Assembly (NCBI GenBank): GCA_029243485.1
Contig: JAQWRY010000075.1
Span: forward strand, 124,001 to 188,000
From: Candidatus Binatia bacterium
GTDB taxonomy: Bacteria; Desulfobacterota; Binatia; UBA12015
Length of the DNA: 64,000 nucleotides
Direction: 5' to 3'
A program made the translations under genes and the position numbers. Of this stretch, positions 1 through 64,000 are shown piece by piece; the stretch's first letter is position 1, and each line of letters opens with the position of its first letter. The notes beneath the pieces were generated by a model. That model did no database searches, was not told the origin of the DNA, and saw only the letters and a list, made by a program, of their open reading frames with translations.

Positions 1-702
1 CGCGACGAGAACTACCCGCGCCCCGCGCCGAGCGGCCGCGCGCGCGACGGCGAAGCCCATCTTCCCGGAGGACCGATTCGACAGGAAGCGAACCGGATCG
101 AGGTACTCCCGCGTCGGGCCCGCAGTGACCACTACCGCCTCACCGCGAAGATCATCGGGCGCGAGCGCCGCGGCCACCGCTTCGAGCAGAACGTCCGCAT
201 CCGGCAACCGACCGGGCCCATCGTAGCCGCACGCGAGTGCGCCCGAGTCCGGTTCGACCACGGCCCAACCGTGCGTGGTCAGCTTGGTCAGGTTCTCTTG
301 TACGATCGCGTTCTCGTACATGTGGACGTTCATCGCCGGAGCTACGACGACCGGCGCGCGGGTGGCGAGCAGAACCGTCGTGAGGAGATCGTCCGCCATT
401 CCACAGGCCGCCTTGGCGACGAGGTTCGCCGTCGCGGGCGCCAGGAGGATCACGTCGACGTTGTCCGCAAGATCGATGTGACCGATCTCCGACTCTTGCG
501 TGAGGTCGAACAACTCCGTCGCGACGGCCTCTCCGGACACGGTCTGGAGCGAGAGCGGTGTCACGAACTCCTGCGCCGCCCGCGTGAGGACGACCCGCAC
601 CCGTGCTCCGGCTTGGCGGAGCGCGCGCACGATCTCCGGGGCCTTATAAGCGGCGATCCCGCCGCTTACCCCGAGCAATACGGTCTTGCCGTCGAGCCTC
701 AC
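1..702 (-). CDS. coaBC: Phosphopantothenoylcysteine decarboxylase / phosphopantothenate-cysteine ligase (CoaBC), C-terminus cut by window edge
   Basis: Bifunctional flavoprotein of coenzyme A synthesis that adds cysteine to 4'-phosphopantothenate and decarboxylates the product. 234 codons are visible: the whole CoaC decarboxylase domain and the start of the CoaB ligase domain; the rest lies beyond base 1. The reading begins [20 protein letters not shown], the usual flavoprotein opening. Catalytic residues fall at the E. coli Dfp positions: His75 (GHIDLA), Asn125 (PAMN) and Cys158 (ACGYDGPGR). Start is GTG at 702, overlapping the TGA of the upstream membrane-protein gene (GTGA), so translation is probably coupled. 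It is the last visible member of an mrp-flippase-coaBC operon. Confidence 0.95.
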
Positions 703-1694
703 GCCGACTCCTCCGACGAGGCCGCTTCACGAACGTCTGCTAGCGAGAGCTTCAGACGCGACATCGACCACATACCCATCAGCACAATCACGACGAGTTG
801 CACGAGCCAACTCAAGACGCCGAAGGTGAAGCCCATAGATTTCGGAATGTCGAAGAGCCCGAGCGCCACCTCCGAGCCCGCCCAGAACACCCCAATGAAA
901 CCCGGCGCAGAAGGCACCGAGACGGCCAGCGCGACAATGACCGTCGTGGCGAAACCCAGAGCGATCAGCGGAGCGTCGATGTCGAGTGCGAGCGCAACCG
1001 CCATGAAACTGCTGACGGTCAGGAGCCAGATGACGGTCGTGAAGACAAACACCGGCACGAGCACTCTCATGTCTGCGAGCCCGGCGAGACTGCGCAAGAA
1101 ACCGCGACCGGCCTCGCGCAGGATCCCGCCAAGGAACTCCGGCAACCAGCCTGCGACGACGTCGAGTTTCTGCTCGAGCCAGGGCGCCAGCCGGATCACG
1201 AGAACGACACCCGCGAGCGCCACGCCGACGCCGGCAGCGACGAAGCTGGTCTTGCCTTGAAGGAAATCGGCCTGCGGCACGAGGACCAACGTTAGGACCG
1301 CGAACAGACCGAGCATGATCAGATCACACAGGCGCTCGAGCGCGACCGTCGCGAGAGCCGCAGGAATGCTCACATAGCCGGACCGAGCGACGACAATCGG
1401 CTTGATCGCTTCGCCGGCACGCAGCGGCAACACCATGTTGCCCATGAACCCGATGTTCGTCGCGTCAAAGACGGGGGTGTCCCCGATCGGCCCGAGAGTC
1501 TCCAGGAGGATGCGCCAACGGCGTGCTCGCAGCCAAAGCGAACCGACGCTCGAGGCCACCAGGGGAATCAGCCAGATCAGGCGCGCATCGCCTAGGTCGT
1601 GAAGGAACTCGCCGAATTCGACGCCGGCCAGGCTGTACCAAAGCGCCGCCGCGGTGATGATCAGCGAGACTGCGATCTGAATGGCTCGACTCAC
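699..1694 (-). CDS. Flippase-like integral membrane protein, lysylphosphatidylglycerol synthase TM-domain family (UPF0104)
   Basis: 331-residue polytopic membrane protein beginning [20 protein letters not shown], with about eight hydrophobic segments. Its signatures ([10 protein letters not shown] near residue 60, [14 protein letters not shown] near 90, [10 protein letters not shown] near 265) are those of the LPG_synthase_TM family, found alone or fused to the MprF synthetase domain. Stand-alone members are thought to move or handle lipid-linked substrates, but the substrate here cannot be inferred. The ATG overlaps the stop of mrp by 4 bases and its stop overlaps the coaBC start, indicating one polycistronic transcript. 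A pathway link to either neighbour is not obvious. Confidence 0.8.
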
Positions 1695-2779
1695 GCGCCG
1701 CGGGACGACGGTTCGGCCGCGACGATGCCGACCATGTCGGAGAGCTGGCTCGCGAGTTCGGTAAAGACCCGTGCGGCGTCTGAGTCGGGTGCAGCGGCTA
1801 CGATGGGCTGGCCTCCGTCACCGTGCTCGCGGACCGCCGCTTCGACGGGAATTCGCGCGAGGACCGGAAGGCCCGACGCCTCTGCTACGCGGTCGCCGCC
1901 CCCGTGCCCGAAGAGCGCCTCCTGTGCCCCGCACTCCGGACAGCGAAAGTGACTCATGTTCTCGATCACGCCGAGCATCGGAACCTGAACCTGACCGAAC
2001 ATTCGGAGCCCGCGCATCACGTCGCGCACCGCGACCTCCTGCGGCGTCGTGACGAGCACGGCCCCGCTGAGCGGCACCTGCTGCGCGAGCGTCAGTTGGG
2101 CATCCCCCGTCCCGGGCGGCAGATCGATCACGAGGATGTCGAGCGAGCCCCACATGCAGTCGCGCAGGAATTGCTGCAACAGTCCCGCGACCATGGGCCC
2201 GCGCCAGATGACGGGCGATTCCTCGTCCAGGAAGAAGCCCATCGAAACGCACTTCACTCCGTGCTGGACGACGGGATGGAACTTGTTCTCACCGGCTGCC
2301 TTAGGCCGCTGCTGAACCCCCATGAGGATCGGAAGGCTCGGACCGTAGACGTCGGCATCGAGCAGGCCCGTCTGGAAGCCGGCCTCGGCAAACGCACAGG
2401 CCAGGTTCGTGGCAACGGTCGATTTGCCCACCCCACCCTTGGCACTGGAAACGGCAATCACCGCTTTCACGTCCGGAAGCAGGATCTTGTCCGGCGTCGC
2501 TGGAGCCGCCGCCGGGGCCTGCGGCCTAGCCGCCGGCGCGGCGACTCGGATCTCGAGCCGAAGGCCCAGCGGAGCGAGGGCTGCCGCCATGTCGGTCTGC
2601 ATCTGCTCGGGCGGCTCCGTGCGCCCGGCGGGCAGGCGGAGGTTCACCCGAATGGCACCGTCGAGGCCCTCCAGGCCCGCCACCATGCCCAAAGTCACGA
2701 TGTCCCGAGGGAACCCGGGGTACGTAACGGAACGGAGTGCTTCCTTCGCGTCTTCGAGACTGGCCTTGTCGTCGCTCAT
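1691..2779 (-). CDS. mrp: Mrp/NBP35-family Fe-S cluster carrier ATPase (ApbC)
   Basis: 362-residue P-loop ATPase that binds and delivers Fe-S clusters to apoproteins in the cytosol. Residues 1-80 form a MIP18/DUF59-like domain. An Ala/Pro-rich linker (81-98) leads to the ATPase domain with the deviant Walker A AKGGVGKST (about 113-121). The C-x2-C that holds the bridging cluster is Cys280/Cys283 (FRCPECG). First gene of the operon with the flippase and coaBC; it is divergent from the polyprenyl synthase across a 76-bp gap that must hold both promoters. Fe-S delivery fits the nearby moaA, grxD and bolA genes functionally, though they are on the other strand. Confidence 0.93.
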   Translation of the reverse strand: MSDDKASLEDAKEALRSVTYPGFPRDIVTLGMVAGLEGLDGAIRVNLRLPAGRTEPPEQMQTDMAAALAPLGLRLEIRVAAPAARPQAPAAAPATPDKILLPDVKAVIAVSSAKGGVGKSTVATNLACAFAEAGFQTGLLDADVYGPSLPILMGVQQRPKAAGENKFHPVVQHGVKCVSMGFFLDEESPVIWRGPMVAGLLQQFLRDCMWGSLDILVIDLPPGTGDAQLTLAQQVPLSGAVLVTTPQEVAVRDVMRGLRMFGQVQVPMLGVIENMSHFRCPECGAQEALFGHGGGDRVAEASGLPVLARIPVEAAVREHGDGGQPIVAAAPDSDAARVFTELASQLSDMVGIVAAEPSSRGA

Positions 2780-2855
2780 GGGCTCGGTTACCCCCTAACA
2801 CAGGGGTTTCACGGCAACCAAAGAAGTGCTGCGAGCCTCACCGAACACGCTCCTC

Positions 2856-3851
2856 ATGACCCTTCCTTCGACCGGAACTGCGACGCGGGCCGCGTCGACA
2901 CCCGCGCCCCTGGCGCTGGTGTCCGAAGAGATGACACTCGTCGAGAAGCGCGTCTTGGAGCTATCGACCTCGCGCGAGCAGAAGTTGACCGACATCGCAG
3001 CCGATCTGATCGGTTCCGGCGGCAAGCGCGTCCGCCCGGCCCTGGCACTCATGGTCTTCCGGGCCGCCGGCGGTCAAGATCCGACCGACGTCATCGACAT
3101 CGGCGCCGCGCTCGAGCTCATTCACTCCGCGACGCTGCTCCACGACGACATCCTCGATTCGGGAATGACCCGGCGGGGCTCCCCCTCGCCGCTCGCCCGA
3201 TATGGCGTCGGCCCGACCCTGGTCACGGGGGACTTCCTGTTCAGCCGCGCCTTTGGGGTCGCGGGACGGTTCGACGCGATGATCGTCGGCTGGGCAACGG
3301 ACGCCTGCACGCAGCTCTGCGAAGGCGAGATCCTGCAGCAGCGCTTCCAGCACAATCCGGAAGTCACCGTCGACGACTACCTGCAGATCGCCGAGGCCAA
3401 GACGGCCTCGCTCTTCAGCCAGGCGGCACGCATCGGAGCCCACCTTGCCGGAGCGTCACCGAGCCTCGTCGATGCGATGTATCGACTCGGCTACGAGATC
3501 GGGATCGGCTTCCAGATGGTCGACGACCTCTTGGACGTCGTCGGGCCCGAGGAACTGATCGGCAAGCCGGTCGGCAGCGACATCCGCGAAGGATCCCCCG
3601 CGCTGCCCACGGTGCTCGGCCTCTCGCACCTCCCCGAACTCCGTCGCGCATTCCTCGACAAGGAACCGAGCGTGGACGCGATCACCCGAGCGGTGCAGGA
3701 ACTCCGTGACTCGGACGTCCTCGCGGAAGTGCGGCGCATCGCAACCGGGCGAATCCACGCGGCGCGCGAACAGATTGCTCTTCTGCCCAGATCGGAGTTT
3801 CGCGAAGGGCTCGAAGAGCTCTGCGAGATGCTCCTCGAACGCACCGGCTGA
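2856..3851 (+). CDS. Polyprenyl diphosphate synthase (octaprenyl/heptaprenyl type)
   Basis: All-trans prenyl chain elongation enzyme, adding isopentenyl diphosphate units to make the side chain of a quinone. The first aspartate-rich motif DDILD (97-101, no insertion) follows GGKRVRPAL; the second, DDLLD, lies near residue 220. Mg-diphosphate-binding arginines are present (MTRRG). 331 residues from the ATG at 2856, normal for IspB/HepS enzymes; an in-frame GTG ten codons upstream is a weaker alternative start. Product chain length cannot be read from sequence with certainty. Twelve bases separate it from moaA, so they are probably cotranscribed. Confidence 0.9.
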   Translation: MTLPSTGTATRAASTPAPLALVSEEMTLVEKRVLELSTSREQKLTDIAADLIGSGGKRVRPALALMVFRAAGGQDPTDVIDIGAALELIHSATLLHDDILDSGMTRRGSPSPLARYGVGPTLVTGDFLFSRAFGVAGRFDAMIVGWATDACTQLCEGEILQQRFQHNPEVTVDDYLQIAEAKTASLFSQAARIGAHLAGASPSLVDAMYRLGYEIGIGFQMVDDLLDVVGPEELIGKPVGSDIREGSPALPTVLGLSHLPELRRAFLDKEPSVDAITRAVQELRDSDVLAEVRRIATGRIHAAREQIALLPRSEFREGLEELCEMLLERTG

Positions 3852-3862
3852 AGGAGAGAGCC

Positions 3863-4852
3863 ATGCCGCGCGATCGCTTCCAACGCGAAATCGACTACCT
3901 GCGGATCTCCCTCACTGACCACTGCAACCTGCGCTGCGTCTACTGTATGCCTCTGACCGAGGTGAGCTATGCGCCGCCCGCGACCGCACTCAATCCGGAA
4001 GAGATCGAGCGCGTGGTGCGCGCCGCCGCCAGCATCGACTTTCGGAAGATAAGGCTCACCGGCGGCGAGCCGACCCTCCGCCCAGACCTCGTCGACATCG
4101 TGAAGCGAATCTCCCGCGTGTCGGGAATCGAAGACGTCGCGATGACGACAAACGGCATCCTGCTCTCTCGGATGGCCGTCACGCTGAAGCGGGCCGGCCT
4201 GAAACGCGTGAACATTCACGTCGACACGCTCAACCCGGAGCGGCTATCCCGCCTGATGCGGTGGGGAAAGCTCGACGACATCCAGCGCGGCATCGATGCC
4301 GCGGTCAATGCCGGCTTTTCGCCGCTGAAGCTGAACTGCGTCGTAACCAAGGGGTTCAACGAGGAAGACGTGGTCGACATGGCCCGTCTGACCCTGGAAC
4401 GAGACTGGCACGTCCGGTTCATCGAGCTGATGCCGCTCGGTGGTGGCGAGTGCGCCAAGATATCGGTCGACCGGTACGTCTCGAACGTGGACACCCGCCG
4501 GCGGATCGAAGAGGAGCTCGGGCCCCTCGAACGCGTGGAGCCGACCAACCCATCGGACGAGTCGAAGAACTTCCGGCTGGGCAACGGGTCGGGCATCGTC
4601 GGCTTCATCAGCCCCGTCTCGGAGCCCTACTGTGGAAGCTGCAACCGGATGCGGCTCACGTCCGACGGGCGCTTCCATCTGTGTCTGCTCAAAGACGACG
4701 AGCTCGACGTACAGGCCGCGCTACGCCGCGGTGCAGACGAAGCCGAGCTCGCCGAGATCCTCCTCGCGGCTGTCGGCGCCAAGCCTACGGGCCACTCCCT
4801 GGCCGAAGGCCACTCCACGCTCGACCGCTCGATGCACCATCTCGGAGGCTGA
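3863..4852 (+). CDS. moaA: GTP 3',8-cyclase MoaA (molybdenum cofactor synthesis)
   Basis: Radical SAM enzyme converting GTP to (8S)-3',8-cyclo-7,8-dihydroguanosine triphosphate in molybdopterin synthesis. The radical SAM cluster ligands are Cys21, Cys25 and Cys28 (CNLRCVYC). The C-terminal substrate cluster is held by Cys257, Cys260 and Cys274 (CGSCNRMRLTSDGRFHLC). The protein ends in HLGG, matching the conserved Gly-Gly tail. 329 residues, normal length. A GGAGAG ribosome binding site precedes the ATG. No other moa gene is in the window. Confidence 0.97.
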   Translation: MPRDRFQREIDYLRISLTDHCNLRCVYCMPLTEVSYAPPATALNPEEIERVVRAAASIDFRKIRLTGGEPTLRPDLVDIVKRISRVSGIEDVAMTTNGILLSRMAVTLKRAGLKRVNIHVDTLNPERLSRLMRWGKLDDIQRGIDAAVNAGFSPLKLNCVVTKGFNEEDVVDMARLTLERDWHVRFIELMPLGGGECAKISVDRYVSNVDTRRRIEEELGPLERVEPTNPSDESKNFRLGNGSGIVGFISPVSEPYCGSCNRMRLTSDGRFHLCLLKDDELDVQAALRRGADEAELAEILLAAVGAKPTGHSLAEGHSTLDRSMHHLGG

Positions 4853-4858
4853 CCCCAC

Positions 4859-5896
4859 ATGACGACCCGAGCGCAACCGGAAGCCGGCGCCCCGGAGCTC
4901 GTGATCGTGGGAGCCGGACCGGTCGGCCTATTCGCAGCGTACTACGCCGGCTTCCGCGGGCTGCGGTGGTTGATCCTCGAGTCACTCCCGTTCGTCGGTG
5001 GACAGATCGCAACGTTCTACGCCCAGAGCGCGATCTACGACGTGCCGGGCTTTCCGGAAGTCCGCGGCGACGAGCTCCTGCAACGCCTCGAAGCTCAGGC
5101 GCGAAGCTTTGCCGGCGAAATTCGGCTGGGCACCCGTGTCACCGGGTACGAGAGGACCAAGGGCGGTATTCGCATCGCCTGGTCGAGAGAGAACGAGGAG
5201 TGCGAGCCGGAACCGATCGAGGTCCCGGCAATCCTGCTGACGACGGGCATCGGCCGCTTCGCCCCCCAACCGATGCCGGACCCGCAGATCCAATCGTGGA
5301 ACGGCAAGGGCCTGACCTACCACCTCGACGACCCGACGCGTCTTTCGGGGCGACGCGCTCTCGTCGCCGGCGGCACGCAGCGCGGCGTCGAGATCGCCCT
5401 CGCCCTCGCCGAAGCGGGCGCCGAGACCACGCTCATCCACCGCCGCGACCGGCTCGCGATCCCACAGGACCTGAGAGACCGCTTCGATGCATCGGCGGTC
5501 TCCTTCCGGCCGCACCGCGAACTGGCCGCAATCGAGGGCTCGGCCACGGTCGAGCGCGCGATTCTCTCGGACCGTCGAGACGGCACCTCCGAAACCGTTG
5601 AAGTCGACGCCATAATCCCCTGCTTTGGATTTGCCGCCCACCGCGACGATCTCGCCGGGCTCGGTACGACCGCCGTCGACGGAGCGATCACCGTAGACTC
5701 CACCATGGCAGCCGCGCCAGGGGTCTGGGCGGCTGGGGATGCCGCGAGCTACCCCGGAAAAGTCCGCGTACTCGCTGCGGACTTCGGGGAGGCCTGTACC
5801 GCGGTCAACAACCTCACGAGCGCGCTCGTCCCCGACGCCCCCGTCTTCCCCGGCTATAGCTCCCACCGCGCCGGGGCGGCCCGACGCCCCGAGTAG
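4859..5896 (+). CDS. Thioredoxin-reductase-like FAD/NAD(P)H oxidoreductase (ferredoxin-NADP+ reductase type 2)
   Basis: 345-residue two-dinucleotide-domain flavoprotein. The FAD motif is VIVGAGPVGLFAAYYAG near residue 16, followed by FVGGQIATFY; the NADP domain is near residue 155 (RALVAGGTQRG); the C-terminal FAD contact is VWAAGDAASYPG. No CxxC redox pair lies between the domains, so this is not a thioredoxin reductase; the layout matches ferredoxin/flavodoxin-NADP+ reductase type 2 (YumC/YcgT-like). Expected to shuttle electrons between NADPH and a small ferredoxin. It follows moaA by 6 bp and probably shares its transcript. Confidence 0.82.
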   Translation: MTTRAQPEAGAPELVIVGAGPVGLFAAYYAGFRGLRWLILESLPFVGGQIATFYAQSAIYDVPGFPEVRGDELLQRLEAQARSFAGEIRLGTRVTGYERTKGGIRIAWSRENEECEPEPIEVPAILLTTGIGRFAPQPMPDPQIQSWNGKGLTYHLDDPTRLSGRRALVAGGTQRGVEIALALAEAGAETTLIHRRDRLAIPQDLRDRFDASAVSFRPHRELAAIEGSATVERAILSDRRDGTSETVEVDAIIPCFGFAAHRDDLAGLGTTAVDGAITVDSTMAAAPGVWAAGDAASYPGKVRVLAADFGEACTAVNNLTSALVPDAPVFPGYSSHRAGAARRPE

Positions 5897-5937
5897 CCTG
5901 CACTTGCCCCGCTGCGGTGCTACGTTGAGCGAGCACC

Positions 5938-6183
5938 ATGACCGCCGAAGAGATCCGACAGAAGATCGAGACCACGATCGAGGGCGCCAGCGCAGAGGTC
6001 CGTGACTACACGGGCAGCGGTGACCACTTCGAGGTCCTCGTGATCAGCAATGCCTTCGACGGCAAGCCCTTGGTGAAGCGACACAAGATGGTCTACGAGG
6101 CGCTCGGCGCCGCCGTAGACGGCACGAACATCCACGCACTCGCATTGAAGACCCTTACTCCGGCCCAGGCCTCCCAGGCCTGA
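5938..6183 (+). CDS. BolA family protein (first of two in the window)
   Basis: 81-residue BolA/IbaG-fold protein, starting MTAEEIRQKIETTIEGASAE and containing the family signature FDGKPLVKRHKMVYEALG. BolA proteins form cluster-bridged heterodimers with CGFS monothiol glutaredoxins and take part in Fe-S and iron handling. The next gene, 33 bp downstream, is exactly such a glutaredoxin, so the pair very probably acts together. The conserved His of RHKMVY is the usual cluster ligand. Confidence 0.92.
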   Translation: MTAEEIRQKIETTIEGASAEVRDYTGSGDHFEVLVISNAFDGKPLVKRHKMVYEALGAAVDGTNIHALALKTLTPAQASQA

Positions 6184-6216
6184 GTCCGGCCGTCACCCGA
6201 CAGAGAGAGAACGACT

Positions 6217-6537
6217 ATGGCCGAGAACGCTGCGGATCGAATCCAGAAGACCATCGACGACAATCGCGTCGTGATCTACATGAAGGGGACGCCGACGTTC
6301 CCGATGTGTGGATTCTCAGCCGCCACGATCGAGATCTTCAACGAGATCGGTGTGCCTTACGAGACTGTCGACGTCCTCACCGACCCAGAAATTCGCGAGG
6401 GCATCAAGCGGTTCTCCGAGTGGCCGACGATCCCGCAGGTCTACGTGAAGGGCGAGTTCGTGGGTGGCTGCGACATCATCCGTGAGATGCACGAGAGCGG
6501 CGAGCTCGCGCCGCTCGTCCAGCAAGCGCTGCAGTAG
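6217..6537 (+). CDS. grxD: Monothiol glutaredoxin, Grx4/GrxD type (CGFS)
   Basis: 106-residue glutaredoxin-fold protein with the single-cysteine active site CGFS (Cys31) preceded by KGTP and followed by the WPTIPQVYVKGEFVGGCDI glutathione-binding region. Grx4-type proteins bind a [2Fe-2S] cluster with glutathione and transfer it, alone or with BolA. It lies directly downstream of bolA with an AGAGAGA ribosome binding site and ends 8 bp from the convergent coaE gene. Confidence 0.96.
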   Translation: MAENAADRIQKTIDDNRVVIYMKGTPTFPMCGFSAATIEIFNEIGVPYETVDVLTDPEIREGIKRFSEWPTIPQVYVKGEFVGGCDIIREMHESGELAPLVQQALQ

Positions 6538-6545
6538 GCGACCGC

Positions 6546-7154
6546 TCAGTCGGCCGACGCGCGTTCGACCACGGCGGCGTACACACGCTCGAACTCATTG
6601 GCTGCGTGCTGCGTCGTGCTGGAGTTGTCGATGACGAAGTCGGCGAGTGCGGCCTTCTCTTCGACCGGCATCTGCGAGCGGATACGGTCCTCCGCTTCTT
6701 CACGAGAGAGACCGTTGCGGCCGGCCATGCGCTCGATCTGCGTCTCGCGGTCCGTGCGCACGACGACCAGAGGTCGCCAGGCGTCGACGTTTCCATTCTC
6801 GATGAGAAGCGCCGACTCGTAGACGACGAACGGAGCAACGCTCGCCTCCGCCGCGCGGAAGCGCTCGGCGATCAGTGCGCCGATGCGCGGATGCGTGATG
6901 GCCATCAGTCGCCGCCGCAAGCCGTCGTCGGCGAACACGATCTTTCCCAGGGCCGGCCGATCCAGGCTGCCATCCGGCGCGAGGATGCCCTCGCCGAACT
7001 CCGCAACCACGTCTGCGAGCCCCTCGCTCCCGGGCGAGACCGCGTCGCGAGCCGCCACGTCATCGTCAATGACCGGGACGTGGCGCTCCTCGAACAGCCG
7101 GCCGATCAGGCTCTTCCCGCAGGCGATTCCCCCCGTCAAACCTACCCGAAGCAC
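6546..7154 (-). CDS. coaE: Dephospho-CoA kinase
   Basis: Last enzyme of coenzyme A synthesis: phosphorylates the 3'-OH of dephospho-CoA with ATP. The P-loop is GGIACGKS (8-15). The adenylate-kinase-like lid and the motif ITHPRI (about 86-91) are conserved. 202 residues from GTG at 7154, the usual size. An open frame continues upstream of that GTG but overlaps the penicillin-acylase homologue and shows no similarity, so the GTG (beginning VLRVGLTGGIACGKS) is preferred. Thirteen bp downstream of the acylase-like gene, same strand. Confidence 0.94.
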   Translation of the reverse strand: MLRVGLTGGIACGKSLIGRLFEERHVPVIDDDVAARDAVSPGSEGLADVVAEFGEGILAPDGSLDRPALGKIVFADDGLRRRLMAITHPRIGALIAERFRAAEASVAPFVVYESALLIENGNVDAWRPLVVVRTDRETQIERMAGRNGLSREEAEDRIRSQMPVEEKAALADFVIDNSSTTQHAANEFERVYAAVVERASAD

Positions 7155-7167
7155 GGTCGCCTCCCGC

Positions 7168-9522
7168 TCAGGCGCAGATGAGTTCGACGCGCTCGGTCTT
7201 CGGGCGATCGCCGATCTTGACGGTGACGTCCGTCCCGACCCCGACGACCCGCGCTTCCTTGGTCGCAAGATCCACGACGAGCCGAGCGCAAACCGCGACA
7301 TCGACCTGGAACGGCGGACGCGGCCCACAGAACCTCTGGCCCAGAATCGTGAAAGGTGACCCGCCCGCCGCGGTCGCCGGCGAGGGGAACTGCTCCGGAT
7401 CAGGACACGGGTGCTCGGCACGCATGGTATGGACGGCGCCCCATCTCCACCCGGAAGGTTCGCTTCCCAGTTTGTCCACCAGCCATTGCTCGGCCTTGCG
7501 GAAGGCATCGACGATTCCGTCGCGCTGCTCGATGCTGAGTTCAGGCGATCCGAGGACCCGGGCGACAGCCCCCAGCGAAACCTCGCGGCACTGCGCAACC
7601 GAACCGAAACGAGCCTCGGGCAAGAGAGCATCTACGAGGTAGGGCGCGAGCGCGACGTAGAACACGGCGGCCCCCGTCGACGCACTGTCCGCGGAACCAT
7701 TCCAGTCCACCAAGGCCGCACGCACTCGCTCCGTTCCTGCGGCAGCGGCCTGATCGAGCACCGCGCGAATCGCCGGCAACAGAGCGAGCGCGCCGTCGTC
7801 GAGGACGTCCGCCGACAGCGCATCGAGTGCGCCCACACCGGAGGCATTCTGCAACGACGCCGCGAGCCGTTGCGCGCGAAGCGCCACGACGCTCTCGTTC
7901 CCGCCTTCGCCAAGGGCGCCCGTCGCCAGGGCAACGTCTGTCTCAACAGCAGCACTGCGATTCGAGAGAGGCTCGGCCCCCGACCAGCGCGCTTCGGAGA
8001 TCCAACCGCGAAGCGGTAGCGCGGATGCCGAATTGCGTGTGGGCTTCGCCCCACCGAGGATCTTCACGGCGCCGCCCTCGCCGTCGGCGCCCAGGGCATC
8101 CAGCGGCAGCGGGGAACGATCGAGCAACGGTGCCGCCGCGAGAAGATCTTCCCCGTCCTTGGCGCGTGCCATCGCGAGCAAACCGGGCACCGCTGTGCCC
8201 AACGAATTCGCCCCCCAGCAGAGCGCGAGAGCAACCGGCCGCTCGGCCGGCGCGGGACCATCGAGCTGGTCCATCAAATGGGAGAGCAGCGGTCCGTGGC
8301 GGGTCTCCGCGACCTCGAGCTTGATCGTATCGCCATCCCGGACCCGCACGATCTCGCGGCGCCGGCTGAGCTTCTCCCAGCCCGCCTCGGAACGGAACGA
8401 GCCGATCCCGTCGAGTTCCTCCATGACGCAGTCCGCGTCGTCTATCCGGGCACCAGTGACGCCCCAGGCGACATGCTCGTTTCGGCCGGCGAGCAGCCCC
8501 GGCATTCCGACGTGCGCGATACCGACGGCGCGGAAGGCCGGGCAATCGAGGAAGGCCGTGTACATCGGGCTCGGCGACATCAACGGCAGCTCGATCGCCG
8601 CGGTGAGGGCTCCGACACCTCCCGCCCGGGCCCCGCGAAGTGCGGCCACGAACCCACTTGGAACGCCGACGGCTGCGTCGTTCACCAGGTTGATCAGTCT
8701 CGGATCGATGCGGCGCCACAACGCCAGCCGTTCGTCGTTGGTGGGTACGAAATCTACGGGCCGCGAGGAAACGATCCGCGCGCGCTCGACACCGCCGTGG
8801 GCAAGAGCACTCGCGACGAGAAGCTTCTCCGGCCAGGTCGCTGCGGCACAACACCACGCGAGGTAGAGCTCGATCGCAAGCGAGTCCGCGATCGTCCACG
8901 GCTCGATCTCGTACCCGAGCCGCTCGCTCTCCGCAGGCTTCACGATCGCTCGCGCCGCGTTCACGCCGCCGGCGAAGGCAGCCAGGATGTCACGAGCGAT
9001 ACCATCCATTCGCGAGGCGGCAGCGGCCGCACGCCGCGGGATCCCCACGGTGCGAACGAGCGCGTCACGTCGCGCGATCCCCTGCTCCCCGAGCAACTCG
9101 GCCGAGCGACCCGTCGCGATGCGGCGGTAGAAGTCCATCTGCCAGAGCCGGTCCTCGGCCATGCAGAACCCGAGCGCAGCGTACGCATCGCGCTCCGACT
9201 TCGCGTAGACGTGCGGCACTCCGTTCTCGTCGCGCAAGAGGTCCGCGGACGATCCGAGTGCGGCCAGGGTTCGGCGCGTGTGGGTCGGTCCGGTCGAACG
9301 GCGCCGACGGCCGGTCGGCTTCGCCTTGGGCTCTTCGGTCTCCGGCTCGGGCGAATCCGAGACGAGTCCGGGGGTTCCAGTCCAACCGGAGCCGCCGAAT
9401 GGAGAACGCCGGTCCGCATGCTCGTCGGCCTCCTCGGTCGCGACGGTGGTGTCGGTCCAAGGAGCCCCACCGAAACCGCTGCGCGGGGGACCCCTCGGGG
9501 GCTGGCGATCACCGGGATTCAT
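7168..9522 (-). CDS. Penicillin acylase-family Ntn-hydrolase homologue with altered nucleophile motif
   Basis: 784 residues with the family layout: alpha-like segment (DENGVPHVYAKSERDAYAAL near 99, AEDRLWQMDFYRR near 122), then the beta-like segment and C-terminal WRWG and PCPDPEQFPS motifs. In active members the serine beginning the beta chain is followed by Asn and an aromatic (GSN-x-W). Here the aligned serine is Ser289 in VPSGF, at the usual 60-residue spacing to the G-R-N of GRNEHVAWGVT. The Asn, the Trp and the downstream N-D-P-H-like segment are replaced (ALTAAIELPL). No signal peptide is seen: residues 1-85 are Pro/Arg/Glu-rich, whereas family members are normally exported. It may be inactive, unprocessed or repurposed. 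Start ATG at 9522; an in-frame ATG 27 codons upstream is less likely. Confidence 0.75.
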   Translation of the reverse strand: MNPGDRQPPRGPPRSGFGGAPWTDTTVATEEADEHADRRSPFGGSGWTGTPGLVSDSPEPETEEPKAKPTGRRRRSTGPTHTRRTLAALGSSADLLRDENGVPHVYAKSERDAYAALGFCMAEDRLWQMDFYRRIATGRSAELLGEQGIARRDALVRTVGIPRRAAAAASRMDGIARDILAAFAGGVNAARAIVKPAESERLGYEIEPWTIADSLAIELYLAWCCAAATWPEKLLVASALAHGGVERARIVSSRPVDFVPTNDERLALWRRIDPRLINLVNDAAVGVPSGFVAALRGARAGGVGALTAAIELPLMSPSPMYTAFLDCPAFRAVGIAHVGMPGLLAGRNEHVAWGVTGARIDDADCVMEELDGIGSFRSEAGWEKLSRRREIVRVRDGDTIKLEVAETRHGPLLSHLMDQLDGPAPAERPVALALCWGANSLGTAVPGLLAMARAKDGEDLLAAAPLLDRSPLPLDALGADGEGGAVKILGGAKPTRNSASALPLRGWISEARWSGAEPLSNRSAAVETDVALATGALGEGGNESVVALRAQRLAASLQNASGVGALDALSADVLDDGALALLPAIRAVLDQAAAAGTERVRAALVDWNGSADSASTGAAVFYVALAPYLVDALLPEARFGSVAQCREVSLGAVARVLGSPELSIEQRDGIVDAFRKAEQWLVDKLGSEPSGWRWGAVHTMRAEHPCPDPEQFPSPATAAGGSPFTILGQRFCGPRPPFQVDVAVCARLVVDLATKEARVVGVGTDVTVKIGDRPKTERVELICA

Positions 9523-9790
9523 GCGAGCTCGTGTTCTGACTGCACATTGGAAGTGGGTTCCCCTCGTCCCTGGCCTTAGCACTGATCGCGCCAACTTCCC
9601 CAAGCACGTGAGTACAGCAAGCTAGCCACATTGCAGCGCTCTCTCAAACTCTGCGTCGAGATGGGTCCGCACCATCGCTTCGGGACCGGCTCGAACACGG
9701 GTCCGCAGGATTCCGGCAGAGCGCTTCCCCCCCTCCCCGGAAACGAGCTACATTTCGTTCTCCTAGGGGTTGTGGAGAGAGGGGGCTGTG

Positions 9791-10063
9791 ATGCAGCAGG
9801 TGGAACAGGCGCTTCAAAAGGCAAAGGCGATCTTCCGATTCACCGAGGAAGTCGATAGGAGCCTCGCCGAGCAGGGCATCGCCGGGCTATCGGACCTCTT
9901 TGGCCTCTACGCGCAGTTCCGGGACGCTCTGGGACGGTTGGAAACCCGAGAGCTGGACTGGGCGAGCTCCGAGGCAGACCGGCTCTCCAAGTCCCTGAAC
10001 CAGATCTGCACCGAACTCGCCCACTTGAGCGCCCTGAAGGCGTCTCTCGGGGTCCAGCACTGA
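9791..10063 (+). CDS. Small helical protein of unknown function
   Basis: 90-residue acidic, predicted all-helical protein beginning MQQVEQALQKAKAIFRFTEE and ending ALKASLGVQH. I do not recognise a family. A purine-rich GGAGAGAGGGGG tract lies just before the ATG at 9791, a plausible ribosome binding site; an in-frame ATG seven codons upstream would bury it. Regular hydrophobic spacing (LGRLETRELDWASSEADRL) suggests a short coiled coil. It stands alone between the divergent acylase homologue and the convergent sigma gene. Confidence 0.55.
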   Translation: MQQVEQALQKAKAIFRFTEEVDRSLAEQGIAGLSDLFGLYAQFRDALGRLETRELDWASSEADRLSKSLNQICTELAHLSALKASLGVQH

Positions 10064-10458
10064 GAAACTCGGCTGCGACCCCGAAGGCGGTCTACGTGCC
10101 TCCCAGGCACTGACCCGGGTGCCTCCGCTGGAGTACCTCGTGCAACAGTCCGACGACATCGGCACCGAAGCGGGCCGCCGCGGATGCCGTTGCAGAGAGC
10201 ACGAAGTTGCGGAGCGCTGCGGACTCGTGTCGATCAGCCGCGGTCGCGAGCCGCACCGAAGTGTCGTGTTCCTGCCCGCTCCGGTCGGGGCCGCCTCCGG
10301 ACGGAGTACCCGAATGGACGCCTCCGGGTTCGTCGACTAGGAACGAGCCCCAGCGCCCAACGCCCAACGCCCAACACCGCGTCACCGACCGCCGAAACGA
10401 AAACGGGGCGGGCCGCACATGGCGACCCACCCCGCAGAGCTTCGTTCGAAAATTCGTC
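10064..10458. other. Intergenic stretch with a heptamer tandem repeat and the sigma-gene terminator
   Basis: 395 bp between convergent genes. It holds three exact copies of CGCCCAA at 10354-10374 and the minus-strand terminator at 10398-10434. A 112-codon minus-strand open frame crosses it but encodes the terminator hairpin at its N-terminus and has no credible start or similarity, so it is not called. Confidence 0.6.
10398..10434 (-). terminator. Rho-independent terminator of the sigma factor gene
   Basis: Read on the minus strand, a 9-bp stem CGGGGTGGG / CCCGCCCCG (one G-U pair, 13-nt loop) is followed by TTTTCGTTTC. It starts 24 bp past the sigma gene's stop codon. Stem arms on the plus strand are 10404-10412 and 10426-10434. 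Confidence 0.8.
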
Positions 10459-11730
10459 TCAGACTTCGAGAAACGACTCGAGGCCCGCGCTTCCGCAGAG
10501 ATCGCGGAGACGGGTCAGAGCCTTTGCCTCGAGCTGACGAATACGCTCACGGCTGACGCCGTAGCGCACGCCGATCTCTTCGAGGGTCTCGACCTGGTCG
10601 TCATCGAGTCCGAAGCGCAAGCGAATGATCGCCTGCTCCCGATCGGGCAGCTCCGTGAGAACGTCTTCGAGATGACGCGAGAGGTCACCGGCGACGCTAC
10701 GCGCCTCCGGGCGATCGCCCTGCTCGTCGGGAATGACCTCGGCGAGAGTACGATCGTCATCGTGACCGAGCTCCATGTCGAGCGACAGCACGTGCGCAGG
10801 CTCGGCCATCATCTCCAGCTGGTTCTGGTCGATGCCACCCGCCTCGATGATCTCTTCCTTCGAGGGTGCGCGGTGTAGCTTGCTCTCCAGTGCCTGCGAG
10901 AGGCGGCCCACCTTGCGGCGCAGTTCGTGCCAATGGACAGGCGTACGAACAACCGAACGATCGTTGTCGATGGAACGCGCGATGTACTGCCAGATCCACC
11001 AGACGGCGTAAGTGGAGAACTTGATGTCCTTCGCGGGGTCGAACTTCTCGACGGCGCGAAGAAGGCCGAGGGTACCTTCCTGAATCAAATCAGGAAGAGG
11101 AAGCCCGCGGCGGGCGTGCTTGCGAGCGATGGCCGCAACGAGGCGGAGGTTCGCACGGAGCATGGAGTCGCGCGCCGTGCGGTACGCCTCGAGGCGAATA
11201 TCGAGCTCACGGGCGAACTTCGCGACACGCTCACGGGTCAGGCGCAGCTTGCGCAGCTTTGCGGGGCTACGCGCCAGGATACGCGCGCGGTCGACCACGA
11301 GAAGGATCTCGCGCTCGCGGAACTCTTCGGTCGGACGAATGACGCCGCGGCCGCGCTCTGTGAGCGTGACGTTGACGATGCGCGGGTTGCGACGGAGCCA
11401 ACGAACGACAGAGTCACGCGCGCGGCTGATCTCGGTCGTCAGAGTGCGCTCGGCCTCACGATCGAGCAACGGGGTCTTCGCGAGATCCGCGTAGAACCGA
11501 CCGAGCACGTCGAGGTCGCCGATGAGCGGCTCGTCCTTCGCCGCAGGCTTCGCAGTCGTGGTCGCAGCGGCTTTCGTGTTCGACGCCGGGGTCACCGCCT
11601 CGTCTTCGATCTCACCCAAGTCATCGGCCGACAGCGTATTGCTGTTATTCTGAGTGTTACCTTCCTGGCCTTCAGTCCAGTCGGAGCCCTCGGCAGATTC
11701 GTTTTCGTACGTTGCGCTTGCGCTTCGCAT
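10459..11730 (-). CDS. Sigma-70 family RNA polymerase sigma factor (RpoS/RpoD-like, no region 1.1)
   Basis: 423 residues. An acidic, Thr/Ala-rich tail (1-68) precedes region 1.2 (about 72-105), region 2 (187-268: RANLRLVAAIARKHARRGLP, DLIQEGTLGLLRAVEKFD), region 3 (270-330) and region 4 (355-423; helix-turn-helix around TLEEIGVRYGVSRERIRQLE). Core-binding 2.1-2.2 is well conserved. In the -10 recognition helix the usual WWIRQ is WWIWQ (Trp247 for Arg), and Ala251 stands where many primary sigmas have Thr. This looks like a group 1/2 sigma, more likely stationary-phase or alternative than principal, but that is not settled. GGGAG ribosome binding site upstream; monocistronic with its own terminator. 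Confidence 0.88.
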   Translation of the reverse strand: MRSASATYENESAEGSDWTEGQEGNTQNNSNTLSADDLGEIEDEAVTPASNTKAAATTTAKPAAKDEPLIGDLDVLGRFYADLAKTPLLDREAERTLTTEISRARDSVVRWLRRNPRIVNVTLTERGRGVIRPTEEFREREILLVVDRARILARSPAKLRKLRLTRERVAKFARELDIRLEAYRTARDSMLRANLRLVAAIARKHARRGLPLPDLIQEGTLGLLRAVEKFDPAKDIKFSTYAVWWIWQYIARSIDNDRSVVRTPVHWHELRRKVGRLSQALESKLHRAPSKEEIIEAGGIDQNQLEMMAEPAHVLSLDMELGHDDDRTLAEVIPDEQGDRPEARSVAGDLSRHLEDVLTELPDREQAIIRLRFGLDDDQVETLEEIGVRYGVSRERIRQLEAKALTRLRDLCGSAGLESFLEV

Positions 11731-12440
11731 TTGTCTCCCGACCCTTCACATAGCCTCGGCACGTGCCGCAGGGCGGCTCAACCGGGCGAAAGTGCTCTTC
11801 GTCGAACCGATCGGAAACCGGCTCGCGAGGAGTCTATGAAATCTGTTCGATGGAAAAGGAAAGCGAAAACAGGGAACCAGCTGTGCGTTCAGCCACATGA
11901 CCTACGCTCGCGTGCCCGAGATCGCCGTGCCTCTAGGCTTCTTCCTTCGAAGCGGCCCCACACTACCCCAGTTGACTCAGCGTGTCACCAGTTTGATTAC
12001 CGTTTTTGCGTTTTTTTCCTTCATCGTGAAAGACGAGCTTCTGAAGCCACTGATTCAGGGCCCAATCGGCTAATGGCCTGCCTGAGGCCCACTTCCCGCA
12101 AATTCGCACGAATTTAGGCCGAGATTGCACACACGCCCGGGTTTCGCCCTTCACACAGGCCCATTTCACGGGGGCGCCACGGCATGAGCCTTGCGACCCT
12201 TCCAAGCTGCCCCAGAGGACTCGTCCTCGACGGGCCGTTTGTTGCCGGTTTCGGCGGGACTCGTCCCTTCCCGCCCTCCCCTCAACCTCCTCATCGGCGA
12301 CAGGCGGGACGGGCGCAGGGCGCGACCCTGCGCCCGTCCCACCCCCCCAAAAATGCTCGACATCTTGCGACGAGCGCGCCTGGTCGGTACCAAGCGCTTC
12401 TCGTGTGTGATTGCCGGCGGGGCCGGCGGAGGCGTTCAAG
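11731..12440. other. 710-bp gene-poor region upstream of the sigma gene
   Basis: No convincing coding frame. The stretch near 11990-12020 is T-rich and lower in GC than the surroundings. On the plus strand TTGACT at about 11971 with GATTAC 17 bp later resembles a promoter, but no gene starts nearby. The sigma gene's own promoter must lie here. The striking element is the 15-bp perfect inverted repeat at 12306-12340, listed separately. Confidence 0.5.
12306..12340. repeat. Perfect 15-bp inverted repeat with 5-nt loop
   Basis: GGGACGGGCGCAGGG (12306-12320), loop CGCGA, then its exact complement (12326-12340). It is followed on the plus strand by ACCCCCCCAAAAA. No T-tract follows in either direction, so it is not a standard intrinsic terminator. 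It lies about 100 bp upstream of the small gene at 12441. Confidence 0.9.
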
Positions 12441-12662
12441 ATGGCCGACAACAAGCTTAGTAAAACCGCTAGAGCCTCGACGCGAGGCAAAGTCGTCCTC
12501 AAGGCGTGGCACGTTGCCCGCGATTCCGGCAAGTCCGTGAGCCGCGTGAAGCTCGTGAATCACCTCATCGAGGGGAAGCGCATGAGCCGACTCGGCTGGA
12601 TCACCGAAGATGGTGAAGTCCTGCTCGACCATCAGGTCGAGTACCGCCAATCGGCCGAGTAG
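12441..12662 (+). CDS. Small basic protein of unknown function
   Basis: 73 residues, strongly basic N-terminal half (MADNKLSKTARASTRGKVVL) and a compact C-terminal half (GWITEDGEVLLDHQVEYRQ). No family recognised. A GGAGGCG tract 7-13 bases before the ATG supports this start; an in-frame ATG-like start ten codons upstream is weaker. Codon use is like that of its neighbours. It ends 28 bp from the convergent methyltransferase. Basic charge and size would suit nucleic-acid binding, but this is only a guess. Confidence 0.55.
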   Translation: MADNKLSKTARASTRGKVVLKAWHVARDSGKSVSRVKLVNHLIEGKRMSRLGWITEDGEVLLDHQVEYRQSAE

Positions 12663-12689
12663 CCTCTCCCCCTTCCCCGAGTCGTCGGC

Positions 12690-13364
12690 TCACCGCGGGC
12701 GGTAGGCGGCCAGGCGGACTCGTACGCGCGTACCCTCCTCGTCTACGAAGTGAACCCGCTCGTCGATGCACTCGAGCCCGAGTCGATCGAGTTGTTCGTA
12801 GAAGGCGGCCGTGTCGATGCGAAACGCATCGCCGAGGTACAGAACGCCACCCGGCGCCAGCGCCGACACGAGCGCCTCGGCCAGGGCAGAGAACGCCGTG
12901 CGCTCGTACAGGAGCTCCGCGGCGACGACGACGTCGAAGGTTCGCTCGGCAACCGCGCAGGCGACGTCGCCCTCGAGCACCTCCACGGGCACCGAAGCCC
13001 GCTCGCTGCTCGCGCGAACGAAGGCCAGCGCGACCGGGTCACGGTCCACCGCGGTCACCACGGCTCCTGCCTGCGCTGCGCAAAGCGAGATCAGGCCCAG
13101 ACCGCAGCCGACGTCGAGCAGGCTCTTTCCGGCCGGCCTCGCATCTTCCAGCAGCCACTGGGCGACGAGGTGGGAACCGCTCCACACCAGCGCCCAGTAA
13201 GGCGGCTCGAAATCGTCGTCGCATAGAAGCTGGTCCCGGTCGAGCAGCGACTCCAACGACGCCACCGTGAGGAGTTCGACCTCACGACCACCGAGCGAAT
13301 AGGAGGTCACCTCGGTCGGCCAATCGCCGATTCGCGCGGGCGCACGTTTCGAATCAGGAACCAC
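12690..13364 (-). CDS. Class I SAM-dependent methyltransferase, Methyltransf_16 / ETFB-lysine-methyltransferase-like
   Basis: 224 residues from GTG at 13364. The SAM-binding motif I is LLDVGCGLGLISLCAAQAG, preceded by the PPYWALVWSGS segment typical of the NNMT/METTL group that includes ETF-beta lysine methyltransferase. Acidic motif II is AVDRD and a motif post-I is DVVVAAELLYE. The GTG lies inside murJ (11-bp overlap with its last codons), so it is probably translated by coupling to murJ. The substrate is unknown; a protein lysine is a reasonable guess from the subfamily, and an ETF is encoded in the window. Confidence 0.8.
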   Translation of the reverse strand: MVPDSKRAPARIGDWPTEVTSYSLGGREVELLTVASLESLLDRDQLLCDDDFEPPYWALVWSGSHLVAQWLLEDARPAGKSLLDVGCGLGLISLCAAQAGAVVTAVDRDPVALAFVRASSERASVPVEVLEGDVACAVAERTFDVVVAAELLYERTAFSALAEALVSALAPGGVLYLGDAFRIDTAAFYEQLDRLGLECIDERVHFVDEEGTRVRVRLAAYRPR

Positions 13365-15033
13365 CGGACGACCCCCGACGAACCAGGGCGCCGACCCGCG
13401 CGAGGACCGTCGTGATCTCCGTGAGCCCGAGCCGAGCCCCGGCCCACACGAACACCAGGGCCCCCACGGGCAGACAGGCGCCGACCGCAACGGCTCGGCC
13501 CGAAACCGACCCCAGAGGCAGGAGGGCCGCCACCCCTGCGCGCGTCGCCAGGCACGCCAACGCTACGGCGGCCGCCGCGAGCATCGTGCGCAGCAGGACA
13601 CCCCCGAGCCCCACGGCAGGCCCCATCCTCCGGGTGAGGACCACGAACAGAACGAGGAAGTTCAAGAGCGCGACACAGGACGTGACCAGGGCGAGCGCGG
13701 CATGCCCGAAGCCGAAGTGGCGAATCGCCACCCAGTTGAGCGTCGCGTTGACGGCGATCGAGAGACAACTGACCAGCGCCGGCGTCCGGGCGTCCCCGAG
13801 CGCGTAGAACGCCGGGACGAGCACCTTGATGTTCGCGTATCCGGCGAGCCCGATCGAGTACGCGACCAGCGCCTCCGCCGCCATGGCGGTGTCGTGCGAC
13901 CCGAACCGACCGTACTCGTACACGAGGCCGATAACCTGAGGGGCCAGGACCGCCAGGCCTATCGCCGAGGGGATGGTCAGGAGGAATACCAGCCCGAGCG
14001 CGCGCGTCACGGTGTCGTTGAATCCGCGCATGTCGTCGTGCGCAACGCGCCGCGACACGGCCGGAAGGGCCACGACTCCGATGGCGACACCGAACAACCC
14101 GATCGGCAGCTGCGTGAACCGAAACGCAACATTGAGCCAGGACACCGCGCCGTCCCCGAGCGTCGACGCGAAGTTGCTGTTGACCATCACGTTCACCTGC
14201 ACGGCGGCCGCGCCGATGGTCGCGGGCGCCATCAGGGCCAGGACCTTACGAAGGCCCGAATCTCGAAAGGAGAGGACGGGCCGATAGCGGTAGTTCACGC
14301 GATACAGCGACGGCACCTGCACCAACAGCTGCAACGCACCTCCGATCAGCGTGCCAACGGCCATGCCGGTGATCGCCCGCGCCGCCGCCTCGGACGAGAC
14401 GACGCTCCGCCCGCCCGACTCCCAAAGCTCGGACATGTACTCGGGAGCGAGCCACCAGGCCGTCGCGAGACCCGTCACGATCGATCCCAGGTTGAAGAAG
14501 CTCGATGCCGAGGCCGGAACCCCGAATCGCCCCTTCGCGTTCAGCATGCCCATGGCCACGGCGGCGAGCGCGATGAGCAGCAGGAATGGAAAGAGGAGCC
14601 GCGTGAGAAACACCGTGAGCTCTGTCTTGCCCGGCGTGGCGGCAAATCCCGGGGCGATGACGTCGACGAGCTGGGGAGCGCAGAGGATCCCCAGGACCAC
14701 GATGCCGCCGACCACCAGCGCGAGAGCGTGCACCACCAGGTTGGCGAGGCGCCACGCGCTCGCTTCCCCCTCCTTCTCGAGCTTCTGCGAGAACGTGGTG
14801 ACGAACGCCGCAGAGAGTGCGCCCTCTGCGAAGAGGTCTCGGAAGAGATTCGGGATGCGGAAAGCCGTGATGAACGCGTCGAGCTCGCGCCCTGCCCCGA
14901 AGAACCCGGCAAAGACCTGCTCGCGGATTAGCCCCAGAAGCCGACTGGCGAGGACCGCGCCCCCGACGACCGCGCCGGAGCGGGCGAGTCCACGCTCGGA
15001 TGCCCCCTCTTCCGACCCGCTGGGCGTGCTCAT
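13354..15033 (-). CDS. murJ: Lipid II flippase MurJ (MviN family)
   Basis: 559-residue polytopic inner-membrane protein of the MOP superfamily, flipping the peptidoglycan precursor lipid II to the periplasm. The N-terminal signature SRLLGLIREQVFAGFFGAG and RIPNLFRDLFAEGALSAAF are diagnostic, followed by about 14 hydrophobic helices. Length is a little above the E. coli protein because of a 15-residue polar N-terminus. It overlaps the downstream methyltransferase gene and is divergent from tatA across about 70 bp. Confidence 0.95.
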   Translation of the reverse strand: MSTPSGSEEGASERGLARSGAVVGGAVLASRLLGLIREQVFAGFFGAGRELDAFITAFRIPNLFRDLFAEGALSAAFVTTFSQKLEKEGEASAWRLANLVVHALALVVGGIVVLGILCAPQLVDVIAPGFAATPGKTELTVFLTRLLFPFLLLIALAAVAMGMLNAKGRFGVPASASSFFNLGSIVTGLATAWWLAPEYMSELWESGGRSVVSSEAAARAITGMAVGTLIGGALQLLVQVPSLYRVNYRYRPVLSFRDSGLRKVLALMAPATIGAAAVQVNVMVNSNFASTLGDGAVSWLNVAFRFTQLPIGLFGVAIGVVALPAVSRRVAHDDMRGFNDTVTRALGLVFLLTIPSAIGLAVLAPQVIGLVYEYGRFGSHDTAMAAEALVAYSIGLAGYANIKVLVPAFYALGDARTPALVSCLSIAVNATLNWVAIRHFGFGHAALALVTSCVALLNFLVLFVVLTRRMGPAVGLGGVLLRTMLAAAAVALACLATRAGVAALLPLGSVSGRAVAVGACLPVGALVFVWAGARLGLTEITTVLARVGALVRRGSSGGS

Positions 15034-15105
15034 TCAGCACGAGTCCGGTGAGACCGGACCACCCATCGCTTGACAGACCTCCACGCAGCAGATGGTATCG
15101 ACGGC

Positions 15106-15327
15106 ATGTTCGGTCTGGGTGTCCCCGAGCTGATCATCATTCTGGTGGTCGTGCTTCTCATCTTCGGTCCGCGCAAGCTACCGGAGCTCGGTAGCTTCGT
15201 CGGCAAGTCTCTCAAAGACTTCCGCGACGCCCTCGAGACTCGCGGCAACGACGACTCCGAGCCGCCACCGGCCCACGAGACGACCGAAACAAAGCGCGAA
15301 CCCACCGACCACGAACCCCGTACCTGA
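15106..15327 (+). CDS. tatA: Twin-arginine translocase subunit TatA/TatE
   Basis: 73 residues from the ATG at 15106. One N-terminal membrane helix ([17 protein letters not shown]) is followed by the conserved hinge GPRKLPELG, an amphipathic helix ([11 protein letters not shown]) and a short acidic/basic polar tail. This is the pore-forming subunit of the Tat export system for folded proteins. An in-frame ATG 12 codons upstream would add a polar stretch before the helix, atypical for the family. No tatB or tatC is adjacent. Confidence 0.92.
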
Positions 15328-15344
15328 CGCGGAACCGGTCCGGT

Positions 15345-16340
15345 TCAGAAGCCGGTCACGGACCTCACGCGGCCGCGTTTCACCGTCACGGACTGGCGAG
15401 GCCCGTAAATCCATAGCGCCACGTCACGAGACTGGACCTGCACCTCCAGCGGCGAACCCAACTCGCGGACCAGCCGATCGACGGACCACCCCGTGCGGGG
15501 ATGAGCCTCGGCAAAGCCGCGACGAGACGGGACCACGTACTCTTCGATCTGCGGAACGCCGGGCAGTGCCGGCTCGACCGGCTCCTGAACGACCGGCCGC
15601 TGCTCCAACTCCTGCAGCCGACCGTTCACTTCGTTCAGTTGCTGCTCGAGAGTCTGGATCGTGTGCGACTGCATCGCCACGCGCTCTCGCATCCCCTGGA
15701 CGGCCATCTCCGACGCGCCGGCCCCAGCGGTGCCGGTGACGGCGGCCTCCTCCTGGAGGTCGCGGACGATGGTACCTAGCTGCGAGCCGGGGGCACCGGA
15801 CCTGAGGCCGCCGGACACGTCCACCTTCGTGCGCCGCTGGGGCACCTCCGGCTGAGCCGGGCTCGCGCCGTCGGACCGAGCGACCGGCTTCGCGTTCGCG
15901 CTCTTCACCCGCGAGACCTTCTCGGCCGCAGCGCTCCCCACGAGTTCGATGCGCGACGGGTCGGTCAGCTCCAGCCGGAGCCGGCCCTGGCGGTCCTCCA
16001 CGACGCCCCGCAGCCGGATGATCTGCCGCTCATACGTCTTGGGGTCGGGGAAGCCCGCACGGCTCTCGCCGGGGATGGTGGCCACGAAACCCGCCCAGCC
16101 CGCCTCGAACGACAGGAGGCAGGCCCGGGGCGAGCACATGACCTGCTGGACGAACCCCTCGATCGTCACCGCCTGCCCGACATGCTGCCCGGCCTCGCCG
16201 GGCGAGATCCCGTAGGCGCGCCCGCAAAGCGGCCCCAGCAAAACCAGAATCAGGACCGCGGTCGGGCCGAGACAGCCCGCCCGGCCCCGGATTCGCCCGG
16301 ACGCTTGTCGTGGCTCCCGAGCTTCCCTAACATTCCTCAG
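15345..16340 (-). CDS. Exported protein with OB-fold-like domain, coiled coil and BamE/SmpA-like C-terminus; start uncertain
   Basis: A hydrophobic segment with signal-peptide character (PTAVLILVLLGPLCGRAYG) opens the recognisable protein. Next come an OB-fold-like domain of about 85 residues (GQHVGQAVTIEGFVQQVMCS ... IIRLRGVVEDRQGRL), a polar linker, a coiled coil (HTIQTLEQQLNEVNGRLQEL) and a C-terminal unit GWSVDRLVRELGSP...WIYG...VTVKRGRVRSVTGF resembling the BamE/SmpA fold. It is probably periplasmic or outer-membrane associated. No ATG, GTG or TTG lies in frame between the start of the divergent DUF971 gene and the signal segment; CTG at 16340 is the nearest plausible start. The frame stays open further upstream but would run antisense through DUF971. 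Function unknown. Confidence 0.6.
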   Translation of the reverse strand: MRNVREAREPRQASGRIRGRAGCLGPTAVLILVLLGPLCGRAYGISPGEAGQHVGQAVTIEGFVQQVMCSPRACLLSFEAGWAGFVATIPGESRAGFPDPKTYERQIIRLRGVVEDRQGRLRLELTDPSRIELVGSAAAEKVSRVKSANAKPVARSDGASPAQPEVPQRRTKVDVSGGLRSGAPGSQLGTIVRDLQEEAAVTGTAGAGASEMAVQGMRERVAMQSHTIQTLEQQLNEVNGRLQELEQRPVVQEPVEPALPGVPQIEEYVVPSRRGFAEAHPRTGWSVDRLVRELGSPLEVQVQSRDVALWIYGPRQSVTVKRGRVRSVTGF

Positions 16341-16352
16341 ACGCTCTCTCCC

Positions 16353-16679
16353 ATGGCTCAGACCCCTACAATCCGACAAACCAAGCGCATCGGGCACTAC
16401 GCCTTGGGTGTGGACTGGCTCGACGGGCATGACTCGATCATGCCTTACACGAGTCTCCGCGCCCACTGCCCCTGCGAAGAATGCGCCGCCATGCGAGAAC
16501 GCGACGAGGCCCCGGGCAACCGCGGCATCCAACTCACATCGGTCGACGTCCTGGGCGAAGCGAGCGCCTTCCTGACCTGGTCCGACGGCCACGAGAGCGT
16601 CTACCTGCTTCCCGAACTCCGTGCGCTCTGTCGCTGCGCGTACTGCGCGGGCGAACCGGAACGCCCGATCACGGGCTGA
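16353..16679 (+). CDS. DUF971 domain protein (gamma-butyrobetaine-hydroxylase-like N-terminal domain)
   Basis: 108 residues. The DUF971 core is visible: HYALGVDWLDGHDSIMPY, RAHCPCEECAAM, and C-terminal ELRALCRCAYCAGEPE. The cysteine pairs CPCEEC and CRCAYC suggest a metal or Fe-S site. In eukaryotes the domain is the N-terminal part of gamma-butyrobetaine hydroxylase; bacterial stand-alone members often lie near mrp/apbC and are suspected to act in Fe-S biology. Exact role unknown. Its start faces the divergent exported-protein gene. Confidence 0.85.
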   Translation: MAQTPTIRQTKRIGHYALGVDWLDGHDSIMPYTSLRAHCPCEECAAMRERDEAPGNRGIQLTSVDVLGEASAFLTWSDGHESVYLLPELRALCRCAYCAGEPERPITG

Positions 16680-16695
16680 GCGCGAGTCTCATGCG

Positions 16696-16887
16696 TCAGC
16701 CTTCGATTGAAATGGCCTTGGTCGGACAGCCCTTTACCGCGGCGTCCACCTTCGCGCGCAGTTCTTCACCCGGATTCTCCTGCAGGATGTAGAGGAAGTT
16801 GTCCTCCCGTACCTCGAAGACCTCGGGTGCAGCTGCCTGGCAGACTGCATTGCTATTGCACTTGTCGAAATCAACTACGATTTTCAT
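16696..16887 (-). CDS. Small ferredoxin, three-cysteine (3Fe-4S type)
   Basis: 63 residues from the ATG at 16887. The cluster ligands are Cys10, Cys16 and Cys54 (DKCNSNAVC ... GCPTKAISI). Position 13, a fourth cysteine in 4Fe-4S ferredoxins, is Asn, giving the C-x2-N-x2-C variant of [3Fe-4S] ferredoxins that usually serve cytochrome P450 or similar oxidoreductases. No P450 is in the window. The reductase-like protein at 4859-5896 could be a partner, but that is inference. Confidence 0.88.
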   Translation of the reverse strand: MKIVVDFDKCNSNAVCQAAAPEVFEVREDNFLYILQENPGEELRAKVDAAVKGCPTKAISIEG

Positions 16888-17003
16888 CAAAACCACCCTC
16901 CCGCCCGTAGGCTCCGGGCGCTCTAACACAACCAGGATCGACGATGAAGCCGCGTTCGGCCGTGCCGACGCGCCTCGATCCGTATCCACCTGAGGAAGAT
17001 CTC

Positions 17004-17618
17004 TTGTCCATTCTCGTTTTGCTTCGCCACGGCCAGTCCCAGTGGAACCTGGAGAACAAGTTCACTGGCTGGGTCGACGTCCCCCTTACGGAACAGGGTA
17101 TCGAGGAGGCTCACCGTGCGGGTAAGCTCCTCAAGGAGTCCGGCATCGCCTTCGCACGGTGCTTCACCTCCGAGCTCGAGCGCGCCCAGGAGACGCTGCG
17201 CATCGCGCTCGAGGAGATGGGCCTCCCCGACCTGCCCGTCACCCGCGAGCAAGCGCTGAACGAACGCCACTACGGCGATCTGCAGGGGCTCGACAAGGCC
17301 GAGACGGCGAAGAAGTACGGCGACGAGCAGGTGCACATCTGGCGCCGTAGCTATGACGTAGCGCCGCCGAACGGCGAGAGCCTGAAGCACACGGCGGCCC
17401 GAACCCTCCCCTACTTCTCGCTGCAGATCCGGACGTGTCTCGACGCAGGCGAGAACGTCCTCGTGGCCGCGCACGGAAACAGCTTGCGATCGATCGTGAT
17501 GGAGCTCGAAAAGCTCACCCGCGAGCAGGTCCTCGAGCTGAACATCGCGACCGGCGTGCCTCTGGTGTACGATTTGGACATCAACGGCAAGATCCTCAGT
17601 CAGAAGATCCTGGAGTAG
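17004..17618 (+). CDS. gpmA: 2,3-bisphosphoglycerate-dependent phosphoglycerate mutase
   Basis: Interconverts 3- and 2-phosphoglycerate in glycolysis and gluconeogenesis. The RHG motif ([11 protein letters not shown]) carries the phosphorylated His9. [28 protein letters not shown] and AAHGNSLR supply the rest of the dPGM active site. From TTG at 17004 the protein is 204 residues and opens as [10 protein letters not shown], the family N-terminus, with GAGGAAG seven bases upstream. An ATG at 16944 would add 20 polar residues and also has a weak AGGA; either start is possible. Convergent with etfBA, 4 bp apart. Confidence 0.93.
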
Positions 17619-17622
17619 GACC

Positions 17623-19449
17623 TCAGCCGAGGGCGGACAGCAGCTCGTCGAGCACCGCGGTCGCATCCCCGACCACGCCGAGATCCGCGCCTTCGAAGAT
17701 CTCCGCCTTCGGGTCGTTGTTGACGGCCACGATCGTTCCGGCGCGGCGTACGCCGACCATGTGGTTGAACGAGCCGCGGACTCCGAACGCCAGGTAGAGG
17801 TCCGGGGCGACGCTGCGTCCCGAGAGGCCGACCTGCGCCTGGCGCGCGAGCCATTTGAGGTCACACACGCGTCGCGTCCCGGCGACGACGCCACCGAGCC
17901 TCTTGGCGAGCCGAACCGCCTTCTCCACACTCGCTTCCCCGAGACCGAACCCTACACACACGACGACCCGAGCGTCTTCCATGGCCGCCTCTTCGGCGCC
18001 GACCTCAGCTTCGAAACGACGAACCCGGACCGGGCTCGCCTCGACCGGGGGCGTCGACAACGCGACGGCGCGAGCCGCAGGACGCGCATCGTCTTGCATC
18101 GCACGCTCGAGCACGCCGGGGCGAAGCGTCACCATCTCGGGCTTCGTCTTCGATAGAATCGGCGCGACGACCTGGCCGCCGAACGCCGGCTTCAACTGCT
18201 GCAGGCGACCGTCGCCGTCGAGCTCCACGCCGATCGCATCGCCGGTGAGCCCGAGGCTGAGACGCGCCGCGAGCTGCGGAACGAGGTCGCGCCCGAGGAC
18301 CGTAGCCGGGGCCAACACCATCCGTGGCCGTCGATCTCGGATGGCCGCCGCGAGCACGTCGACCGACGCACTCACCGGCGCGTTGCTCTCGAACAGAACA
18401 TCGGCTCCACGTCGGCCCATCTCCGCGGCGAGGGACGCCACGGGCGCCCGTGTGTCGTCCGGAAGAGGGGGGTCGAGCAGAAACACGGATGTCGATGCCG
18501 CCAGCGACGCAGCCAGGCGGTCGGCTGCCGCCAGCAACTCCCACGTCACGGGGCGAACGGCCCCCTCGGGCCCCCGTTCGCCCAGAACCCAGATCTCGGG
18601 CCCGTCGGCTGTGGCCGTATGGACCAGCGCTGCGCCTGCCGAGCGCCCCGCACCCTCCTCGTCCGCACGATGGGCAACCTCGACGACCGCCTGAATCGCT
18701 GCCGCACGGTCGTCTTCGTGGACGACGCGAGCTTGCTTGCGTTCCGAGAGGACGGGTTGGACCTCTTCGACCCATGTCGGGGAACCGGCTTGGCCGTAGT
18801 CGCTCTCGTCACCACCGAGATCCGCGATCGACCAGACCTCGACCGGCCCGTTCTCCGTCGCGTCCTCGTCGGGCAGAACACGCGGAATGCGGCTCTTCCA
18901 TCGATCCGTGCACGTGACGACCACCGGCGCGGGGACATCGACCTCGATGAAGCCGTCGTCCCCCTCGCACTCCGCGTCGAGCGCCCATCCTCCGTCGCTC
19001 GCCGAGATCTCGAGGCGCCGCACACCGCCGAGGAAGGAAACCCCAAGCAGTGCGGCGACTTCCGGACCAACCTGGCCCGTCTCCGAATCGATGCTGTACC
19101 GCCCCGCGAGGACGAGATCGAAGCCGATGCGTTCGGTCGCTCGCGCCAGGGCGCGCGACGTCGCGAGCGTGTCGGCGCCGGCGAAGCCGCGATCGCTCAA
19201 GTGCACCACGCGGTCGGCGCCGAGACCGAGGCACTCCCGCAGGATGCTCTCCGCTTGCGGCGGCCCCATCGTGACGGCGGTGATGGTACCGCCATGCTCT
19301 CCCTTCAGTCGGTGCGCCTCGAGAACCGCGCGGCGATCGAACGGGTTCATCATCGAATCGACGCCGTCTCGGCGAAGCCGACGGGTTTCCGGGTCGATCT
19401 GGAGTTCTGAAACCTCCGGCACCTGCTTCACGAAAACGACGATGCGCAT
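17623..19449 (-). CDS. Fused electron transfer flavoprotein EtfB-EtfA
   Basis: 608-residue single chain containing both ETF subunits, normally separate. The beta part (about 1-250) opens MRIVVFVKQVPEVSELQID and has the AMP-site motif MNPFDRRAVLEAHRL. The alpha part (about 280-608) ends with the FAD domain: GLTGDAIGVELDGDGRLQQL, QVGLSGRSVAPDLYLAFGV, VNNDPKAEIFEGADLGVVGD. ETF carries electrons from acyl-CoA dehydrogenases to the quinone pool through ETF-quinone oxidoreductase. The methylsuccinyl-CoA dehydrogenase encoded at 46858-48492 is one possible donor. The polypeptide has no internal stop or frameshift, so the fusion looks genuine. Fifteen bp upstream is serS, same strand. Confidence 0.92.
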   Translation of the reverse strand: MRIVVFVKQVPEVSELQIDPETRRLRRDGVDSMMNPFDRRAVLEAHRLKGEHGGTITAVTMGPPQAESILRECLGLGADRVVHLSDRGFAGADTLATSRALARATERIGFDLVLAGRYSIDSETGQVGPEVAALLGVSFLGGVRRLEISASDGGWALDAECEGDDGFIEVDVPAPVVVTCTDRWKSRIPRVLPDEDATENGPVEVWSIADLGGDESDYGQAGSPTWVEEVQPVLSERKQARVVHEDDRAAAIQAVVEVAHRADEEGAGRSAGAALVHTATADGPEIWVLGERGPEGAVRPVTWELLAAADRLAASLAASTSVFLLDPPLPDDTRAPVASLAAEMGRRGADVLFESNAPVSASVDVLAAAIRDRRPRMVLAPATVLGRDLVPQLAARLSLGLTGDAIGVELDGDGRLQQLKPAFGGQVVAPILSKTKPEMVTLRPGVLERAMQDDARPAARAVALSTPPVEASPVRVRRFEAEVGAEEAAMEDARVVVCVGFGLGEASVEKAVRLAKRLGGVVAGTRRVCDLKWLARQAQVGLSGRSVAPDLYLAFGVRGSFNHMVGVRRAGTIVAVNNDPKAEIFEGADLGVVGDATAVLDELLSALG

Positions 19450-19464
19450 GAGATCCGACTCCGA

Positions 19465-20742
19465 CTAAGAGGTGGGCCGCAGTACCTCGTCACCGCCCAT
19501 GTAGGGCAAGAGCGCCTCGGGGACGCGGACGGAGCCGTCGGCCTGCTGGTAGGTTTCGAGAACGCCGATCAGCACGCGCGGGAGCGCCAATCCGGACCCG
19601 TTCAGGGTGTGGAGGAACTCCGGCTTGGCACCGGGCTCGCCTCGATAGCGGATTCCAGCGCGGCGGGCCTGGAAGTCGCGGAAATTCGAGCAGGAACTCA
19701 CCTCGAGCCACTCGCCGCACCCCGGGGCCCAGAGCTCTACGTCGTACTTCATGGCCGAGACGAAGCTCAGGTCGCCCGTGCACATCTGGATGACGCGATG
19801 AGCGAGACCGAGCCGACGACAGATGTCCTCGGCGTCGTCGAGCAAGCTCAGGAGCTCGGCGTCCGACCGCTCGGGAGCGACGAACTTCACCATCTCGACC
19901 TTGTCGAACTGGTGACCACGCTTGATGCCTCGCACATCGCGCCCCGCGGACATCCGCTCGCGCCGGAAACACGGGCTGTACGCCACGTGACGGACGGGCA
20001 AGTCCGCGCTGTCGAGGATCTCCTCGCGGTACATGTTCGTGACCGGAACTTCCGCGGTCGGCACGAACCAGAAGTCGTCTTCCGCATCCCGGTACATCGT
20101 GTCGCCGAACTTCGGGAGATTCCCGGTGCCCACGAGACACTCGGACCTGACCATCGCCGGCGGGTACACCTCGACGTAGCCGTGTTCGCGGGTGTGCACG
20201 TCCAGCATGAAGCTGATGAGCGCGCGCTGCAGCCGCGCGCCCGGGCCGGTCAGGAGGTAGAACCGTGAGCCGGAGATCTTCACGCCACGCTCGAAGTCGA
20301 TCGCGCCCAGCGCCGGCCCGAGGTCCCAGTGGCACTTCACGTCGAAGTCGAATTGGGGCAGAGCCTCCGCCTCGCGAAGAACGATGTTGGCGGAATCGTC
20401 GGCACCGAACGGGACGTCGGGATGCGGAAGATTGGGGATCTCCAGCATCCTCTGCCGAAACTCCGCGTCCGCCTCCTCGGCGACCGCCTCGGCGGCAGAA
20501 ATCTCGGCGCCCAGAGAACCAACCGCCGCGCCGGCGGCCTTGCGCTCCTGCGGCGGAAGCTTGCCGATCTCCTTGGAACGGCGTCCTCGCTCGGCCCGCT
20601 TGGTCTCGAGCTCGTGCAGCGCCTCGCGTCGCTTTTTGTCGATCGCAAGGATGTCGTCGACGACCGAAGCCGGACACTGCACCTTTGCGAGGCCGGCTTT
20701 CACTTGGTCGGGGTCTTCACGAATGAGACGGATGTCCAACAT
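19465..20742 (-). CDS. serS: Seryl-tRNA synthetase
   Basis: 425 residues. The N-terminal tRNA-binding coiled coil occupies about 1-105 (KKRREALHELETKRAERGRR), followed by the class II catalytic core: motif 2 (FRRERMSAGRDVRGIKRGHQ) and motif 3 (LNGSGLALPRVLIGVLETYQ). Normal length for the bacterial enzyme. It charges tRNA-Ser and is needed for selenocysteine tRNA as well. Same strand as etfBA, 15 bp apart. Confidence 0.97.
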   Translation of the reverse strand: MLDIRLIREDPDQVKAGLAKVQCPASVVDDILAIDKKRREALHELETKRAERGRRSKEIGKLPPQERKAAGAAVGSLGAEISAAEAVAEEADAEFRQRMLEIPNLPHPDVPFGADDSANIVLREAEALPQFDFDVKCHWDLGPALGAIDFERGVKISGSRFYLLTGPGARLQRALISFMLDVHTREHGYVEVYPPAMVRSECLVGTGNLPKFGDTMYRDAEDDFWFVPTAEVPVTNMYREEILDSADLPVRHVAYSPCFRRERMSAGRDVRGIKRGHQFDKVEMVKFVAPERSDAELLSLLDDAEDICRRLGLAHRVIQMCTGDLSFVSAMKYDVELWAPGCGEWLEVSSCSNFRDFQARRAGIRYRGEPGAKPEFLHTLNGSGLALPRVLIGVLETYQQADGSVRVPEALLPYMGGDEVLRPTS

Positions 20743-20789
20743 GGGGCTCTCTCGTAAACACGTCGGCGGCCAAGGAAAAAGGGGGGCCG

Positions 20790-21164
20790 TCAGAACGGGC
20801 TATCGAAGGCACTCCGAATCAGCGTGCAGACCGGATGCCCTTCCCCCCACTCGACACCGACGACGTCGAACCGCGCCGCCACGGCACGGCGCTGCCTCGA
20901 TAGGTAGGCCGCCGCCACGCGGGCGATCCGAGCCTGTTTCTCCCGGCCGATCGTCGCGAGAGGGCCCCCGTGGCGCCGACTCGACCGCGAGCGGACCTCG
21001 ATGAAGACGGTCGTGGAACCATCGAGGGCCACCACATCGACCTCCGCCCCTGCGAGCCGAACGTTGCGGGCCACGATCGTGTAGCCGCTGCGTACGAGAA
21101 GTTCGCAAGCGGCGTCCTCGGCCGCTCGGCCGCGCGCGATCCTTGGATCCTTTGCCCGTGCCAT
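20790..21164 (-). CDS. yraN: YraN family protein (UPF0102, predicted endonuclease fold)
   Basis: 124 residues from the ATG at 21164. The restriction-endonuclease-like core shows GRAAEDAACELLVRSGYTIV, ARNVRLAGAEVDVVALDG (the Glu-x-Asp of the PD-(D/E)xK motif) and VFIEVRSRSS, where Glu-x-Arg replaces the usual Glu-x-Lys. Cellular role unproven in most bacteria. A start 22 codons upstream would overlap the Hsp70 stop and add an Arg-rich tail; the internal ATG fits the family better. It follows the Hsp70 operon and may be its last gene. Confidence 0.88.
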   Translation of the reverse strand: MARAKDPRIARGRAAEDAACELLVRSGYTIVARNVRLAGAEVDVVALDGSTTVFIEVRSRSSRRHGGPLATIGREKQARIARVAAAYLSRQRRAVAARFDVVGVEWGEGHPVCTLIRSAFDSPF

Positions 21165-21198
21165 GAGCCGAGCAGGCTCCAACGGGCAGCGCCTCGGC

Positions 21199-23979
21199 TC
21201 AAGCCGTATCCGTACCCTCTTCCGAGACAATCCGAAGCCCGGTCGGGAGCGCCTCGGACAGCATCAGCGCCTGCTGACTCGCGTCCATCGGCACGAGCTC
21301 GCGAACCCAGCGGGCGAAGCCCTTGCCGGCCGGCTCTCGATCGAGTCGCTCTGCGACTGCACTAGCCGACTCGGGGCCGACATCCCGCGCGGGGTCACCC
21401 GTGCGGCGAGCCATCTGCGCAACGGCGAGCGCCAAGCTCGACGAGCGCTCCCACTTCGCCCGGACGAGCTTCTCGAGCCACGCCTCCGCCGACTCTCGGC
21501 TCACCACCGTGTTTGCGGGGCCGTAGACCGGGGCCCGTGCGGCGAGCCGACCCAAGGCCCAGATCTCCGCCTCCGAAGCCTTTCCCTTGGCGACGCGTGG
21601 AACGAGCGCGGCCGCGAGTTCCTGCTTCGCGTGCGCATCGATCCGCTCGAGACTCGCGGCAACCTGCCAGAGCTCGCGGGCTTCCTGCTTGCCCGCTTTC
21701 CAGCGAAGCGGCTTCCCCTTCTTGCGCGCCTCCGGAAGGAGCACCGGTCGGACCTCCTGGTGAATCACCTGCTGCTGCGAACGGGTCAGCCCGCCGGCGG
21801 CGCGTTTCCACATGGTCCACCACTCCGCACGCCCCTGGGTCGCGTTCGCGAACGCCAGCCCGCGATCGAAGAGTCGCCAGAGCTGCTCCGTGCGCCACGA
21901 ATCACGCTCCTCTCCCCACCCGGGCCGCAACAGAAAACCGGCGAGGTTGAACCAGCGTGCTTCGTGGTCGGGCGTGCGGTGTCGGCCCTTCTCGAGCTCG
22001 AGCAGCCTGTCCAGGAGTCGGCGGATGCAGGCGAGCGGCCACGCGTCCTTTCCCGCGGCGAGCGCTTCTTCGAGTCGGCGCGTGATCTGTACCGGCTCGA
22101 TCTCGTCGCCCGAGAAGCACGCATCGAGCAGCGAGAGCGCCGCGTCCACCGAATCGTCGGGAACGATGAGTTCCTGGGTATCGTCAGGCACCGACCCGTC
22201 GGCATCCGGACCGGTTGCGCCTTCCTGGCCCGTGCGGGCGCGAAGATCGAAGCTAAGCCGCCAACGATGATCGGTGTTCCGCGAAAGACACCAGACCTCG
22301 AGGGTCCCGGTCTCGGTGAGGTGCACCCGCAAGTAGACGGGCACATCGCGCGCAGCCAGCGACTTTCCGAAGCGGAGCACCGTCGCCATCTCCGGTAGCT
22401 CGAGTACACTGTGGGCCGGCACGTCGAGAACGGCGCCCGCATCGTCACCGGTGCGCGTGCTCGACGCGTAGATGCTGAAACGGACGGGCTGGTTGGCGGC
22501 GACGACGAAATCGTGATCTCGCACGTCGATCTCTGCGCCTTCCTCCATCCCGCGCGGTGCGATGCAGAGCACTCGATGGTTCTCCGCCTCACGATCGTCC
22601 TGCAGGCCGAGGTAGTACGACCGGGCCGCACCGCCCGCGATGCGAACCCCGAAACCGCGGCGGGCGAACCCGTACGCGACCGCCCCCCGAGACACCGCCA
22701 GGTCGAGATCTGCGCCGGCCAGCTCGATCGGCCGCTTCCCCGACCACGTTTCCAGGAGATCCATGACCCGCGACCGAACGGCATCGGGCTTTACGGCGCC
22801 TCCGTTGAACAGGACCGCATCGGGAACCGCCGCTTCCTGCCCGGTTCCATCCGCCGTCCGAAGGAATGTGGCGAGGTGACGCGTGATCGACGGATCGGAC
22901 GAGTACGGAAGTCCGAACTCGACCAGCCCGGCACGACTCCCCCTCTCCGGCTCGGCCGACGCGTCGACAGCGGGAAAGAAGCCATCTAGAACTTCGTCGA
23001 GAATGTCCTTCCCGACGAGGTCGGCGCGCACCGTTCCGGCCACGACGCCTCGGCCGCGACCGGCGACGGACACGGGCACCTTCTGCGGTGGGTCTTCCCC
23101 GAGGAGCCGCTCCTTCGCTTCGCGGCACAGCGCGGAGAGCTGCTGCCACCGGGCCGCGTCCAGCCCCGCACTTCCCGCGCGGGCGAGGATCCGCGTCGCG
23201 AGCGCCAGGTCCATGTTGTCGCCGCCGAGCAGGATGTGGTCGCCCACCGACACGCGCTCGAGCCCGACCCCGTCGGCCGAACGGCGAACGGCGACAGTCG
23301 AAAAATCAGTCGTGCCCCCACCCACGTCGAGAACGAGGATCGTCTCGTGCCCTTCGAGCGCTTCACGCCAGTCGTCGTGAGCAGCGATCCAGGCGTAAAT
23401 CGCCGCCTGGGGCTCCTCCACGAGGCGCAGCCGCGGAAGCCCCGCGTCCGCGGCGGAGCGAACGGTGAGCTCGCGTGCGACTTCATCGAACGAGGCCGGA
23501 ACCGTGAGAACGAGATCCTGCTCCTCGAGCGGCGCCTCCGGGTGCGCTACGTTCCAGGCCGCGCGGAGGTGCGACAGGATGGCCGTCGACGCCTCGACCG
23601 GCGAGACCTTCGTAACGTCTTCAGAACCTCCCCACGGCAAGATCGCAGCGTCGCGGTCGACGCCGCCGTGACACAGCCACGACTTGGCCGAAACGACCTG
23701 CCGACCGGCGACGCGGGCCCCGAGCTTCCGAGCCAAAGCCCCGACCGCACGTCGTTCATCCTTCGCCCAGGGCAGTTCCAGAGCCCCGTCCGGCACGTCA
23801 TGCTCGCCGGCCAGATAGAGCGCGGACGGCAGCACCGGGCGTGCGGCGACCTCCCCCTCTCCGACGAGCTGCGCGATCTCGAATGACTCGATGGCGCCAC
23901 CCGAGACCCGGCCCCACGAAACCGTCGTGTTCGTCGTTCCGAGATCGATACCGACGACGAACTGCGGAGATTCGCTCAC
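21199..23979 (-). CDS. Large Hsp70-family protein with extended C-terminal helical region
   Basis: 926 residues, far longer than DnaK (about 640). The N-terminal actin-like ATPase is intact: FVVGIDLGTTNTTVSWG (phosphate 1), ILVLDVGGGTTDFSTV (phosphate 2) and the adenosine-side motif with LLGGDNMDLALA. A segment ARQVVSAKSWLCHGGVDRDA is shared with the neighbouring Hsp70. After a short beta-rich part, residues from about 560 to the end form a long, mostly helical region unlike the DnaK lid (DUF3731-like). Start ATG at 23979 overlaps the stop of the 619-residue Hsp70. No dnaJ or grpE lies nearby, so it is probably a specialised chaperone rather than DnaK. Confidence 0.87.
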   Translation of the reverse strand: MSESPQFVVGIDLGTTNTTVSWGRVSGGAIESFEIAQLVGEGEVAARPVLPSALYLAGEHDVPDGALELPWAKDERRAVGALARKLGARVAGRQVVSAKSWLCHGGVDRDAAILPWGGSEDVTKVSPVEASTAILSHLRAAWNVAHPEAPLEEQDLVLTVPASFDEVARELTVRSAADAGLPRLRLVEEPQAAIYAWIAAHDDWREALEGHETILVLDVGGGTTDFSTVAVRRSADGVGLERVSVGDHILLGGDNMDLALATRILARAGSAGLDAARWQQLSALCREAKERLLGEDPPQKVPVSVAGRGRGVVAGTVRADLVGKDILDEVLDGFFPAVDASAEPERGSRAGLVEFGLPYSSDPSITRHLATFLRTADGTGQEAAVPDAVLFNGGAVKPDAVRSRVMDLLETWSGKRPIELAGADLDLAVSRGAVAYGFARRGFGVRIAGGAARSYYLGLQDDREAENHRVLCIAPRGMEEGAEIDVRDHDFVVAANQPVRFSIYASSTRTGDDAGAVLDVPAHSVLELPEMATVLRFGKSLAARDVPVYLRVHLTETGTLEVWCLSRNTDHRWRLSFDLRARTGQEGATGPDADGSVPDDTQELIVPDDSVDAALSLLDACFSGDEIEPVQITRRLEEALAAGKDAWPLACIRRLLDRLLELEKGRHRTPDHEARWFNLAGFLLRPGWGEERDSWRTEQLWRLFDRGLAFANATQGRAEWWTMWKRAAGGLTRSQQQVIHQEVRPVLLPEARKKGKPLRWKAGKQEARELWQVAASLERIDAHAKQELAAALVPRVAKGKASEAEIWALGRLAARAPVYGPANTVVSRESAEAWLEKLVRAKWERSSSLALAVAQMARRTGDPARDVGPESASAVAERLDREPAGKGFARWVRELVPMDASQQALMLSEALPTGLRIVSEEGTDTA

Positions 23980-25835
23980 CCGCGCCCACCCGCCTCACGC
24001 ACGGTGAACTCCAGACGCCAGCGCGGGCCCTTCCCACGACCCACGAAGAACAGCTCCAGAGTACCGATCTCGGTGACGTGCGCGCGCAGGCGGACCGGCA
24101 CACGCTCGCCACTTTCGCCCTCCAGTTCGACGTGAAGTGGGGCGAGTTCCTCGAGATCTCCGGTATCGAACTCATCGAGCACCTGCCCCGGGGCGTCCTC
24201 GTCACGCGTCGTCGAAGCAAAAAACCGGAACTCGCCGGTCTGCCCGACCAGGAGCCCGAACTCGCTGCCCGGAACTTCGAGCTCGGTTCCTTCCTCGACC
24301 CCGAAGGGGACCACGCACAGACCCTTAACAGGGGCCGGGTGCCCGGGAACCGCCGGCATCGAACTGGCGATCCCGACGTAGTACGAGCGTGCCGTTCCAC
24401 CGCGAATCCGAACGCCCGTGCCTCGACGCGCGCGTCCGTAACAGGCGGCACCGCGCGCGACGGCATGCGCCAGATCCGCCCCGGACAGGACGCGCGGCGG
24501 AGGCGCCTTGGCACTCTTCGCCCAGTCGCCCACGACGTCCTCAATACGCGCCCGAATGCCCTCGGCCGCCATGACGCCGCCGTTGAAGAGCAACGCCGTC
24601 GGCAAGGGCGCCGCATCCTCCTTGCCCTGTGCGGCCTCGACAGCGCCCTGATGGGCACCGAGAAAGTCAGCCAGGTGCCGGGTGATGGCGGCGTCGGCAG
24701 CGAACGGCAGACCGATCTCGGAAAGACCGGCGGCCTCGTCTCGCGCAACGCGAGCATCCGACGCCACCTTCGGGAAGAACCCGTCGAGGAGAAGCTCGTT
24801 CACCTGCGTCCGTGTCAACTCGCTACGAAGTGTCCCACCGATGAGCTTCTTTCCGCGGCCGAGCACGGAGATCGGCACCGCGTCGGGCCCGTCCGCGGAC
24901 AGAAGCCCTTCCTTCGCCACGCGGCAGCTCTGGACCAGGCCGCGTAGCTGCCATGGGTCGAGCCGCTTTCCGTCCTTCGCGAGACTGCTGCGGACCGCGA
25001 ACGCGAGCGCGAGGTCCATGTTGTCGCCGCCGAGGAGAATGTGGTTCCCGACGGCGACGCGCGTGAGGGAGAGACCTCCCTCTTCCTCGTCCACCAGGAC
25101 CAAGCTCAAGTCCGTGGTGCCTCCGCCGACGTCGCAGACGAGGAGAACGTCCCCGACGGCCACCTGCTCGCGCCAGTCCTCCCCGGCCTGGTCAAGCCAC
25201 GCGTATACCGCCGCCTGCGGCTCCTCGATCAGGTGGACGCGCGCAAGACCCGCGGCCTTCGCCGCTTCGACGGTCAATTCGCGCGCCGCCGCATCAAACG
25301 ATGCGGGAACCGTCAAGTATACATCTTGCTCCGCCAGGGGAGCCGCCTCACTCTTGCCGAAGCTCTCGTCCCAAGCCGCCCGTAGGTGCGCGAGGTACGC
25401 CGTAGACGCCTGGAGGGGCGAGACGCGTTCCGTGCCCCCGGTCTCGGCTCCGCCCTCGACCCAAGGAAGAATCGCCTCCTTGCGATCCACATTTGCATTG
25501 CACAACCACGACTTGGCCGACGACACGACACGGTCCGGCGATTCCGCAGCCCTCTTCGACGCGAGCGTACCCACGACATGACCGGCCTCCGGGGCGCCCC
25601 AGGGAAGCCGAATCGACTTCGCCGGCACCTCCTCTCTCCGCGGGATGAGGAGGAACGAGGGGAGCTGTGAGCGCGCTTCGACGGTGCCGGGAGACGTGAG
25701 TTGAGGCACTTCGAGGAGGCGCACCTCGGCGCCTTCTCCGCCCCCCGTATCCGTGTAGGCGAGGACCGAGTTCGTCGTACCCAGATCGATGCCGACGATG
25801 AACCGTGCGTCACCTTCGCTCGCCGGTCCGCTCAT
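23976..25835 (-). CDS. Hsp70-family protein (DnaK-like, second copy)
   Basis: 619 residues. The ATPase motifs FIVGIDLGTTNSVLAYTD, LLVCDVGGGTTDLSLVLVD and HILLGGDNMDLALAFAV are intact, so it should bind and hydrolyse ATP. The substrate-binding half is shorter and divergent from DnaK; the canonical EEVD-type tail is absent. It carries the same SSAKSWLCNANVDRKEAILP insertion as the 926-residue paralogue, marking the two as one subfamily. It overlaps both neighbours by 4 bp (ATGA), implying a strictly coupled trio. Confidence 0.88.
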   Translation of the reverse strand: MSGPASEGDARFIVGIDLGTTNSVLAYTDTGGGEGAEVRLLEVPQLTSPGTVEARSQLPSFLLIPRREEVPAKSIRLPWGAPEAGHVVGTLASKRAAESPDRVVSSAKSWLCNANVDRKEAILPWVEGGAETGGTERVSPLQASTAYLAHLRAAWDESFGKSEAAPLAEQDVYLTVPASFDAAARELTVEAAKAAGLARVHLIEEPQAAVYAWLDQAGEDWREQVAVGDVLLVCDVGGGTTDLSLVLVDEEEGGLSLTRVAVGNHILLGGDNMDLALAFAVRSSLAKDGKRLDPWQLRGLVQSCRVAKEGLLSADGPDAVPISVLGRGKKLIGGTLRSELTRTQVNELLLDGFFPKVASDARVARDEAAGLSEIGLPFAADAAITRHLADFLGAHQGAVEAAQGKEDAAPLPTALLFNGGVMAAEGIRARIEDVVGDWAKSAKAPPPRVLSGADLAHAVARGAACYGRARRGTGVRIRGGTARSYYVGIASSMPAVPGHPAPVKGLCVVPFGVEEGTELEVPGSEFGLLVGQTGEFRFFASTTRDEDAPGQVLDEFDTGDLEELAPLHVELEGESGERVPVRLRAHVTEIGTLELFFVGRGKGPRWRLEFTVREAGGRG

Positions 25836-26542
25836 TCGCCGCCGACCTCGACCTCCGCGGGTGCGAGGATCGTGGGGTCGCTCCCGGGCGTCGGGACGGG
25901 CAGTCGCGCGTCAGTTGCCTTCCAACCCCCGTGTCGCAAGACCCCCTTGTACGGGGGCTCACCGGAGGGGTTCCCTGTGACCCGGATCAGGGCCGGGTCG
26001 AAGTCGGCCGGGACCTCGACAGGGTCACCGTCTTCACCTTCCAAGATCGCAACCATTCCGAGGCGCTCGTCGACGGCCTTGCGCAGCGAGGAGTGGATGC
26101 CGCGGACGGCCGCCCCCACCTGCTCGTCGCTGTAGTCGTCGAGGTTCTCGCGGACGAAGTCGACCAACCGAGCCTCTTCCTGGAGCGCGGCAAGAAGCCG
26201 GAGCCCCGCAGCACCCGGCAGCTCGGCAGGGGCCTCCTCGTGTTCTTCTGCGTCTTGCGCCCCCTTCGCCGCCCCACCTTTGGGCGCGACGACCAACAGC
26301 AGGAGGGCTAGGAGAAAAGGCCCGACCGTCGGGAGGAGGAGCCAGGGCAGGAGGCCCGCGCCCTGGGCCGCGCGAAACGCGGCCCCGACGCCTCCGTCCG
26401 CCGCAGCCCGCACGGCTGCCAGTGCCTCCGCCGGCCCGGGGGCGGCGAGTTGGTACAGCGCGAACCCGCTGCCCGCGGCAAGCGCCACCGACAGCACACT
26501 CGTGACGTAGATTCCCGTCTTGCGGGAGGAGGCCTCAGCCAT
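25832..26542 (-). CDS. DUF2760 membrane protein, first gene of the Hsp70 operon
   Basis: 236 residues. Two hydrophobic helices (about 10-33, VTSVLSVALAAGSGFALYQL; about 62-87, LLPWLLLPTVGPFLLALLLL) anchor it in the membrane. The C-terminal domain (about 110-236: EEARLVDFVRENLDDYSDEQ, VRGIHSSLRKAVDERL, PPYKGVLRHGGWKA) is DUF2760. That domain is known to co-occur with Hsp70 genes, but no function is established to my knowledge. The topology suggests it anchors or recruits the two chaperones at the inner membrane. Divergent from gatC with a 98-bp gap. Confidence 0.85.
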   Translation of the reverse strand: MAEASSRKTGIYVTSVLSVALAAGSGFALYQLAAPGPAEALAAVRAAADGGVGAAFRAAQGAGLLPWLLLPTVGPFLLALLLLVVAPKGGAAKGAQDAEEHEEAPAELPGAAGLRLLAALQEEARLVDFVRENLDDYSDEQVGAAVRGIHSSLRKAVDERLGMVAILEGEDGDPVEVPADFDPALIRVTGNPSGEPPYKGVLRHGGWKATDARLPVPTPGSDPTILAPAEVEVGGE

Positions 26543-26640
26543 GCATTGCTCCTGTTTTCGCGGACTTGCCGTACTGGGGATACGCGTGCACGCCGGCGGC
26601 GAAATTGCCGCCTCGGGCGAGCGCTGTTAACGCATAACAA

Positions 26641-26928
26641 ATGCCGGTCTCCCTGGAAGACGTCGACCACATCGCGCTCCTCGCGCGCCTGGGGCTGACG
26701 GACGATGAGCGTATGGCGCTGCGAGGCGAACTCGAGGCGATCCTCGGGTACGTCGAACAGCTGAGCGAAATCGACACGAGCGAAGTCGAAGCGACGGCGA
26801 GCACCGTCGAGACGCCGGCCCCCGTTCGGCCCGACCGAGCAGTCAATGAGGCCCGCGCCGACCAGATGGTCGCCAATGCACCCGACCGCGACCGCACCTA
26901 CCTGCGCGTCCCGAAGATCCTCGAGTAA
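26641..26928 (+). CDS. gatC: Asp-tRNA(Asn)/Glu-tRNA(Gln) amidotransferase subunit C
   Basis: 95 residues with the family opening [20 protein letters not shown] and the central helix [20 protein letters not shown]. GatC holds GatA and GatB together. Its TAA stop shares one base with the gatA ATG (TAATG). Confidence 0.96.
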
Positions 26929-28409
26929 TGGCCAACCTCGATCTGTGGACCATCCAAGACGCGCGCCGCGCGCTCGATGCGGGGGACACGTCTTCCGTTG
27001 AGCTGACGGAGGCCCTTCTAGGCCGGATCTCCGCACACGAACCCACCATCGGCGCGCTAATCACCGTCACGGGCGAGCGGGCGCTCGCCGACGCGCGCGC
27101 AGCCGACGAGCGGCGTGCCAGCGGCGAACGCAAGCCCCTGCTCGGAATTCCCATCGTCCTGAAGGACATCTTCGCGACCGAGGGCATCCGCACGACGTGC
27201 GCGTCGAAGATCCTCGAGGACTTCGTCCCACCGTACGATGCCGACGCGACGACCCGCCTTGCCACCTCCGGTGCCGTGCTTCTCGGAAAAGCCAACATGG
27301 ACGAGTTCGCGATGGGCTCGTCGAACGAGAACTCCGCCTTCGATCCGACCCGGAACCCGTGGGATCCCTCCCGCGTGCCCGGCGGATCGTCGGGTGGCTC
27401 CGCGGCCGCCGTGGCGGCCGGCGAGTGCCTGGGCTCGCTGGGGACCGACACCGGCGGATCGATCCGCCTTCCGGCCAGCTACTGCGGCGTCGTGGGCCTC
27501 AAACCCACCTACGGACGCTGCTCCCGCTACGGCGTCATCGCCTACGCCTCCTCGCTGGACCAGGTGGGGCCCTTCGCCCACACCGCCCGGGACGCCGCGA
27601 CCCTTCTCCAGGTCATCGCCGGGCACGACCCACGGGACTCGACGTCTGCACACCGGGAGGTGCCCAACTACGAAGCCGCGCTCACCGGCGATCTCTCCGG
27701 CGTGCGCATCGGCGTCCCCGCCGAGTACTTCGTCGACGGGCTGGCCCCCGCCGTCGAGAAGGCAACCCGTGACGCGATCGAAACGCTTGGAGCGCGCGGC
27801 GCGAAGATCGTGAACGTGAGCCTGCCGCACACCTCGTACGCCGTCGCCACCTACTACCTCCTCGGAACCGCGGAGGCGTCGTCCAACCTCGCACGCTACG
27901 ACGGCGTGAAGTACGGGCTGCGCACCCAAAAGGGCGGCGAGCTGCTCGACATGTACCGACAGACGCGCGACGAAGGCTTCGGAACCGAAGTAAAGCGAAG
28001 GATCCTGCTGGGTACGTACGCGCTCTCCGCCGGTTACTACGACGCGTACTACTTGAAGGCTCAGAAGGTCCGAACATTGATCCGACAAGACTTCATCCGC
28101 GCGTTCGAGTCGTGCGATCTCATCGCGAGCCCCACCGCCTCCACGACGGCGTTCCGCCTCGGCGAGCGCAGCGACGACCCGCTCAGCATGTACCTCACCG
28201 ACATCTTCACGGTCCCGGCGAACCTAGCGGGCCTGCCCGGGCTTTCTCTGGCCTGCGGGTTCGACGACAACGGCCTTCCCATCGGCTTGCAGATCCTGGC
28301 CCCGGCATTCGCCGAGGCCGAGGCCCTTCGAGCGGCCGATGCGTACCAGCGCGACACCGATTTCCACACCCGTCGCCCCGCCCTTTCCCAGGGAGACTCG
28401 AGCCGATGA
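26928..28409 (+). CDS. gatA: Asp-tRNA(Asn)/Glu-tRNA(Gln) amidotransferase subunit A
   Basis: 493-residue amidase-signature enzyme that releases ammonia from glutamine for transamidation of mischarged tRNA. The Ser-cisSer-Lys triad is Lys79 (GIPIVLKD), Ser154 ([10 protein letters not shown]) and Ser178 ([12 protein letters not shown]), at canonical spacing. Normal length. Overlaps gatB by ATGA. Confidence 0.97.
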
Positions 28410-29896
28410 ACCAGGATACCCGCGCCGGCCAGGACGCTCCGCCCGATTACGGCGATTGGGAACCCGTGATCGGACTCGAGGTCCACGCCCAACTCCTAAC
28501 GGAGTCGAAGCTATTCTGCGGCTGCTCGGCGAGCTTCGGGGCAGCCCCCAACTCGCACACGTGCCCGGTCTGCATGGGCTTTCCCGGCGTCCTCCCGGTC
28601 TTAAACGAACGCGCACTGGAGTTGTCGCTCCGGACCAGCGTCGCCACCGGTTGCCGCATCCCACCAGTCGCCCGTTGGGCGCGCAAGAACTACTTCTACC
28701 CAGACCTTCCCAAGGGCTTTCAGGTCAGCATGTTCGACGAACCGCTGGCCGTGGAGGGCTTCGTCGAGATCGACACCCCGGAGGGACTGAAGAGCGTGCG
28801 CCTCACGCGCATTCACATGGAGGAGGATGCCGGCAAAAGCATCCACGACGCCCATGAGGCGCACTCCCTCGTGGACCTGAACCGAACGGGCGTCCCCTTG
28901 ATGGAGATCGTCAGCGAGCCGGACATGTCGTCCGCGGCGGAAGCCGTCGCCTACCTCCGCGCCCTTCGCTCGATCCTGCTCTACCTCGAGGTGTGCGACG
29001 GAAACATGGACGAGGGCAGCTTTCGCTGTGACGCCAACGTGTCCGTGCGAAGGCTCGGCGCCACCGAGCTGACCACCCGAACTGAAACCAAGAACATGAA
29101 CTCGTTCCGGAGCGTCGAGCGAGCGATCGACTTCGAGATCCGCCGCCAAATCGAACTGGTTGGAGACGGCGGTCGCGTCACCCAGGAAACGCGCAGCTGG
29201 GACGCCGACCGCGGCCGCTCGACGCCGATGCGATCCAAGGAACACGCACACGACTACCGCTACTTCCCCGAGCCCGACCTCCTTCCGCTGGAGACGTCGC
29301 AAGAGCGCGTAGAAGCGCTCCGCGCCGAGCTCCCGGAGCTACCACGAGCCCGTCGCGCGCGCTTCGTCAGCCAGTACGGCTTGCCGGAATACGACGCCGA
29401 GGTGCTGACCGCGCGACGCGACCTCGGAGACTACTTCGAAGCGGCGGTCGCCGTGCATGACAGCGCAAAATCCATCTCCAACTGGGTCATGGGCGACGTC
29501 TTGCGGCTGGTTCGAGAGGGTCGTCTGGACGGCGCACTCGTCATCCAGAAGTGGCCCGTCTCAGCAGACCACCTCGCACAGCTCGTCCAACTGATTGATG
29601 ACTCGACGATCAGCGGGAAGATCGCCAAGACCGTGTTCGACGAGATGCACCAGTCGGGCGACGCCCCGGGAGACATCGTAGAGCGAAAGGGCCTGCGTCA
29701 AGTCACCGACCAGAGCGCCATCACCGCCGCGGTCGATAGCGTGCTCGAGCAACAGCCGGACAAGGTCGCCGAGTACCACGGAGGCAAGGATAAGCTCATC
29801 GGTTTCTTCGTCGGACAGGTCATGAAGGCCACTGGCGGCAAGGCCAACCCGAAGGCCGTGAACGAAATCCTTCGCGCACGGCTCGCAAAGCCCTGA
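28406..29896 (+). CDS. gatB: Asp-tRNA(Asn)/Glu-tRNA(Gln) amidotransferase subunit B
   Basis: 496 residues from the ATG at 28406. The signature [20 protein letters not shown] is near the N-terminus; the CxxC-type zinc region spans CGCSASFG to CPVCMGFPG; the C-terminal YqeY-like tail (residues about 345-496) binds tRNA. GatB activates the side-chain carboxyl of Asp/Glu-tRNA with ATP. The complete gatCAB operon implies indirect Gln- or Asn-tRNA formation in this organism. Convergent with the glycosyltransferase gene, 13 bp apart. Confidence 0.97.
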
Positions 29897-29909
29897 CCCG
29901 AACGCCGCC

Positions 29910-31961
29910 TTACGACGCCGGCGCGCGGATTCGCTCGGGCCGCCGGTGCATTTGCACGAACCACAGCGGAACGCCGTAGTGAGCCGGTGACGCTACGAAC
30001 CATCGGCGTGCCTCCTCCAGCGGAATCTCCGCAACCATCTCGGGCTCGAACCAGGGCCAGACGAACTCACTCTCGATCCAGCGACGGGCGTCACTAGGAG
30101 GCAGGAGGAGATACACCTCGAACCCATCGGCAAGCGCCTGGTCGAGGATGTAGGGCGGCGTAACGCCCCATCGGGTCACCTCACGAAGGTAGACCGCATT
30201 CGCGTCGGTGTAAAAATTGATGTTCTCTGCCGGGCGTCCAATCTCCGAACTCGTGATGATCAGCGCCTTGTCGCTCGTGGCTCCCTCGATCGTCTCTCGA
30301 GCGATCTGGACCTGCTCCTGCTGGAAGCTCCCGCGGAGCCCGATGCGGGAACTGGTACGTACGGCCACGACCCCGGAGAGACTCAGCCCTAGGACGATCG
30401 CGAACACCCACTTGGCGCGCCCACCGGGAAAAAACACGCCAACGAGCAGGGCGGCCGCCAAGGCCCCCTCGAGCGCAACGGTGGCCCACGGACGCGCGCT
30501 CACCTCTTCGACGTCCGGTACTCCGAGGCCCCACGTGCACAATCCGATCACGACGGCCGCTCCACCGAGGGCAACCCACGTGCGAACCCCGCGGCGCCGC
30601 GCCTCGTCCGTTGCCGCAGCAACCGTCACCGCGCCGTAGATGACGAGCAAGCTGGACAACAGGATGCTGCCCGCCAGATAACGAGGGTCCGGCCGGGTCC
30701 AAAGACTGAAGAAGAGTGTCGACACCACCACGTAGGGCACCGTCAATAGAAACAGCGGCAATCGCCGCACTGCCGCCAGCGCACCGAAGCAACCCAGTGC
30801 GCCGCCGAGCGGTCCGAACACGGACAGATAGAGATCCAGGTTCTGCGGAAGCGTCGTCCGGAGGTGGGCAAGTCGGAGCCCTCCTCCCTGGAGAAGGCGG
30901 GCGGCACGTTTGTCGGCCACCGATGTCGCCGCCTGGGCATGCGCCCTCGTCGGCCCCGCGACTCGTGCGATGGCATCGAGAACGTCTTCGTCGGACCGAT
31001 CGTCCACACTCGACAACACCCGGTTGAGTTCCATCGCCTGCGTCGGACGCAGCGGGTTCCCCGTCGCGATCCAGTTGTACGTGAGAAGCGGAAGCACACC
31101 GACGAGGAGTGCCGCGGCTCCCGCCAGAATGTCCCGTCGCGCCCAGGGCCTCCACTGAAACGCCAGCGCAATGGCAGGGACGGCGTACAGAACCGCATCG
31201 ATCCGCGTGCTGATGGTGCAGCCGAGAAGAAAGCCGGAGACGATCCAACGGGTGACGGACCGGCGCGACCCGGGCACCGGCACCAAGACCCCGAGGCCCG
31301 CGAGCGCAAACGTGTGGGCGGGCACGTCGCGCAGGGGCGAAATCGACCACAGCAGCACGTAGGTCGGCAGCAGCGTGACCAGGAGCGCCGCACCCAGCCC
31401 GAGCCAATCGGAGTCGAGGACCCTGCGGCCCAGCCAGAACAGCGTCGCCAAGAGGAGTCCGGCAGCGACCGGGTTCACCAGATGTGTCGCCGCCGGGCCG
31501 AAGACGATCTGGACGAGTGCCAGGATCAGCGGGAAACCCGGTGCATAGCGGCAAAACAACTCGCCGGCGTGGTACACGTACGTTTGGCCCAGGACGTCCG
31601 CGTCCAGACCCGCCGGCAGGAACTGGCGCAGAACCTCGAGGAACGGCCATTCGTGCAGGACCCGGCCATGGACCAGGTCTTTTGCGAACGTCAGGTACCC
31701 GAACTGGTCGATCGCGAGGTACCACGTCGTCCGCCGCGCGACCCAGGTGATCACCACAGCGACCAGTGCCGCCGCCAGAGCTCGCGCCAGCCAAGTCAGA
31801 GGCTCCTGTCGCGCCGGGGCGGTCGAATCCGCTGCGTTCACCGGTCCGAGGGATACCAAGGGCGAGGCCGCGCGGCTACCACCGCGTCGGAAACGGCGCC
31901 TCAGACCATCCGCATCGCCATGTACTCTGCGTAGTCGAGGCGGAATTTTCGCGGGGATCAC
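29910..31961 (-). CDS. Polytopic membrane glycosyltransferase-like protein (GT39/ArnT-like, PMT superfamily)
   Basis: 683 residues (643 if started at the in-frame GTG at 31841). About 12 membrane helices follow a short cytoplasmic N-terminus. The first periplasmic loop has the acidic pattern AIDQFGYLTFAKDLVHGR and an LRDVPAHTF segment, as in lipid-phosphate-sugar-dependent glycosyltransferases of the PMT/ArnT superfamily. The C-terminus is a soluble domain (about 590-683). Such enzymes transfer sugars from a polyprenyl phosphate to lipid or protein outside the inner membrane; the acceptor here is unknown. The start is ambiguous: the first 40 residues are Arg-rich and poorly hydrophobic. Confidence 0.72.
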   Translation of the reverse strand: MIPAKIPPRLRRVHGDADGLRRRFRRGGSRAASPLVSLGPVNAADSTAPARQEPLTWLARALAAALVAVVITWVARRTTWYLAIDQFGYLTFAKDLVHGRVLHEWPFLEVLRQFLPAGLDADVLGQTYVYHAGELFCRYAPGFPLILALVQIVFGPAATHLVNPVAAGLLLATLFWLGRRVLDSDWLGLGAALLVTLLPTYVLLWSISPLRDVPAHTFALAGLGVLVPVPGSRRSVTRWIVSGFLLGCTISTRIDAVLYAVPAIALAFQWRPWARRDILAGAAALLVGVLPLLTYNWIATGNPLRPTQAMELNRVLSSVDDRSDEDVLDAIARVAGPTRAHAQAATSVADKRAARLLQGGGLRLAHLRTTLPQNLDLYLSVFGPLGGALGCFGALAAVRRLPLFLLTVPYVVVSTLFFSLWTRPDPRYLAGSILLSSLLVIYGAVTVAAATDEARRRGVRTWVALGGAAVVIGLCTWGLGVPDVEEVSARPWATVALEGALAAALLVGVFFPGGRAKWVFAIVLGLSLSGVVAVRTSSRIGLRGSFQQEQVQIARETIEGATSDKALIITSSEIGRPAENINFYTDANAVYLREVTRWGVTPPYILDQALADGFEVYLLLPPSDARRWIESEFVWPWFEPEMVAEIPLEEARRWFVASPAHYGVPLWFVQMHRRPERIRAPAS

Positions 31962-32178
31962 ACAGGATTCCCGGCTCCTCGCGCAGCCTGCTCAGCCGCA
32001 TCCGGGTGCTAGAGTGAATCTCCGCGGTCATCGAGTTTGCAGCGCAGAACGGGACCTCGCACACCGTCTTGTGCCTCCGTATGCAGGTCGAAATCACGCG
32101 TAAAGCCCTTCGAGTGCGAGAAGCTCCCAAAAAGTGGGACAATCGGGGCTTTTTCCTCCGAGGAACCGAATAATCCCG

Positions 32179-32208
32179 TTGACTGTTCCGAGGCAGGCCC
32201 CGTATTAC
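32179..32208 (+). promoter_or_regulatory. Sigma-70-type promoter of the small secreted-protein gene
   Basis: TTGACT (-35, 32179-32184), 18-bp spacer, TATTAC (-10, 32203-32208). It leaves a leader of roughly 110 nt before the ATG at 32328. One of the best consensus promoters in the window. Confidence 0.6.
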
Positions 32209-32327
32209 ACTAGTTATGCAGCAGCTGCAGCCGAAGGTGGCCCATTTCGCGCCCTTACTTGGTCGAGCAAGGCGCGACCTGGAATCGCTCACGGCCTGAA
32301 CCCCCAACCCCCTAATTAGGAGGACAC

Positions 32328-32798
32328 ATGAAGAAGTTCCTGGGAACCATGACAGCCCTAGCGGTCGCGCTCAGCGCGTCTGCCGCGATGGCTGGCGTTT
32401 ACGTATCTGGCCCTCTGCCGTCCGAGTTCACGAACTTGGTGCCGAGCCTCAGCTCCGGCTTCATTCCGCCGAACCCGGACGTATTCAAGGCCGTTAGCAA
32501 GGCCTCTAAGGAAGGTTCCAAGCTCGCCGGTGGCCTTTCGAAGTGCTTTAGCAAGGGCGCAAAGAGCGTCTCGAAGGGCAGTGCCTCCGGCGTTGACACC
32601 TGCATCAATGACGCCAAGAAGGGCGTCTTGACCAAGTACTTCGCCAAGATTGCCAGCATTGCTTCGAAGTCACCGCTTCCGGCGTGCCACAACTTCGCCC
32701 TGGACGGAAACCTGATCCGCGTCCTGACGAAGACCTTCAACCCGCAAGTCTACTGTCAGTCCCCGAGCGGTGCGTTCATCGACCACGCGGGCTTCTAA
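32328..32798 (+). CDS. Small secreted four-cysteine protein of unknown function
   Basis: 156 residues. A textbook signal peptide (MKKFLGTMTALAVALSASAA, cleavage after AMA at 22) precedes a mature protein of about 134 residues, rich in Ser and Lys. Four cysteines (Cys73, Cys92, Cys120, Cys143) could form two disulfides outside the cytoplasm. A lysine/serine repeat-like helix region (KASKEGSKLAGGLSKCFSKG) is amphipathic. Perfect AGGAGG ribosome binding site at 32318-32323, a good promoter and twin terminators indicate a strongly expressed single gene. Codon use and GC are visibly lower than in neighbours, as expected for high expression or recent transfer. No family recognised. Confidence 0.8.
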   Translation: MKKFLGTMTALAVALSASAAMAGVYVSGPLPSEFTNLVPSLSSGFIPPNPDVFKAVSKASKEGSKLAGGLSKCFSKGAKSVSKGSASGVDTCINDAKKGVLTKYFAKIASIASKSPLPACHNFALDGNLIRVLTKTFNPQVYCQSPSGAFIDHAGF

Positions 32799-32810
32799 GC
32801 TAGCTTGATT

Positions 32811-32830
32811 CGGGCGGCTCACGCTGCCCG
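32811..32830 (+). terminator. First of two tandem hairpins after the secreted-protein gene
   Basis: Stem CGGGC / GCCCG (5 bp) around a 10-nt loop GGCTCACGCT, 13 bp past the stop codon. The same loop recurs in the stronger hairpin 37 bp downstream. No T-tract, so it is weak alone. Confidence 0.4.
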
Positions 32831-32847
32831 GTCAGCTCGACCATACG

Positions 32848-32891
32848 ACGACGGCCCCGGCGGCTCACGCTGCCGGGGCCGTCGTTCGTTT
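32848..32891 (+). terminator. Strong terminator of the secreted-protein gene
   Basis: Perfect 14-bp stem ACGACGGCCCCGGC (32848-32861) / complement (32872-32885), loop GGCTCACGCT, followed by TCGTTTG. The T-tract is short but the stem is very stable. Confidence 0.7.
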
Positions 32892-33269
32892 GGGGTCCGA
32901 CTCGGGCCGGGCCGGCGCGATCGAGCACCCTGCCCCCCACCGGGCGCAGGGACCGCAAGCCAGATCCACGGCATGCGCCAGAACAGCGCTCCGCGCGTCG
33001 CGGGACTCTACTTTGGCCGCTGCGGCGTGGGACGCCTGCAGGGCGCTCAGCGGGCGCGGGGTCCTACGTGCCAAAAGGGCAGGGGTTTCCCCGCAGCCGC
33101 CGCCCCAAGGGCTGGAGCGGGCTCACAGGCCCACGGAGTGGGACCGGGGTCGCGCGCCGCCTACGGAGTGGGACCGGGGTCGCGCCGCGGCCGGGGTCGC
33201 CTGCCGCGCGGGACATCGAGGGCTGCCGGGACCGGGGCCCAGCGGGCCCCGTCCCGACGTCCGCTCGTT
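32892..33269. other. GC-rich non-coding stretch between terminator and PKD-protein gene
   Basis: 378 bp without a credible coding frame. It contains a direct repeat with 30-bp period at 33133-33185 (listed separately) and a strong hairpin at about 33229-33255, which, read on the minus strand, lies just past the stop of the PKD-domain gene and may end its transcript although no T-tract follows. Confidence 0.55.
33133..33200. repeat. Two-copy direct repeat, 30-bp period
   Basis: A 23-bp unit beginning ACGGAGTGGGACCGGGGTCG occurs at 33133-33155 and 33163-33185. A third partial copy, CCGGGGTCGC, is at 33191-33200. Confidence 0.8.
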
Positions 33270-33836
33270 CTACTTGCCGCTCCTGCCCATCGCGTCGACA
33301 CCGGGGACGCCGTCGAGCTCGGGTGCGATCTCATTGGGCGGCATCATCCGCATCAACTGCTCCGCCGTGACGCCCCCCGGCTCTTCGCCCTCGTCGACGG
33401 AGATGTCGGAGAAGTCCTGATCGATCTCCCCTTTGGAGTCCGTCACGATCACGCTGGCCCGGAAGCTCCCAGGGATGATGTAGGTGTGAACCGGCGACTT
33501 CGCCGTGCTGAACTTCGTCGCGTCACCGAAGTCCCAGATGTACGTGAACGGGGGGTGTCCCGTCCCCGGGATCACGTCGACATCGAGCCTCACGCTGTGC
33601 GGGGTCTCCCCGCTGCTCTCGTCCGCGTCGGCAAATGCGGTCAGCGCACCCGGCTCCGCGGCGCCGTCGGCGGCCTGGGCGGGCTCGGCAGCCGCGGCCT
33701 GGGCCTTGCCAGCATCATTCTGCGCCACCAGAAGCGGGGCGGCAGACTGTTGCGAGTCGTCAGCCGCCTGAGCCAACGCCGGGGCAAAGGCGAGAATAGT
33801 GGCGGCGAACAGAATCGTCGAATTCGAAAGTCTCAT
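33270..33836 (-). CDS. Secreted PKD-domain protein
   Basis: 188 residues. Signal peptide (about 1-24, ending LAQA), then an Ala/Gln-rich low-complexity segment (to about 70), then one PKD-like beta domain (about 78-150) with the hallmark YIWDFGDA and VHTYIIPGSFRASVIV. A short tail (EQLMRMMPPNEIAPELDG) ends the protein. PKD domains mediate extracellular protein or carbohydrate contacts; no enzyme domain is attached, so the function is unknown. Monocistronic; its start is 150 bp from the divergent DUF1499 gene. Confidence 0.8.
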   Translation of the reverse strand: MRLSNSTILFAATILAFAPALAQAADDSQQSAAPLLVAQNDAGKAQAAAAEPAQAADGAAEPGALTAFADADESSGETPHSVRLDVDVIPGTGHPPFTYIWDFGDATKFSTAKSPVHTYIIPGSFRASVIVTDSKGEIDQDFSDISVDEGEEPGGVTAEQLMRMMPPNEIAPELDGVPGVDAMGRSGK

Positions 33837-33986
33837 AAGGGAAGGGGTTTTGCAGACCGCGCGAGGCTAAGTCAACGTTCACCGGCGACGTGCCCGGGAC
33901 GCAGCGACGCCTTGCGGGGACCGCTAGAACCGGCCAAGATCCGCCGCGCCGGCGACCCCAGCCCAGACCGCCCAGGAGGCCGAAAG

Positions 33987-34706
33987 ATGAGTGACGAAAA
34001 TAGCCAAGGGGGAGCCCCCGCAACCTGGCTCGACTGGATCGGCTTCGCAGCCGCTGGAGCCTTAGTCCTGGGGCCCCTTTTGGGGTGGTTCCGGGTGATT
34101 CCGGCCCTCCCCGCGTTCTATCTCTTCGTCCTCGGGGGCCTCCTGTCGGTGATCGCCGGTGTGAGCGCCCTGATTCAGGCCGCGCGCGGCCGAGGGTTCG
34201 GAGCCGGCAGAACCGCCGCCCTACTCGGCGGAATGATCTTCATTTTCACCACCTCGACCGTTGGCCGTGGTTCCGTGACGAACGACTTCACTACCGACCT
34301 TCATGACCCTCCGGTCTTCGAGCACGCCGCGACCCTACCGGCCAACGCCGCGCGGGACATGGCCTACGACCCCAGCTTCGAGGCCGAGCAAAAGAAATGC
34401 TGCGCCGACCTCGCGAGCCTGGAGCTCCCGGTACCGGTCGAGAAGGCCTTCGAGGTCGCCCTCCAGGCGGCGCGCGCGATGCCGGCGTGGACGGTCGTGT
34501 GGGACGACCCCGCCTCGGGCCGGATCGAAGCCGTCGTCGTCACTCGCGTATTCGGGTTCAAAGACGACGTGGCGATCCGTGTTCGCAGCGACGGAACCGC
34601 CAGTCGACTCGACATGCGATCGAAGTCGCGCGACGGTCGCGGCGACATCGGTGCAAACTCCGCGCGTATTCGCGCGTACCTCGCGTCGATCGGCGACGAA
34701 AAGTAG
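33987..34706 (+). CDS. DUF1499 membrane protein
   Basis: 239 residues from the ATG at 33987 with AGGAGG 10 bases upstream. Three hydrophobic helices lie at about 16-36, 44-65 and 77-92. The C-terminal DUF1499 domain follows: VTNDFTTDLHDPP, PVEKAFEVALQAARAMPAW, and DGRGDIGANSARIRAYL. DUF1499 proteins are widespread with unknown function. The frame is open for almost 400 codons upstream, but the ribosome binding site and start of similarity fix this ATG. Confidence 0.85.
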   Translation: MSDENSQGGAPATWLDWIGFAAAGALVLGPLLGWFRVIPALPAFYLFVLGGLLSVIAGVSALIQAARGRGFGAGRTAALLGGMIFIFTTSTVGRGSVTNDFTTDLHDPPVFEHAATLPANAARDMAYDPSFEAEQKKCCADLASLELPVPVEKAFEVALQAARAMPAWTVVWDDPASGRIEAVVVTRVFGFKDDVAIRVRSDGTASRLDMRSKSRDGRGDIGANSARIRAYLASIGDEK

Positions 34707-34755
34707 CGATCGCGAAACACCATGCCCAGAGCGAACTTTCGAACATTGAAGTGCG

Positions 34756-34780
34756 AAAAGTCGCTCCTAGAGCGACTTTT
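34756..34780. terminator. Symmetric hairpin with A- and T-tracts between the DUF1499 and HU genes
   Basis: AAAAGTCGCTC / GAGCGACTTTT, 11-bp perfect stem with a 3-nt loop, 49 bp past the DUF1499 stop. A-rich on the left and T-rich on the right, so it could stop transcription from either side. It insulates the HU promoter. Confidence 0.7.
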
Positions 34781-34795
34781 CAGCACCCTACCTTG

Positions 34796-34824
34796 TTGAC
34801 AGTCATGCTGGGCTTTCGTAAGAG
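34796..34824 (+). promoter_or_regulatory. Probable promoter of the HU gene
   Basis: Consensus TTGACA at 34796-34801 with, 17 bp later, TAAGAG at 34819-34824, a weak -10. Leader of about 50 nt. The -35 is perfect; the -10 may be read by the window's variant sigma factor or be activator-dependent. Confidence 0.45.
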
Positions 34825-34877
34825 GCGTTCGCCTTAGTGGAATACTGGAATCACCTGTTTGAGGAGGGGATAGGCAA

Positions 34878-35162
34878 ATGACGAAATCAGAGTTTCTCGA
34901 CAAGCTGGCCCAATCGGCCGACATCACCAAGAAGCAGGCGGACATCGTCCTCACGACTCTCGTTGAGGTCGCGCACAAAGTCGTGAAGAAGGGCGAGCCC
35001 GTGAAGATTCCGGGTCTCGGAATTCTTCGGCTTCGCAAGATGAAAGCGCGCATGGGGCGCAACCCGCAGACCGGCGAGGCGATCAAGATCCCGGCGCGGA
35101 AGAAGGTTGGTTTCACGGTTTCCAAGAGCTTCAAGGACGCCGTGCTCGGCGTGAAGAAGTAG
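34878..35162 (+). CDS. HU-family histone-like DNA-binding protein
   Basis: 94 residues: MTKSEFLDKLAQSADITKKQ, GLGILRLRKMKARMGRNPQT (beta arm with the RNPxT motif) and TGEAIKIPARKKVGFTVSKS. HU bends and compacts DNA as a dimer. The sequence is closer to HU than to IHF but the two cannot always be told apart. AGGAGG-type ribosome binding site (GAGGAGGGG) upstream; own promoter and hairpin terminator. Confidence 0.95.
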   Translation: MTKSEFLDKLAQSADITKKQADIVLTTLVEVAHKVVKKGEPVKIPGLGILRLRKMKARMGRNPQTGEAIKIPARKKVGFTVSKSFKDAVLGVKK

Positions 35163-35188
35163 TCACCCCGGCGCTGTAGATCGAGCTC

Positions 35189-35216
35189 GGGCCGGCCTGC
35201 AAACGCGGGCCGGCCC
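35189..35216 (+). terminator. Hairpin downstream of the HU gene
   Basis: GGGCCGGCC (35189-35197) / GGCCGGCCC (35208-35216), 9-bp perfect stem, 10-nt loop, 26 bp past the stop. Only a weak T content follows (AAGTCTCTC). Confidence 0.55.
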
Positions 35217-35345
35217 AAGTCTCTCCCGCGCTGTACCTATCGGCCGGCGCCGCCCGAGCAGAGTCCTTGCGCGGAGCCCTCGGGACGGCTCCCATCCCGC
35301 GCAGCCCCCGACAGGCGGGATCAACCTGGCAGCATCAGTCGGCCA

Positions 35346-38021
35346 TCAGCGGCCGTGGCACTTCTTGAACTTCTTGCCGCTGCCGCAAGGACAGGGGTCG
35401 TTCCGGCCGGTCTTGTCTCCGTCGTTGCGAACCGGGGTCTGCGCCGCTGCCGCCTCAGAGACGGCACCGTGCGAGAGCGTCACCCCCTGCTGCTTAGGGC
35501 GCCGCTCCTCCATGTCTTCGAGATCCTGTTCTTGCTTCACCTGCACCGTGAAGAGACTCCGAACCGCTTCGGTGTGAATGCGGTCCATCATCTCGTTGAA
35601 CATCGCAAAACCTTCCTTCTGGTAGGCCTGCAGCGGGTTCTGCTGGCCGTAGCCGCGCAGCCCGACGCCCTCCTTCAGGCGATCCATATTGAGCAGGTGG
35701 TCCTTCCACTGCTGATCGATCGTCCGCAGCAGCACGACACGCTCGAGGTGACGCATGACCTCCGGTGTGAACTGCTCTTCGCGGGCCGCATAGACGGCCT
35801 TGACGGCCTCCATGATGCGCTCCTGGAGGTCTTCGGGAAGAAGCCCCTCGCGCTCCTCCTCCGCGACGTCGAAGTGCAACCCGAAGCGCTCGAGGACTCC
35901 GGTTCCGATCGCATCCCACTCCCACTCCGTAGAGACCACGGCCGTGTCGACGGCGGTATCGATCACACCCTGGGCGACATCCGCCGTCAGCTCGTGGACT
36001 TCCTCTGACAGATGTTCGCCGCCGAGAGTTTCGAGGCGCTTGTTGTAGACCACCTCGCGCTGCTTGTTCATGACGTCGTCGTACTCGAGGAGGTGCTTAC
36101 GCATGTCGAAGTTGTGCCCTTCGACCTTCGTCTGCGCGTTCTGAATGGCGCGGGTGAGCATCTTGTGCTCGATCGGTTCCCCCTCCTCCATTCCCAGCCG
36201 CGTCATGAGCCCCTGGATGCGCTCGGCGCCGAAGATGCGGAGCAGATCGTCTTCGAGCGACAGGAAGAAACGGGACGAGCCCGGGTCGCCCTGACGACCC
36301 GACCGTCCGCGGAGCTGGTTGTCGATGCGCCGTGACTCGTGGCGCTCCGTACCGACGATGTGGAGACCGCCTGCCTCCAGCACCTGCTCGCGCTCTCCTT
36401 CGAACTCCGCCTCGTGCTTGGCGATCGCTTCCTTGAACTCGGGATCCTCCGGATCCCGACGGCCAATCTGCGCCACCGCCATTGCTTCCGCGTTGCCGCC
36501 GAGCACGATGTCGGTGCCACGACCGGCCATGTTCGTCGAGATCGTAACGGCGCCGAGCCTACCGGCCTGCGCGACGATCTCGGCCTCGCGACCGTGCGCC
36601 TTCGCGTTCAGGACGTGGTGCTTCACGCCGCGGCGCTTGAGCAACGCCGAGAGCCTCTCGGACTTGTCGATCGTGATGGTGCCGACGAGGACTGGCTGGC
36701 CCGTCTCCCGGCACTCTTCGATCTCGTCGATGACGGCTTCGAACTTCTCCGGCTCGGTCTTGTAGACCACGTCGGGATGGTCCTTGCGGACCATGTCCCG
36801 GTGCGTCGGAACGACCATCACGTCGAGGTCGTAGATCTTCTTGAACTCGATGGCCTCGGTATCCGCGGTGCCCGTCATGCCGGCGAGCTTGTCGTACATC
36901 CGGAAGTAGTTCTGGAAGGTAACTGTCGCGAGCGTCTGGTTCTCGCGCTCGATCTTCACACCTTCCTTGGCCTCGATCGCCTGGTGAAGCCCGTCGGACC
37001 AGCGTCGGCCTTCCATCATGCGGCCGGTGAACTCGTCGACGATGATGACCTCGCCTTCCTTCACGACGTAGTCGGTGTCGAGATGGAACAACGAATGGGC
37101 CCGAAGCGACTGCGTGAGGTGATGAAGAGTGTCGATCTGGCTCGTGTCGTAGAGGTTGTCGATGTTGAGGAGTTCCTCCGAGCGAGCAACGCCCTGCTCG
37201 GTGAGGATCACCTGCTTCATCTTCTCGTCGATCGCGAAGTCGCCGTCCTCGGCTTCGCCCTTCTCGGTCGTCTTCCCCTGCTTGAGCTTGGGAACGATCT
37301 GGTTGATCACCGCGTATCGATCGGTGGAATCCTCCGACGGCCCGGAGATGATGAGGGGCGTACGAGCCTCATCGACGAGAATGGAGTCGACCTCATCGAC
37401 GATGGCGAAATTGAGATCTCGCTGGACGTAGTCCTCGAGCGAGAACTTCATGTTGTCGCGGAGGTAGTCGAATCCGAACTCGTTGTTCTGCCCGTACGTG
37501 ATGTCCGCCTGATAGGCGTTTCGCCGGGTCTGATCGTCGATTCCGTGGACGACGACTCCCCAGCTCAACCCTAGGAAATTGTACATCCGGCCCATCCACT
37601 CCGCGTCGCGCGAAGCCAGATAGTCGTTGACGGTGACGACGTGAACACCCTTGCCGGTGAGTGCGTTCAGATAGACCGGCAGCGTCGCGACGAGCGTCTT
37701 TCCCTCACCGGTGCGCATCTCGGCGATTCGACCGTGGTGCAAGACCATGCCGCCGACGAGCTGGACGTCGAACGGGCGCATCCCGAGAGCCCGTTTCGCC
37801 CCCTCCCGCGCGACCGCGAAGGCCGGTACGAGCAGATCGTCGACGTCGGCGCCCTGTTCCAACTGCTCCTTGAAGCCTGCAGTGCGGGCCCGCAGCCCGT
37901 CGTCGGACAACGCTTCGATCTCCGGCTCCAGGTTGCTGATCTCGTGAACGAGAGGCTGGAGCCTCTTGAGCTCTCGATCGTTCTTCGTTCCGAAGACCTT
38001 CCTGACGAGTCCACCCAACAT
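35346..38021 (-). CDS. secA: Protein translocase ATPase SecA
   Basis: 891 residues. Motor of the Sec export system. Visible landmarks: Walker A region [21 protein letters not shown]-type box [40 protein letters not shown] (motif VI) and the zinc-binding C-terminus [20 protein letters not shown] that contacts SecB and lipid. Normal length. It stands alone between the HU gene and the TPR membrane protein. Confidence 0.98.
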
Positions 38022-38123
38022 TCTCAGATCCGCTCCCAGCCGTTCGAAAAAAGCCCCGTAAAACCAACAGGCTAACCAGAAGCTTGAACGCTCTGCAAAG
38101 AAGCCGGGGGCGGGCGTAGGGAA

Positions 38124-39923
38124 CTAATGTCCCCCGCGCGGGCGAATCCTCTCACGATGCGGACGCCCCGCCTCGTACTCGCGGAGGCGGCCCTCGACCC
38201 TCCGTGCCAGCTCCGGCTGACCCTCCCTCCGAGCGGCGCGAACCGCGGCCCTCGCCTTCCGGACCGCCACGATGAAGTCCCCTGCTTCCGCGTGGGCGGC
38301 CGCGAGAGTGTCGAGCGCCTGGGCGTCCTGTCCGCCGCTCCAGCGCAGCGCAGTCCGGGCCAATCGAACGGACTCGGGACCATCGCGGAGCGCACCATCC
38401 GGATGGGTCGCCAGCAGCCACGCGAGATTGTTCGCCGCAGCGCCTTCTCGCGGCGCTAGAATCATAGCGACTCTATAGCGTCCGATGCCGTCTACGTAGT
38501 CACCGAGCTCGACCAGAACGACGGCGAGGTTCAGATGGAACTTGGCGTTCGTCGGCTCGAGCGCAACCGCACGCTCATACTGCCGACGCGCCCCCTCGAA
38601 GTCGCCCTCTCCCTGAAGGGCCAGCCCGAGGTTGTAGTGCATCACGAAGTTGCCCTGGGTGACGGCGATCGAGCGCGCCGCCATCGCGCGTGCACTCTCC
38701 CAATGGGACAACTGCGCACGGGTCCCGACCAGACACAGGACCAGGAGGAGGACCGCGACGCCAGCCACGGTCAGACGCCGCCACCGCGCGCGCGCGGCGA
38801 TCTCCGCACCGAGCCAGGCCACGCCGACGAACAGGCCGATCAGCGGCACATACGAGTACCGGTCGGCCGTTGCCTGAGCACCGACCTGAACCAACCCGAT
38901 CATCGGGACCAGCGTTCCGAGAAACCAGAGCCAACCCACGAGGAGATAGGGCCGACCGACGGCCTGCCAGAGCGTCACCACCGTCACCCCCAGCAGCACC
39001 CAGAGCGGACCGAGCCAGGCCGTGGCGGCGGGCGTCGAACCCGCCAGCAGGTACGGATGCGGATAGAGGACGGCCAGCCCCGTCGGCAGGATCGTCTTCT
39101 CGAGGTACCAAACGTAGGCGATGATCGCGTTCACGACGCGGGCGCCGACGCCCAGAGCGGGCGTCCCGACGACCGCGCCGCCTGCATCCTGCGCGAGGAG
39201 CGTCACGAGGCTGGCGAGAAGGACGAGCGCCAACATCGGGAGCTTCTCCAAGAGCAACCGGCTCGGCGACGATGGTGCGACGAGCGGCGCCCCCTCCCCG
39301 CGCACGCCCGACACCCAGGGCGTACGCCCCAGCGGCCACAGGTCCAGGAGCAAGAGCACGCACGGCAGCGTCACCACCAGGGGCTTCGACAAGAGGCCCG
39401 CCAGCAGCAATGCGAGCACGGCGAGATACCTCGGCACCCCACCCACACGGACCCAGGAAAGGTACGCGTGGAGCGTCAGCATCCAGAAGAAGGTGGAGAG
39501 CACGTCCTTCCGCTCCGAGATCCAAGCGACGGACTCGACGTGCAACGGATGCAGCGCGAACAGCGCGGCGGCGAATGCGCTCGGCCACGGCGCACTGGTC
39601 GCGCGGACGAGAAACCCGAACAGAAGCACCGCATTCAGTGCGTGGAAGAGCACGTTCACCAGGTGATGCGGTCCCGGAGCGACACCGAACAGGTCGACGT
39701 CGGCCATGTGCGAGAGCCACGTCAGCGGGTGGAAGTTCGCCTTGTGGAAGGACTGAAACGCCCACTGCGCCCCTTCGGCGGTCCACCCCGCTACGACGTG
39801 CGGGTTGTCGTAGACGTAGCCGGGGTCGTCGTAGTTCACGAACCCGGCATCACCCAGTGGCCAGAAAACCCCGAGGGTACCCAGGAACAGGACCAGCCCG
39901 ATCAACCGGCTCGTCCCCCGCAT
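38124..39923 (-). CDS. Polytopic membrane protein with C-terminal TPRs (TMTC / O-mannosyltransferase-like)
   Basis: 599 residues from the ATG at 39923. The opening FVNYDDPGYVYDNPHV (acidic loop), the segment KANFHPLTWLSHMADVDLFG and the HLVNVLFHALNAVLLF helix are typical of the TMTC/DUF1736-like group of predicted dolichyl- or polyprenyl-phosphate-sugar protein glycosyltransferases. About 10-11 membrane helices are followed by 3-4 tetratricopeptide repeats (about 440-590; NLGLALQGEGDFEGARRQYE). In bacteria the donor and target are unknown. A start 23 codons upstream would overlap murI. Likely cotranscribed with murI (5-bp gap). Confidence 0.82.
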   Translation of the reverse strand: MRGTSRLIGLVLFLGTLGVFWPLGDAGFVNYDDPGYVYDNPHVVAGWTAEGAQWAFQSFHKANFHPLTWLSHMADVDLFGVAPGPHHLVNVLFHALNAVLLFGFLVRATSAPWPSAFAAALFALHPLHVESVAWISERKDVLSTFFWMLTLHAYLSWVRVGGVPRYLAVLALLLAGLLSKPLVVTLPCVLLLLDLWPLGRTPWVSGVRGEGAPLVAPSSPSRLLLEKLPMLALVLLASLVTLLAQDAGGAVVGTPALGVGARVVNAIIAYVWYLEKTILPTGLAVLYPHPYLLAGSTPAATAWLGPLWVLLGVTVVTLWQAVGRPYLLVGWLWFLGTLVPMIGLVQVGAQATADRYSYVPLIGLFVGVAWLGAEIAARARWRRLTVAGVAVLLLVLCLVGTRAQLSHWESARAMAARSIAVTQGNFVMHYNLGLALQGEGDFEGARRQYERAVALEPTNAKFHLNLAVVLVELGDYVDGIGRYRVAMILAPREGAAANNLAWLLATHPDGALRDGPESVRLARTALRWSGGQDAQALDTLAAAHAEAGDFIVAVRKARAAVRAARREGQPELARRVEGRLREYEAGRPHRERIRPRGGH

Positions 39924-39927
39924 GACG

Positions 39928-40803
39928 CTATCCGTCGCGGAGAACGACGCGTACGGCCGAAGACACGCTCGAGCCGTAGAAGCGTTCCCCAATCCGCGTG
40001 AATCGCTCAGCGAGGTCCGTCACGAAGAAGCTCGCGGAGCCCTTCCCGGTCTTGCGCGCGAGCTTCTCGGCCGAGAGAACCTTCTTCACCTCGCGCGCCG
40101 TCTCTTCAGCCGAGTCGACCAGACGCACACGCGGCCCCATGTAATCGCCGATGGCCTTGGCTAGGAGTGGGTAGTGGGTGCAGCCGAGGATCATCGTATC
40201 GATCCCGCTCTTCTTCAGGCTCGCGAGGTAGGTCGCCACCGTCCGGCGCGCGACGTCGTTCGCGGTCCAACCCTCCTCCGCCAGAGGCACGAACATGGGA
40301 CAGGCCCGAGTGAATATCTCCACCTCCGGGGCGACCGCGCGGAGGTGCTGCGCGTACGCGCCGCTGGCAACCGTCGCCTCCGTGCCGATGACGCCGACCC
40401 GCTGATTGCGCGTCGCCTTGAGCGCAGCCCGCGCGCCGGGCTCGATCACACCGATGACCGGAATTGGGTAGCGCTGACGCAGCAGGTCCAACGCCAGCGC
40501 CGTCGTCGTGTTGCAGGCGACGACCATGAGCTTCACCCCCCGGTCGACGAAGAAGTCCGCGGTCTCGATCGCGTACCGGGTGATGGTCTCACCGGACTTG
40601 GGCCCGTACGGAACCCGCGCGGTGTCTCCCAAATAGATCAGGTTCTCGCGCGGCATCTGGCGCGACAGCTCGTGCAGAACCGTGAGGCCACCCACTCCGG
40701 AATCGAAGACGCCGATCGCCTGATCGGCCCTCGGACGGACCGGACGTCCGTTCGCCTTCTTGGCGACCTTCTTCTTGGGGGGCGTACCGCGCGCCTTGGC
40801 CAT
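39928..40803 (-). CDS. murI: Glutamate racemase
   Basis: 291 residues from the ATG at 40803. Provides D-glutamate for peptidoglycan. The catalytic cysteines are Cys97 (VVACNTTTALAL) and Cys208 (ILGCTHYPLL). FDSGVGGLTVLHEL and YLGDTARVPYG are further signatures. The first 26 residues form a Lys/Arg/Pro-rich extension (KARGTPPKKKVAKKANGRPV) absent from most homologues. Part of an engB-murI-TPR protein run on the minus strand. Confidence 0.95.
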   Translation of the reverse strand: MAKARGTPPKKKVAKKANGRPVRPRADQAIGVFDSGVGGLTVLHELSRQMPRENLIYLGDTARVPYGPKSGETITRYAIETADFFVDRGVKLMVVACNTTTALALDLLRQRYPIPVIGVIEPGARAALKATRNQRVGVIGTEATVASGAYAQHLRAVAPEVEIFTRACPMFVPLAEEGWTANDVARRTVATYLASLKKSGIDTMILGCTHYPLLAKAIGDYMGPRVRLVDSAEETAREVKKVLSAEKLARKTGKGSASFFVTDLAERFTRIGERFYGSSVSSAVRVVLRDG

Positions 40804-40814
40804 CGTCGGCAACG

Positions 40815-41402
40815 CTAACCGAGGGCCGCGAGATCCGTCAATCGACGCCACAGATCGCGCTCGCCCTCGCCGGTCATCGCGGAGAACGGGATGACGCCAT
40901 CGAGCTCCTCCTTCGCCGTTCGGAGCTGGCGCACGCGCTCCCCCTGTTTGAGCTTGTCGATCTTCGAGAGAACCGGCACGACCGGGATCTCATGCTCGGC
41001 CAGGAAGTCGAGAAGTTGCCGATCCTCATCCCCGAGGCCCCGTCGGGAGTCGACGATGACGACGACGCCGCGCAGGGTCTCGCGCCCGACCAGATACTCC
41101 TCCACGAGAGGTCGCCAAGCCTCTCGAACGGGCCTCGGAGCTCGAGCCCAGCCGTACCCCGGCAGGTCCGCGAAGACGATCTCCTCGATCCCGAGGAAGA
41201 AGTTGATCTGCTGGGTGCGACCCGGGGTTCGACTCGTACGCGCAAGTCCACGCGTCCGCGTGATGTTGTTGATCAGGCTGGACTTCCCGACGTTGGATTT
41301 GCCGGCAAAGGCGACCTCGGGGAACTCCAGAACCGGCGGCGTCCCACCGGCACTGACGGCGCCCGCAAAGTGCCAGGGCGCCCGCTCGCGGCGGCGCGTC
41401 AC
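40815..41402 (-). CDS. engB: Ribosome biogenesis GTPase EngB (YihA/YsxC)
   Basis: 195-residue TRAFAC GTPase needed for 50S subunit assembly. G1 is GKSNVGKS (34-41), G2 region RTSRTPGRTQQINFF, G3 DLPGYG, G4 SKIDKL, G5 FSAMTG. Normal length. 11 bp upstream of murI. Confidence 0.97.
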   Translation of the reverse strand: MTRRRERAPWHFAGAVSAGGTPPVLEFPEVAFAGKSNVGKSSLINNITRTRGLARTSRTPGRTQQINFFLGIEEIVFADLPGYGWARAPRPVREAWRPLVEEYLVGRETLRGVVVIVDSRRGLGDEDRQLLDFLAEHEIPVVPVLSKIDKLKQGERVRQLRTAKEELDGVIPFSAMTGEGERDLWRRLTDLAALG

Positions 41403-41424
41403 GCGGGCGCCGGATCCGGTCGGC

Positions 41425-41856
41425 TCACTGCGCCCACTCGGAGTCGGCTTCCTTGAAGGTCGGCTCTTGGACCGGCGGCATCGGCGGATGGCCGTTGAAG
41501 TGCAGCTGGTCTTCGCCCGTGAGCATCCCCGGTGTGAGCACGTAGGTGCCGCCGAGGGTTGGTTCCCAGATTCCGTTCGCGGTCTCAGTGCTTCCCAGGG
41601 TCACCACGTACGCGAGCCCACCAACGATCCCTCCAACCGAAGCGTAGACCAACTTCGCCGGGATGTAGAGCACATTCGTCAGTCCGGCTCCCGCGCCGAC
41701 TCCGACGTCCTTCCAGAACGAGCTCTCATCGGCACTCGCACCCGCCGCCTGCAGCTCCGCCAGCGCGGGACCGACCGAGAACACCAGCGCTACGCAGACC
41801 GCCACCGCACAGACAAGTCGCCACACGCGAACCCCACTCCACCTCACACGACCCAT
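41425..41856 (-). CDS. Conserved small exported/membrane protein of unknown function
   Basis: 143 residues. Signal peptide (VWRLVCAVAVCVALVFSVGP, cleavage near ALA at 33), a Gly-rich membrane-like helix (VLYIPAKLVYASVGGIVGGL, about 63-85) and a soluble tail with NGIWEPTLGGTYVLTPGML. The pattern of signal peptide, glycine-rich helix and a GGxYVxTPxML tail recurs in uncharacterised proteins of delta-type proteobacteria as far as I recall. Strong GGAGGTG ribosome binding site. Ends 22 bp from engB; may be in its operon. Confidence 0.7.
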   Translation of the reverse strand: MGRVRWSGVRVWRLVCAVAVCVALVFSVGPALAELQAAGASADESSFWKDVGVGAGAGLTNVLYIPAKLVYASVGGIVGGLAYVVTLGSTETANGIWEPTLGGTYVLTPGMLTGEDQLHFNGHPPMPPVQEPTFKEADSEWAQ

Positions 41857-41908
41857 GAGACACCTCCACCTCTGTTACGCGCTCGCCCCGTGGCTGCGCG
41901 CCCTACAT

Positions 41909-42640
41909 TTACTCGGTTCGAACGACGGCATCTGCCGTCAAAAGATCCAGCAGCCGATCGAACGCCCTCTGCACGTACGCCTCATCCTTCGACTCGATCG
42001 TGAGCTTCACCCGATATTCCGGGTGCGCGATCTTGGGATAGCTGCCGAGCATCAACTCGGGAAACTCGCGCATCGTCTGGTTCAACGAGTCCGCGATCGC
42101 GCTCTCGTTCCAGCTCGAGTAGATGACCTTCAGGTAGTACGGCTCCGCCTGGAACCGGCTCCGAAGGCCGTTGAACTTCTTCACCAGGATCTCGGGAATG
42201 CCCGGGAGGATGTAGATGTTCTCCACCTGGATCGTCGGGAATCCGAGATTCGCGTCCTGGATCAGAACGGCGCCGTCGGGCACTTCCGCCATCTTGAGCT
42301 GTGCCGCATTCACTTCGCCCTCGATGAAAGCACGGATGCCCTCTTCGAGCTTGGGGTGAACGATCACCTTGCGGTCGAGACCTCGCGCGATGCCCTCCAT
42401 CGTGACGTCATCGTGAGTCGGCCCGACCCCTCCGGAGGTGAAGACGATGTCGTACGCCTCACCGAACGATCGAACCTCTTCGGCGATCAAGTCGACTTCG
42501 TCGGGGATCGTAACGATCCGGCGGAGCTCGACCCCGAGCTCACGCAGCCCTTGGGCCATGAACGGCGAGTTCGCGTCCGTCACCTTGCCCGAGAGGATCT
42601 CGTTTCCGATGACGATGATTCCGGCCGTGCGATCCGCCAT
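41909..42640 (-). CDS. CinA N-terminal-domain / molybdopterin-binding-like protein
   Basis: 243 residues. MoaB/Mog-like fold: GIIVIGNEILSGKVTDANSP at the N-terminus, FTSGGVGPTHDDVTMEGIAR (about 68-88) and VENIYILPGIPEILVKKFNG. It matches the N-terminal (COG1058) part of CinA, proposed to be an ADP-ribose pyrophosphatase, but lacks the C-terminal nicotinamide-nucleotide amidase domain. It could act in NAD or molybdopterin metabolism. Its ATG lies 3 bp after the ThDP enzyme's stop, suggesting coupling. Confidence 0.85.
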   Translation of the reverse strand: MADRTAGIIVIGNEILSGKVTDANSPFMAQGLRELGVELRRIVTIPDEVDLIAEEVRSFGEAYDIVFTSGGVGPTHDDVTMEGIARGLDRKVIVHPKLEEGIRAFIEGEVNAAQLKMAEVPDGAVLIQDANLGFPTIQVENIYILPGIPEILVKKFNGLRSRFQAEPYYLKVIYSSWNESAIADSLNQTMREFPELMLGSYPKIAHPEYRVKLTIESKDEAYVQRAFDRLLDLLTADAVVRTE

Positions 42641-42643
42641 GAT

Positions 42644-44293
42644 TCAGACCGAAATGGCGTCCTTGCGGAAGTCGCTGGCGCCGATCTTGATGTTCACGAT
42701 TGCCGGCCGGCCGGCGCCCAGGGCCCGCACCAGCGCGGGGCGTACCTCTTCCGGGCGCTCTACGTACTCGCCGTGGCAACCCAGAGCCTCGCCAACCTGG
42801 TCGTAGCGCGTGTAGTCCAGCGCGCAGGCCACGGACCGGTCCGGACCGTAGATCTGCACCTGCCCGCGGCGGATCTGCTGCCACGCGGCATCGTTGCCGA
42901 TCACGCCGACCACATTAATCTTCTGTCGCGCCATCGCTTCGAATTCGAAGCCGTTCAGACCGAACGATCCGTCGCCGTAAACGATGATGACGTTACTCTT
43001 GGGGTGGGCCAGCTTCGCCGCCATCGCGAACCCCGGGCCGGCGCCCAGGGTACCGAGCGGTCCGGCGTCGAGCCAATGCCCCGGCTTGCGGATCTTCAAT
43101 ACGTTCGCCGCAGTCCCGACGAAGTCGCCACCATCGCCGATCACGATGGTGTCCTCGTCGAGAACGCCGTCGATCTCGGCGCAAGCGCGCACGGGGTTCA
43201 CGGGCACGGCATCGGAACGCATCTCGGGCTCGGTCGCCGCGCGTCTGTCGCGGTCGATGCCGCGGATCTCGTTGGTCCACGTCCCGTAGAGGCTCGACTG
43301 GAACCCGCTCTTCTTCGCGACGGCGGTCAACTGCTCCATCACCATCCCGGTGTCGCCGACGATACCAACCTCGATCGCTCGATTCCGGCCAATCTCCCCG
43401 CCGTCGAGGTCAATCTGGATGAGCTTCGCGTCTTCGGCGATGTGCGTCGCTTTGCCATAGCCCAGACGGAAGTCGAGAGGGGTCCCGAAGATCATGACGA
43501 CGTCGGCACGGCGCAGCGCGTCTTTCCTGGCGAGCGTCATCCACGAGGGATGCTCGGGCGGGATCGACCCCCGCGCCATACCGTTCACGAAGACAGGCAT
43601 GTCGAACGTCTCGAGGAACGGCAGGTAGGCATCGCGACGACGCGACCACCAGTACTGGCTGCCCACGAGGCAAACCGGGCGCTCGGCGCGACGGAGGACG
43701 TCGACCGCCGACTCGATGTATTCCGGGTCGCCGGCGAGTCCGGCCTTCGTGCGGTACTGGGTCGGGAAGACGCAGTTCTCCTCTTCGACGCTGTCGAACA
43801 GGAAATCGAGCGGCATCTCCAAGAAAACGGGACCGGGGACGTTTGTGGTCGCGATCCGGAACGCGGTCGACACGTACTCGCCGAGACGCGCGGAGTCAGG
43901 CACTGCAACCGACCATTTAGTGATCGGACGCATCAGCTCGACGTGATTCATGTCCTGCAGGCCACCCATGTCCTGGTAGCCTCGCGGCGCCTGCCCGCCG
44001 ATGATGACCATGGGCGCTTTGGCACGCTGCGCGGTTGCGACGCCGGTCACGGCATCGGTCAGTCCGGGGCCGGCGGTCACGATCGCCACACCCGGCTCGC
44101 CCGTGACCCGGCCCCAGCCGTCGGCCGCATGGGCCGCGGTCTGCTCGTGGCGTACGTCGATCACACCGATGCCGTGATCGATGCACCCATCGTAGATCGA
44201 CATCACGTGCCCTCCGCAAAGGGTGAAGACGAACTTCACTCCCTCGTTGGCGAGCGCGCGGGCGACGATTTGTCCTCCGTGAAGCTGTCCCAT
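42644..44293 (-). CDS. Thiamine diphosphate-dependent enzyme, acetolactate synthase / 2-hydroxyacyl-CoA lyase-like
   Basis: 549 residues with three domains: PYR (1-170; cofactor-activating Glu50 in DVRHEQTAAHAADG), central (about 190-330) and PP (about 370-549; ThDP-Mg motif VYGDGSFGLNGFEFE ending in GNDAAW). The enzyme family joins or cleaves 2-oxo or 2-hydroxyacyl substrates. No regulatory small subunit gene is nearby, and FAD-site residues of classical acetolactate synthase are not obvious, so it may be an oxalyl-CoA decarboxylase or 2-hydroxyacyl-CoA lyase relative instead. The substrate cannot be named. Followed by the CinA-like gene in one operon. Confidence 0.78.
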   Translation of the reverse strand: MGQLHGGQIVARALANEGVKFVFTLCGGHVMSIYDGCIDHGIGVIDVRHEQTAAHAADGWGRVTGEPGVAIVTAGPGLTDAVTGVATAQRAKAPMVIIGGQAPRGYQDMGGLQDMNHVELMRPITKWSVAVPDSARLGEYVSTAFRIATTNVPGPVFLEMPLDFLFDSVEEENCVFPTQYRTKAGLAGDPEYIESAVDVLRRAERPVCLVGSQYWWSRRRDAYLPFLETFDMPVFVNGMARGSIPPEHPSWMTLARKDALRRADVVMIFGTPLDFRLGYGKATHIAEDAKLIQIDLDGGEIGRNRAIEVGIVGDTGMVMEQLTAVAKKSGFQSSLYGTWTNEIRGIDRDRRAATEPEMRSDAVPVNPVRACAEIDGVLDEDTIVIGDGGDFVGTAANVLKIRKPGHWLDAGPLGTLGAGPGFAMAAKLAHPKSNVIIVYGDGSFGLNGFEFEAMARQKINVVGVIGNDAAWQQIRRGQVQIYGPDRSVACALDYTRYDQVGEALGCHGEYVERPEEVRPALVRALGAGRPAIVNIKIGASDFRKDAISV

Positions 44294-44405
44294 GGCGGTC
44301 GGGCTCGTACCCCGCCTCGCTTATATGCAGCGCGGCATTCGCTGGCAACCAGATCTCGACCCCGGGCGAGCCGCTTCCAACGCAATCTGCTAGGTTTGGA
44401 GAGCC

Positions 44406-44684
44406 ATGACGCGGTCAGACAAGATCGAAGACAAGCTCAAAACCGCCCTCACCGCCGACCACGTCGAGGTCGAAGACGACAGCGCCCGCCACGCGGGCCA
44501 CGCCGGCGCCTCGGGCGGCGCCGGCCACTTCAACGTGATCGTCGTCGCCGCCCAGTTCGAGGGCCGGAATCGGGTCGCCCGCCACCGAGCCGTCTACGCG
44601 GCGCTCGACGACATGATGCCGACCGAGATCCACGCGTTATCAGCCCGCACCTTCACGCCAGCCGAGTGGCGCGGCCAGTCTTGA
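44406..44684 (+). CDS. BolA family protein (second copy)
   Basis: 92 residues with the BolA signature FEGRNRVARHRAVYAALDDM. A loop enriched in Ala, Gly and His (RHAGHAGASGGAGH) sits before the FNVIVV strand, where BolA1-type proteins carry a cluster-ligand loop. No glutaredoxin is adjacent, unlike the first BolA gene at 5938. 10 bp before the antiporter gene, so probably cotranscribed. Confidence 0.88.
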   Translation: MTRSDKIEDKLKTALTADHVEVEDDSARHAGHAGASGGAGHFNVIVVAAQFEGRNRVARHRAVYAALDDMMPTEIHALSARTFTPAEWRGQS

Positions 44685-44694
44685 GATCCACCCC

Positions 44695-46290
44695 ATGATC
44701 GAGACCGCTGTCGAGCTCACGACGGCCCTCTTCTGCATCGTCGTCCTGCTCGGCGTCCTGGCCCGCCGGGTGGCGTTCCCCTTCCCGATCCTCCTCGTCC
44801 TGGCCGGCGTAGGGCTCGGGCTGCTCCCGTTGATGCCCAAGGTGACGATCGATCCCGATCTCATCTTCGTGATCGTGCTCCCGCCGCTCCTGTACTCGGC
44901 GGCTGTCGCGATGCCCTGGCACGAGTTCCGAGCGAATCTCTGGCCGATCATCAGCCTCGCCGTGGGACTCGTCCTCGCGACGACCGCCGCGGTGGCGTTC
45001 GTCGCTCACGCTCTGGTGCCGGGCCTTCCTCTCGCGGCGGCCGCGACGCTGGGCGCGATCGTCTCGCCGACCGACGCGATCTCCGCCACCGCGATTGCCC
45101 GACGACTGCGCATTCCCCATCGAGTCCTCACGATCCTCGAGGGAGAAAGCCTCGTGAACGACGCGAGCGGGCTCGTCGCCTACCAAATCGCCGTTGCCGC
45201 GACGGTGACGGGCATCTTCACGTGGCAGGGTGTCGGCCTCGAGTTCGCCGTCGTCGGCGTCGGCGGGATCGTGATCGGCCTCGCGATGGGCTGGCTGATC
45301 GCGCAAGCACTTCGCTTCGTGGAGGAGTCGGCGTCCGAGATCACCGTGTCGCTCGTGACACCGTACATCGTCTTCCTCTCTGCCGAGCAGGCCCAGGCTT
45401 CCGGCGTGCTAGCGGTCGTCGCGACCGGGATCTACCTACGCTCGAGGCGCACCGAAATCTTCTCGCCCGACGGGCGGGTCGAGCACGCGGCCATATGGGA
45501 CGTCATCGAATACCTCATCAACGGCCTCGTTTTCCTCCTCATCGGGCTGCAGCTCAAATCCGTCGTCGAGGGCCTTCCCGCCTGGCCACTGGAGGACATT
45601 CTGCTGTACGTCCTCGCGATCAGCGCTGTAGTGCTCGGGGTGCGCATCCTCTGGGTCTTTCCGGCGTCACGAGCAACGCGCTTGGTCCGCACGCGCCTCG
45701 GCGGTCAGGACCCGGGTCTTTCGTGGCAGAGCCAACTGATCATCAGCTGGGCCGGGATGCGCGGGGTGATCTCGCTGGCCGCCGCCCTCGCTCTCCCGGC
45801 CACGATTCATCACGGCGCGCCCTTTCCGGACCGGAGCGTGATCGTCTTCCTCACGTTCTCCGTCATCCTGACGACCCTGATTCTGAACGGGCTCACTCTA
45901 CCCCTGCTCATTCGTCGCCTCGGCGCGAGCCCCGACGAGATTGAAGAGGAGAGCGAGATGCGAGCCCGCGTGACGATCATGCGGTCCGCCGTCGAAGAGC
46001 TCGACCGACGTGCTGCAGACGGAGCCCTCCCGTTGTCGCACGACGACGTCATGGCGTTGCGCAGCGAGATCACCGCGCGGATCCAACGCGCGGAGGCGCT
46101 CAGTGGCACCGAGGAACGACGGGCCGAGAACCAGCGGCTCCACGGAGTCTACCTCGAGATGCTGCAGGTCGAACGCCGCGAACTCGAGCGACTCACGCGC
46201 GCCCGCCGCATCAGCCGCGAGGTCGCGCACCGCATCGAACTCGACATCGACGTCGAGGAGAGCCGCGCGAGCGCACAACGCCGCGCCTGA
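44695..46290 (+). CDS. Na+(K+)/H+ antiporter, CPA1 (NhaP-like) family
   Basis: 531 residues. About 12 membrane helices with the CPA1 transport motifs ATLGAIVSPTDAISATAIAR (TM4-5) and GESLVNDASGLVAYQIAV, whose Asn-Asp pair is the ion-binding site. The C-terminal 125 residues are a charged, coiled-coil cytoplasmic tail (ERRELERLTRARRISREVAH). Exchanges Na+ or K+ for H+ at the inner membrane in pH and salt homeostasis; ion preference is not determinable here. Confidence 0.9.
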   Translation: MIETAVELTTALFCIVVLLGVLARRVAFPFPILLVLAGVGLGLLPLMPKVTIDPDLIFVIVLPPLLYSAAVAMPWHEFRANLWPIISLAVGLVLATTAAVAFVAHALVPGLPLAAAATLGAIVSPTDAISATAIARRLRIPHRVLTILEGESLVNDASGLVAYQIAVAATVTGIFTWQGVGLEFAVVGVGGIVIGLAMGWLIAQALRFVEESASEITVSLVTPYIVFLSAEQAQASGVLAVVATGIYLRSRRTEIFSPDGRVEHAAIWDVIEYLINGLVFLLIGLQLKSVVEGLPAWPLEDILLYVLAISAVVLGVRILWVFPASRATRLVRTRLGGQDPGLSWQSQLIISWAGMRGVISLAAALALPATIHHGAPFPDRSVIVFLTFSVILTTLILNGLTLPLLIRRLGASPDEIEEESEMRARVTIMRSAVEELDRRAADGALPLSHDDVMALRSEITARIQRAEALSGTEERRAENQRLHGVYLEMLQVERRELERLTRARRISREVAHRIELDIDVEESRASAQRRA

Positions 46291-46857
46291 GGGCCGTGGG
46301 TGGCGCGGAGCCGCGATCCGGGGCGGAGTAAGACAGATAGGGGAGTCCGCTCGTGGAGAAGTCCGGCGCGAGCACCAGACCGAGCAGTCCGTTCTCGCCG
46401 ACGCGTGACACGTCGATCCACACCGGTGGCCCAGCTTCGTATACAAGGACCGCCCCCATGGAAGGCTCGCCGTCCGTGTTCGGGTAGATGAACCCCTGTT
46501 GGTCGACGACCTCCTCATCGATGGTCAGGAGAATCGGGTGGCCGGATCGCGGGTTGCGATCAAAATTGTAGATCTCTGGCAGACGCCCCACGACAAGCCG
46601 CGAGCCCCGCCCGCAAGACGCGGGCCCGGACACGTGGGCTGCTTCTGCGCAAAGGCGGGCGCGGTACAGACCAGACCCGACACCAGGACAGAAGCGAGAA
46701 CAGAGACCGAACGCGAAGGCACCTCGGACGGCCTATCCCGCACCCGCGGCCGAACAAGTGGAGGTTTCCGAGACGAGCCGGGTCCGCAGAACGGCCGCCT
46801 CAGGCGGCGCTCGAGGCCCGAGCTTCCACTTTTGCCTCTTTCCGGTGGGATCCCGGC
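46291..46857. other. Interval holding only a decayed dehydrogenase fragment
   Basis: 567 bp between the antiporter and mcd. The only recognisable content is the broken sugar-dehydrogenase-like gene at 46325-46743. The remaining 100 bp next to mcd show nothing clear. Confidence 0.55.
46325..46743 (-). pseudogene. Remnant of an exported PQQ-type sugar/sorbosone dehydrogenase-like gene
   Basis: Two reading frames together give the N-terminal part of one protein. The first (from ATG at 46743) encodes a signal peptide, SVSVLASVLVSGLVCTAPAF. A shift near 46625 moves to the frame with LPEIYNFDRNPRSGHPILLT and then VGENGLLGLVLAPDFSTSGL, which is the glucose/sorbosone dehydrogenase motif (E-x-G-L-L-G-L-x-x-x-P-D-F). 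Similarity stops after YLSYS at about 46325, next to the antiporter's stop, so the rest of the propeller is missing. Frameshift plus truncation make it a pseudogene. Confidence 0.6.
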
Positions 46858-48492
46858 TCAGGCGAGAATGGTCCGGCCGATGACCTTCAGCTCGAGGATG
46901 GGCTTCACCCCCTCGAAGATCGGCAGCACCAACGCGTCGATCGCATAGCGGCAGATCGGGAACTCCTCGGCGTAGCCCCACCCTCCGTGGAGCAACTGGG
47001 CCTCCTGCGTCGTGCGCACCGCGACGTCACAGGCGAAGAGCTTCGCCATCGCCGGCTCGAGCGCCCGGCCCTCATCCTGATCGAAAATGCGTGCCGCGTG
47101 ATAGGTGATCTGTCGCGCTGCGGCCAGTTCGACGGCCATGCGCCCCAACTTGTACCGCGTGAGCCCATACTCGCCGATGGGCTTGCCGAACTGCCCGCGC
47201 TCGTTCGCGTAGATCGCAGCCGCCTGGATCGCCGCCTGCGACAGGCCGGTTGCGCGACCACCGGTCTGCAGACGCCCCGCGGCGAAACCGCTCATCTGCA
47301 AATAGAAGCCACGCCCTTCGCCGCCGACGAGGTTCCCGGCCGGAACGAAGTAGCGATCCAGCTGCATCGAGTACGAGTGCATCCCGCGGTAGCCCGGCGT
47401 GCGATCCGCCTGGCCCTCGAGGCTTCCGCCTCCGGGCTGCTCCATCGTGAAGCTGTGGCCTTCAAACGAATCCTTCGGAACGACGAGCAGCGAAAGCCCC
47501 TTCGCCCCCTTGCTCATGTCCGGATCGGTGCGGGTCAACATCGCGATAACGTGGGCGCGACCGGCGAACGTACACCACGCCTTCGCACCCGAGATGAAGT
47601 AACCGGGCTTACCGTCCTGCTCACCCTTCTCCGCTTTGATCTTCACCGACGCGACATCCGATCCGGTGTCGGGCTCCGTGACGGAGATCGCGACCAGGAG
47701 CTTGCCCGCGGCAATCTGCGGCAGCCATTCCTCCTTCTGCTCTTCGGTCCCGCCGGCAAGAAGCGCCTTGGTGAGAATCTCCGGCCGCGTGATGAGACTC
47801 CCCGCGGCAGCCAATGATGCGGCGGAAAGCTCCTCAGTCGTGAGGATCATCGCCTCGTTGCCCATGCCCTGGCCGCCGTATTCCTCCGGAATCGCGAGGC
47901 CGAAGAAGCCCAACTCGGCCATCTTCGAGATGATCGAATCGGGAACGAGGTCGTCGTTGAGATGGACTTCCTGGGCGATCGGGGCGACTTCGCTCTGGGC
48001 GAAGGCCCGAACGGCCTCACGCGTCATCCGAAGTTCTTCGCCCTCGAGCCAGGAGTCGGGCACTCCTTGACGCTCGATGATCTGGCGCCCGACCGCCTCG
48101 ATCCGCCCGTCGGCGAGACCGGCGCGAATGAACGCCTTGTGCTCCCCCGAATCGATCGTCTCATCGAGGAGTGAAGAGGAAAGACCAAACGCCTCGGCCT
48201 GCTCCGCCGCCTGCGCTCGGACACGGGAGCCGACCATCGCGGTGAAGATCGCCGCAGACTCCACGGCCAGCGGATCCTTGCTGCCCGCCTTGCCCGCGTA
48301 GTCGAGCAACGCGTCTACGGCCGCAGCCTCCGTTGCCAGGTACGCCAAGCGCTCGGTGTGAGGCTGGTAATCATCGACCGCCTTGCCGCCATCGGTCAGC
48401 TTTCGCCCAGCCTCGATGGCTCCGTCAACGACCTTACGAATCTGGTCACGTGCAGCGAGCGCCGCGTTCAGCGCGTCCGTGGAATCCGACAT
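46858..48492 (-). CDS. mcd: (2S)-methylsuccinyl-CoA dehydrogenase
   Basis: FAD enzyme of the ethylmalonyl-CoA pathway, oxidising (2S)-methylsuccinyl-CoA to mesaconyl-CoA and passing electrons to ETF. 544 residues: an N-terminal extension of about 150 residues, typical of Mcd and not of ordinary acyl-CoA dehydrogenases, then the acyl-CoA dehydrogenase fold. Signatures: FFGLAIPEEYGGQGMGNEAM, AISVTEPDTGSDVASVKIKA, GAKAWCTFAGRAHVIAMLTR, YRGMHSYSMQ and catalytic Glu527 (LPIFEGVKP). The Cys-containing AWCTFAG segment and the extension point to Mcd. It lies 56 bp downstream of ecm with a strong AGAGGAGGAG ribosome binding site, consistent with an ecm-mcd operon. Confidence 0.88.
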   Translation of the reverse strand: MSDSTDALNAALAARDQIRKVVDGAIEAGRKLTDGGKAVDDYQPHTERLAYLATEAAAVDALLDYAGKAGSKDPLAVESAAIFTAMVGSRVRAQAAEQAEAFGLSSSLLDETIDSGEHKAFIRAGLADGRIEAVGRQIIERQGVPDSWLEGEELRMTREAVRAFAQSEVAPIAQEVHLNDDLVPDSIISKMAELGFFGLAIPEEYGGQGMGNEAMILTTEELSAASLAAAGSLITRPEILTKALLAGGTEEQKEEWLPQIAAGKLLVAISVTEPDTGSDVASVKIKAEKGEQDGKPGYFISGAKAWCTFAGRAHVIAMLTRTDPDMSKGAKGLSLLVVPKDSFEGHSFTMEQPGGGSLEGQADRTPGYRGMHSYSMQLDRYFVPAGNLVGGEGRGFYLQMSGFAAGRLQTGGRATGLSQAAIQAAAIYANERGQFGKPIGEYGLTRYKLGRMAVELAAARQITYHAARIFDQDEGRALEPAMAKLFACDVAVRTTQEAQLLHGGWGYAEEFPICRYAIDALVLPIFEGVKPILELKVIGRTILA

Positions 48493-48548
48493 GCACTCCT
48501 CCTCTGGTATACTGCTGGAACGGGAACGACCCCTGCCGGCGCGAACGA

Positions 48549-50528
48549 CTATGCGGCGGCGGCGCGTTCAGAAACGACGTTCACCATGTCATCGACGATG
48601 GCGAGGACGTCGTAGTCCTTGGGCGTGTAGATACGCGCGACACCGCGCTCTCGCAGGGTGTCGGCATCCTCGTCGGGGACGATGCCGCCGAGGACGAGCG
48701 GGATGTCTTGTCCCCCACCGTCACGGAGACCATCGAGGACCTCCGGTACGAGCGTGAGGTGCGACCCCGACAGAATACTCAGGCCGACGAGATCGACCGC
48801 TTCGTCGCAGGCAGTCGCAATGATCTCGGCGGGCGTGAGACGGATGCCGCCGTAGATCACTTCAAATCCGGCATCGCAGCAGGCGACGGCGATCTGCTCG
48901 GCGCCGTTGGAGTGGCCGTCCAAACCCGGCTTGCCGATCAGCACCTTCGGCGGGCGGCCGATGTCCTTCGCGAACGCCTGAACCCGGTCGCGCAGCATCT
49001 GAAGCCGCGGCGCCGCCTCGGTCCCGCTGACGCCGCTTGCCGCAATCCCGGTGGGGGCGCGGTAGCTGCCGAAGATCTCGCGGAGGGCACCGGACCATTC
49101 CCCTGTCGTGACACCCGCGTGGGCGGCACGAATCGAGGCCGGCATCAGGTTCTCGCCACTGGTGGCCGCGTCGCGGAGTCCCTGGAGAGCGGCGTCCGCA
49201 TCTTTCTGGTTGCGCGCCGCCCGAAACGCACGCAGCGACTCGATCTGTGTGCGTTCCGCGTCGGCGTCGACCGTGAGAATCGAGCCCGCGCCCTTCTCGG
49301 CCAACGGCGACTCCGCCGTCTCCTGGAACTTGTTCACACCGACGACGACTTGCTCGCCCGTCTCGATCCGCCGTAGGCGCTCGAACTGCGAACGCACGAG
49401 GCGCTGCTTGATCCAGCCGGATTCGACGGCGGGAACGATGCCCCCTCGATCCAGGATCTCCTGGAGTTCGGCCATCGCCTCGCGCTTGATCTGGCCCACC
49501 TTCTCTTCGACTACCACGCTGCCTTCGAACAGGTCGGGGTACTCGAGGAGATCGGATTCGAACGCAAGGATCTGCTGGATACGCAGGCTCCACTGCTGAT
49601 CCCACGGCCGCGGAAGGCCGAGGGCCTCGTTCCACGCGGGAAGCTGGAGCGCTCGACAACGAGCGTCGCGCGAAAGCGTGACACCGAGGGACTCCAGCAC
49701 GATGCGCTGGATGTTGTTCTCCGGCTGCGGCTCGGTGAGCCCGAGCGAGTTCACCTGGACGCCGTAGCGGAAGCGGCGCATCTTCGGATCGGTGACGCCG
49801 TACCGCTCCTCAGTGAGCTCGTTCCAGAGCTGGCCGAACGCGCGCAGCTTGCACATCTCCTCGATGAACCGCATGCCCGAGTTCACGAAGAAGCTGATGC
49901 GCCCCACGACGCGACCCAAAGCGCCGGCATCGACGCCACCGGACTCGCGCACGGTATCGAGAATCGCGAGGGCCGCGGCGAGCGCGTACGCGACTTCCTG
50001 GATGGGCGTCGCCCCGGCTTCTTGGAGGTGGTAGCTGCAGACGTTGGTCGGGTTCCACTTGGGAACCTCGTTCACCGTGTAGCTGATGATGTCCGACGTC
50101 AGGCGGAGGCTCGGCCCGGGCGGGAAGATGTACGTCCCGCGGGAGAGATACTCCTTGATGATGTCGTTCTGCGTGGTGCCCTGGAGGACCTTCGGGTCGA
50201 CCCCTTGGCGCTCGGCCGCGGCGACGTACAATGCGAGCAGCCAGGCGGCGGTCGCGTTGATCGTCATGGAGGTGTTCATGTCGCCGAGAGGGATCTCGGA
50301 GAAGAGCGTCTCCATGTCGCCGATGTGGCTGATCGGCACGCCGACCTTGCCCACCTCGCCGGTCGCCAGCGGTTCGTCGCTGTCGTACCCGGTCTGCGTG
50401 GGCAGGTCGAAGGCCACCGAAAGCCCCGTCTGCCCCTTGGACAGATTGAGACGATAGAGTTCGTTGCTGGCCCGGGCACTGGAGTGGCCCGAGTAGGTGC
50501 GCATCACCCACGGACGGTCGCGTTCCAC
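48549..50528 (-). CDS. ecm: Ethylmalonyl-CoA mutase (coenzyme B12-dependent)
   Basis: Rearranges (2R)-ethylmalonyl-CoA to (2S)-methylsuccinyl-CoA. 659 residues from GTG at 50528, opening MERDRPWVMRTYSGHSSARA, the Ecm/MeaA N-terminus; TYSGHS replaces the YAGFS of methylmalonyl-CoA mutase. The TIM barrel (to about 480) has GQTGLSVAFDLPTQTGYDSD and LPAWNEALGLPRPWDQQW. The C-terminal B12 domain has GKPGLDGHSNGAEQ with the cobalt-ligating His539. The frame stays open upstream to an ATG at 50609, but those 27 codons run into the transposase remnant and are not Ecm-like. Start codon and promoter may have been affected by the insertion. Confidence 0.9.
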   Translation of the reverse strand: MERDRPWVMRTYSGHSSARASNELYRLNLSKGQTGLSVAFDLPTQTGYDSDEPLATGEVGKVGVPISHIGDMETLFSEIPLGDMNTSMTINATAAWLLALYVAAAERQGVDPKVLQGTTQNDIIKEYLSRGTYIFPPGPSLRLTSDIISYTVNEVPKWNPTNVCSYHLQEAGATPIQEVAYALAAALAILDTVRESGGVDAGALGRVVGRISFFVNSGMRFIEEMCKLRAFGQLWNELTEERYGVTDPKMRRFRYGVQVNSLGLTEPQPENNIQRIVLESLGVTLSRDARCRALQLPAWNEALGLPRPWDQQWSLRIQQILAFESDLLEYPDLFEGSVVVEEKVGQIKREAMAELQEILDRGGIVPAVESGWIKQRLVRSQFERLRRIETGEQVVVGVNKFQETAESPLAEKGAGSILTVDADAERTQIESLRAFRAARNQKDADAALQGLRDAATSGENLMPASIRAAHAGVTTGEWSGALREIFGSYRAPTGIAASGVSGTEAAPRLQMLRDRVQAFAKDIGRPPKVLIGKPGLDGHSNGAEQIAVACCDAGFEVIYGGIRLTPAEIIATACDEAVDLVGLSILSGSHLTLVPEVLDGLRDGGGQDIPLVLGGIVPDEDADTLRERGVARIYTPKDYDVLAIVDDMVNVVSERAAAA

Positions 50529-50604
50529 GACTCGGAACCCTAGCAGCCCCGCGCGACGTTCGGGAGACCCTAGGTTTCGCGGGTCGTGCGCCGGCTGCCG
50601 AGGC

Positions 50605-51491
50605 CCCATACGTCTCGTTCAGGTAGCGGTTGGCAGCGTCCACCGTCCGGATCTTGTGCACGCGCAGCTCGTTGACGAGTCGATCCTGCAGAGTCCGATT
50701 CACACGCTCGCTACGACCGCCCGCCTGCGGTGAGTAGGCCACGATCTGCTCGATCCCGAGCTTGGCCAGTGCCCGCGCCACCTGGGTCGGCTTAGACTTG
50801 TCCGCCGGCCCGCCCGCCTTGCGCGGGAAGACGGCCCACCTCGCCCGGTCGGAGTACAAAGCCTGCGGAATACCTCTGTCCGCAAGCACGGCACGCAATG
50901 CCGCCAGGACCGACATCGTCGTCTCCTCCGGCCACAGCTGCGCGTACAAGAGCTCGCTGGTCGCGTCGTCGGCCACCGCGAGGAGCATAGGATGCTCGTC
51001 GGGGCACAGAGTCAGTCAGGCGTGCTTCGACCCGTCGATGTGCAGCATCTCCCCAAAGCTCGCCCACGACTCCCGCCGCCTGCGATGCTTGCCCCGCGGG
51101 CGCTTCGTGCGCACCAAGCCTGGTTGCTGCAGCGCTCCTTTCACAAAGCTGCACGAAAGCTCCACCCCGTGCTCTCGGACCGCAATCTCTTGGAAGTGGC
51201 GCACAGTGAAGTCCAGATACCGCTCGCGATACAGCCGCAGGATTCGCTCGACCTCTTCGAGCGGCGCGCATCGCGGCGACGGGCTCCGGTGTCGGCGATC
51301 TCACAGGCCGCCCTAGCGCCCCGCGCCTCATTCCGCAGCTGCCACCGCCGCATGCTGCGGGCGCTCATCTGGCAAATCTCTGCCGCCGCACCCCATGTGA
51401 TCTCTCGCCTCATCGGCTTGGCGATCACCTCTGGCCTCTTCATTGACCGCTCTAGGGCGACGGGCGTGATCCCGACTTCCATGTCCCTCAT
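50605..51491 (-). pseudogene. Decayed transposase (ISNCY/IS481-like) between ecm and hbd
   Basis: Three reading frames give one transposase. The N-terminal helix-turn-helix part (KRPEVIAKPMRREITWGAAA) lies in the frame starting near 51491. After a frameshift around 51260-51290 the frame with EEVERILRLYRERYLDFTVR and FGEMLHIDGSKHA follows. A TGA replaces the expected tryptophan codon at 51016-51018. The last part contains DRGIPQALYSDRA and GGRSERVNRTLQDRLVNELR. The catalytic D-D-E residues are still recognisable. The 3' end stops at NETYG, directly at the ecm 5' end. Frameshift plus stop make it inactive. Confidence 0.8.
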
Positions 51492-51504
51492 GGACCCCGG
51501 CTAC

Positions 51505-51727
51505 ACCGCCGACGGCTAAAGCGGTCAATTCACTTGCTACACAGGAGCGGACAGATCATGTGCTCCCTACACGCCGAGGCCCCCGTGGTTGACCGGAACG
51601 GGCCTCGATTCCTATAGTCCCCGACTTACCTACCGACCGACGGGACGTTTCGCCGGATGTTCGCGACCCACGCCGCTTGAGCCGCTTGGACGCGCGCGGC
51701 ACCTCGCCCGAGCCAGGAGACCCAGAC
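51505..51727. other. Upstream region of the 3-hydroxybutyryl-CoA dehydrogenase gene, probably including the outer end of the transposon remnant
   Basis: The segment at 51515-51570 (GCGGTCAATTCACTTGCTAC, then GGAGCGGACAGATCATGTG) looks like the terminal region of an IS element, but no matching inverted copy was found at the ecm side. The last 60 bp before the ATG carry AGGAGA, the ribosome binding site of the downstream gene. Confidence 0.4.
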
Positions 51728-52624
51728 ATGAGCGCGAAGAAAATCGAGAGCATCGGCGTCCTCGGTGCCGGCCAGATGGGCCTCGGCATCGCCCAGGTTG
51801 CGGCGAAAGCGGGCCTCAAGACCGTCCTGGTCAAAGCCACGCCCGGCGACACCGACCCCCTGAAGAAAAAGGTCGAAGGCGCATTCGGCCGCGACGTCGA
51901 CAAGGGTCGGATGGAAGCTGCCGACCGCGACGCGGCCCTCGGGCGCCTCAACGTCACGACCGACTTCCAGCAGCTCGGCCCATGCGACCTCATCATCGAG
52001 TCGATTCTCGAGGACCTGCCGACAAAGCACGACGCCTTCGGCCGCCTCGACGACATCTGCGACGAGGGCACCGTCTTCTCGAGCAACACGTCGACGCTCG
52101 GCATCACCGAGATGGCCGTGAAAACCAAGCGCCCGGACCGCTTCCTCGGCGTCCACTTCTTCAACCCGGCGCCTGCCATGAAGCTCGTGGAGATCGCCCC
52201 GACGATCTCGACCGACCCCGACGTCACCAAGGCCGTCCACGAAGTGGTTGCGGGCATGGGGAAGACCCCGGTTCTGGTCAAGGACTCGACCGGCTTCGTC
52301 GTAAACCGGCTTCTCGTGCCCTACATGATCGACGCCATGCACGAGTGGGCGCGCGGCACCGCATCCATCCAGGACATCGACACGGCGATGTGCAACGGAG
52401 CAGCCCACCCGATGGGGCCGTTCACGCTCGCAGACTTCATCGGGCTCGATGTGGTCTTCCACATGGCAACGAACCTCCTCGACGAGTACCAGGAGGCGCG
52501 CTTTGCTCCGCCTCCTGTCCTGCGTCGCATGATGTTGTCCGGTCAGCTCGGTCGTAAGACCAAGCTCGGCTTCTACGACTACAGCTCGAAGCCGGCCGGC
52601 GTGAATCCCGCGCTGACCCGCTGA
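51728..52624 (+). CDS. hbd: 3-hydroxybutyryl-CoA dehydrogenase
   Basis: 298 residues. NAD(P)-binding Rossmann motif IGVLGAGQMGLGIAQVAAKA at the N-terminus; active-site residues His143 and Asn146 (GVHFFNPAP) and Glu155 (KLVEI). The C-terminal helical domain has FVVNRLLVPYMIDAMHEWAR and MGPFTLADFIGLDV. Reduces acetoacetyl-CoA to 3-hydroxybutyryl-CoA or the reverse. Next to ecm and mcd, a role in acetyl-CoA assimilation or butyryl-CoA metabolism is likely. Start ATG at 51728 with AGGAGA upstream. Confidence 0.9.
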   Translation: MSAKKIESIGVLGAGQMGLGIAQVAAKAGLKTVLVKATPGDTDPLKKKVEGAFGRDVDKGRMEAADRDAALGRLNVTTDFQQLGPCDLIIESILEDLPTKHDAFGRLDDICDEGTVFSSNTSTLGITEMAVKTKRPDRFLGVHFFNPAPAMKLVEIAPTISTDPDVTKAVHEVVAGMGKTPVLVKDSTGFVVNRLLVPYMIDAMHEWARGTASIQDIDTAMCNGAAHPMGPFTLADFIGLDVVFHMATNLLDEYQEARFAPPPVLRRMMLSGQLGRKTKLGFYDYSSKPAGVNPALTR

Positions 52625-52762
52625 ATAGTGACGAGTTCCTGACGATTCGGCGAGATCGAGTCGACCAAGCGACACTTCTTGCCCATGCGGGGCCCGCGTT
52701 GCGGGCTCCCGCTGTGGCACGGAATCCGCTCTTCTATCTCTTCGCGGGGGGACCACGAAGAG

Positions 52763-53170
52763 ATGTCGACCACTACGAAATGGCGGGTGATTACACCTGC
52801 ACTGCTGGCGGAGTTGCCGGATCGGCCCGGCGTCTTCGAAATCGGGAACCTGGTACGCACGGTTCTGTTCATCGGATTCGCTCCCTGCGGGATCGCGGCC
52901 GATCTGCGCGAGGCACTTACGACGCCGCGGCTCCTGTCCAGAGCGCACTGCATCCGGTTCGAGGTTTCGGATGAGGGGGAAGACCGGGCCCGCGAGCGTC
53001 TCGCCGAGTATCGCAGAGTGCATGCCGGTATCCTTCCCTACGCCCACCGGCACGACCCGTTGACCAGCCTGCTGGATGCCCGACGCCCGCCGGCCCGCGC
53101 GCTGCCGCTGGCCCGACCGGGCCGCAAGTCTGGACCGGCGACCTTCCGGCGATCTTCGCCCGGCGCCTGA
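52763..53170 (+). CDS. Small GIY-YIG-like protein of unknown function
   Basis: 135 residues from the ATG at 52763. A compact N-terminal domain has LPDRPGVFEIGN and, 14 residues on, VLFIGFAP, spaced like the GVY and YIG elements of the GIY-YIG nuclease fold, then helix IAADLREAL and strand CIRFEVSDEGEDRARERLAE. The catalytic Arg/Glu pair cannot be assigned, so activity is doubtful. The last 40 residues are Arg/Pro-rich and poorly structured. A preceding GGGGGGACC stretch is a weak ribosome binding site. Downstream of hbd by 138 bp. Confidence 0.55.
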   Translation: MSTTTKWRVITPALLAELPDRPGVFEIGNLVRTVLFIGFAPCGIAADLREALTTPRLLSRAHCIRFEVSDEGEDRARERLAEYRRVHAGILPYAHRHDPLTSLLDARRPPARALPLARPGRKSGPATFRRSSPGA

Positions 53171-53243
53171 GCGCCGCACACACGATCGGCACGCCGCTTG
53201 TCAGATTCGCGGCGAGACGGGGCTGTCCTTCGAAGGTCCGCCC

Positions 53244-54359
53244 TCAGGCGCCCGGCAGCCGCAGCGTGAAGACCGCTCCCTGCGGATCCCGTCCGGCGAC
53301 CTCCAGAGAGCCCCCGTGTGCACGCGCGACACACTGCGCGACGAACAGCCCGATCCCGAGCCCGCCCGACCGCGTCGAGTAAAACGGTTCGAAGATCTTG
53401 GTGCGATGCTCCTCCGAGACCCCTTCCCCTCCATCCGACACTTCGATGTGGATACGCGCCTCGCCCCCCGGCTCTCGGGTGGAGCGCACCGAAACCTCGA
53501 CGCTCCCTCCCTGCGGAGAAAAGGCCATCGCGTTGTCGAGCAGGATCACCAGAGCCTGCTTCACGGCCTCGCGGCCGGCGAGGACCAACGGCAAGTCGTC
53601 CCCACTGCGGGCCACGTAGTGGATCCCCTTCTCCGTGGTGCTCCCCTGAACGTAGAGCTCGAGCTCCCGCAGGAGCTCGGGCATCGGCCACGGGGCCTCG
53701 CCGCCCGAAAGCGGGATCGCAACCGCCTGCATCATGCTCTGGATCAGAGCGCGGATCCGCTTCAGCTCGGTCAGGACCAGGGCGTAGTACTCGGTTCGGA
53801 ACTCCTCGTCGGTCTCGTATCGTTCCGGGAGCAGCTCGAGAAACGTCCGAACGGTAGTGAGCGGGTTGTTCAGGTTGTGGGCGATGCCGGCCATCAACGT
53901 GTTGAGAGATGCGAGATGTTCCGCACGGGCGAGGCGACGTTCGAGAGCCGCGTGAGCCGAGCGCATACGAACCCGCTCCAGAACCTCTCGGATCACGAAG
54001 GGCAGGATCGAGACGTATCCCTCTTCCTTCACGATGTAGTCCTCTGCCCCAATCTTCATCGCCTCGACGGCAACCTCGGGCGAGGTGCTCGTCGTGACCA
54101 GAACCACAGCCTCCTCTCGCTCGTCCTCACGAATCGACCGTAGGACCTCGAGACCGTCCCCATCCGGGAGCTGGAAGTCGAGCAGGCAGAGATCAAACTG
54201 GCCCTCTGCCAACGCCTCACGCGCGCCGGCGACGGTCGTCACCAGCCGAACCGTCGCGGTCGGCATCTCCGCCTCGATCTCGTCTCGCATGAGCCCGGCG
54301 TGGCGCGAGTTGTCCTCGACGACGAGGATCCGCGTGCTTTCGTCCGGAAGTCCCGTCAT
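53244..54359 (-). CDS. Hybrid response regulator-histidine kinase (REC-HisKA-HATPase)
   Basis: 371 residues, no membrane segment. Residues 10-125 form a receiver domain: acidic pocket Glu15/Asp16, phospho-acceptor Asp61 (CLLDFQLPDGDG), Lys111 (EDYIVKE). A kinase follows: His161 in the H-box AGIAHNLNNPLTT, N-box around Asn276 (VILLDNAMAF) and G-boxes EVSDGGEGVS and GGLGIGLFVA. There is no output domain, so it passes signal by phosphotransfer. Its ATG at 54359 overlaps the TGA of the upstream membrane kinase, so the two are almost certainly translated together and act as a pair. Last gene of the fabF operon. Confidence 0.9.
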   Translation of the reverse strand: MTGLPDESTRILVVEDNSRHAGLMRDEIEAEMPTATVRLVTTVAGAREALAEGQFDLCLLDFQLPDGDGLEVLRSIREDEREEAVVLVTTSTSPEVAVEAMKIGAEDYIVKEEGYVSILPFVIREVLERVRMRSAHAALERRLARAEHLASLNTLMAGIAHNLNNPLTTVRTFLELLPERYETDEEFRTEYYALVLTELKRIRALIQSMMQAVAIPLSGGEAPWPMPELLRELELYVQGSTTEKGIHYVARSGDDLPLVLAGREAVKQALVILLDNAMAFSPQGGSVEVSVRSTREPGGEARIHIEVSDGGEGVSEEHRTKIFEPFYSTRSGGLGIGLFVAQCVARAHGGSLEVAGRDPQGAVFTLRLPGA

Positions 54360-55717
54360 GCGCTGGCCTCGTCGCGGCCCGGGAGGCACACACGAAACGT
54401 GCTGCCCTGCCCCAGTGCGCTCTCGACCTCGATCCGCCCGCCGTAGCGCTCCACGATCCTCTTCACGATGGCGAGCCCCACACCGTGGCCATCCGGACCG
54501 CCGGTGGTGGCCCCGGGTTCCGGGACGCGGTGGTAGAGCTGAAAGACCCGCTCTCGCTGACGTTCACTGATACCGATTCCATTGTCGCGCACGAAGTACT
54601 CGACCTCTCCATCTAGATGCATGCCCTCGACTTCGATCCGAGGTGCCTCCTCGTCGCCGATGTATTTGCAGGCGTTGTCGATCAAGTTGTCGAAGATATG
54701 CCTGATCTTGCTGTGGTCGGCAAAAACTCTGGGCATGGTTCCGATACGAATTTCGATGTTCTTCTGCTCCATCTGAGGACCCAGACGCCGCACGACGCGC
54801 CGCACAATGTCGTCGACATCGACCCATTCACGGGTCTCGATGCTCGGATCCGTTGCGCGGAAGAGTCGGAGTAAGTCCTCGAGCATCCGCGAGAGCGTGC
54901 GGGAGTCCTCGAGGAGATGGCGGACATACACCTGGCCCCGGTCCGAGAGTCGATCCTTCTCCTTGGTCGCAAGCTGCCGAGCGGTCTCCGTGGCGCCGAC
55001 GGCGACGTTCTTCAAGTCGTGCGAGACGATGTGGACGAGGTCGGCAATCTCCTGCGTCGCCGCGGCCAACTCCGCCGTACGTTCCGCGACGCGCCTCTCC
55101 AGCTCGAGATTATGCTCCTCGGCTATCGCCGCCGCGGAGCGAAGCTCGGCGTTGCTCTGCTTCAAATGGTCGGCGAGCGTCCCCCCGACGAACGCGAGCG
55201 CGAGGATGAATGCGGTACTCACGCCGAACGCGAGCACCTGGGCCGCCGCCGAAAGGTGGTGATCCCAAAGCTCGACCGGGGCAAGGACGCCGATGTTCTC
55301 CAAAAAAACCAGCGTCCCGAAGCTGAGCATCGAAGCCGCAGCGAGCCGCATCGCGACGCGCCGCGATTCACTCACCGCGGCGAACAGGACCAGCGAGTAG
55401 TACATGATCGTCGCGTACGGCGCGTCTGCGCCCCCGATGTAGTGGATGAGGACGGTCAGGAAGAGGATGTCAACGAGCCAGTGAGGGAAGAAATCGGAGA
55501 GCGGAAACCGACGGGCCTTCCCAACGAACCAATACGGCACGTTGATCGTCGCGAGCCCCGCCAGAATCGCGAGCGCCGGGTACGTACTCGTCGTCGGTGC
55601 CAGACGGAAAACCGCGAAGATCATCGCGACGAACGAGAAGACACCCGCCAGCGCGCTCCGCACGAGAAGCCCTTCGATAAAGAGCTCCCGTCGAGCTTCA
55701 AGCGACGGATCACTCAT
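54356..55717 (-). CDS. Membrane sensor histidine kinase
   Basis: 453 residues. Six hydrophobic segments between residues 20 and 182 form the membrane sensor part with short loops and no periplasmic domain. A coiled coil (NLELERRVAERTAELAAATQ) leads to the kinase: His233 (HIVSHDLKNVAVG), Asn348 (FDNLIDNACKY), Asp378 (VRDNGIGIS) and GHGVGLAIVKRI. The signal is probably sensed within or at the membrane, which would fit the lipid-type genes upstream in the operon. 3 bp from the acyltransferase gene. Confidence 0.9.
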   Translation of the reverse strand: MSDPSLEARRELFIEGLLVRSALAGVFSFVAMIFAVFRLAPTTSTYPALAILAGLATINVPYWFVGKARRFPLSDFFPHWLVDILFLTVLIHYIGGADAPYATIMYYSLVLFAAVSESRRVAMRLAAASMLSFGTLVFLENIGVLAPVELWDHHLSAAAQVLAFGVSTAFILALAFVGGTLADHLKQSNAELRSAAAIAEEHNLELERRVAERTAELAAATQEIADLVHIVSHDLKNVAVGATETARQLATKEKDRLSDRGQVYVRHLLEDSRTLSRMLEDLLRLFRATDPSIETREWVDVDDIVRRVVRRLGPQMEQKNIEIRIGTMPRVFADHSKIRHIFDNLIDNACKYIGDEEAPRIEVEGMHLDGEVEYFVRDNGIGISERQRERVFQLYHRVPEPGATTGGPDGHGVGLAIVKRIVERYGGRIEVESALGQGSTFRVCLPGRDEASA

Positions 55718-55720
55718 CGG

Positions 55721-56398
55721 CTAGTCACCCGCAGCGACGACCCGGGCGGCATCGCCCCGCGGGCGCTGCGCCGACGACGCCGAGTCCAGCGCAGATTGCA
55801 ATCGCTCAAGAAGGTCGGCGACCTCCAGAGAGCAGTCGACAGGCTGGCCCAAAGCAAGGTCGACCTGTGTCCCCTTGCGCGGGATCGCGACGGGCCCCGG
55901 CAGGGGGAGGGACAGCGAGCCTCGCACGCGAATCCCCAGGGGAACCGCGATGGCCTCGGACTGCCGTGCCAGCCGGGCGAACGACGAACCGACCTCGCGG
56001 TAGGGCCCCCGCCCGTCGACCGCGATACCGATGGAGCCCGTCGCTCGCACGAGCTTGCCGACGTCTCGGGCGAGCGTACCGGGTCGGCGATGGCGCAGCA
56101 GCATATGCTCCCAACCCAGACGACGCAGAACGTCCGCGGCGATCCCACCGCTCAGCGTCTCGTCGCACACGAATGCGAGATCTCGTCCCAGCAGACCGCC
56201 CCCCCGACAACCATACAACATCAACGGCAGAGCGCCCTCAATCCAGTAGTAAAGAATGAAATGTCGATTCGGGGAGTCCTGGCGGAGCTTCTGCCATGCC
56301 GCCTCGGCGGGCTCGACACCCTCGAGGCGGACGACTGGCGCCACCCAGCGAAGGTATCGCTCCAACGCCCACCCCGCCGCTCGCCTGAAGGCCGCCAC
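55721..56398 (-). CDS. DUF374-family lysophospholipid acyltransferase-like protein
   Basis: 225 residues. Short hydrophobic N-terminus then the DUF374 core: FILYYWIEGALPLMLYGCRG, ETLSGGIAADVLRRLGWEHM, SIGIAVDGRGPYREVG and ARQSEAIAVPLGIRVRG. Homologues transfer acyl groups in lipid A or lipid metabolism, but some lack the HX4D motif of the wider superfamily, and it is not obvious here. Placed between acp (9 bp) and the kinase gene (3 bp). Possibly uses acyl chains from the adjacent ACP. Confidence 0.75.
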   Translation of the reverse strand: MAAFRRAAGWALERYLRWVAPVVRLEGVEPAEAAWQKLRQDSPNRHFILYYWIEGALPLMLYGCRGGGLLGRDLAFVCDETLSGGIAADVLRRLGWEHMLLRHRRPGTLARDVGKLVRATGSIGIAVDGRGPYREVGSSFARLARQSEAIAVPLGIRVRGSLSLPLPGPVAIPRKGTQVDLALGQPVDCSLEVADLLERLQSALDSASSAQRPRGDAARVVAAGD

Positions 56399-56407
56399 GG
56401 CCCCCCT

Positions 56408-56650
56408 TCAGGCCGCCGCCGACGCCAGAACCTCGGCGATGTCAGCCACAGTGTCGAGCCGCCGCACACCGTCGAGGTCCAACTCGCAATCGAATTCTTC
56501 TTCCAGCGCGAAGAGGATGTTCGCCACCGCGATCGAGTCCATGCCGAGATCGGTCCGCAGCGAGCCAGCAGCGCGCACCTCCTCGGAGGTCGCCTGCAAC
56601 TCGATCGACAGCGCTCGGATCACCGCCTCGTGGGCCTTAGGCTGCGACAT
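56408..56650 (-). CDS. Acyl carrier protein
   Basis: 80 residues from the ATG at 56650, which overlaps the end of fabF by 14 bp. The phosphopantetheine attachment site is Ser39 in LGMDSIAVANIL; helix 2 and the acidic helix 3 are recognisable. The sequence diverges from housekeeping AcpP (which has DSLD), suggesting a specialised carrier rather than the fatty-acid-synthesis ACP. It is dedicated by position to the fabF and acyltransferase of this operon. Confidence 0.88.
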   Translation of the reverse strand: MSQPKAHEAVIRALSIELQATSEEVRAAGSLRTDLGMDSIAVANILFALEEEFDCELDLDGVRRLDTVADIAEVLASAAA

Positions 56651-57881
56651 CGCGATGCCGTCGGATGACCATGGCTCCGTTGCGAGAGCCAAAGCCGAAA
56701 CTCGTGGACAATGCCACGTCGACCCGAGCCGGTCGTGCGCAATGCGCCACATAGTCCAGATCACACTCGGGGTCCGGCTCGTCTAGGTTGATCGTCGGCG
56801 GCACGAACCCCTCCCTCATGCCGACGAGGGTCGCGGCCAACTCGACCGCGCCGCACGCACCCAGCGTATGGCCAACCATCGACTTGGTCGAACTCACCGG
56901 CGTCGACGAAGCCGACTCACCCAGGACTCGCCGCAGCACACGGGTCTCGAAGGCGTCGTTCTGCTTCGTCGCGGTCCCGTGGGCGTTCACGTAGTCGATC
57001 TCGGACGGCTCGACCCCTGCATCATCGAGTGCCTGCCGAATGGCACGCACCGCTTCGTCCCCACTCTCCGCTTGCGTGAAGTGATCTTCGGCGTCACAGG
57101 TCGCGCCATATCCCGCGACCTCCGCGTAGATTCGAGCGCCTCGCTCCTTCGCCGACTCGGCTCGCTCGAGAACGAAGACCGCTGCGCCCTCGCCCAACAC
57201 GAAGCCACTTCGATCAGCCGAGAACGGGCGCGAAGCCGTCCTCGGGTCGTCGTTGAAATCTCGCGGCATCGCACCGATGCGATCGAACGCGGCGAACAGA
57301 ACAGGAGCAAGGGGCGCATCGGTACCGCCCGCGAGCACTACATCGACCATCCGTCCTTCGAGAAGACCACGCGCGAGGCCGAACGCGTCGGTGCTGGAAG
57401 TGCAAGCACTCGAAACGGTCAGGACCGGGCCTTTTGCACCGAACTGAATCGCGCATTCGGAGGCGATCGACCCGTTGTGCGCATAGGCCGGGAACATCGG
57501 GTTCATGCGCCGAAGCCCCCGCTCGACGAAGATCAGCCCCTGCTCGAACTGATACGAGCCCGGCCCACCGCTGCTGCCGAGCAACACGCCGACGCGCCCG
57601 GCGTCGGCCCACGTGGGCATGCGCGCGTCGTCGATCGCCAGACGCGCCGCGGCGACACCGAGTTGAACGACCCGTGGCAGGGACCGCGCCTCGCGCAACG
57701 CCATGAAGTCGGCCGGACGGAAATCCAAGACCTCCGCGGCGACGCGACAGCCATACGGACTCGAATCGAATGCGGAGAGTGGCCCCGTACCGGACACGCC
57801 CGAGCGCAAAGATTCGGAAAAGGCAGGGAGCCCGATTCCAATCGGAGTGACGCAACCCATGCCCGTGATGACCACGGCCAT
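56637..57881 (-). CDS. Beta-ketoacyl-ACP synthase II-like (FabF family)
   Basis: 414-residue condensing enzyme. The Cys-His-His triad is Cys160 (VSSACTSSTDAFG), His301 (VNAHGTATKQND) and His338 (STKSMVGHTLGACGAVELAA), with Lys333. GMGCVTPIG opens the thiolase fold. Normal FabF length. The variant HGTATKQND and divergence from housekeeping FabF suggest a specialised condensing enzyme for a particular acyl chain. First gene of the fabF-acp-acyltransferase-kinase-kinase operon. Confidence 0.88.
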   Translation of the reverse strand: MAVVITGMGCVTPIGIGLPAFSESLRSGVSGTGPLSAFDSSPYGCRVAAEVLDFRPADFMALREARSLPRVVQLGVAAARLAIDDARMPTWADAGRVGVLLGSSGGPGSYQFEQGLIFVERGLRRMNPMFPAYAHNGSIASECAIQFGAKGPVLTVSSACTSSTDAFGLARGLLEGRMVDVVLAGGTDAPLAPVLFAAFDRIGAMPRDFNDDPRTASRPFSADRSGFVLGEGAAVFVLERAESAKERGARIYAEVAGYGATCDAEDHFTQAESGDEAVRAIRQALDDAGVEPSEIDYVNAHGTATKQNDAFETRVLRRVLGESASSTPVSSTKSMVGHTLGACGAVELAATLVGMREGFVPPTINLDEPDPECDLDYVAHCARPARVDVALSTSFGFGSRNGAMVIRRHRDVAA

Positions 57882-57988
57882 GGGGGAACGGTCTCAAACC
57901 CCTAGGCGGAACGCAACCGATTCATGCCATGAAGCTACGGGTAATCCCTTAATTAAATAGAGGTCTTACCCAGCTTCACATTCGGCCG

Positions 57989-59077
57989 CTACCGAGCGGC
58001 CCGTCGACGCGTCTTGGATGCCCCGGCAGGCCGAGACGTGGCCGACGCCTTCACGAGCTTCGCGAGGTTGCGCTTGTACGACGACTTCGCCACACCGTTC
58101 TCGGTGATGATGGCCGTTACGAGCTTCGCCGGCGTCACGTCGAAGGCAGGGTTCGCGACCTTCACGCCCTTGGGCACCCCGGGCTTTCCGCGGAAGTGGC
58201 TGACCTCTTCCGGCGCGCGTTCCTCGATCGGAATCTTCGTACCGTTCGGACAGGCGAGGTCGATCGAACTGGTCGGCGCCGCAACGTAGAACGGGATTCC
58301 GTGCCGCGCCGCGAGAACGGCCACCATATACGTGCCGATCTTATTCGCCACATCGCCGTTGGCGGCCGTGCGATCGGTACCCACGACGACCGCGTCGATC
58401 GCACCCTTCTGCATGAAATGGCCGGCCATATTGTCGGTGATCACGGTGACCGGGCAGCGGGCTCGCTTGAGTTCCCATGCGGTGAGGCGCGCGCCCTGGA
58501 GAACCGGGCGGGTTTCATCGGCGAACACCGAGAGCTTCTTCCCCGCATCGCGGGCCGCGAGAATCACGCCAAGAGCGGTACCGATGCCCGCAGTCGCGAG
58601 GCCGCCGGCGTTGCAATGCGTGAGGATGGTTCCCTTCGACGGGAGGAGCTCCGCGCCGAACTCGCTCAGGCGGCGGTTCGCATCGAGGTCTTCTCGGTAG
58701 ACCGCCAAAGCCTCGGCCTCCAACAGGTTCCGAAGCGTGTCGACGGACATGCGGCTGTTCTCGCGGACGACCCGGCGCATGCGCTCGATTGCCCAGAACA
58801 GGTTCACTGCCGTCGGACGCGCAGCGGCAAAGGCCCGACACAGCTTGTCGAACTCCTTCGAGAACCGCGCTTGCGGCAATTTCTGAGCCCCGAGGGCCAG
58901 GCCCATGGCCGCGGAGACGCCGATCGCAGGAGCGCCGCGGACCACCAGATCGCGAATCGCCTCGATCACTTCCTTCGGATCTTTGTAGAGGCGGTAGACT
59001 TCTCGATTCGGCAAGAGCCGCTGGTCCAGCATGACCACGCGACCCTTCTTCCATTCCACGGTGCGAACTTTTTTCAT
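57989..59077 (-). CDS. mtnA: S-methyl-5-thioribose-1-phosphate isomerase
   Basis: Methionine salvage enzyme that isomerises 5-methylthioribose-1-phosphate to the ribulose form. 362 residues from the ATG at 59077. RGAPAIGVSAAMGLALGA is the signature; catalytic Cys155 (ILTHCNAGGLAT) and Asp235 (VVGTDRTAANGD) are present. The C-terminus adds a basic tail of about 20 residues (TSRPAGASKTRRRAAR). An upstream open frame of 98 codons has no similarity and overlaps the divergent gene, so it is not part of the gene. No other mtn gene is in the window. Confidence 0.93.
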   Translation of the reverse strand: MKKVRTVEWKKGRVVMLDQRLLPNREVYRLYKDPKEVIEAIRDLVVRGAPAIGVSAAMGLALGAQKLPQARFSKEFDKLCRAFAAARPTAVNLFWAIERMRRVVRENSRMSVDTLRNLLEAEALAVYREDLDANRRLSEFGAELLPSKGTILTHCNAGGLATAGIGTALGVILAARDAGKKLSVFADETRPVLQGARLTAWELKRARCPVTVITDNMAGHFMQKGAIDAVVVGTDRTAANGDVANKIGTYMVAVLAARHGIPFYVAAPTSSIDLACPNGTKIPIEERAPEEVSHFRGKPGVPKGVKVANPAFDVTPAKLVTAIITENGVAKSSYKRNLAKLVKASATSRPAGASKTRRRAAR

Positions 59078-59171
59078 GTAGCCAGCGATTGTACCGGCCG
59101 CGCGCGCCCCGAACAAGACGATTTGCCGCACCCGCCTTGACTTCAGTCCCCAGCCAGCATCCTCTCCCGCC

Positions 59172-59621
59172 ATGGCCGAAGCGCCACAGGAATACGAAGT
59201 CGAGATCGCCGCCAACATCGACGGATGCATCGAGGTCCTGACCGACTTCGAGCAGTATCCCGTGTGGAGCTCGCCCATTCTCGAGGCAAAGATCCTCACG
59301 CAACACCCGGATGGACGCGCCCACCATGTCGGGTTCGCTCTGGACATGCGCATCCGGACCCTGCGGTACACGCTCGCCTACGAGTACGACCTGCCGTCGC
59401 AGATTTCGTGGAGCCTGCTGGAGGGCGACCTCACGAACGTGAGTGGCTCCTACCGACTCGAAGGTACGCCCCAGGGCCACGTCATCGCGACGTGCCGACA
59501 AGAGATCGATCTCGGCTTCTGGGTCCCCGGCGCGATCCGCCGCATGGCCGAGCGTCAGGCGCTTCGCGACTCCGTCCTCGAGTTCAAGACGCAGGCGGAA
59601 CAGAAGCACGGACTCGCGTGA
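59172..59621 (+). CDS. START/SRPBCC-fold protein (cyclase/dehydrase or RatA-like)
   Basis: 149 residues with the coenzyme-Q-binding/polyketide-cyclase pattern: EVEIAANIDGCIEVLTDFEQ YPVW at the start, LRYTLAYEYDLPSQISWSLL in the middle and a long C-terminal helix. These proteins bind hydrophobic ligands such as quinones, or act as RatA toxins on ribosomes; the substrate here is unknown. Divergent from mtnA by about 95 bp. Confidence 0.78.
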   Translation: MAEAPQEYEVEIAANIDGCIEVLTDFEQYPVWSSPILEAKILTQHPDGRAHHVGFALDMRIRTLRYTLAYEYDLPSQISWSLLEGDLTNVSGSYRLEGTPQGHVIATCRQEIDLGFWVPGAIRRMAERQALRDSVLEFKTQAEQKHGLA

Positions 59622-59674
59622 CGGGACAGGCGACCGCCGATGAGCGGCCACCCGCCCCGCCCCATTCCGCCCCC

Positions 59675-60019
59675 TCAGCGCTTCTGCTTCGCGCTCGTCG
59701 CCTGTCGCTCGGGCTGGCCGACCTGGACGTGCTCACGGAGCTTGTCGACCAACGCATTCCCGATGCCGGGGACCTCACTCAACTCGTCCGCCGAGTCGAA
59801 AGGCGCCTCCTCGCGCCGCTCGATGATCGCGCGGGCCCGCGCGGGCCCGATGCCCGGGAGCGACGTCAGCTCCTCGAGCGACGCTTCGTTCAGATCGACC
59901 TGCGCGTCCGCCATCGATGCGCTCGGCAGCCCGAGAACCAAACCGAGCATCAACGCAACCGCGGTCGCAACCGCGCGCCCTCGGACGAGCGTCTTTCCAG
60001 TCTTCCAAAATGCCTTCAT
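59675..60019 (-). CDS. ComEA-like exported helix-hairpin-helix protein
   Basis: 114 residues from the ATG at 60019. Signal/anchor segment (VATAVALMLGLVLGLPSASM), then two helix-hairpin-helix motifs, LTSLPGIGPARARAIIERRE and LSEVPGIGNALVDKLREH. That is the DNA-binding part of ComEA, the periplasmic receptor for DNA uptake. A short Lys/Gln-rich tail follows. No comEC or other uptake gene is adjacent, so its part in transformation is unproven. GGTGG ribosome binding site. Confidence 0.83.
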   Translation of the reverse strand: MKAFWKTGKTLVRGRAVATAVALMLGLVLGLPSASMADAQVDLNEASLEELTSLPGIGPARARAIIERREEAPFDSADELSEVPGIGNALVDKLREHVQVGQPERQATSAKQKR

Positions 60020-60216
60020 CGTCCACCACCTTGCGCAGGATTTGGGCCTGCGCTTCTTTCCGGCGCGTCGCGTTACCGTGCGCACCTAGCCTTGGCTGAA
60101 AGCATCGCGGGGGAAACGACGCGTCGAGGTAACCACGATCTATCCCCGCGCGCGTCGGTGCGGCAAGGCGTTCTCATGTGGGCGGACGCAAGACTCTTCG
60201 CAACATCGGGAGGGAA

Positions 60217-60963
60217 ATGACCTTGGCGACAAACACGCAAATCGAGAGTGTCACGTTCCTGTCCCCGGAGACCGACGGAGCCGAGATCGGAGGCGACCTG
60301 GTCGGAGTCGGCACCACTAGCTCTCCCGCCTTGATCCTCATCCCGGATGTACACGGCATCTCGCCCCTGTACCGCACCTTGGGCGAACGACTCGCAGCCG
60401 CGGGCTTTCGCACGCTCGTGCTCGACATCTACGCCCGCGAAGGCGCACCGCACCTGGCCGACATGGCGCAGGTGGGTGAGTGGATCGCGAACCTTCCCGA
60501 TGAACGTGTCCTGGGCGACGTGGCTGCCGCGCGAGTGTATCTCGCGAGCCGTGCCGACGTGACGGAGTCGGCGATCGGCATTCTCGGATTCTGCCTCGGC
60601 GGTCAGTACGCCCTGATGGCCGCGTGCCGACTTCCCCAGATCACGGCCTGCGCGAGCTTCTACGGAATGCTGCGCTACGCGGAGCGGTCCGAACGCAAGC
60701 CCGCGAGCGCTCTCGACATGGCGCCCCAGCTTTCATGCCCGCTCGTCGGCCTCTACGGAGCGGACGATTCCCTCATCCCGACCGCGGACGTGAGCGAACT
60801 GCGCGACATTCTCGAACGCGGCGGGAAGGAATTTGACCTCGTCACTTACGAGGGCGCGGGCCACGCATTTCTGAACGAGGCACGCCCCGAGGCGTACCGT
60901 CCGGAGGCCGCCGCGGACGCCTGGGAGCGCGCCTTGAAGCTCTTCCAAAAATACCTTTCCTGA
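60217..60963 (+). CDS. Dienelactone hydrolase-family protein
   Basis: 248-residue alpha/beta hydrolase. Triad: Cys126 (GILGFCLGGQYAL), Asp183 or Asp184 (YGADDSLIP) and His216 (EGAGHAFLNE). Nucleophile elbow and fold match dienelactone hydrolase, although the usual catalytic-loop Glu is replaced (LIPDVHGI). Acts on lactone or thioester-type substrates, identity unknown. GGGAGGG ribosome binding site before the ATG at 60217; an in-frame start 13 codons upstream is less likely. Confidence 0.85.
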   Translation: MTLATNTQIESVTFLSPETDGAEIGGDLVGVGTTSSPALILIPDVHGISPLYRTLGERLAAAGFRTLVLDIYAREGAPHLADMAQVGEWIANLPDERVLGDVAAARVYLASRADVTESAIGILGFCLGGQYALMAACRLPQITACASFYGMLRYAERSERKPASALDMAPQLSCPLVGLYGADDSLIPTADVSELRDILERGGKEFDLVTYEGAGHAFLNEARPEAYRPEAAADAWERALKLFQKYLS

Positions 60964-61032
60964 GTCGCGGCAAACATTTGCAACCCCTCGCCCTCGCTGC
61001 TTAATCTCCTCGTTCCAATCGGAGGAGATGCC

Positions 61033-61650
61033 ATGGCACGCCAGAACAAAGACTTCCTGACGCAGGTACGAGAGCAGGCCGAGCGAACGCTCGCGATCCT
61101 CACCTCGGAGATTCGCAAGCGCGAGGCCGAGTTGGAGAAGCTCCTCGAGCAGGCGCGCGTGTGGCGCGATGCGCTGACGAGTTCTTTCACGCCGGCCCTG
61201 CTTCAGACCCCACCGAAGAAGAAGAAGAACAAGACCGCCGGCAGACCTGCGAAGCGCAAGTCAGTGAAGAAGACCACACGCAAGGCATCGCCGGCCGCCA
61301 AGAAGGCGACCAAGAAAGTCGCGAAGAAAGGCAAGCCCGCGAAAGCAGCCGCGGCGCGGGCGACCACCGCCGCCGCGAAGAAAGCACCGAGGGCGAAGAA
61401 GGCCGGCGCCACGAAGAAAGCACCGAAGGCGAAGAAGGCCGCCCCCGCGAAGAAGGCATCCGCCGGCAAGCGGGTCGACTGGGACAAGCTTCTCGCCTCG
61501 CTCCCCGCCACGTTCTCGATCGACGACGTGATGGACACATCCGGCGCCCGTTCCAAGGGCCGCAATCAGGTCTACCCCGCCATCAACCGGTGGGTGAACG
61601 CGAAAAAGGCCCGCAAGGTCGGCACGGGCCGGTACAAGCGGATCGAGTGA
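61033..61650 (+). CDS. Lysine/alanine-rich histone H1-like protein with a C-terminal globular domain
   Basis: 205 residues in three parts. 1-50 is a helical coiled coil (QAERTLAILTSEIRKREAEL). 60-147 is a Lys/Ala-rich tail with KKAPRAKKAG-type repeats and an AT-hook-like GRPAKRKS (70-77). 148-205 is a compact domain (DWDKLLASLPATFSIDDVMD, YPAINRWVNAKKARKVGTGR) resembling a small winged helix. Basic tails like this compact DNA in H1-like bacterial proteins. At the DNA level 61377-61404 and 61413-61440 are near-identical 28-bp repeats encoding the tail. GGAGGAG ribosome binding site. Probably a nucleoid-associated protein. Confidence 0.75.
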   Translation: MARQNKDFLTQVREQAERTLAILTSEIRKREAELEKLLEQARVWRDALTSSFTPALLQTPPKKKKNKTAGRPAKRKSVKKTTRKASPAAKKATKKVAKKGKPAKAAAARATTAAAKKAPRAKKAGATKKAPKAKKAAPAKKASAGKRVDWDKLLASLPATFSIDDVMDTSGARSKGRNQVYPAINRWVNAKKARKVGTGRYKRIE

Positions 61651-61662
61651 GAACGAAACCAA

Positions 61663-61720
61663 GATCCAAACGAAAAAGGCCCGCCCCGGACATTCCGGCG
61701 CGGGCCTTTTTCGTTGGATC
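61663..61720. terminator. Long bidirectional terminator between the convergent H1-like and aldolase genes
   Basis: Left arm 61663-61684 and right arm 61700-61720 pair over 21 bp with one bulged A; the outer part contains AAAAAGGCCCGC / GCGGGCCTTTTT, so T-tracts follow the GC stem in both directions. An inner CCGG/CCGG pair closes the loop. It starts 12 bp past the H1-like stop and ends 11 bp before the aldolase stop. Confidence 0.9.
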
Positions 61721-61731
61721 GGCAGGCGCGC

Positions 61732-62622
61732 TCAGGTGCGCGATGCCTGGAAGATGCTCTCGATCGACGTATCCAGAGTCGAGTTGAACTCTGCGTCCGA
61801 CTGGTTTGCCGAGAGCCCTTCGGCGAGGGCGCGAGAGAAGCTTGCTACGATCCCCTTGCTGCGGGTGAGACGATCGTTGGCCTCTTCACGGCTGTAGCCA
61901 CCCGACAGGGCAACGACGCGCAGCACCGCCGGGTGCTTCACGAGCTCATCGTAGAAGCTCGCCTCTTCCGGCAGCGTCAGCTTGAGCATGACCTGCTGGC
62001 CGGCACCGAGCTTCCCGAGGTTCTCGAGAATGTCGGCCTTGAGCAGCGCCTCGGCTTCCGCCTTCTGTGGCGACTTGATGTCGATCTCCGGCTCGAGAAT
62101 CGGCATCAGGCCCGCGGCGAGGATCTGCTTTCCGACCTCAAACTGCTGATCCGCGATCGCCTTCACGCCGGCCGGGTTGGCCAGCTTGATCACGGAGCGC
62201 ATCTTCGTGCCGTAGATGCCTTTGGGCTTCGCGCGCTCGAGCGTCGCGTCGAGTCCCGGCATCGGCTTCATGAGCTGGACGCCGTCCGCCTCGTCCGCAA
62301 GGCCCTTGTCGACCTTCAGGAAGGGAACGACGTTGCACTCATCCCAGAGGTACTGCGCGCTGGGCTTCCCCTTGATTTCGCGATCCATGGTGCCCTCGAA
62401 GAGGATGGCGCCCATGACGCGGGTCCCATCGAAGCTCGGGCTCGTGATGATACGAGTCCTCATTTCGTGGACCTTGTCGAACATCGCGTCTTCTCCCGAG
62501 TACTCGGTCTCCGCTATGCCATAGAGGCCGAGGGCCTTCGGCGTGCTGCCGCCGCTCTGGTCCAGAGCCGCAATGAAGCCGTCAGACTGGATCTTCTGGG
62601 TCTGCTTTTCTGAGATCCCCAA
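61732..62622 (-). CDS. fda: Class I fructose-bisphosphate aldolase
   Basis: 296 residues, the length of Staphylococcus-type class I Fda. Cleaves fructose-1,6-bisphosphate or condenses the trioses through a Lys Schiff base. FIAALDQSGGSTPKALGLYG, VPFLKVDKGL, MLKLTLPEEASFYDEL and VVALSGGYSREEANDRL are diagnostic. The start is TTG at 62622, preceded by TAAGGAGA at 62633-62640; no ATG or GTG fits. The frame upstream is open but not similar. Confidence 0.93.
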   Translation of the reverse strand: MGISEKQTQKIQSDGFIAALDQSGGSTPKALGLYGIAETEYSGEDAMFDKVHEMRTRIITSPSFDGTRVMGAILFEGTMDREIKGKPSAQYLWDECNVVPFLKVDKGLADEADGVQLMKPMPGLDATLERAKPKGIYGTKMRSVIKLANPAGVKAIADQQFEVGKQILAAGLMPILEPEIDIKSPQKAEAEALLKADILENLGKLGAGQQVMLKLTLPEEASFYDELVKHPAVLRVVALSGGYSREEANDRLTRSKGIVASFSRALAEGLSANQSDAEFNSTLDTSIESIFQASRT

Positions 62623-62632
62623 GGTTTGCTGT

Positions 62633-62640
62633 CTCCTTAT
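62633..62640 (-). promoter_or_regulatory. Ribosome binding site fixing the TTG start of fda
   Basis: TAAGGAGA on the minus strand, ten bases before TTG at 62622. It is the argument for this non-ATG start. Confidence 0.7.
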
Positions 62641-63015
62641 TTGAAATGCACGCCGAGCCGACGAATTCCGCGGCTCCGCGATCCACGCGAGGTAAACAGC
62701 GAGTCTACCAGAGCCCGACACCCTAAAAAAAGAGGGTAATCCCCACCCCAGTTGCCCCCCCCCCCTAGCGCGGCCGGCCCAACGCCCAGACGCGGGCCGC
62801 TGTGCACGATAGAGGAACGGGAGCCAATACCGGTCCCGCGTGGTCCTCGGCCAGGAGTGGGGGCTTGTCGCGGAGTGAGGCGTGCCACCTGCGGGCTTCA
62901 CGCGTAACCGGCAGTGCCCCCACGCCCGGTATGTCTCCAGCCCGCAACCGGAGAGCACCGCCCCAAGAAGGAGACCATGCGGATGCCCCTGGCCCCGAAG
63001 ACCAGACGACGAGGC
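62641..63015. other. Intergenic region between the dihydrouridine synthase and aldolase genes
   Basis: 375 bp with no credible coding frame. It contains an 11-C run at 62755-62765, an A7 run near 62724, and nested complementary arms: GTGGGGGC (62857-62864) with GCCCCCAC (62914-62921), enclosing GCGTG (62880-62884) with CACGC (62899-62903). The aldolase promoter must lie here. Confidence 0.5.
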
Positions 63016-64000
63016 TCAGGCCGCCGCGCCCGACAACCGCCGGGTGACGTGTGGGTGTCTCTCGAATTGGTCGAGGACATCGACCAACTCGTCGGCGGTC
63101 CGCGTGTGCGTCACGGCCTCGCGCAGGTGCGCACTCCCGGGGAAACCCTTCACGGTGCGACACGTCATGCCGCGAAGCCGCGCCGCGGTCGTCTTCGTTG
63201 GATAGACCTCATCGAGAAGCTGCCGATAGCGGCGCAGGGCAGCGAGCCGCTCTCCGACGGTCGGCGCGGGGAGAGTCTCGCCCGCTCGATCCGAGATGAT
63301 GTGGCGGAAGAGCCACGGGTTCTCCATCGCGCCGCGCCCGATCAGCAACCCGTCGACCCCCGATCGCTCGAGGCGCTTCCTGGCCGTTGCGACCGAGACG
63401 ACGTCACCGCTGCCGAACACCGGGATGTCGACGGCGCGTTTCACCTCACCGATCAGATCCCAATCCGACGCGCCGTGGTAGAGCTGCATACGAGTCCGGC
63501 CGTGCACCGCGACGAGTTCGACGCCGGCGGCCTCGGCCATCTGCGCCACCTCCACGCAGTTGATCGAGTCCTCATCCCAACCCGCGCGGATCTTCAGCGT
63601 GAGGGGCACCGAGAGCTCACGGCGCACCTGCCGCAAGAGCCGTTCGAGGTGACTCACCCGGCGCAGGAGTTCGGCTCCACCACCTTTCTTCACGACCTTC
63701 GGCGCGGGACACCCACAGTTGATGTCGACCATGTCGACGCCCGTGGCCTGCACGAGCGCAGCCGCTTCCGCCATCCGATCGATGTCCGAGCCGAAGATCT
63801 GGATGGCAATCGGGCGTTCGCTCGCGTCGTAGCGCAACATCCGGTGAGTCTTTAGATCGTTTCGGGTCAGGCCCTCTATCGAGATGAACTCGCTCACGAC
63901 GAGGCCCACCGCATCGCCGCTGCATTCGCGCACGAGACGGCGGAACGCCATGTCGGTGACCCCGGACATCGGCGCCAGCACGAGTGCAGGCGAGATGTCG
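63016..64000 (-). CDS. dusB: tRNA-dihydrouridine synthase (DusB type), N-terminus cut by window edge
   Basis: FMN enzyme that reduces uridine to dihydrouridine in tRNA. The frame is open to the window edge and encodes DISPALVLAPMSGVTDMAFR, so the true start lies beyond base 64000; the GTG at 63981 is inside the first beta strand. Landmarks: IQIFGSDIDRMAEAA, DINCGCPAPKVVKKGGGAEL with the catalytic Cys of CGCPAPK, VHGRTRMQLYHG, IPVFGSGDVVS and LLIGRGAMENPWLF. The C-terminal helical domain appears complete. DusB is the likeliest subfamily, though DusA/C cannot be fully excluded. Confidence 0.92.
   Translation of the reverse strand, partial: DISPALVLAPMSGVTDMAFRRLVRECSGDAVGLVVSEFISIEGLTRNDLKTHRMLRYDASERPIAIQIFGSDIDRMAEAAALVQATGVDMVDINCGCPAPKVVKKGGGAELLRRVSHLERLLRQVRRELSVPLTLKIRAGWDEDSINCVEVAQMAEAAGVELVAVHGRTRMQLYHGASDWDLIGEVKRAVDIPVFGSGDVVSVATARKRLERSGVDGLLIGRGAMENPWLFRHIISDRAGETLPAPTVGERLAALRRYRQLLDEVYPTKTTAARLRGMTCRTVKGFPGSAHLREAVTHTRTADELVDVLDQFERHPHVTRRLSGAAA

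Follow-up and report, generated by a model that had tools for sequence, protein, structure and literature searches.

What does a bacterium do with a pair of Hsp70 paralogues encoded directly behind a DUF2760 protein, and which partner would drive their chaperone cycle? Such a gene set lies in a 64,000-nucleotide stretch of DNA from a Candidatus Binatia bacterium (contig JAQWRY010000075.1, positions 124,001 to 188,000), referred to here as the window, whose own numbering is used throughout. A recent review (PMC8215388) presents the bacterial Hsp70s as DnaK, HscA and HscC, each with its J-proteins, and GrpE as the prokaryotic exchange factor. The genes considered here are widespread and widely annotated, yet almost unstudied: annotated plasmid records name the proteins Hsp70 family or DUF2760 domain-containing, and neither Pfam name, DUF2760 or DUF3731 ('DNA-K related protein', the C-terminal domain of the longer Hsp70), gives a function. 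No functional study of the set was found in the literature searched, where DUF3731 and DUF2760 are named in no main text. The answer developed below, to which we assign a little short of an even chance, is an Hsp70 machine, probably J-independent, with a dedicated and usually membrane-anchored exchange factor resembling GrpE.

Organization and distribution of the operon

The operon occupies the minus strand, as do all features described below, and is comprised of three open reading frames between positions 26542 and 21199 in the order DUF2760, Hsp70-A, Hsp70-B. The DUF2760 gene (25832..26542; ORF, Pfam and model) begins with ATG and encodes 236 residues; Hsp70-A (23976..25835), also with an ATG start, encodes 619 residues containing a nucleotide-binding domain and a C-terminal region without DUF3731; and Hsp70-B (21199..23979) begins with GTG and encodes 926 residues ending in DUF3731. 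Both junctions are 4-bp overlaps by the ORF ends (25832..25835 and 23976..23979). These coordinates confirm the operon as a first-pass annotation had described it, with three same-strand genes coupled by such overlaps. The DUF3731 domain at the Hsp70-B C-terminus had gone unnamed there.

Gene order and pairing are repeated across genomes of many phyla, beyond chance. A phylum sample of 198 genomes contains 23 with both DUF2760 and DUF3731, 1 with DUF3731 only and 2 with DUF2760 only (23 of 26 genomes with either family hold both); the corresponding figures for a class sample of 145 genomes are 45 with both and 6 and 3 with one family only (45 of 54). The two families share a genome also where their genes lie apart, and a partner missing at a fetched locus was found elsewhere in the genome in 6 of 6 and 5 of 5 cases, against 0 of 4 control genomes. 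The same 11 plasmid records match the Hsp70s and DUF2760. One of the two families was not found by the search in each of three genomes rated at least 95% complete (G235, G318 and G267). Of 30 named loci, 24 include DUF2760, and every one of these has the gene immediately upstream of a same-strand Hsp70; where DUF2760 is separated from Hsp70-B (nine genomes) it adjoins Hsp70-A in seven.

The proposal of a conserved, co-occurring trio therefore stands in part. DUF2760 and DUF3731 co-occur closely, the reverse of the failure to co-occur that had been named as its counter-evidence, but the trio is not obligatory: ten genomes, two of them single-contig and all picked for loci that seemed to be missing Hsp70-A, have DUF2760 and Hsp70-B without it, and the core is thus DUF2760 plus Hsp70-B. 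Clustering of the neighbours at 55 loci, based on crude ORF picks, returned the trio, a mixed histidine-kinase-type cluster (6 loci) and otherwise clusters of 2-4 loci, with no fourth widely conserved gene. Ten small clusters were looked up (YgbB, CooT, DUF3592, CoA-ligase-like, CysS, PilZ, kinase, citrate synthase, ABC transporter and one matchless), and there was no J-protein among these ten.

The Hsp70 paralogues

Both proteins belong to the Hsp70 superfamily, with matches to PF00012 (E 2.3e-18 for Hsp70-A and 1.1e-16 for Hsp70-B; Pfam) and a nucleotide-binding domain bearing the catalytic residues, which in Hsp70-B spans about residues 1-445 (22645..23979) according to the model and its alignment to Hsp70 nucleotide-binding domains. 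Equivalents of D8, K70, E171, D194, T199 and D201 are retained in 68 of 68 aligned Hsp70-A/B sequences, and the ATPase motifs of the window's two proteins are intact, as had been noticed. The KSWLC motif at residues 108-112 of Hsp70-A (25500..25514) and 99-103 of Hsp70-B (23671..23685) had been regarded as a shared insertion; it pairs instead with the KRLIG of DnaK around the catalytic K70, matched by K108 and K99, respectively, and represents the form that the catalytic-lysine segment takes in this family. The residue alignment and the tree were made without 17 named Hsp70-A/B ORFs that the start pattern did not catch, and the frame-broken L084 was skipped in the tallies; all 17 display G[IV]DLGT, and KSWL is found in all but the Hsp70-A of L076, whose readable part stops before that position. 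NCBIfam DnaK scores (69.7 and 56.7 bits) fall far under the cut-off of 822.55, and the best-scoring family, HscA (87.2 and 91.1 bits), does not reach its cut-offs of 620 and 708.55. Hsp70-A forms a single clade across several phyla (support 0.85), and the Hsp70-A/B pair is therefore old.

Past the nucleotide-binding domain, the Hsp70-B model features a β domain at about residues 454-577 (22249..22620) that appears to correspond to the substrate-binding β domain (SBD-β) of DnaK, given that model residues 5-589 align with residues 2-521 of DnaK 7krv_A (Z 35.2, rmsd 4.4, 472 aligned). The top structural match is 9a5j (Z 38.9), itself an integrative model, and Foldseek also lists Hsp110 structures, as expected of any Hsp70 search. 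The C-terminal region of Hsp70-A aligns with this β domain in sequence, the structural model being that of Hsp70-B. DUF3731 follows at residues 670-917 (21229..21972; PF12531, E 5.1e-78, 262.8 bits, Pfam cut-off 25); it is all-helical in the model (helices 608-907) and is placed at the lid position, a region barely covered by the structural search, whose alignments end by about residue 591. The description of the C-terminal halves as unlike DnaK is thus apt, in Hsp70-B, for the lid, where DUF3731 stands instead, and not for residues 454-577 at the place of the DnaK SBD-β.

The J-domain docking residues of DnaK we take to be Y145, N147, N170 and R167, the last being the key Arg. Three of these positions are replaced in all 68 aligned Hsp70-A/B sequences (Y145 by S, N147 by D and N170 by E), R167 is kept in 6 of 40 Hsp70-B proteins, including that of the window, and the VLLLDV linker of DnaK is absent from the 13 family rows inspected in the alignment. 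Because most docking residues and the linker on which J-domain proteins act are replaced, such partners are probably not used. A profile search of the bacterium's own genome found no J-domain or Pfam GrpE match on the window's contig; its sole GrpE match (Pfam) is on contig C3. The canonical dnaK, dnaJ and grpE sit together on another contig, and an Hsp70 with a weak, below-cut-off J-domain match upstream, probably HscA-HscB, is likewise encoded away from the window's contig. The supposed absence of a J-protein thus holds for this contig, and that of GrpE holds for Pfam GrpE but is complicated by DUF2760, whose own predicted fold resembles GrpE without support from sequence. Canonical GrpE is present in all 28 family-bearing genomes searched (from 31), and DUF2760 is therefore an extra.

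The DUF2760 protein and its possible resemblance to GrpE

Two hydrophobic segments of the DUF2760 protein were located by Kyte-Doolittle analysis at residues 11-29 (26456..26512) and 68-86 (26285..26341), where the AF2 model places helices (5-32 and 65-85) with low confidence. They precede the DUF2760 domain at residues 113-232 (25847..26206; PF10816, E 3.7e-42, 143.5 bits, Pfam cut-off 25), in which helices are followed by β-strands and which is modelled with a block-mean pLDDT of 80-97 across residues 111-236. These features accord with the two-helix membrane protein with DUF2760 recognized earlier. A strong hydrophobic segment lies upstream of the domain in 68 of 83 family proteins and none does in the other 15, by a crude tally with guessed protein starts, which suggests that anchoring in the membrane is frequent without being general. 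The conserved part of the family is the soluble domain, and the N-terminal anchor is unconserved in the alignment.

When the DUF2760 model was aligned structurally with 476 chains, GrpE entries occupied ranks 1-5 (Z 5.5-4.8) and 8 (Z 3.5), all below 8, a Z of 5 being middling per the tool's own note. Ranks 1, 3, 4 and 5 cover about residues 108-236, and the best unrelated structure over the domain reached a Z of 3.0. The GrpE superpositions have an rmsd of 5-6 Å, except that of rank 2 (9a81; 29 Å), which is to be discounted, and 1dkg, the GrpE-DnaK entry from E. coli, does not appear in the best 50 entries listed. Plain Foldseek with the same model gave nothing at E <= 0.001 and no GrpE in its 28 rows. 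With 7 distinct GrpE sequences in the PDB, at most 0.03 GrpE chains would be expected among Foldseek's 479 picks by a hypergeometric estimate that counts these related chains as independent.

Kinship with GrpE was not detected by fair tests of sequence. Pfam at E <= 10 returned PF10816 only, and no GrpE (PF01025), for the window's protein, and GrpE is absent from the best 25 of 61 families listed for 24 DUF2760 members at the same threshold. Alignment of 38 DUF2760 with 28 GrpE rows by hhalign scored 15.1 (P 0.17), and of 83 with 60 rows 12.2 (P 0.34), and profiles shuffled by column equalled or exceeded such scores. In the larger comparison, 100 shuffles of the GrpE columns averaged 12.8 with a maximum of 23.8, and the reversed profile reached 13.8. 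Untrimmed global alignment gave a Z of 1.9, within the range of 14 decoy windows (-2.3 to 2.9). As these tests failed, the fold resemblance, seen in one predicted structure, is a lead only.

Two apparent signals were discarded. HMM cross-scoring, with AUC 0.87 and 0.66 against raw ORF decoys, was nearly gone when sequences were compared with shuffled versions of themselves (mean percentile 0.60 and 0.67), and a global alignment score of 13.0 versus 2.2 (sd 1.5) came from ends trimmed at similar motifs, the trimming itself having matched the ends. The smaller hhalign comparison aligned the FDP of both families and set the closing A-P-A-E-V-E-V against the GrpE R-P-A-x-V-x-V, which is suggestive but not significant.

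Proposed function and alternatives

In this set the ATPase is preserved, the lid and the greater part of the J-docking site have been replaced, and a dedicated partner, as a rule in the membrane, is included. We propose that the three genes specify an Hsp70 machine of their own, apart from DnaK and HscA. Hsp70-B would be the ATP-driven chaperone, with its ATPase domain, its domain resembling a β substrate-binding domain and the helical DUF3731 as lid substitute, usually joined by the shorter paralogue Hsp70-A. DUF2760 would be a private co-chaperone, in which a helical stem, usually in the inner membrane, carries a GrpE-like working domain that may wedge into the Hsp70 cleft and promote nucleotide exchange, so that clients would be released at the membrane; J-domain proteins would probably not be part of the cycle. 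Gene order, co-occurrence, the intact catalytic residues, the modelled domain layout of Hsp70-B and the loss of most J-docking residues are observed directly, and from there we infer the GrpE-like fold (on the basis of one predicted structure), the exchange activity, the membrane site of action and the type of client. The membrane-anchored chaperone machine first envisaged thus persists as a membrane-linked Hsp70 machine, our best reading, although the 15 proteins with no strong segment suggest that not all members are anchored. We put forward more tentatively the full version, in which a DUF2760 tethered to the membrane exchanges nucleotide in the manner of GrpE, being either diverged past sequence detection or converged, and serves a J-protein-independent Hsp70 class with helical DUF3731 in place of the lid, a distinct machine beside DnaK, HscA and HscC in many phyla and in effect uncharacterised. 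If DUF2760 does exchange nucleotide, it would be a second bacterial exchange factor, perhaps in an Hsp70 cycle without J-proteins, and the small core of DUF2760 and Hsp70-B suits reconstitution.

The same co-occurrence and pairing would fit a membrane co-chaperone that performs no exchange and either brings the Hsp70s to the membrane or speeds up their ATP hydrolysis as a J-protein stand-in, the GrpE likeness being a common helix-plus-β arrangement. The negative sequence tests for GrpE, the replaced docking residues and the contig's lack of J-domain matches agree with this account, and the membrane-anchored J-proteins DjlB and DjlC are thought to serve HscC in such a manner, according to the accessible text of the review (PMC8215388). 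GrpE at the first five structural ranks and its over-representation among the Foldseek picks argue against it, and no HPD motif was noticed in the DUF2760 alignment, read by eye; we consider it unlikely. Mutual regulation as between Hsp110 and Hsp70, in which Hsp70-B, by virtue of its long C-terminal extension, would serve Hsp70-A as holdase or exchange factor while DUF2760 is only an anchor, would suit the overlapping tandem paralogues, the old Hsp70-A clade and the Hsp110 rows that any Hsp70 search would give, but is improbable in view of the genomes with Hsp70-B and DUF2760 that have no Hsp70-A and of the catalytic residues retained in Hsp70-B. Least probable is that DUF2760 is the main client or a substrate adaptor, the Hsp70s folding or assembling it or its complex: its strong hydrophobic segment in most genomes and near-constant company with the Hsp70s would fit, but conservation lies in the soluble domain rather than the anchor, and with no further widely conserved neighbour no complex is visible.

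Comparison with known systems

HscC of E. coli with DjlB/DjlC, as portrayed in the accessible part of the review (PMC8215388), is likewise a specialised Hsp70 that an anchored co-chaperone links to the inner membrane; this co-chaperone is a J-protein there and DUF2760 here, with no J-domain recognised. The same text describes both the GrpE signature and the salt bridges of the cleft as lost in HscA and HscC, which are believed to work without an exchange factor (PMC8215388); Hsp70-A/B have likewise lost the signature and, in the alignment, these bridges, which by analogy would count against the exchange-factor reading. HscA-HscB similarly pairs a specialised Hsp70 with a dedicated partner, and the best NCBIfam scores, though below cut-off, are to HscA, but no J-domain partner is next to the window's Hsp70s. 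DnaK-DnaJ-GrpE shares with the present set an Hsp70 nucleotide-binding domain with catalytic residues, an SBD-β-like domain, a partner gene beside the Hsp70 and, as proposed here, a GrpE-like partner. The window's set differs in having no J-protein, in the replacement of most J-docking residues and of the VLLLDV linker, in the helical DUF3731 at the place of the lid, and in a partner that is usually anchored in the membrane.

Locus and resident chaperones

Read along the minus strand, the set runs DUF2760 (26542-25832; 236 aa), Hsp70-A (25835-23976; 619 aa) and Hsp70-B (23979-21199; 926 aa), with a 4-bp overlap at both joints. Upstream of DUF2760 is a divergent gatC, identified by Pfam, beyond which lie ORFs that by eye resemble gatA and gatB. 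Close downstream of Hsp70-B, and likewise on the minus strand, is a UPF0102/YraN-type gene (20790-21230) that may share a transcript with it; such a gene is absent from the 40 largest neighbour clusters listed. Elsewhere in this genome, dnaK, grpE and dnaJ are found together on contig C3, and contig C86 carries an Hsp70 that has a J-domain match, weak and under the cut-off, upstream of it and probably belongs to an HscA-HscB pair. Contig C75, which bears the set, holds none of the four J-domain matches of the genome, nor its one GrpE match. A further Hsp70-like ORF on contig C63 (L055; open frame of 740 aa, two separate weak Hsp70 matches) falls outside the set.

Distribution and pairing

A scan of named genomes, taken as its best 80 loci, yielded at least 31 of this family (L059-L089). 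One of these, L084 (5405-10898; Cupriavidus sp. UYMMa02A), was left out as broken, its trio consisting of several overlapping fragments in different frames, to be explained by decay of the operon or by errors in sequencing. Among the other 30, all three genes occur in 18, including a Rhodopila locus (L075, 1-12793) with about 7.6 kb between DUF2760-Hsp70-A and Hsp70-B; the remainder hold DUF2760 with Hsp70-A (4), DUF2760 with Hsp70-B (2, L089 being cut by a contig end), both Hsp70 genes without DUF2760 (1), Hsp70-B alone (4) or Hsp70-A alone (1). Wherever DUF2760 is present in these loci it is directly upstream of an Hsp70 (24/24). By record title, the hosts include alpha-, beta- and gammaproteobacteria, Desulfobacteraceae and other deltaproteobacteria, along with Acidobacteria, Verrucomicrobia, Lentisphaerae, Planctomycetes, Riflebacteria and Cloacimonadota. 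The remaining 49 of the best 80 loci have weak Hsp70 matches and no DUF2760 in the stretch examined. Another split arrangement is that of L039, where about 3.5 kb separates DUF2760-Hsp70-A from Hsp70-B and a CoA-ligase-like gene lies immediately upstream of Hsp70-B.

This pairing extends to whole genomes. DUF3731, the C-terminal domain marking Hsp70-B, and DUF2760 were found in 24 and 25, respectively, of 198 genomes of the phylum (both in 23), and in 51 and 48 of 145 genomes of the class (both in 45). Of the 12 genomes with one family only, most are assemblies whose rated completeness is below 90%, but three (G235, G318 and G267) reach 95% or more; in G267 a cut-off Hsp70-B adjoins DUF2760 and Hsp70-A on its contig, and G235 has both Hsp70 genes with no DUF2760 within 16 kb. 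Where a named locus is missing DUF2760 or DUF3731, the absent partner is found elsewhere in the genome (6/6 and 5/5, respectively; 0/4 in control genomes without the set). Eleven plasmid records match the Hsp70s (E <= 1e-40), DUF2760 is matched by exactly those eleven, and neither DUF2760 nor DUF3731 was found in 14 control genomes. In nine genomes where DUF2760 stands apart from Hsp70-B, it adjoins Hsp70-A in seven, a cut-off Hsp70 in one and is alone in one. Because Hsp70-A is absent from ten genomes, two of them single-contig (all chosen since their loci looked short of Hsp70-A), the core of the set is DUF2760 and Hsp70-B. A tree built from 68 family sequences plus two outgroups groups Hsp70-A in a single clade (support 0.85) and leaves Hsp70-B paraphyletic, although its rooting is weak; the topology indicates an old duplication.

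Among the papers searched, by main text, none mentions DUF2760 or DUF3731, and 'DUF' is unmatched in the Myxococcus and DnaK-duplication papers. The Vibrio cholerae unit VC1373-1375 is probably this operon; VC1373 and VC1374 are called DnaK-related. The unit appears in a table of genes repressed in biofilm (PMC9201469), the quorum-sensing regulator HapR is described as activating the VC1375 promoter in vivo and in vitro (PMC10328515), and VC1373 and VC1374 are included in expression tables for riboflavin/iron (PMC5816637) and a sensor-kinase mutant (PMC5636140). Candidate members are a 'DnaK-related' protein carbonylated after UVB in Photobacterium (PMC3706606) and another in a Thiodictyon table of differentially abundant proteins (PMC6413534). 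These mentions hint at use in late growth or stress.

The Hsp70 proteins

Both Hsp70 proteins match PF00012, and their catalytic positions are retained across 28 Hsp70-A and 40 Hsp70-B sequences. The KSWLC motif, read in the first-pass annotation as a shared insertion, instead aligns with KRLIG of DnaK, its lysine corresponding to K70. We take Y145, N147, N170, T173 and R167 of DnaK to be its J-domain docking residues, from the DnaK-DnaJ structure. In the family alignment these are mostly replaced: Y145 by Ser, N147 by Asp and N170 by Glu in 68/68 sequences, T173 by Gln or Leu in nearly all, and R167 mostly by Thr, Ile or Val, with Arg kept in six Hsp70-B proteins, that of the window included. 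None of the 13 family rows inspected has the VLLLDV linker. Two cleft salt bridges are described as slowing ADP release in DnaK (PMC8215388); in the family, the K55 position is Arg in 62/68, its partner E267 is Arg in 65/68 and E264 is mostly lost.

Pfam assigns DUF3731 ('DNA-K related protein') to residues 670-917 of Hsp70-B. The AF2 model of this protein (mean pLDDT 83.9) comprises a nucleotide-binding domain, a beta domain (454-577) and a helical C-terminus (608-907). Residues 5-589 align with DnaK 2-521 (7krv_A; Z 35.2, rmsd 4.4), and the integrative DnaK model 9a5j_A scores higher (Z 38.9). These modelled domains, with a DnaK alignment reaching residue 589, suggest that DUF3731 takes the place of the lid.

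DUF2760 and its possible likeness to GrpE

The first protein matches the DUF2760 family in Pfam, of which the C-terminal 120 residues are conserved and the N-terminus is variable. By a crude count with guessed starts, 68 of 83 DUF2760 proteins contain one or more strong hydrophobic segments, and the other 15 lack any. The window protein has two, between which its model places an additional third helix at low confidence. The domain is modelled confidently (block-mean pLDDT 80-97 over 111-236) as helices followed by seven strands.

Foldseek returned no significant match to this model. In a structural alignment of 476 Foldseek candidates, GrpE occupies ranks 1-5 and 8 (9blt, 9a81, 9bls, 4ani, 8gb3; 3a6m) at 14-23% identity, with rank 2 (9a81) to be discounted for its rmsd of 29 A; the top unrelated chain over the same domain has Z 3.0, and 1dkg is absent among the 50 best entries. 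Since the PDB contains seven distinct GrpE sequences, their presence among 479 picks from 350,542 chains greatly exceeds the chance expectation (<=0.03, chains taken as independent). Every fair sequence test of GrpE homology was negative. The likeness is treated as a structural lead, backed by context because a GrpE-like partner adjoining an Hsp70 would be expected. In several family-bearing genomes (G354, G357, G360, G359, G351 and G336), canonical GrpE is accompanied by a second, highly diverged set of GrpE matches; some of these lie in ORFs as long as 717 aa, and they may be partners of other Hsp70s.

Proposed mechanism and comparison with known systems

The observed parts, their pairing, the intact catalytic residues and the loss of most J-docking residues frame a scheme whose interaction, exchange, membrane location and clients are putative. 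The beta domain of Hsp70-B, with or without Hsp70-A, would bind clients during ATP cycling, and DUF2760 would meet and reset Hsp70-B at the membrane. That the trio is a dedicated Hsp70 machine with DUF2760 as its GrpE-like exchange partner falls a little short of an even chance. The fuller reading, in which DUF2760 is a membrane-tethered GrpE-like exchange factor for a J-protein-independent Hsp70 class with a helical DUF3731 in place of the lid, is offered tentatively, as a possibility somewhat further below even. Two findings lower the confidence in both: the retention of R167 by some Hsp70-B proteins, and the complete genomes that hold one family only. The main weakness of the mechanism is the precedent of HscA and HscC, described as having also lost GrpE features and as probably working without an exchange factor (PMC8215388). 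In DUF2760 proteins of Vibrionaceae and Riflebacteria (L068, L069 and L079), the anchor is joined to the domain by long stretches rich in Glu and Lys that look like coiled coils and recall the stem of GrpE.
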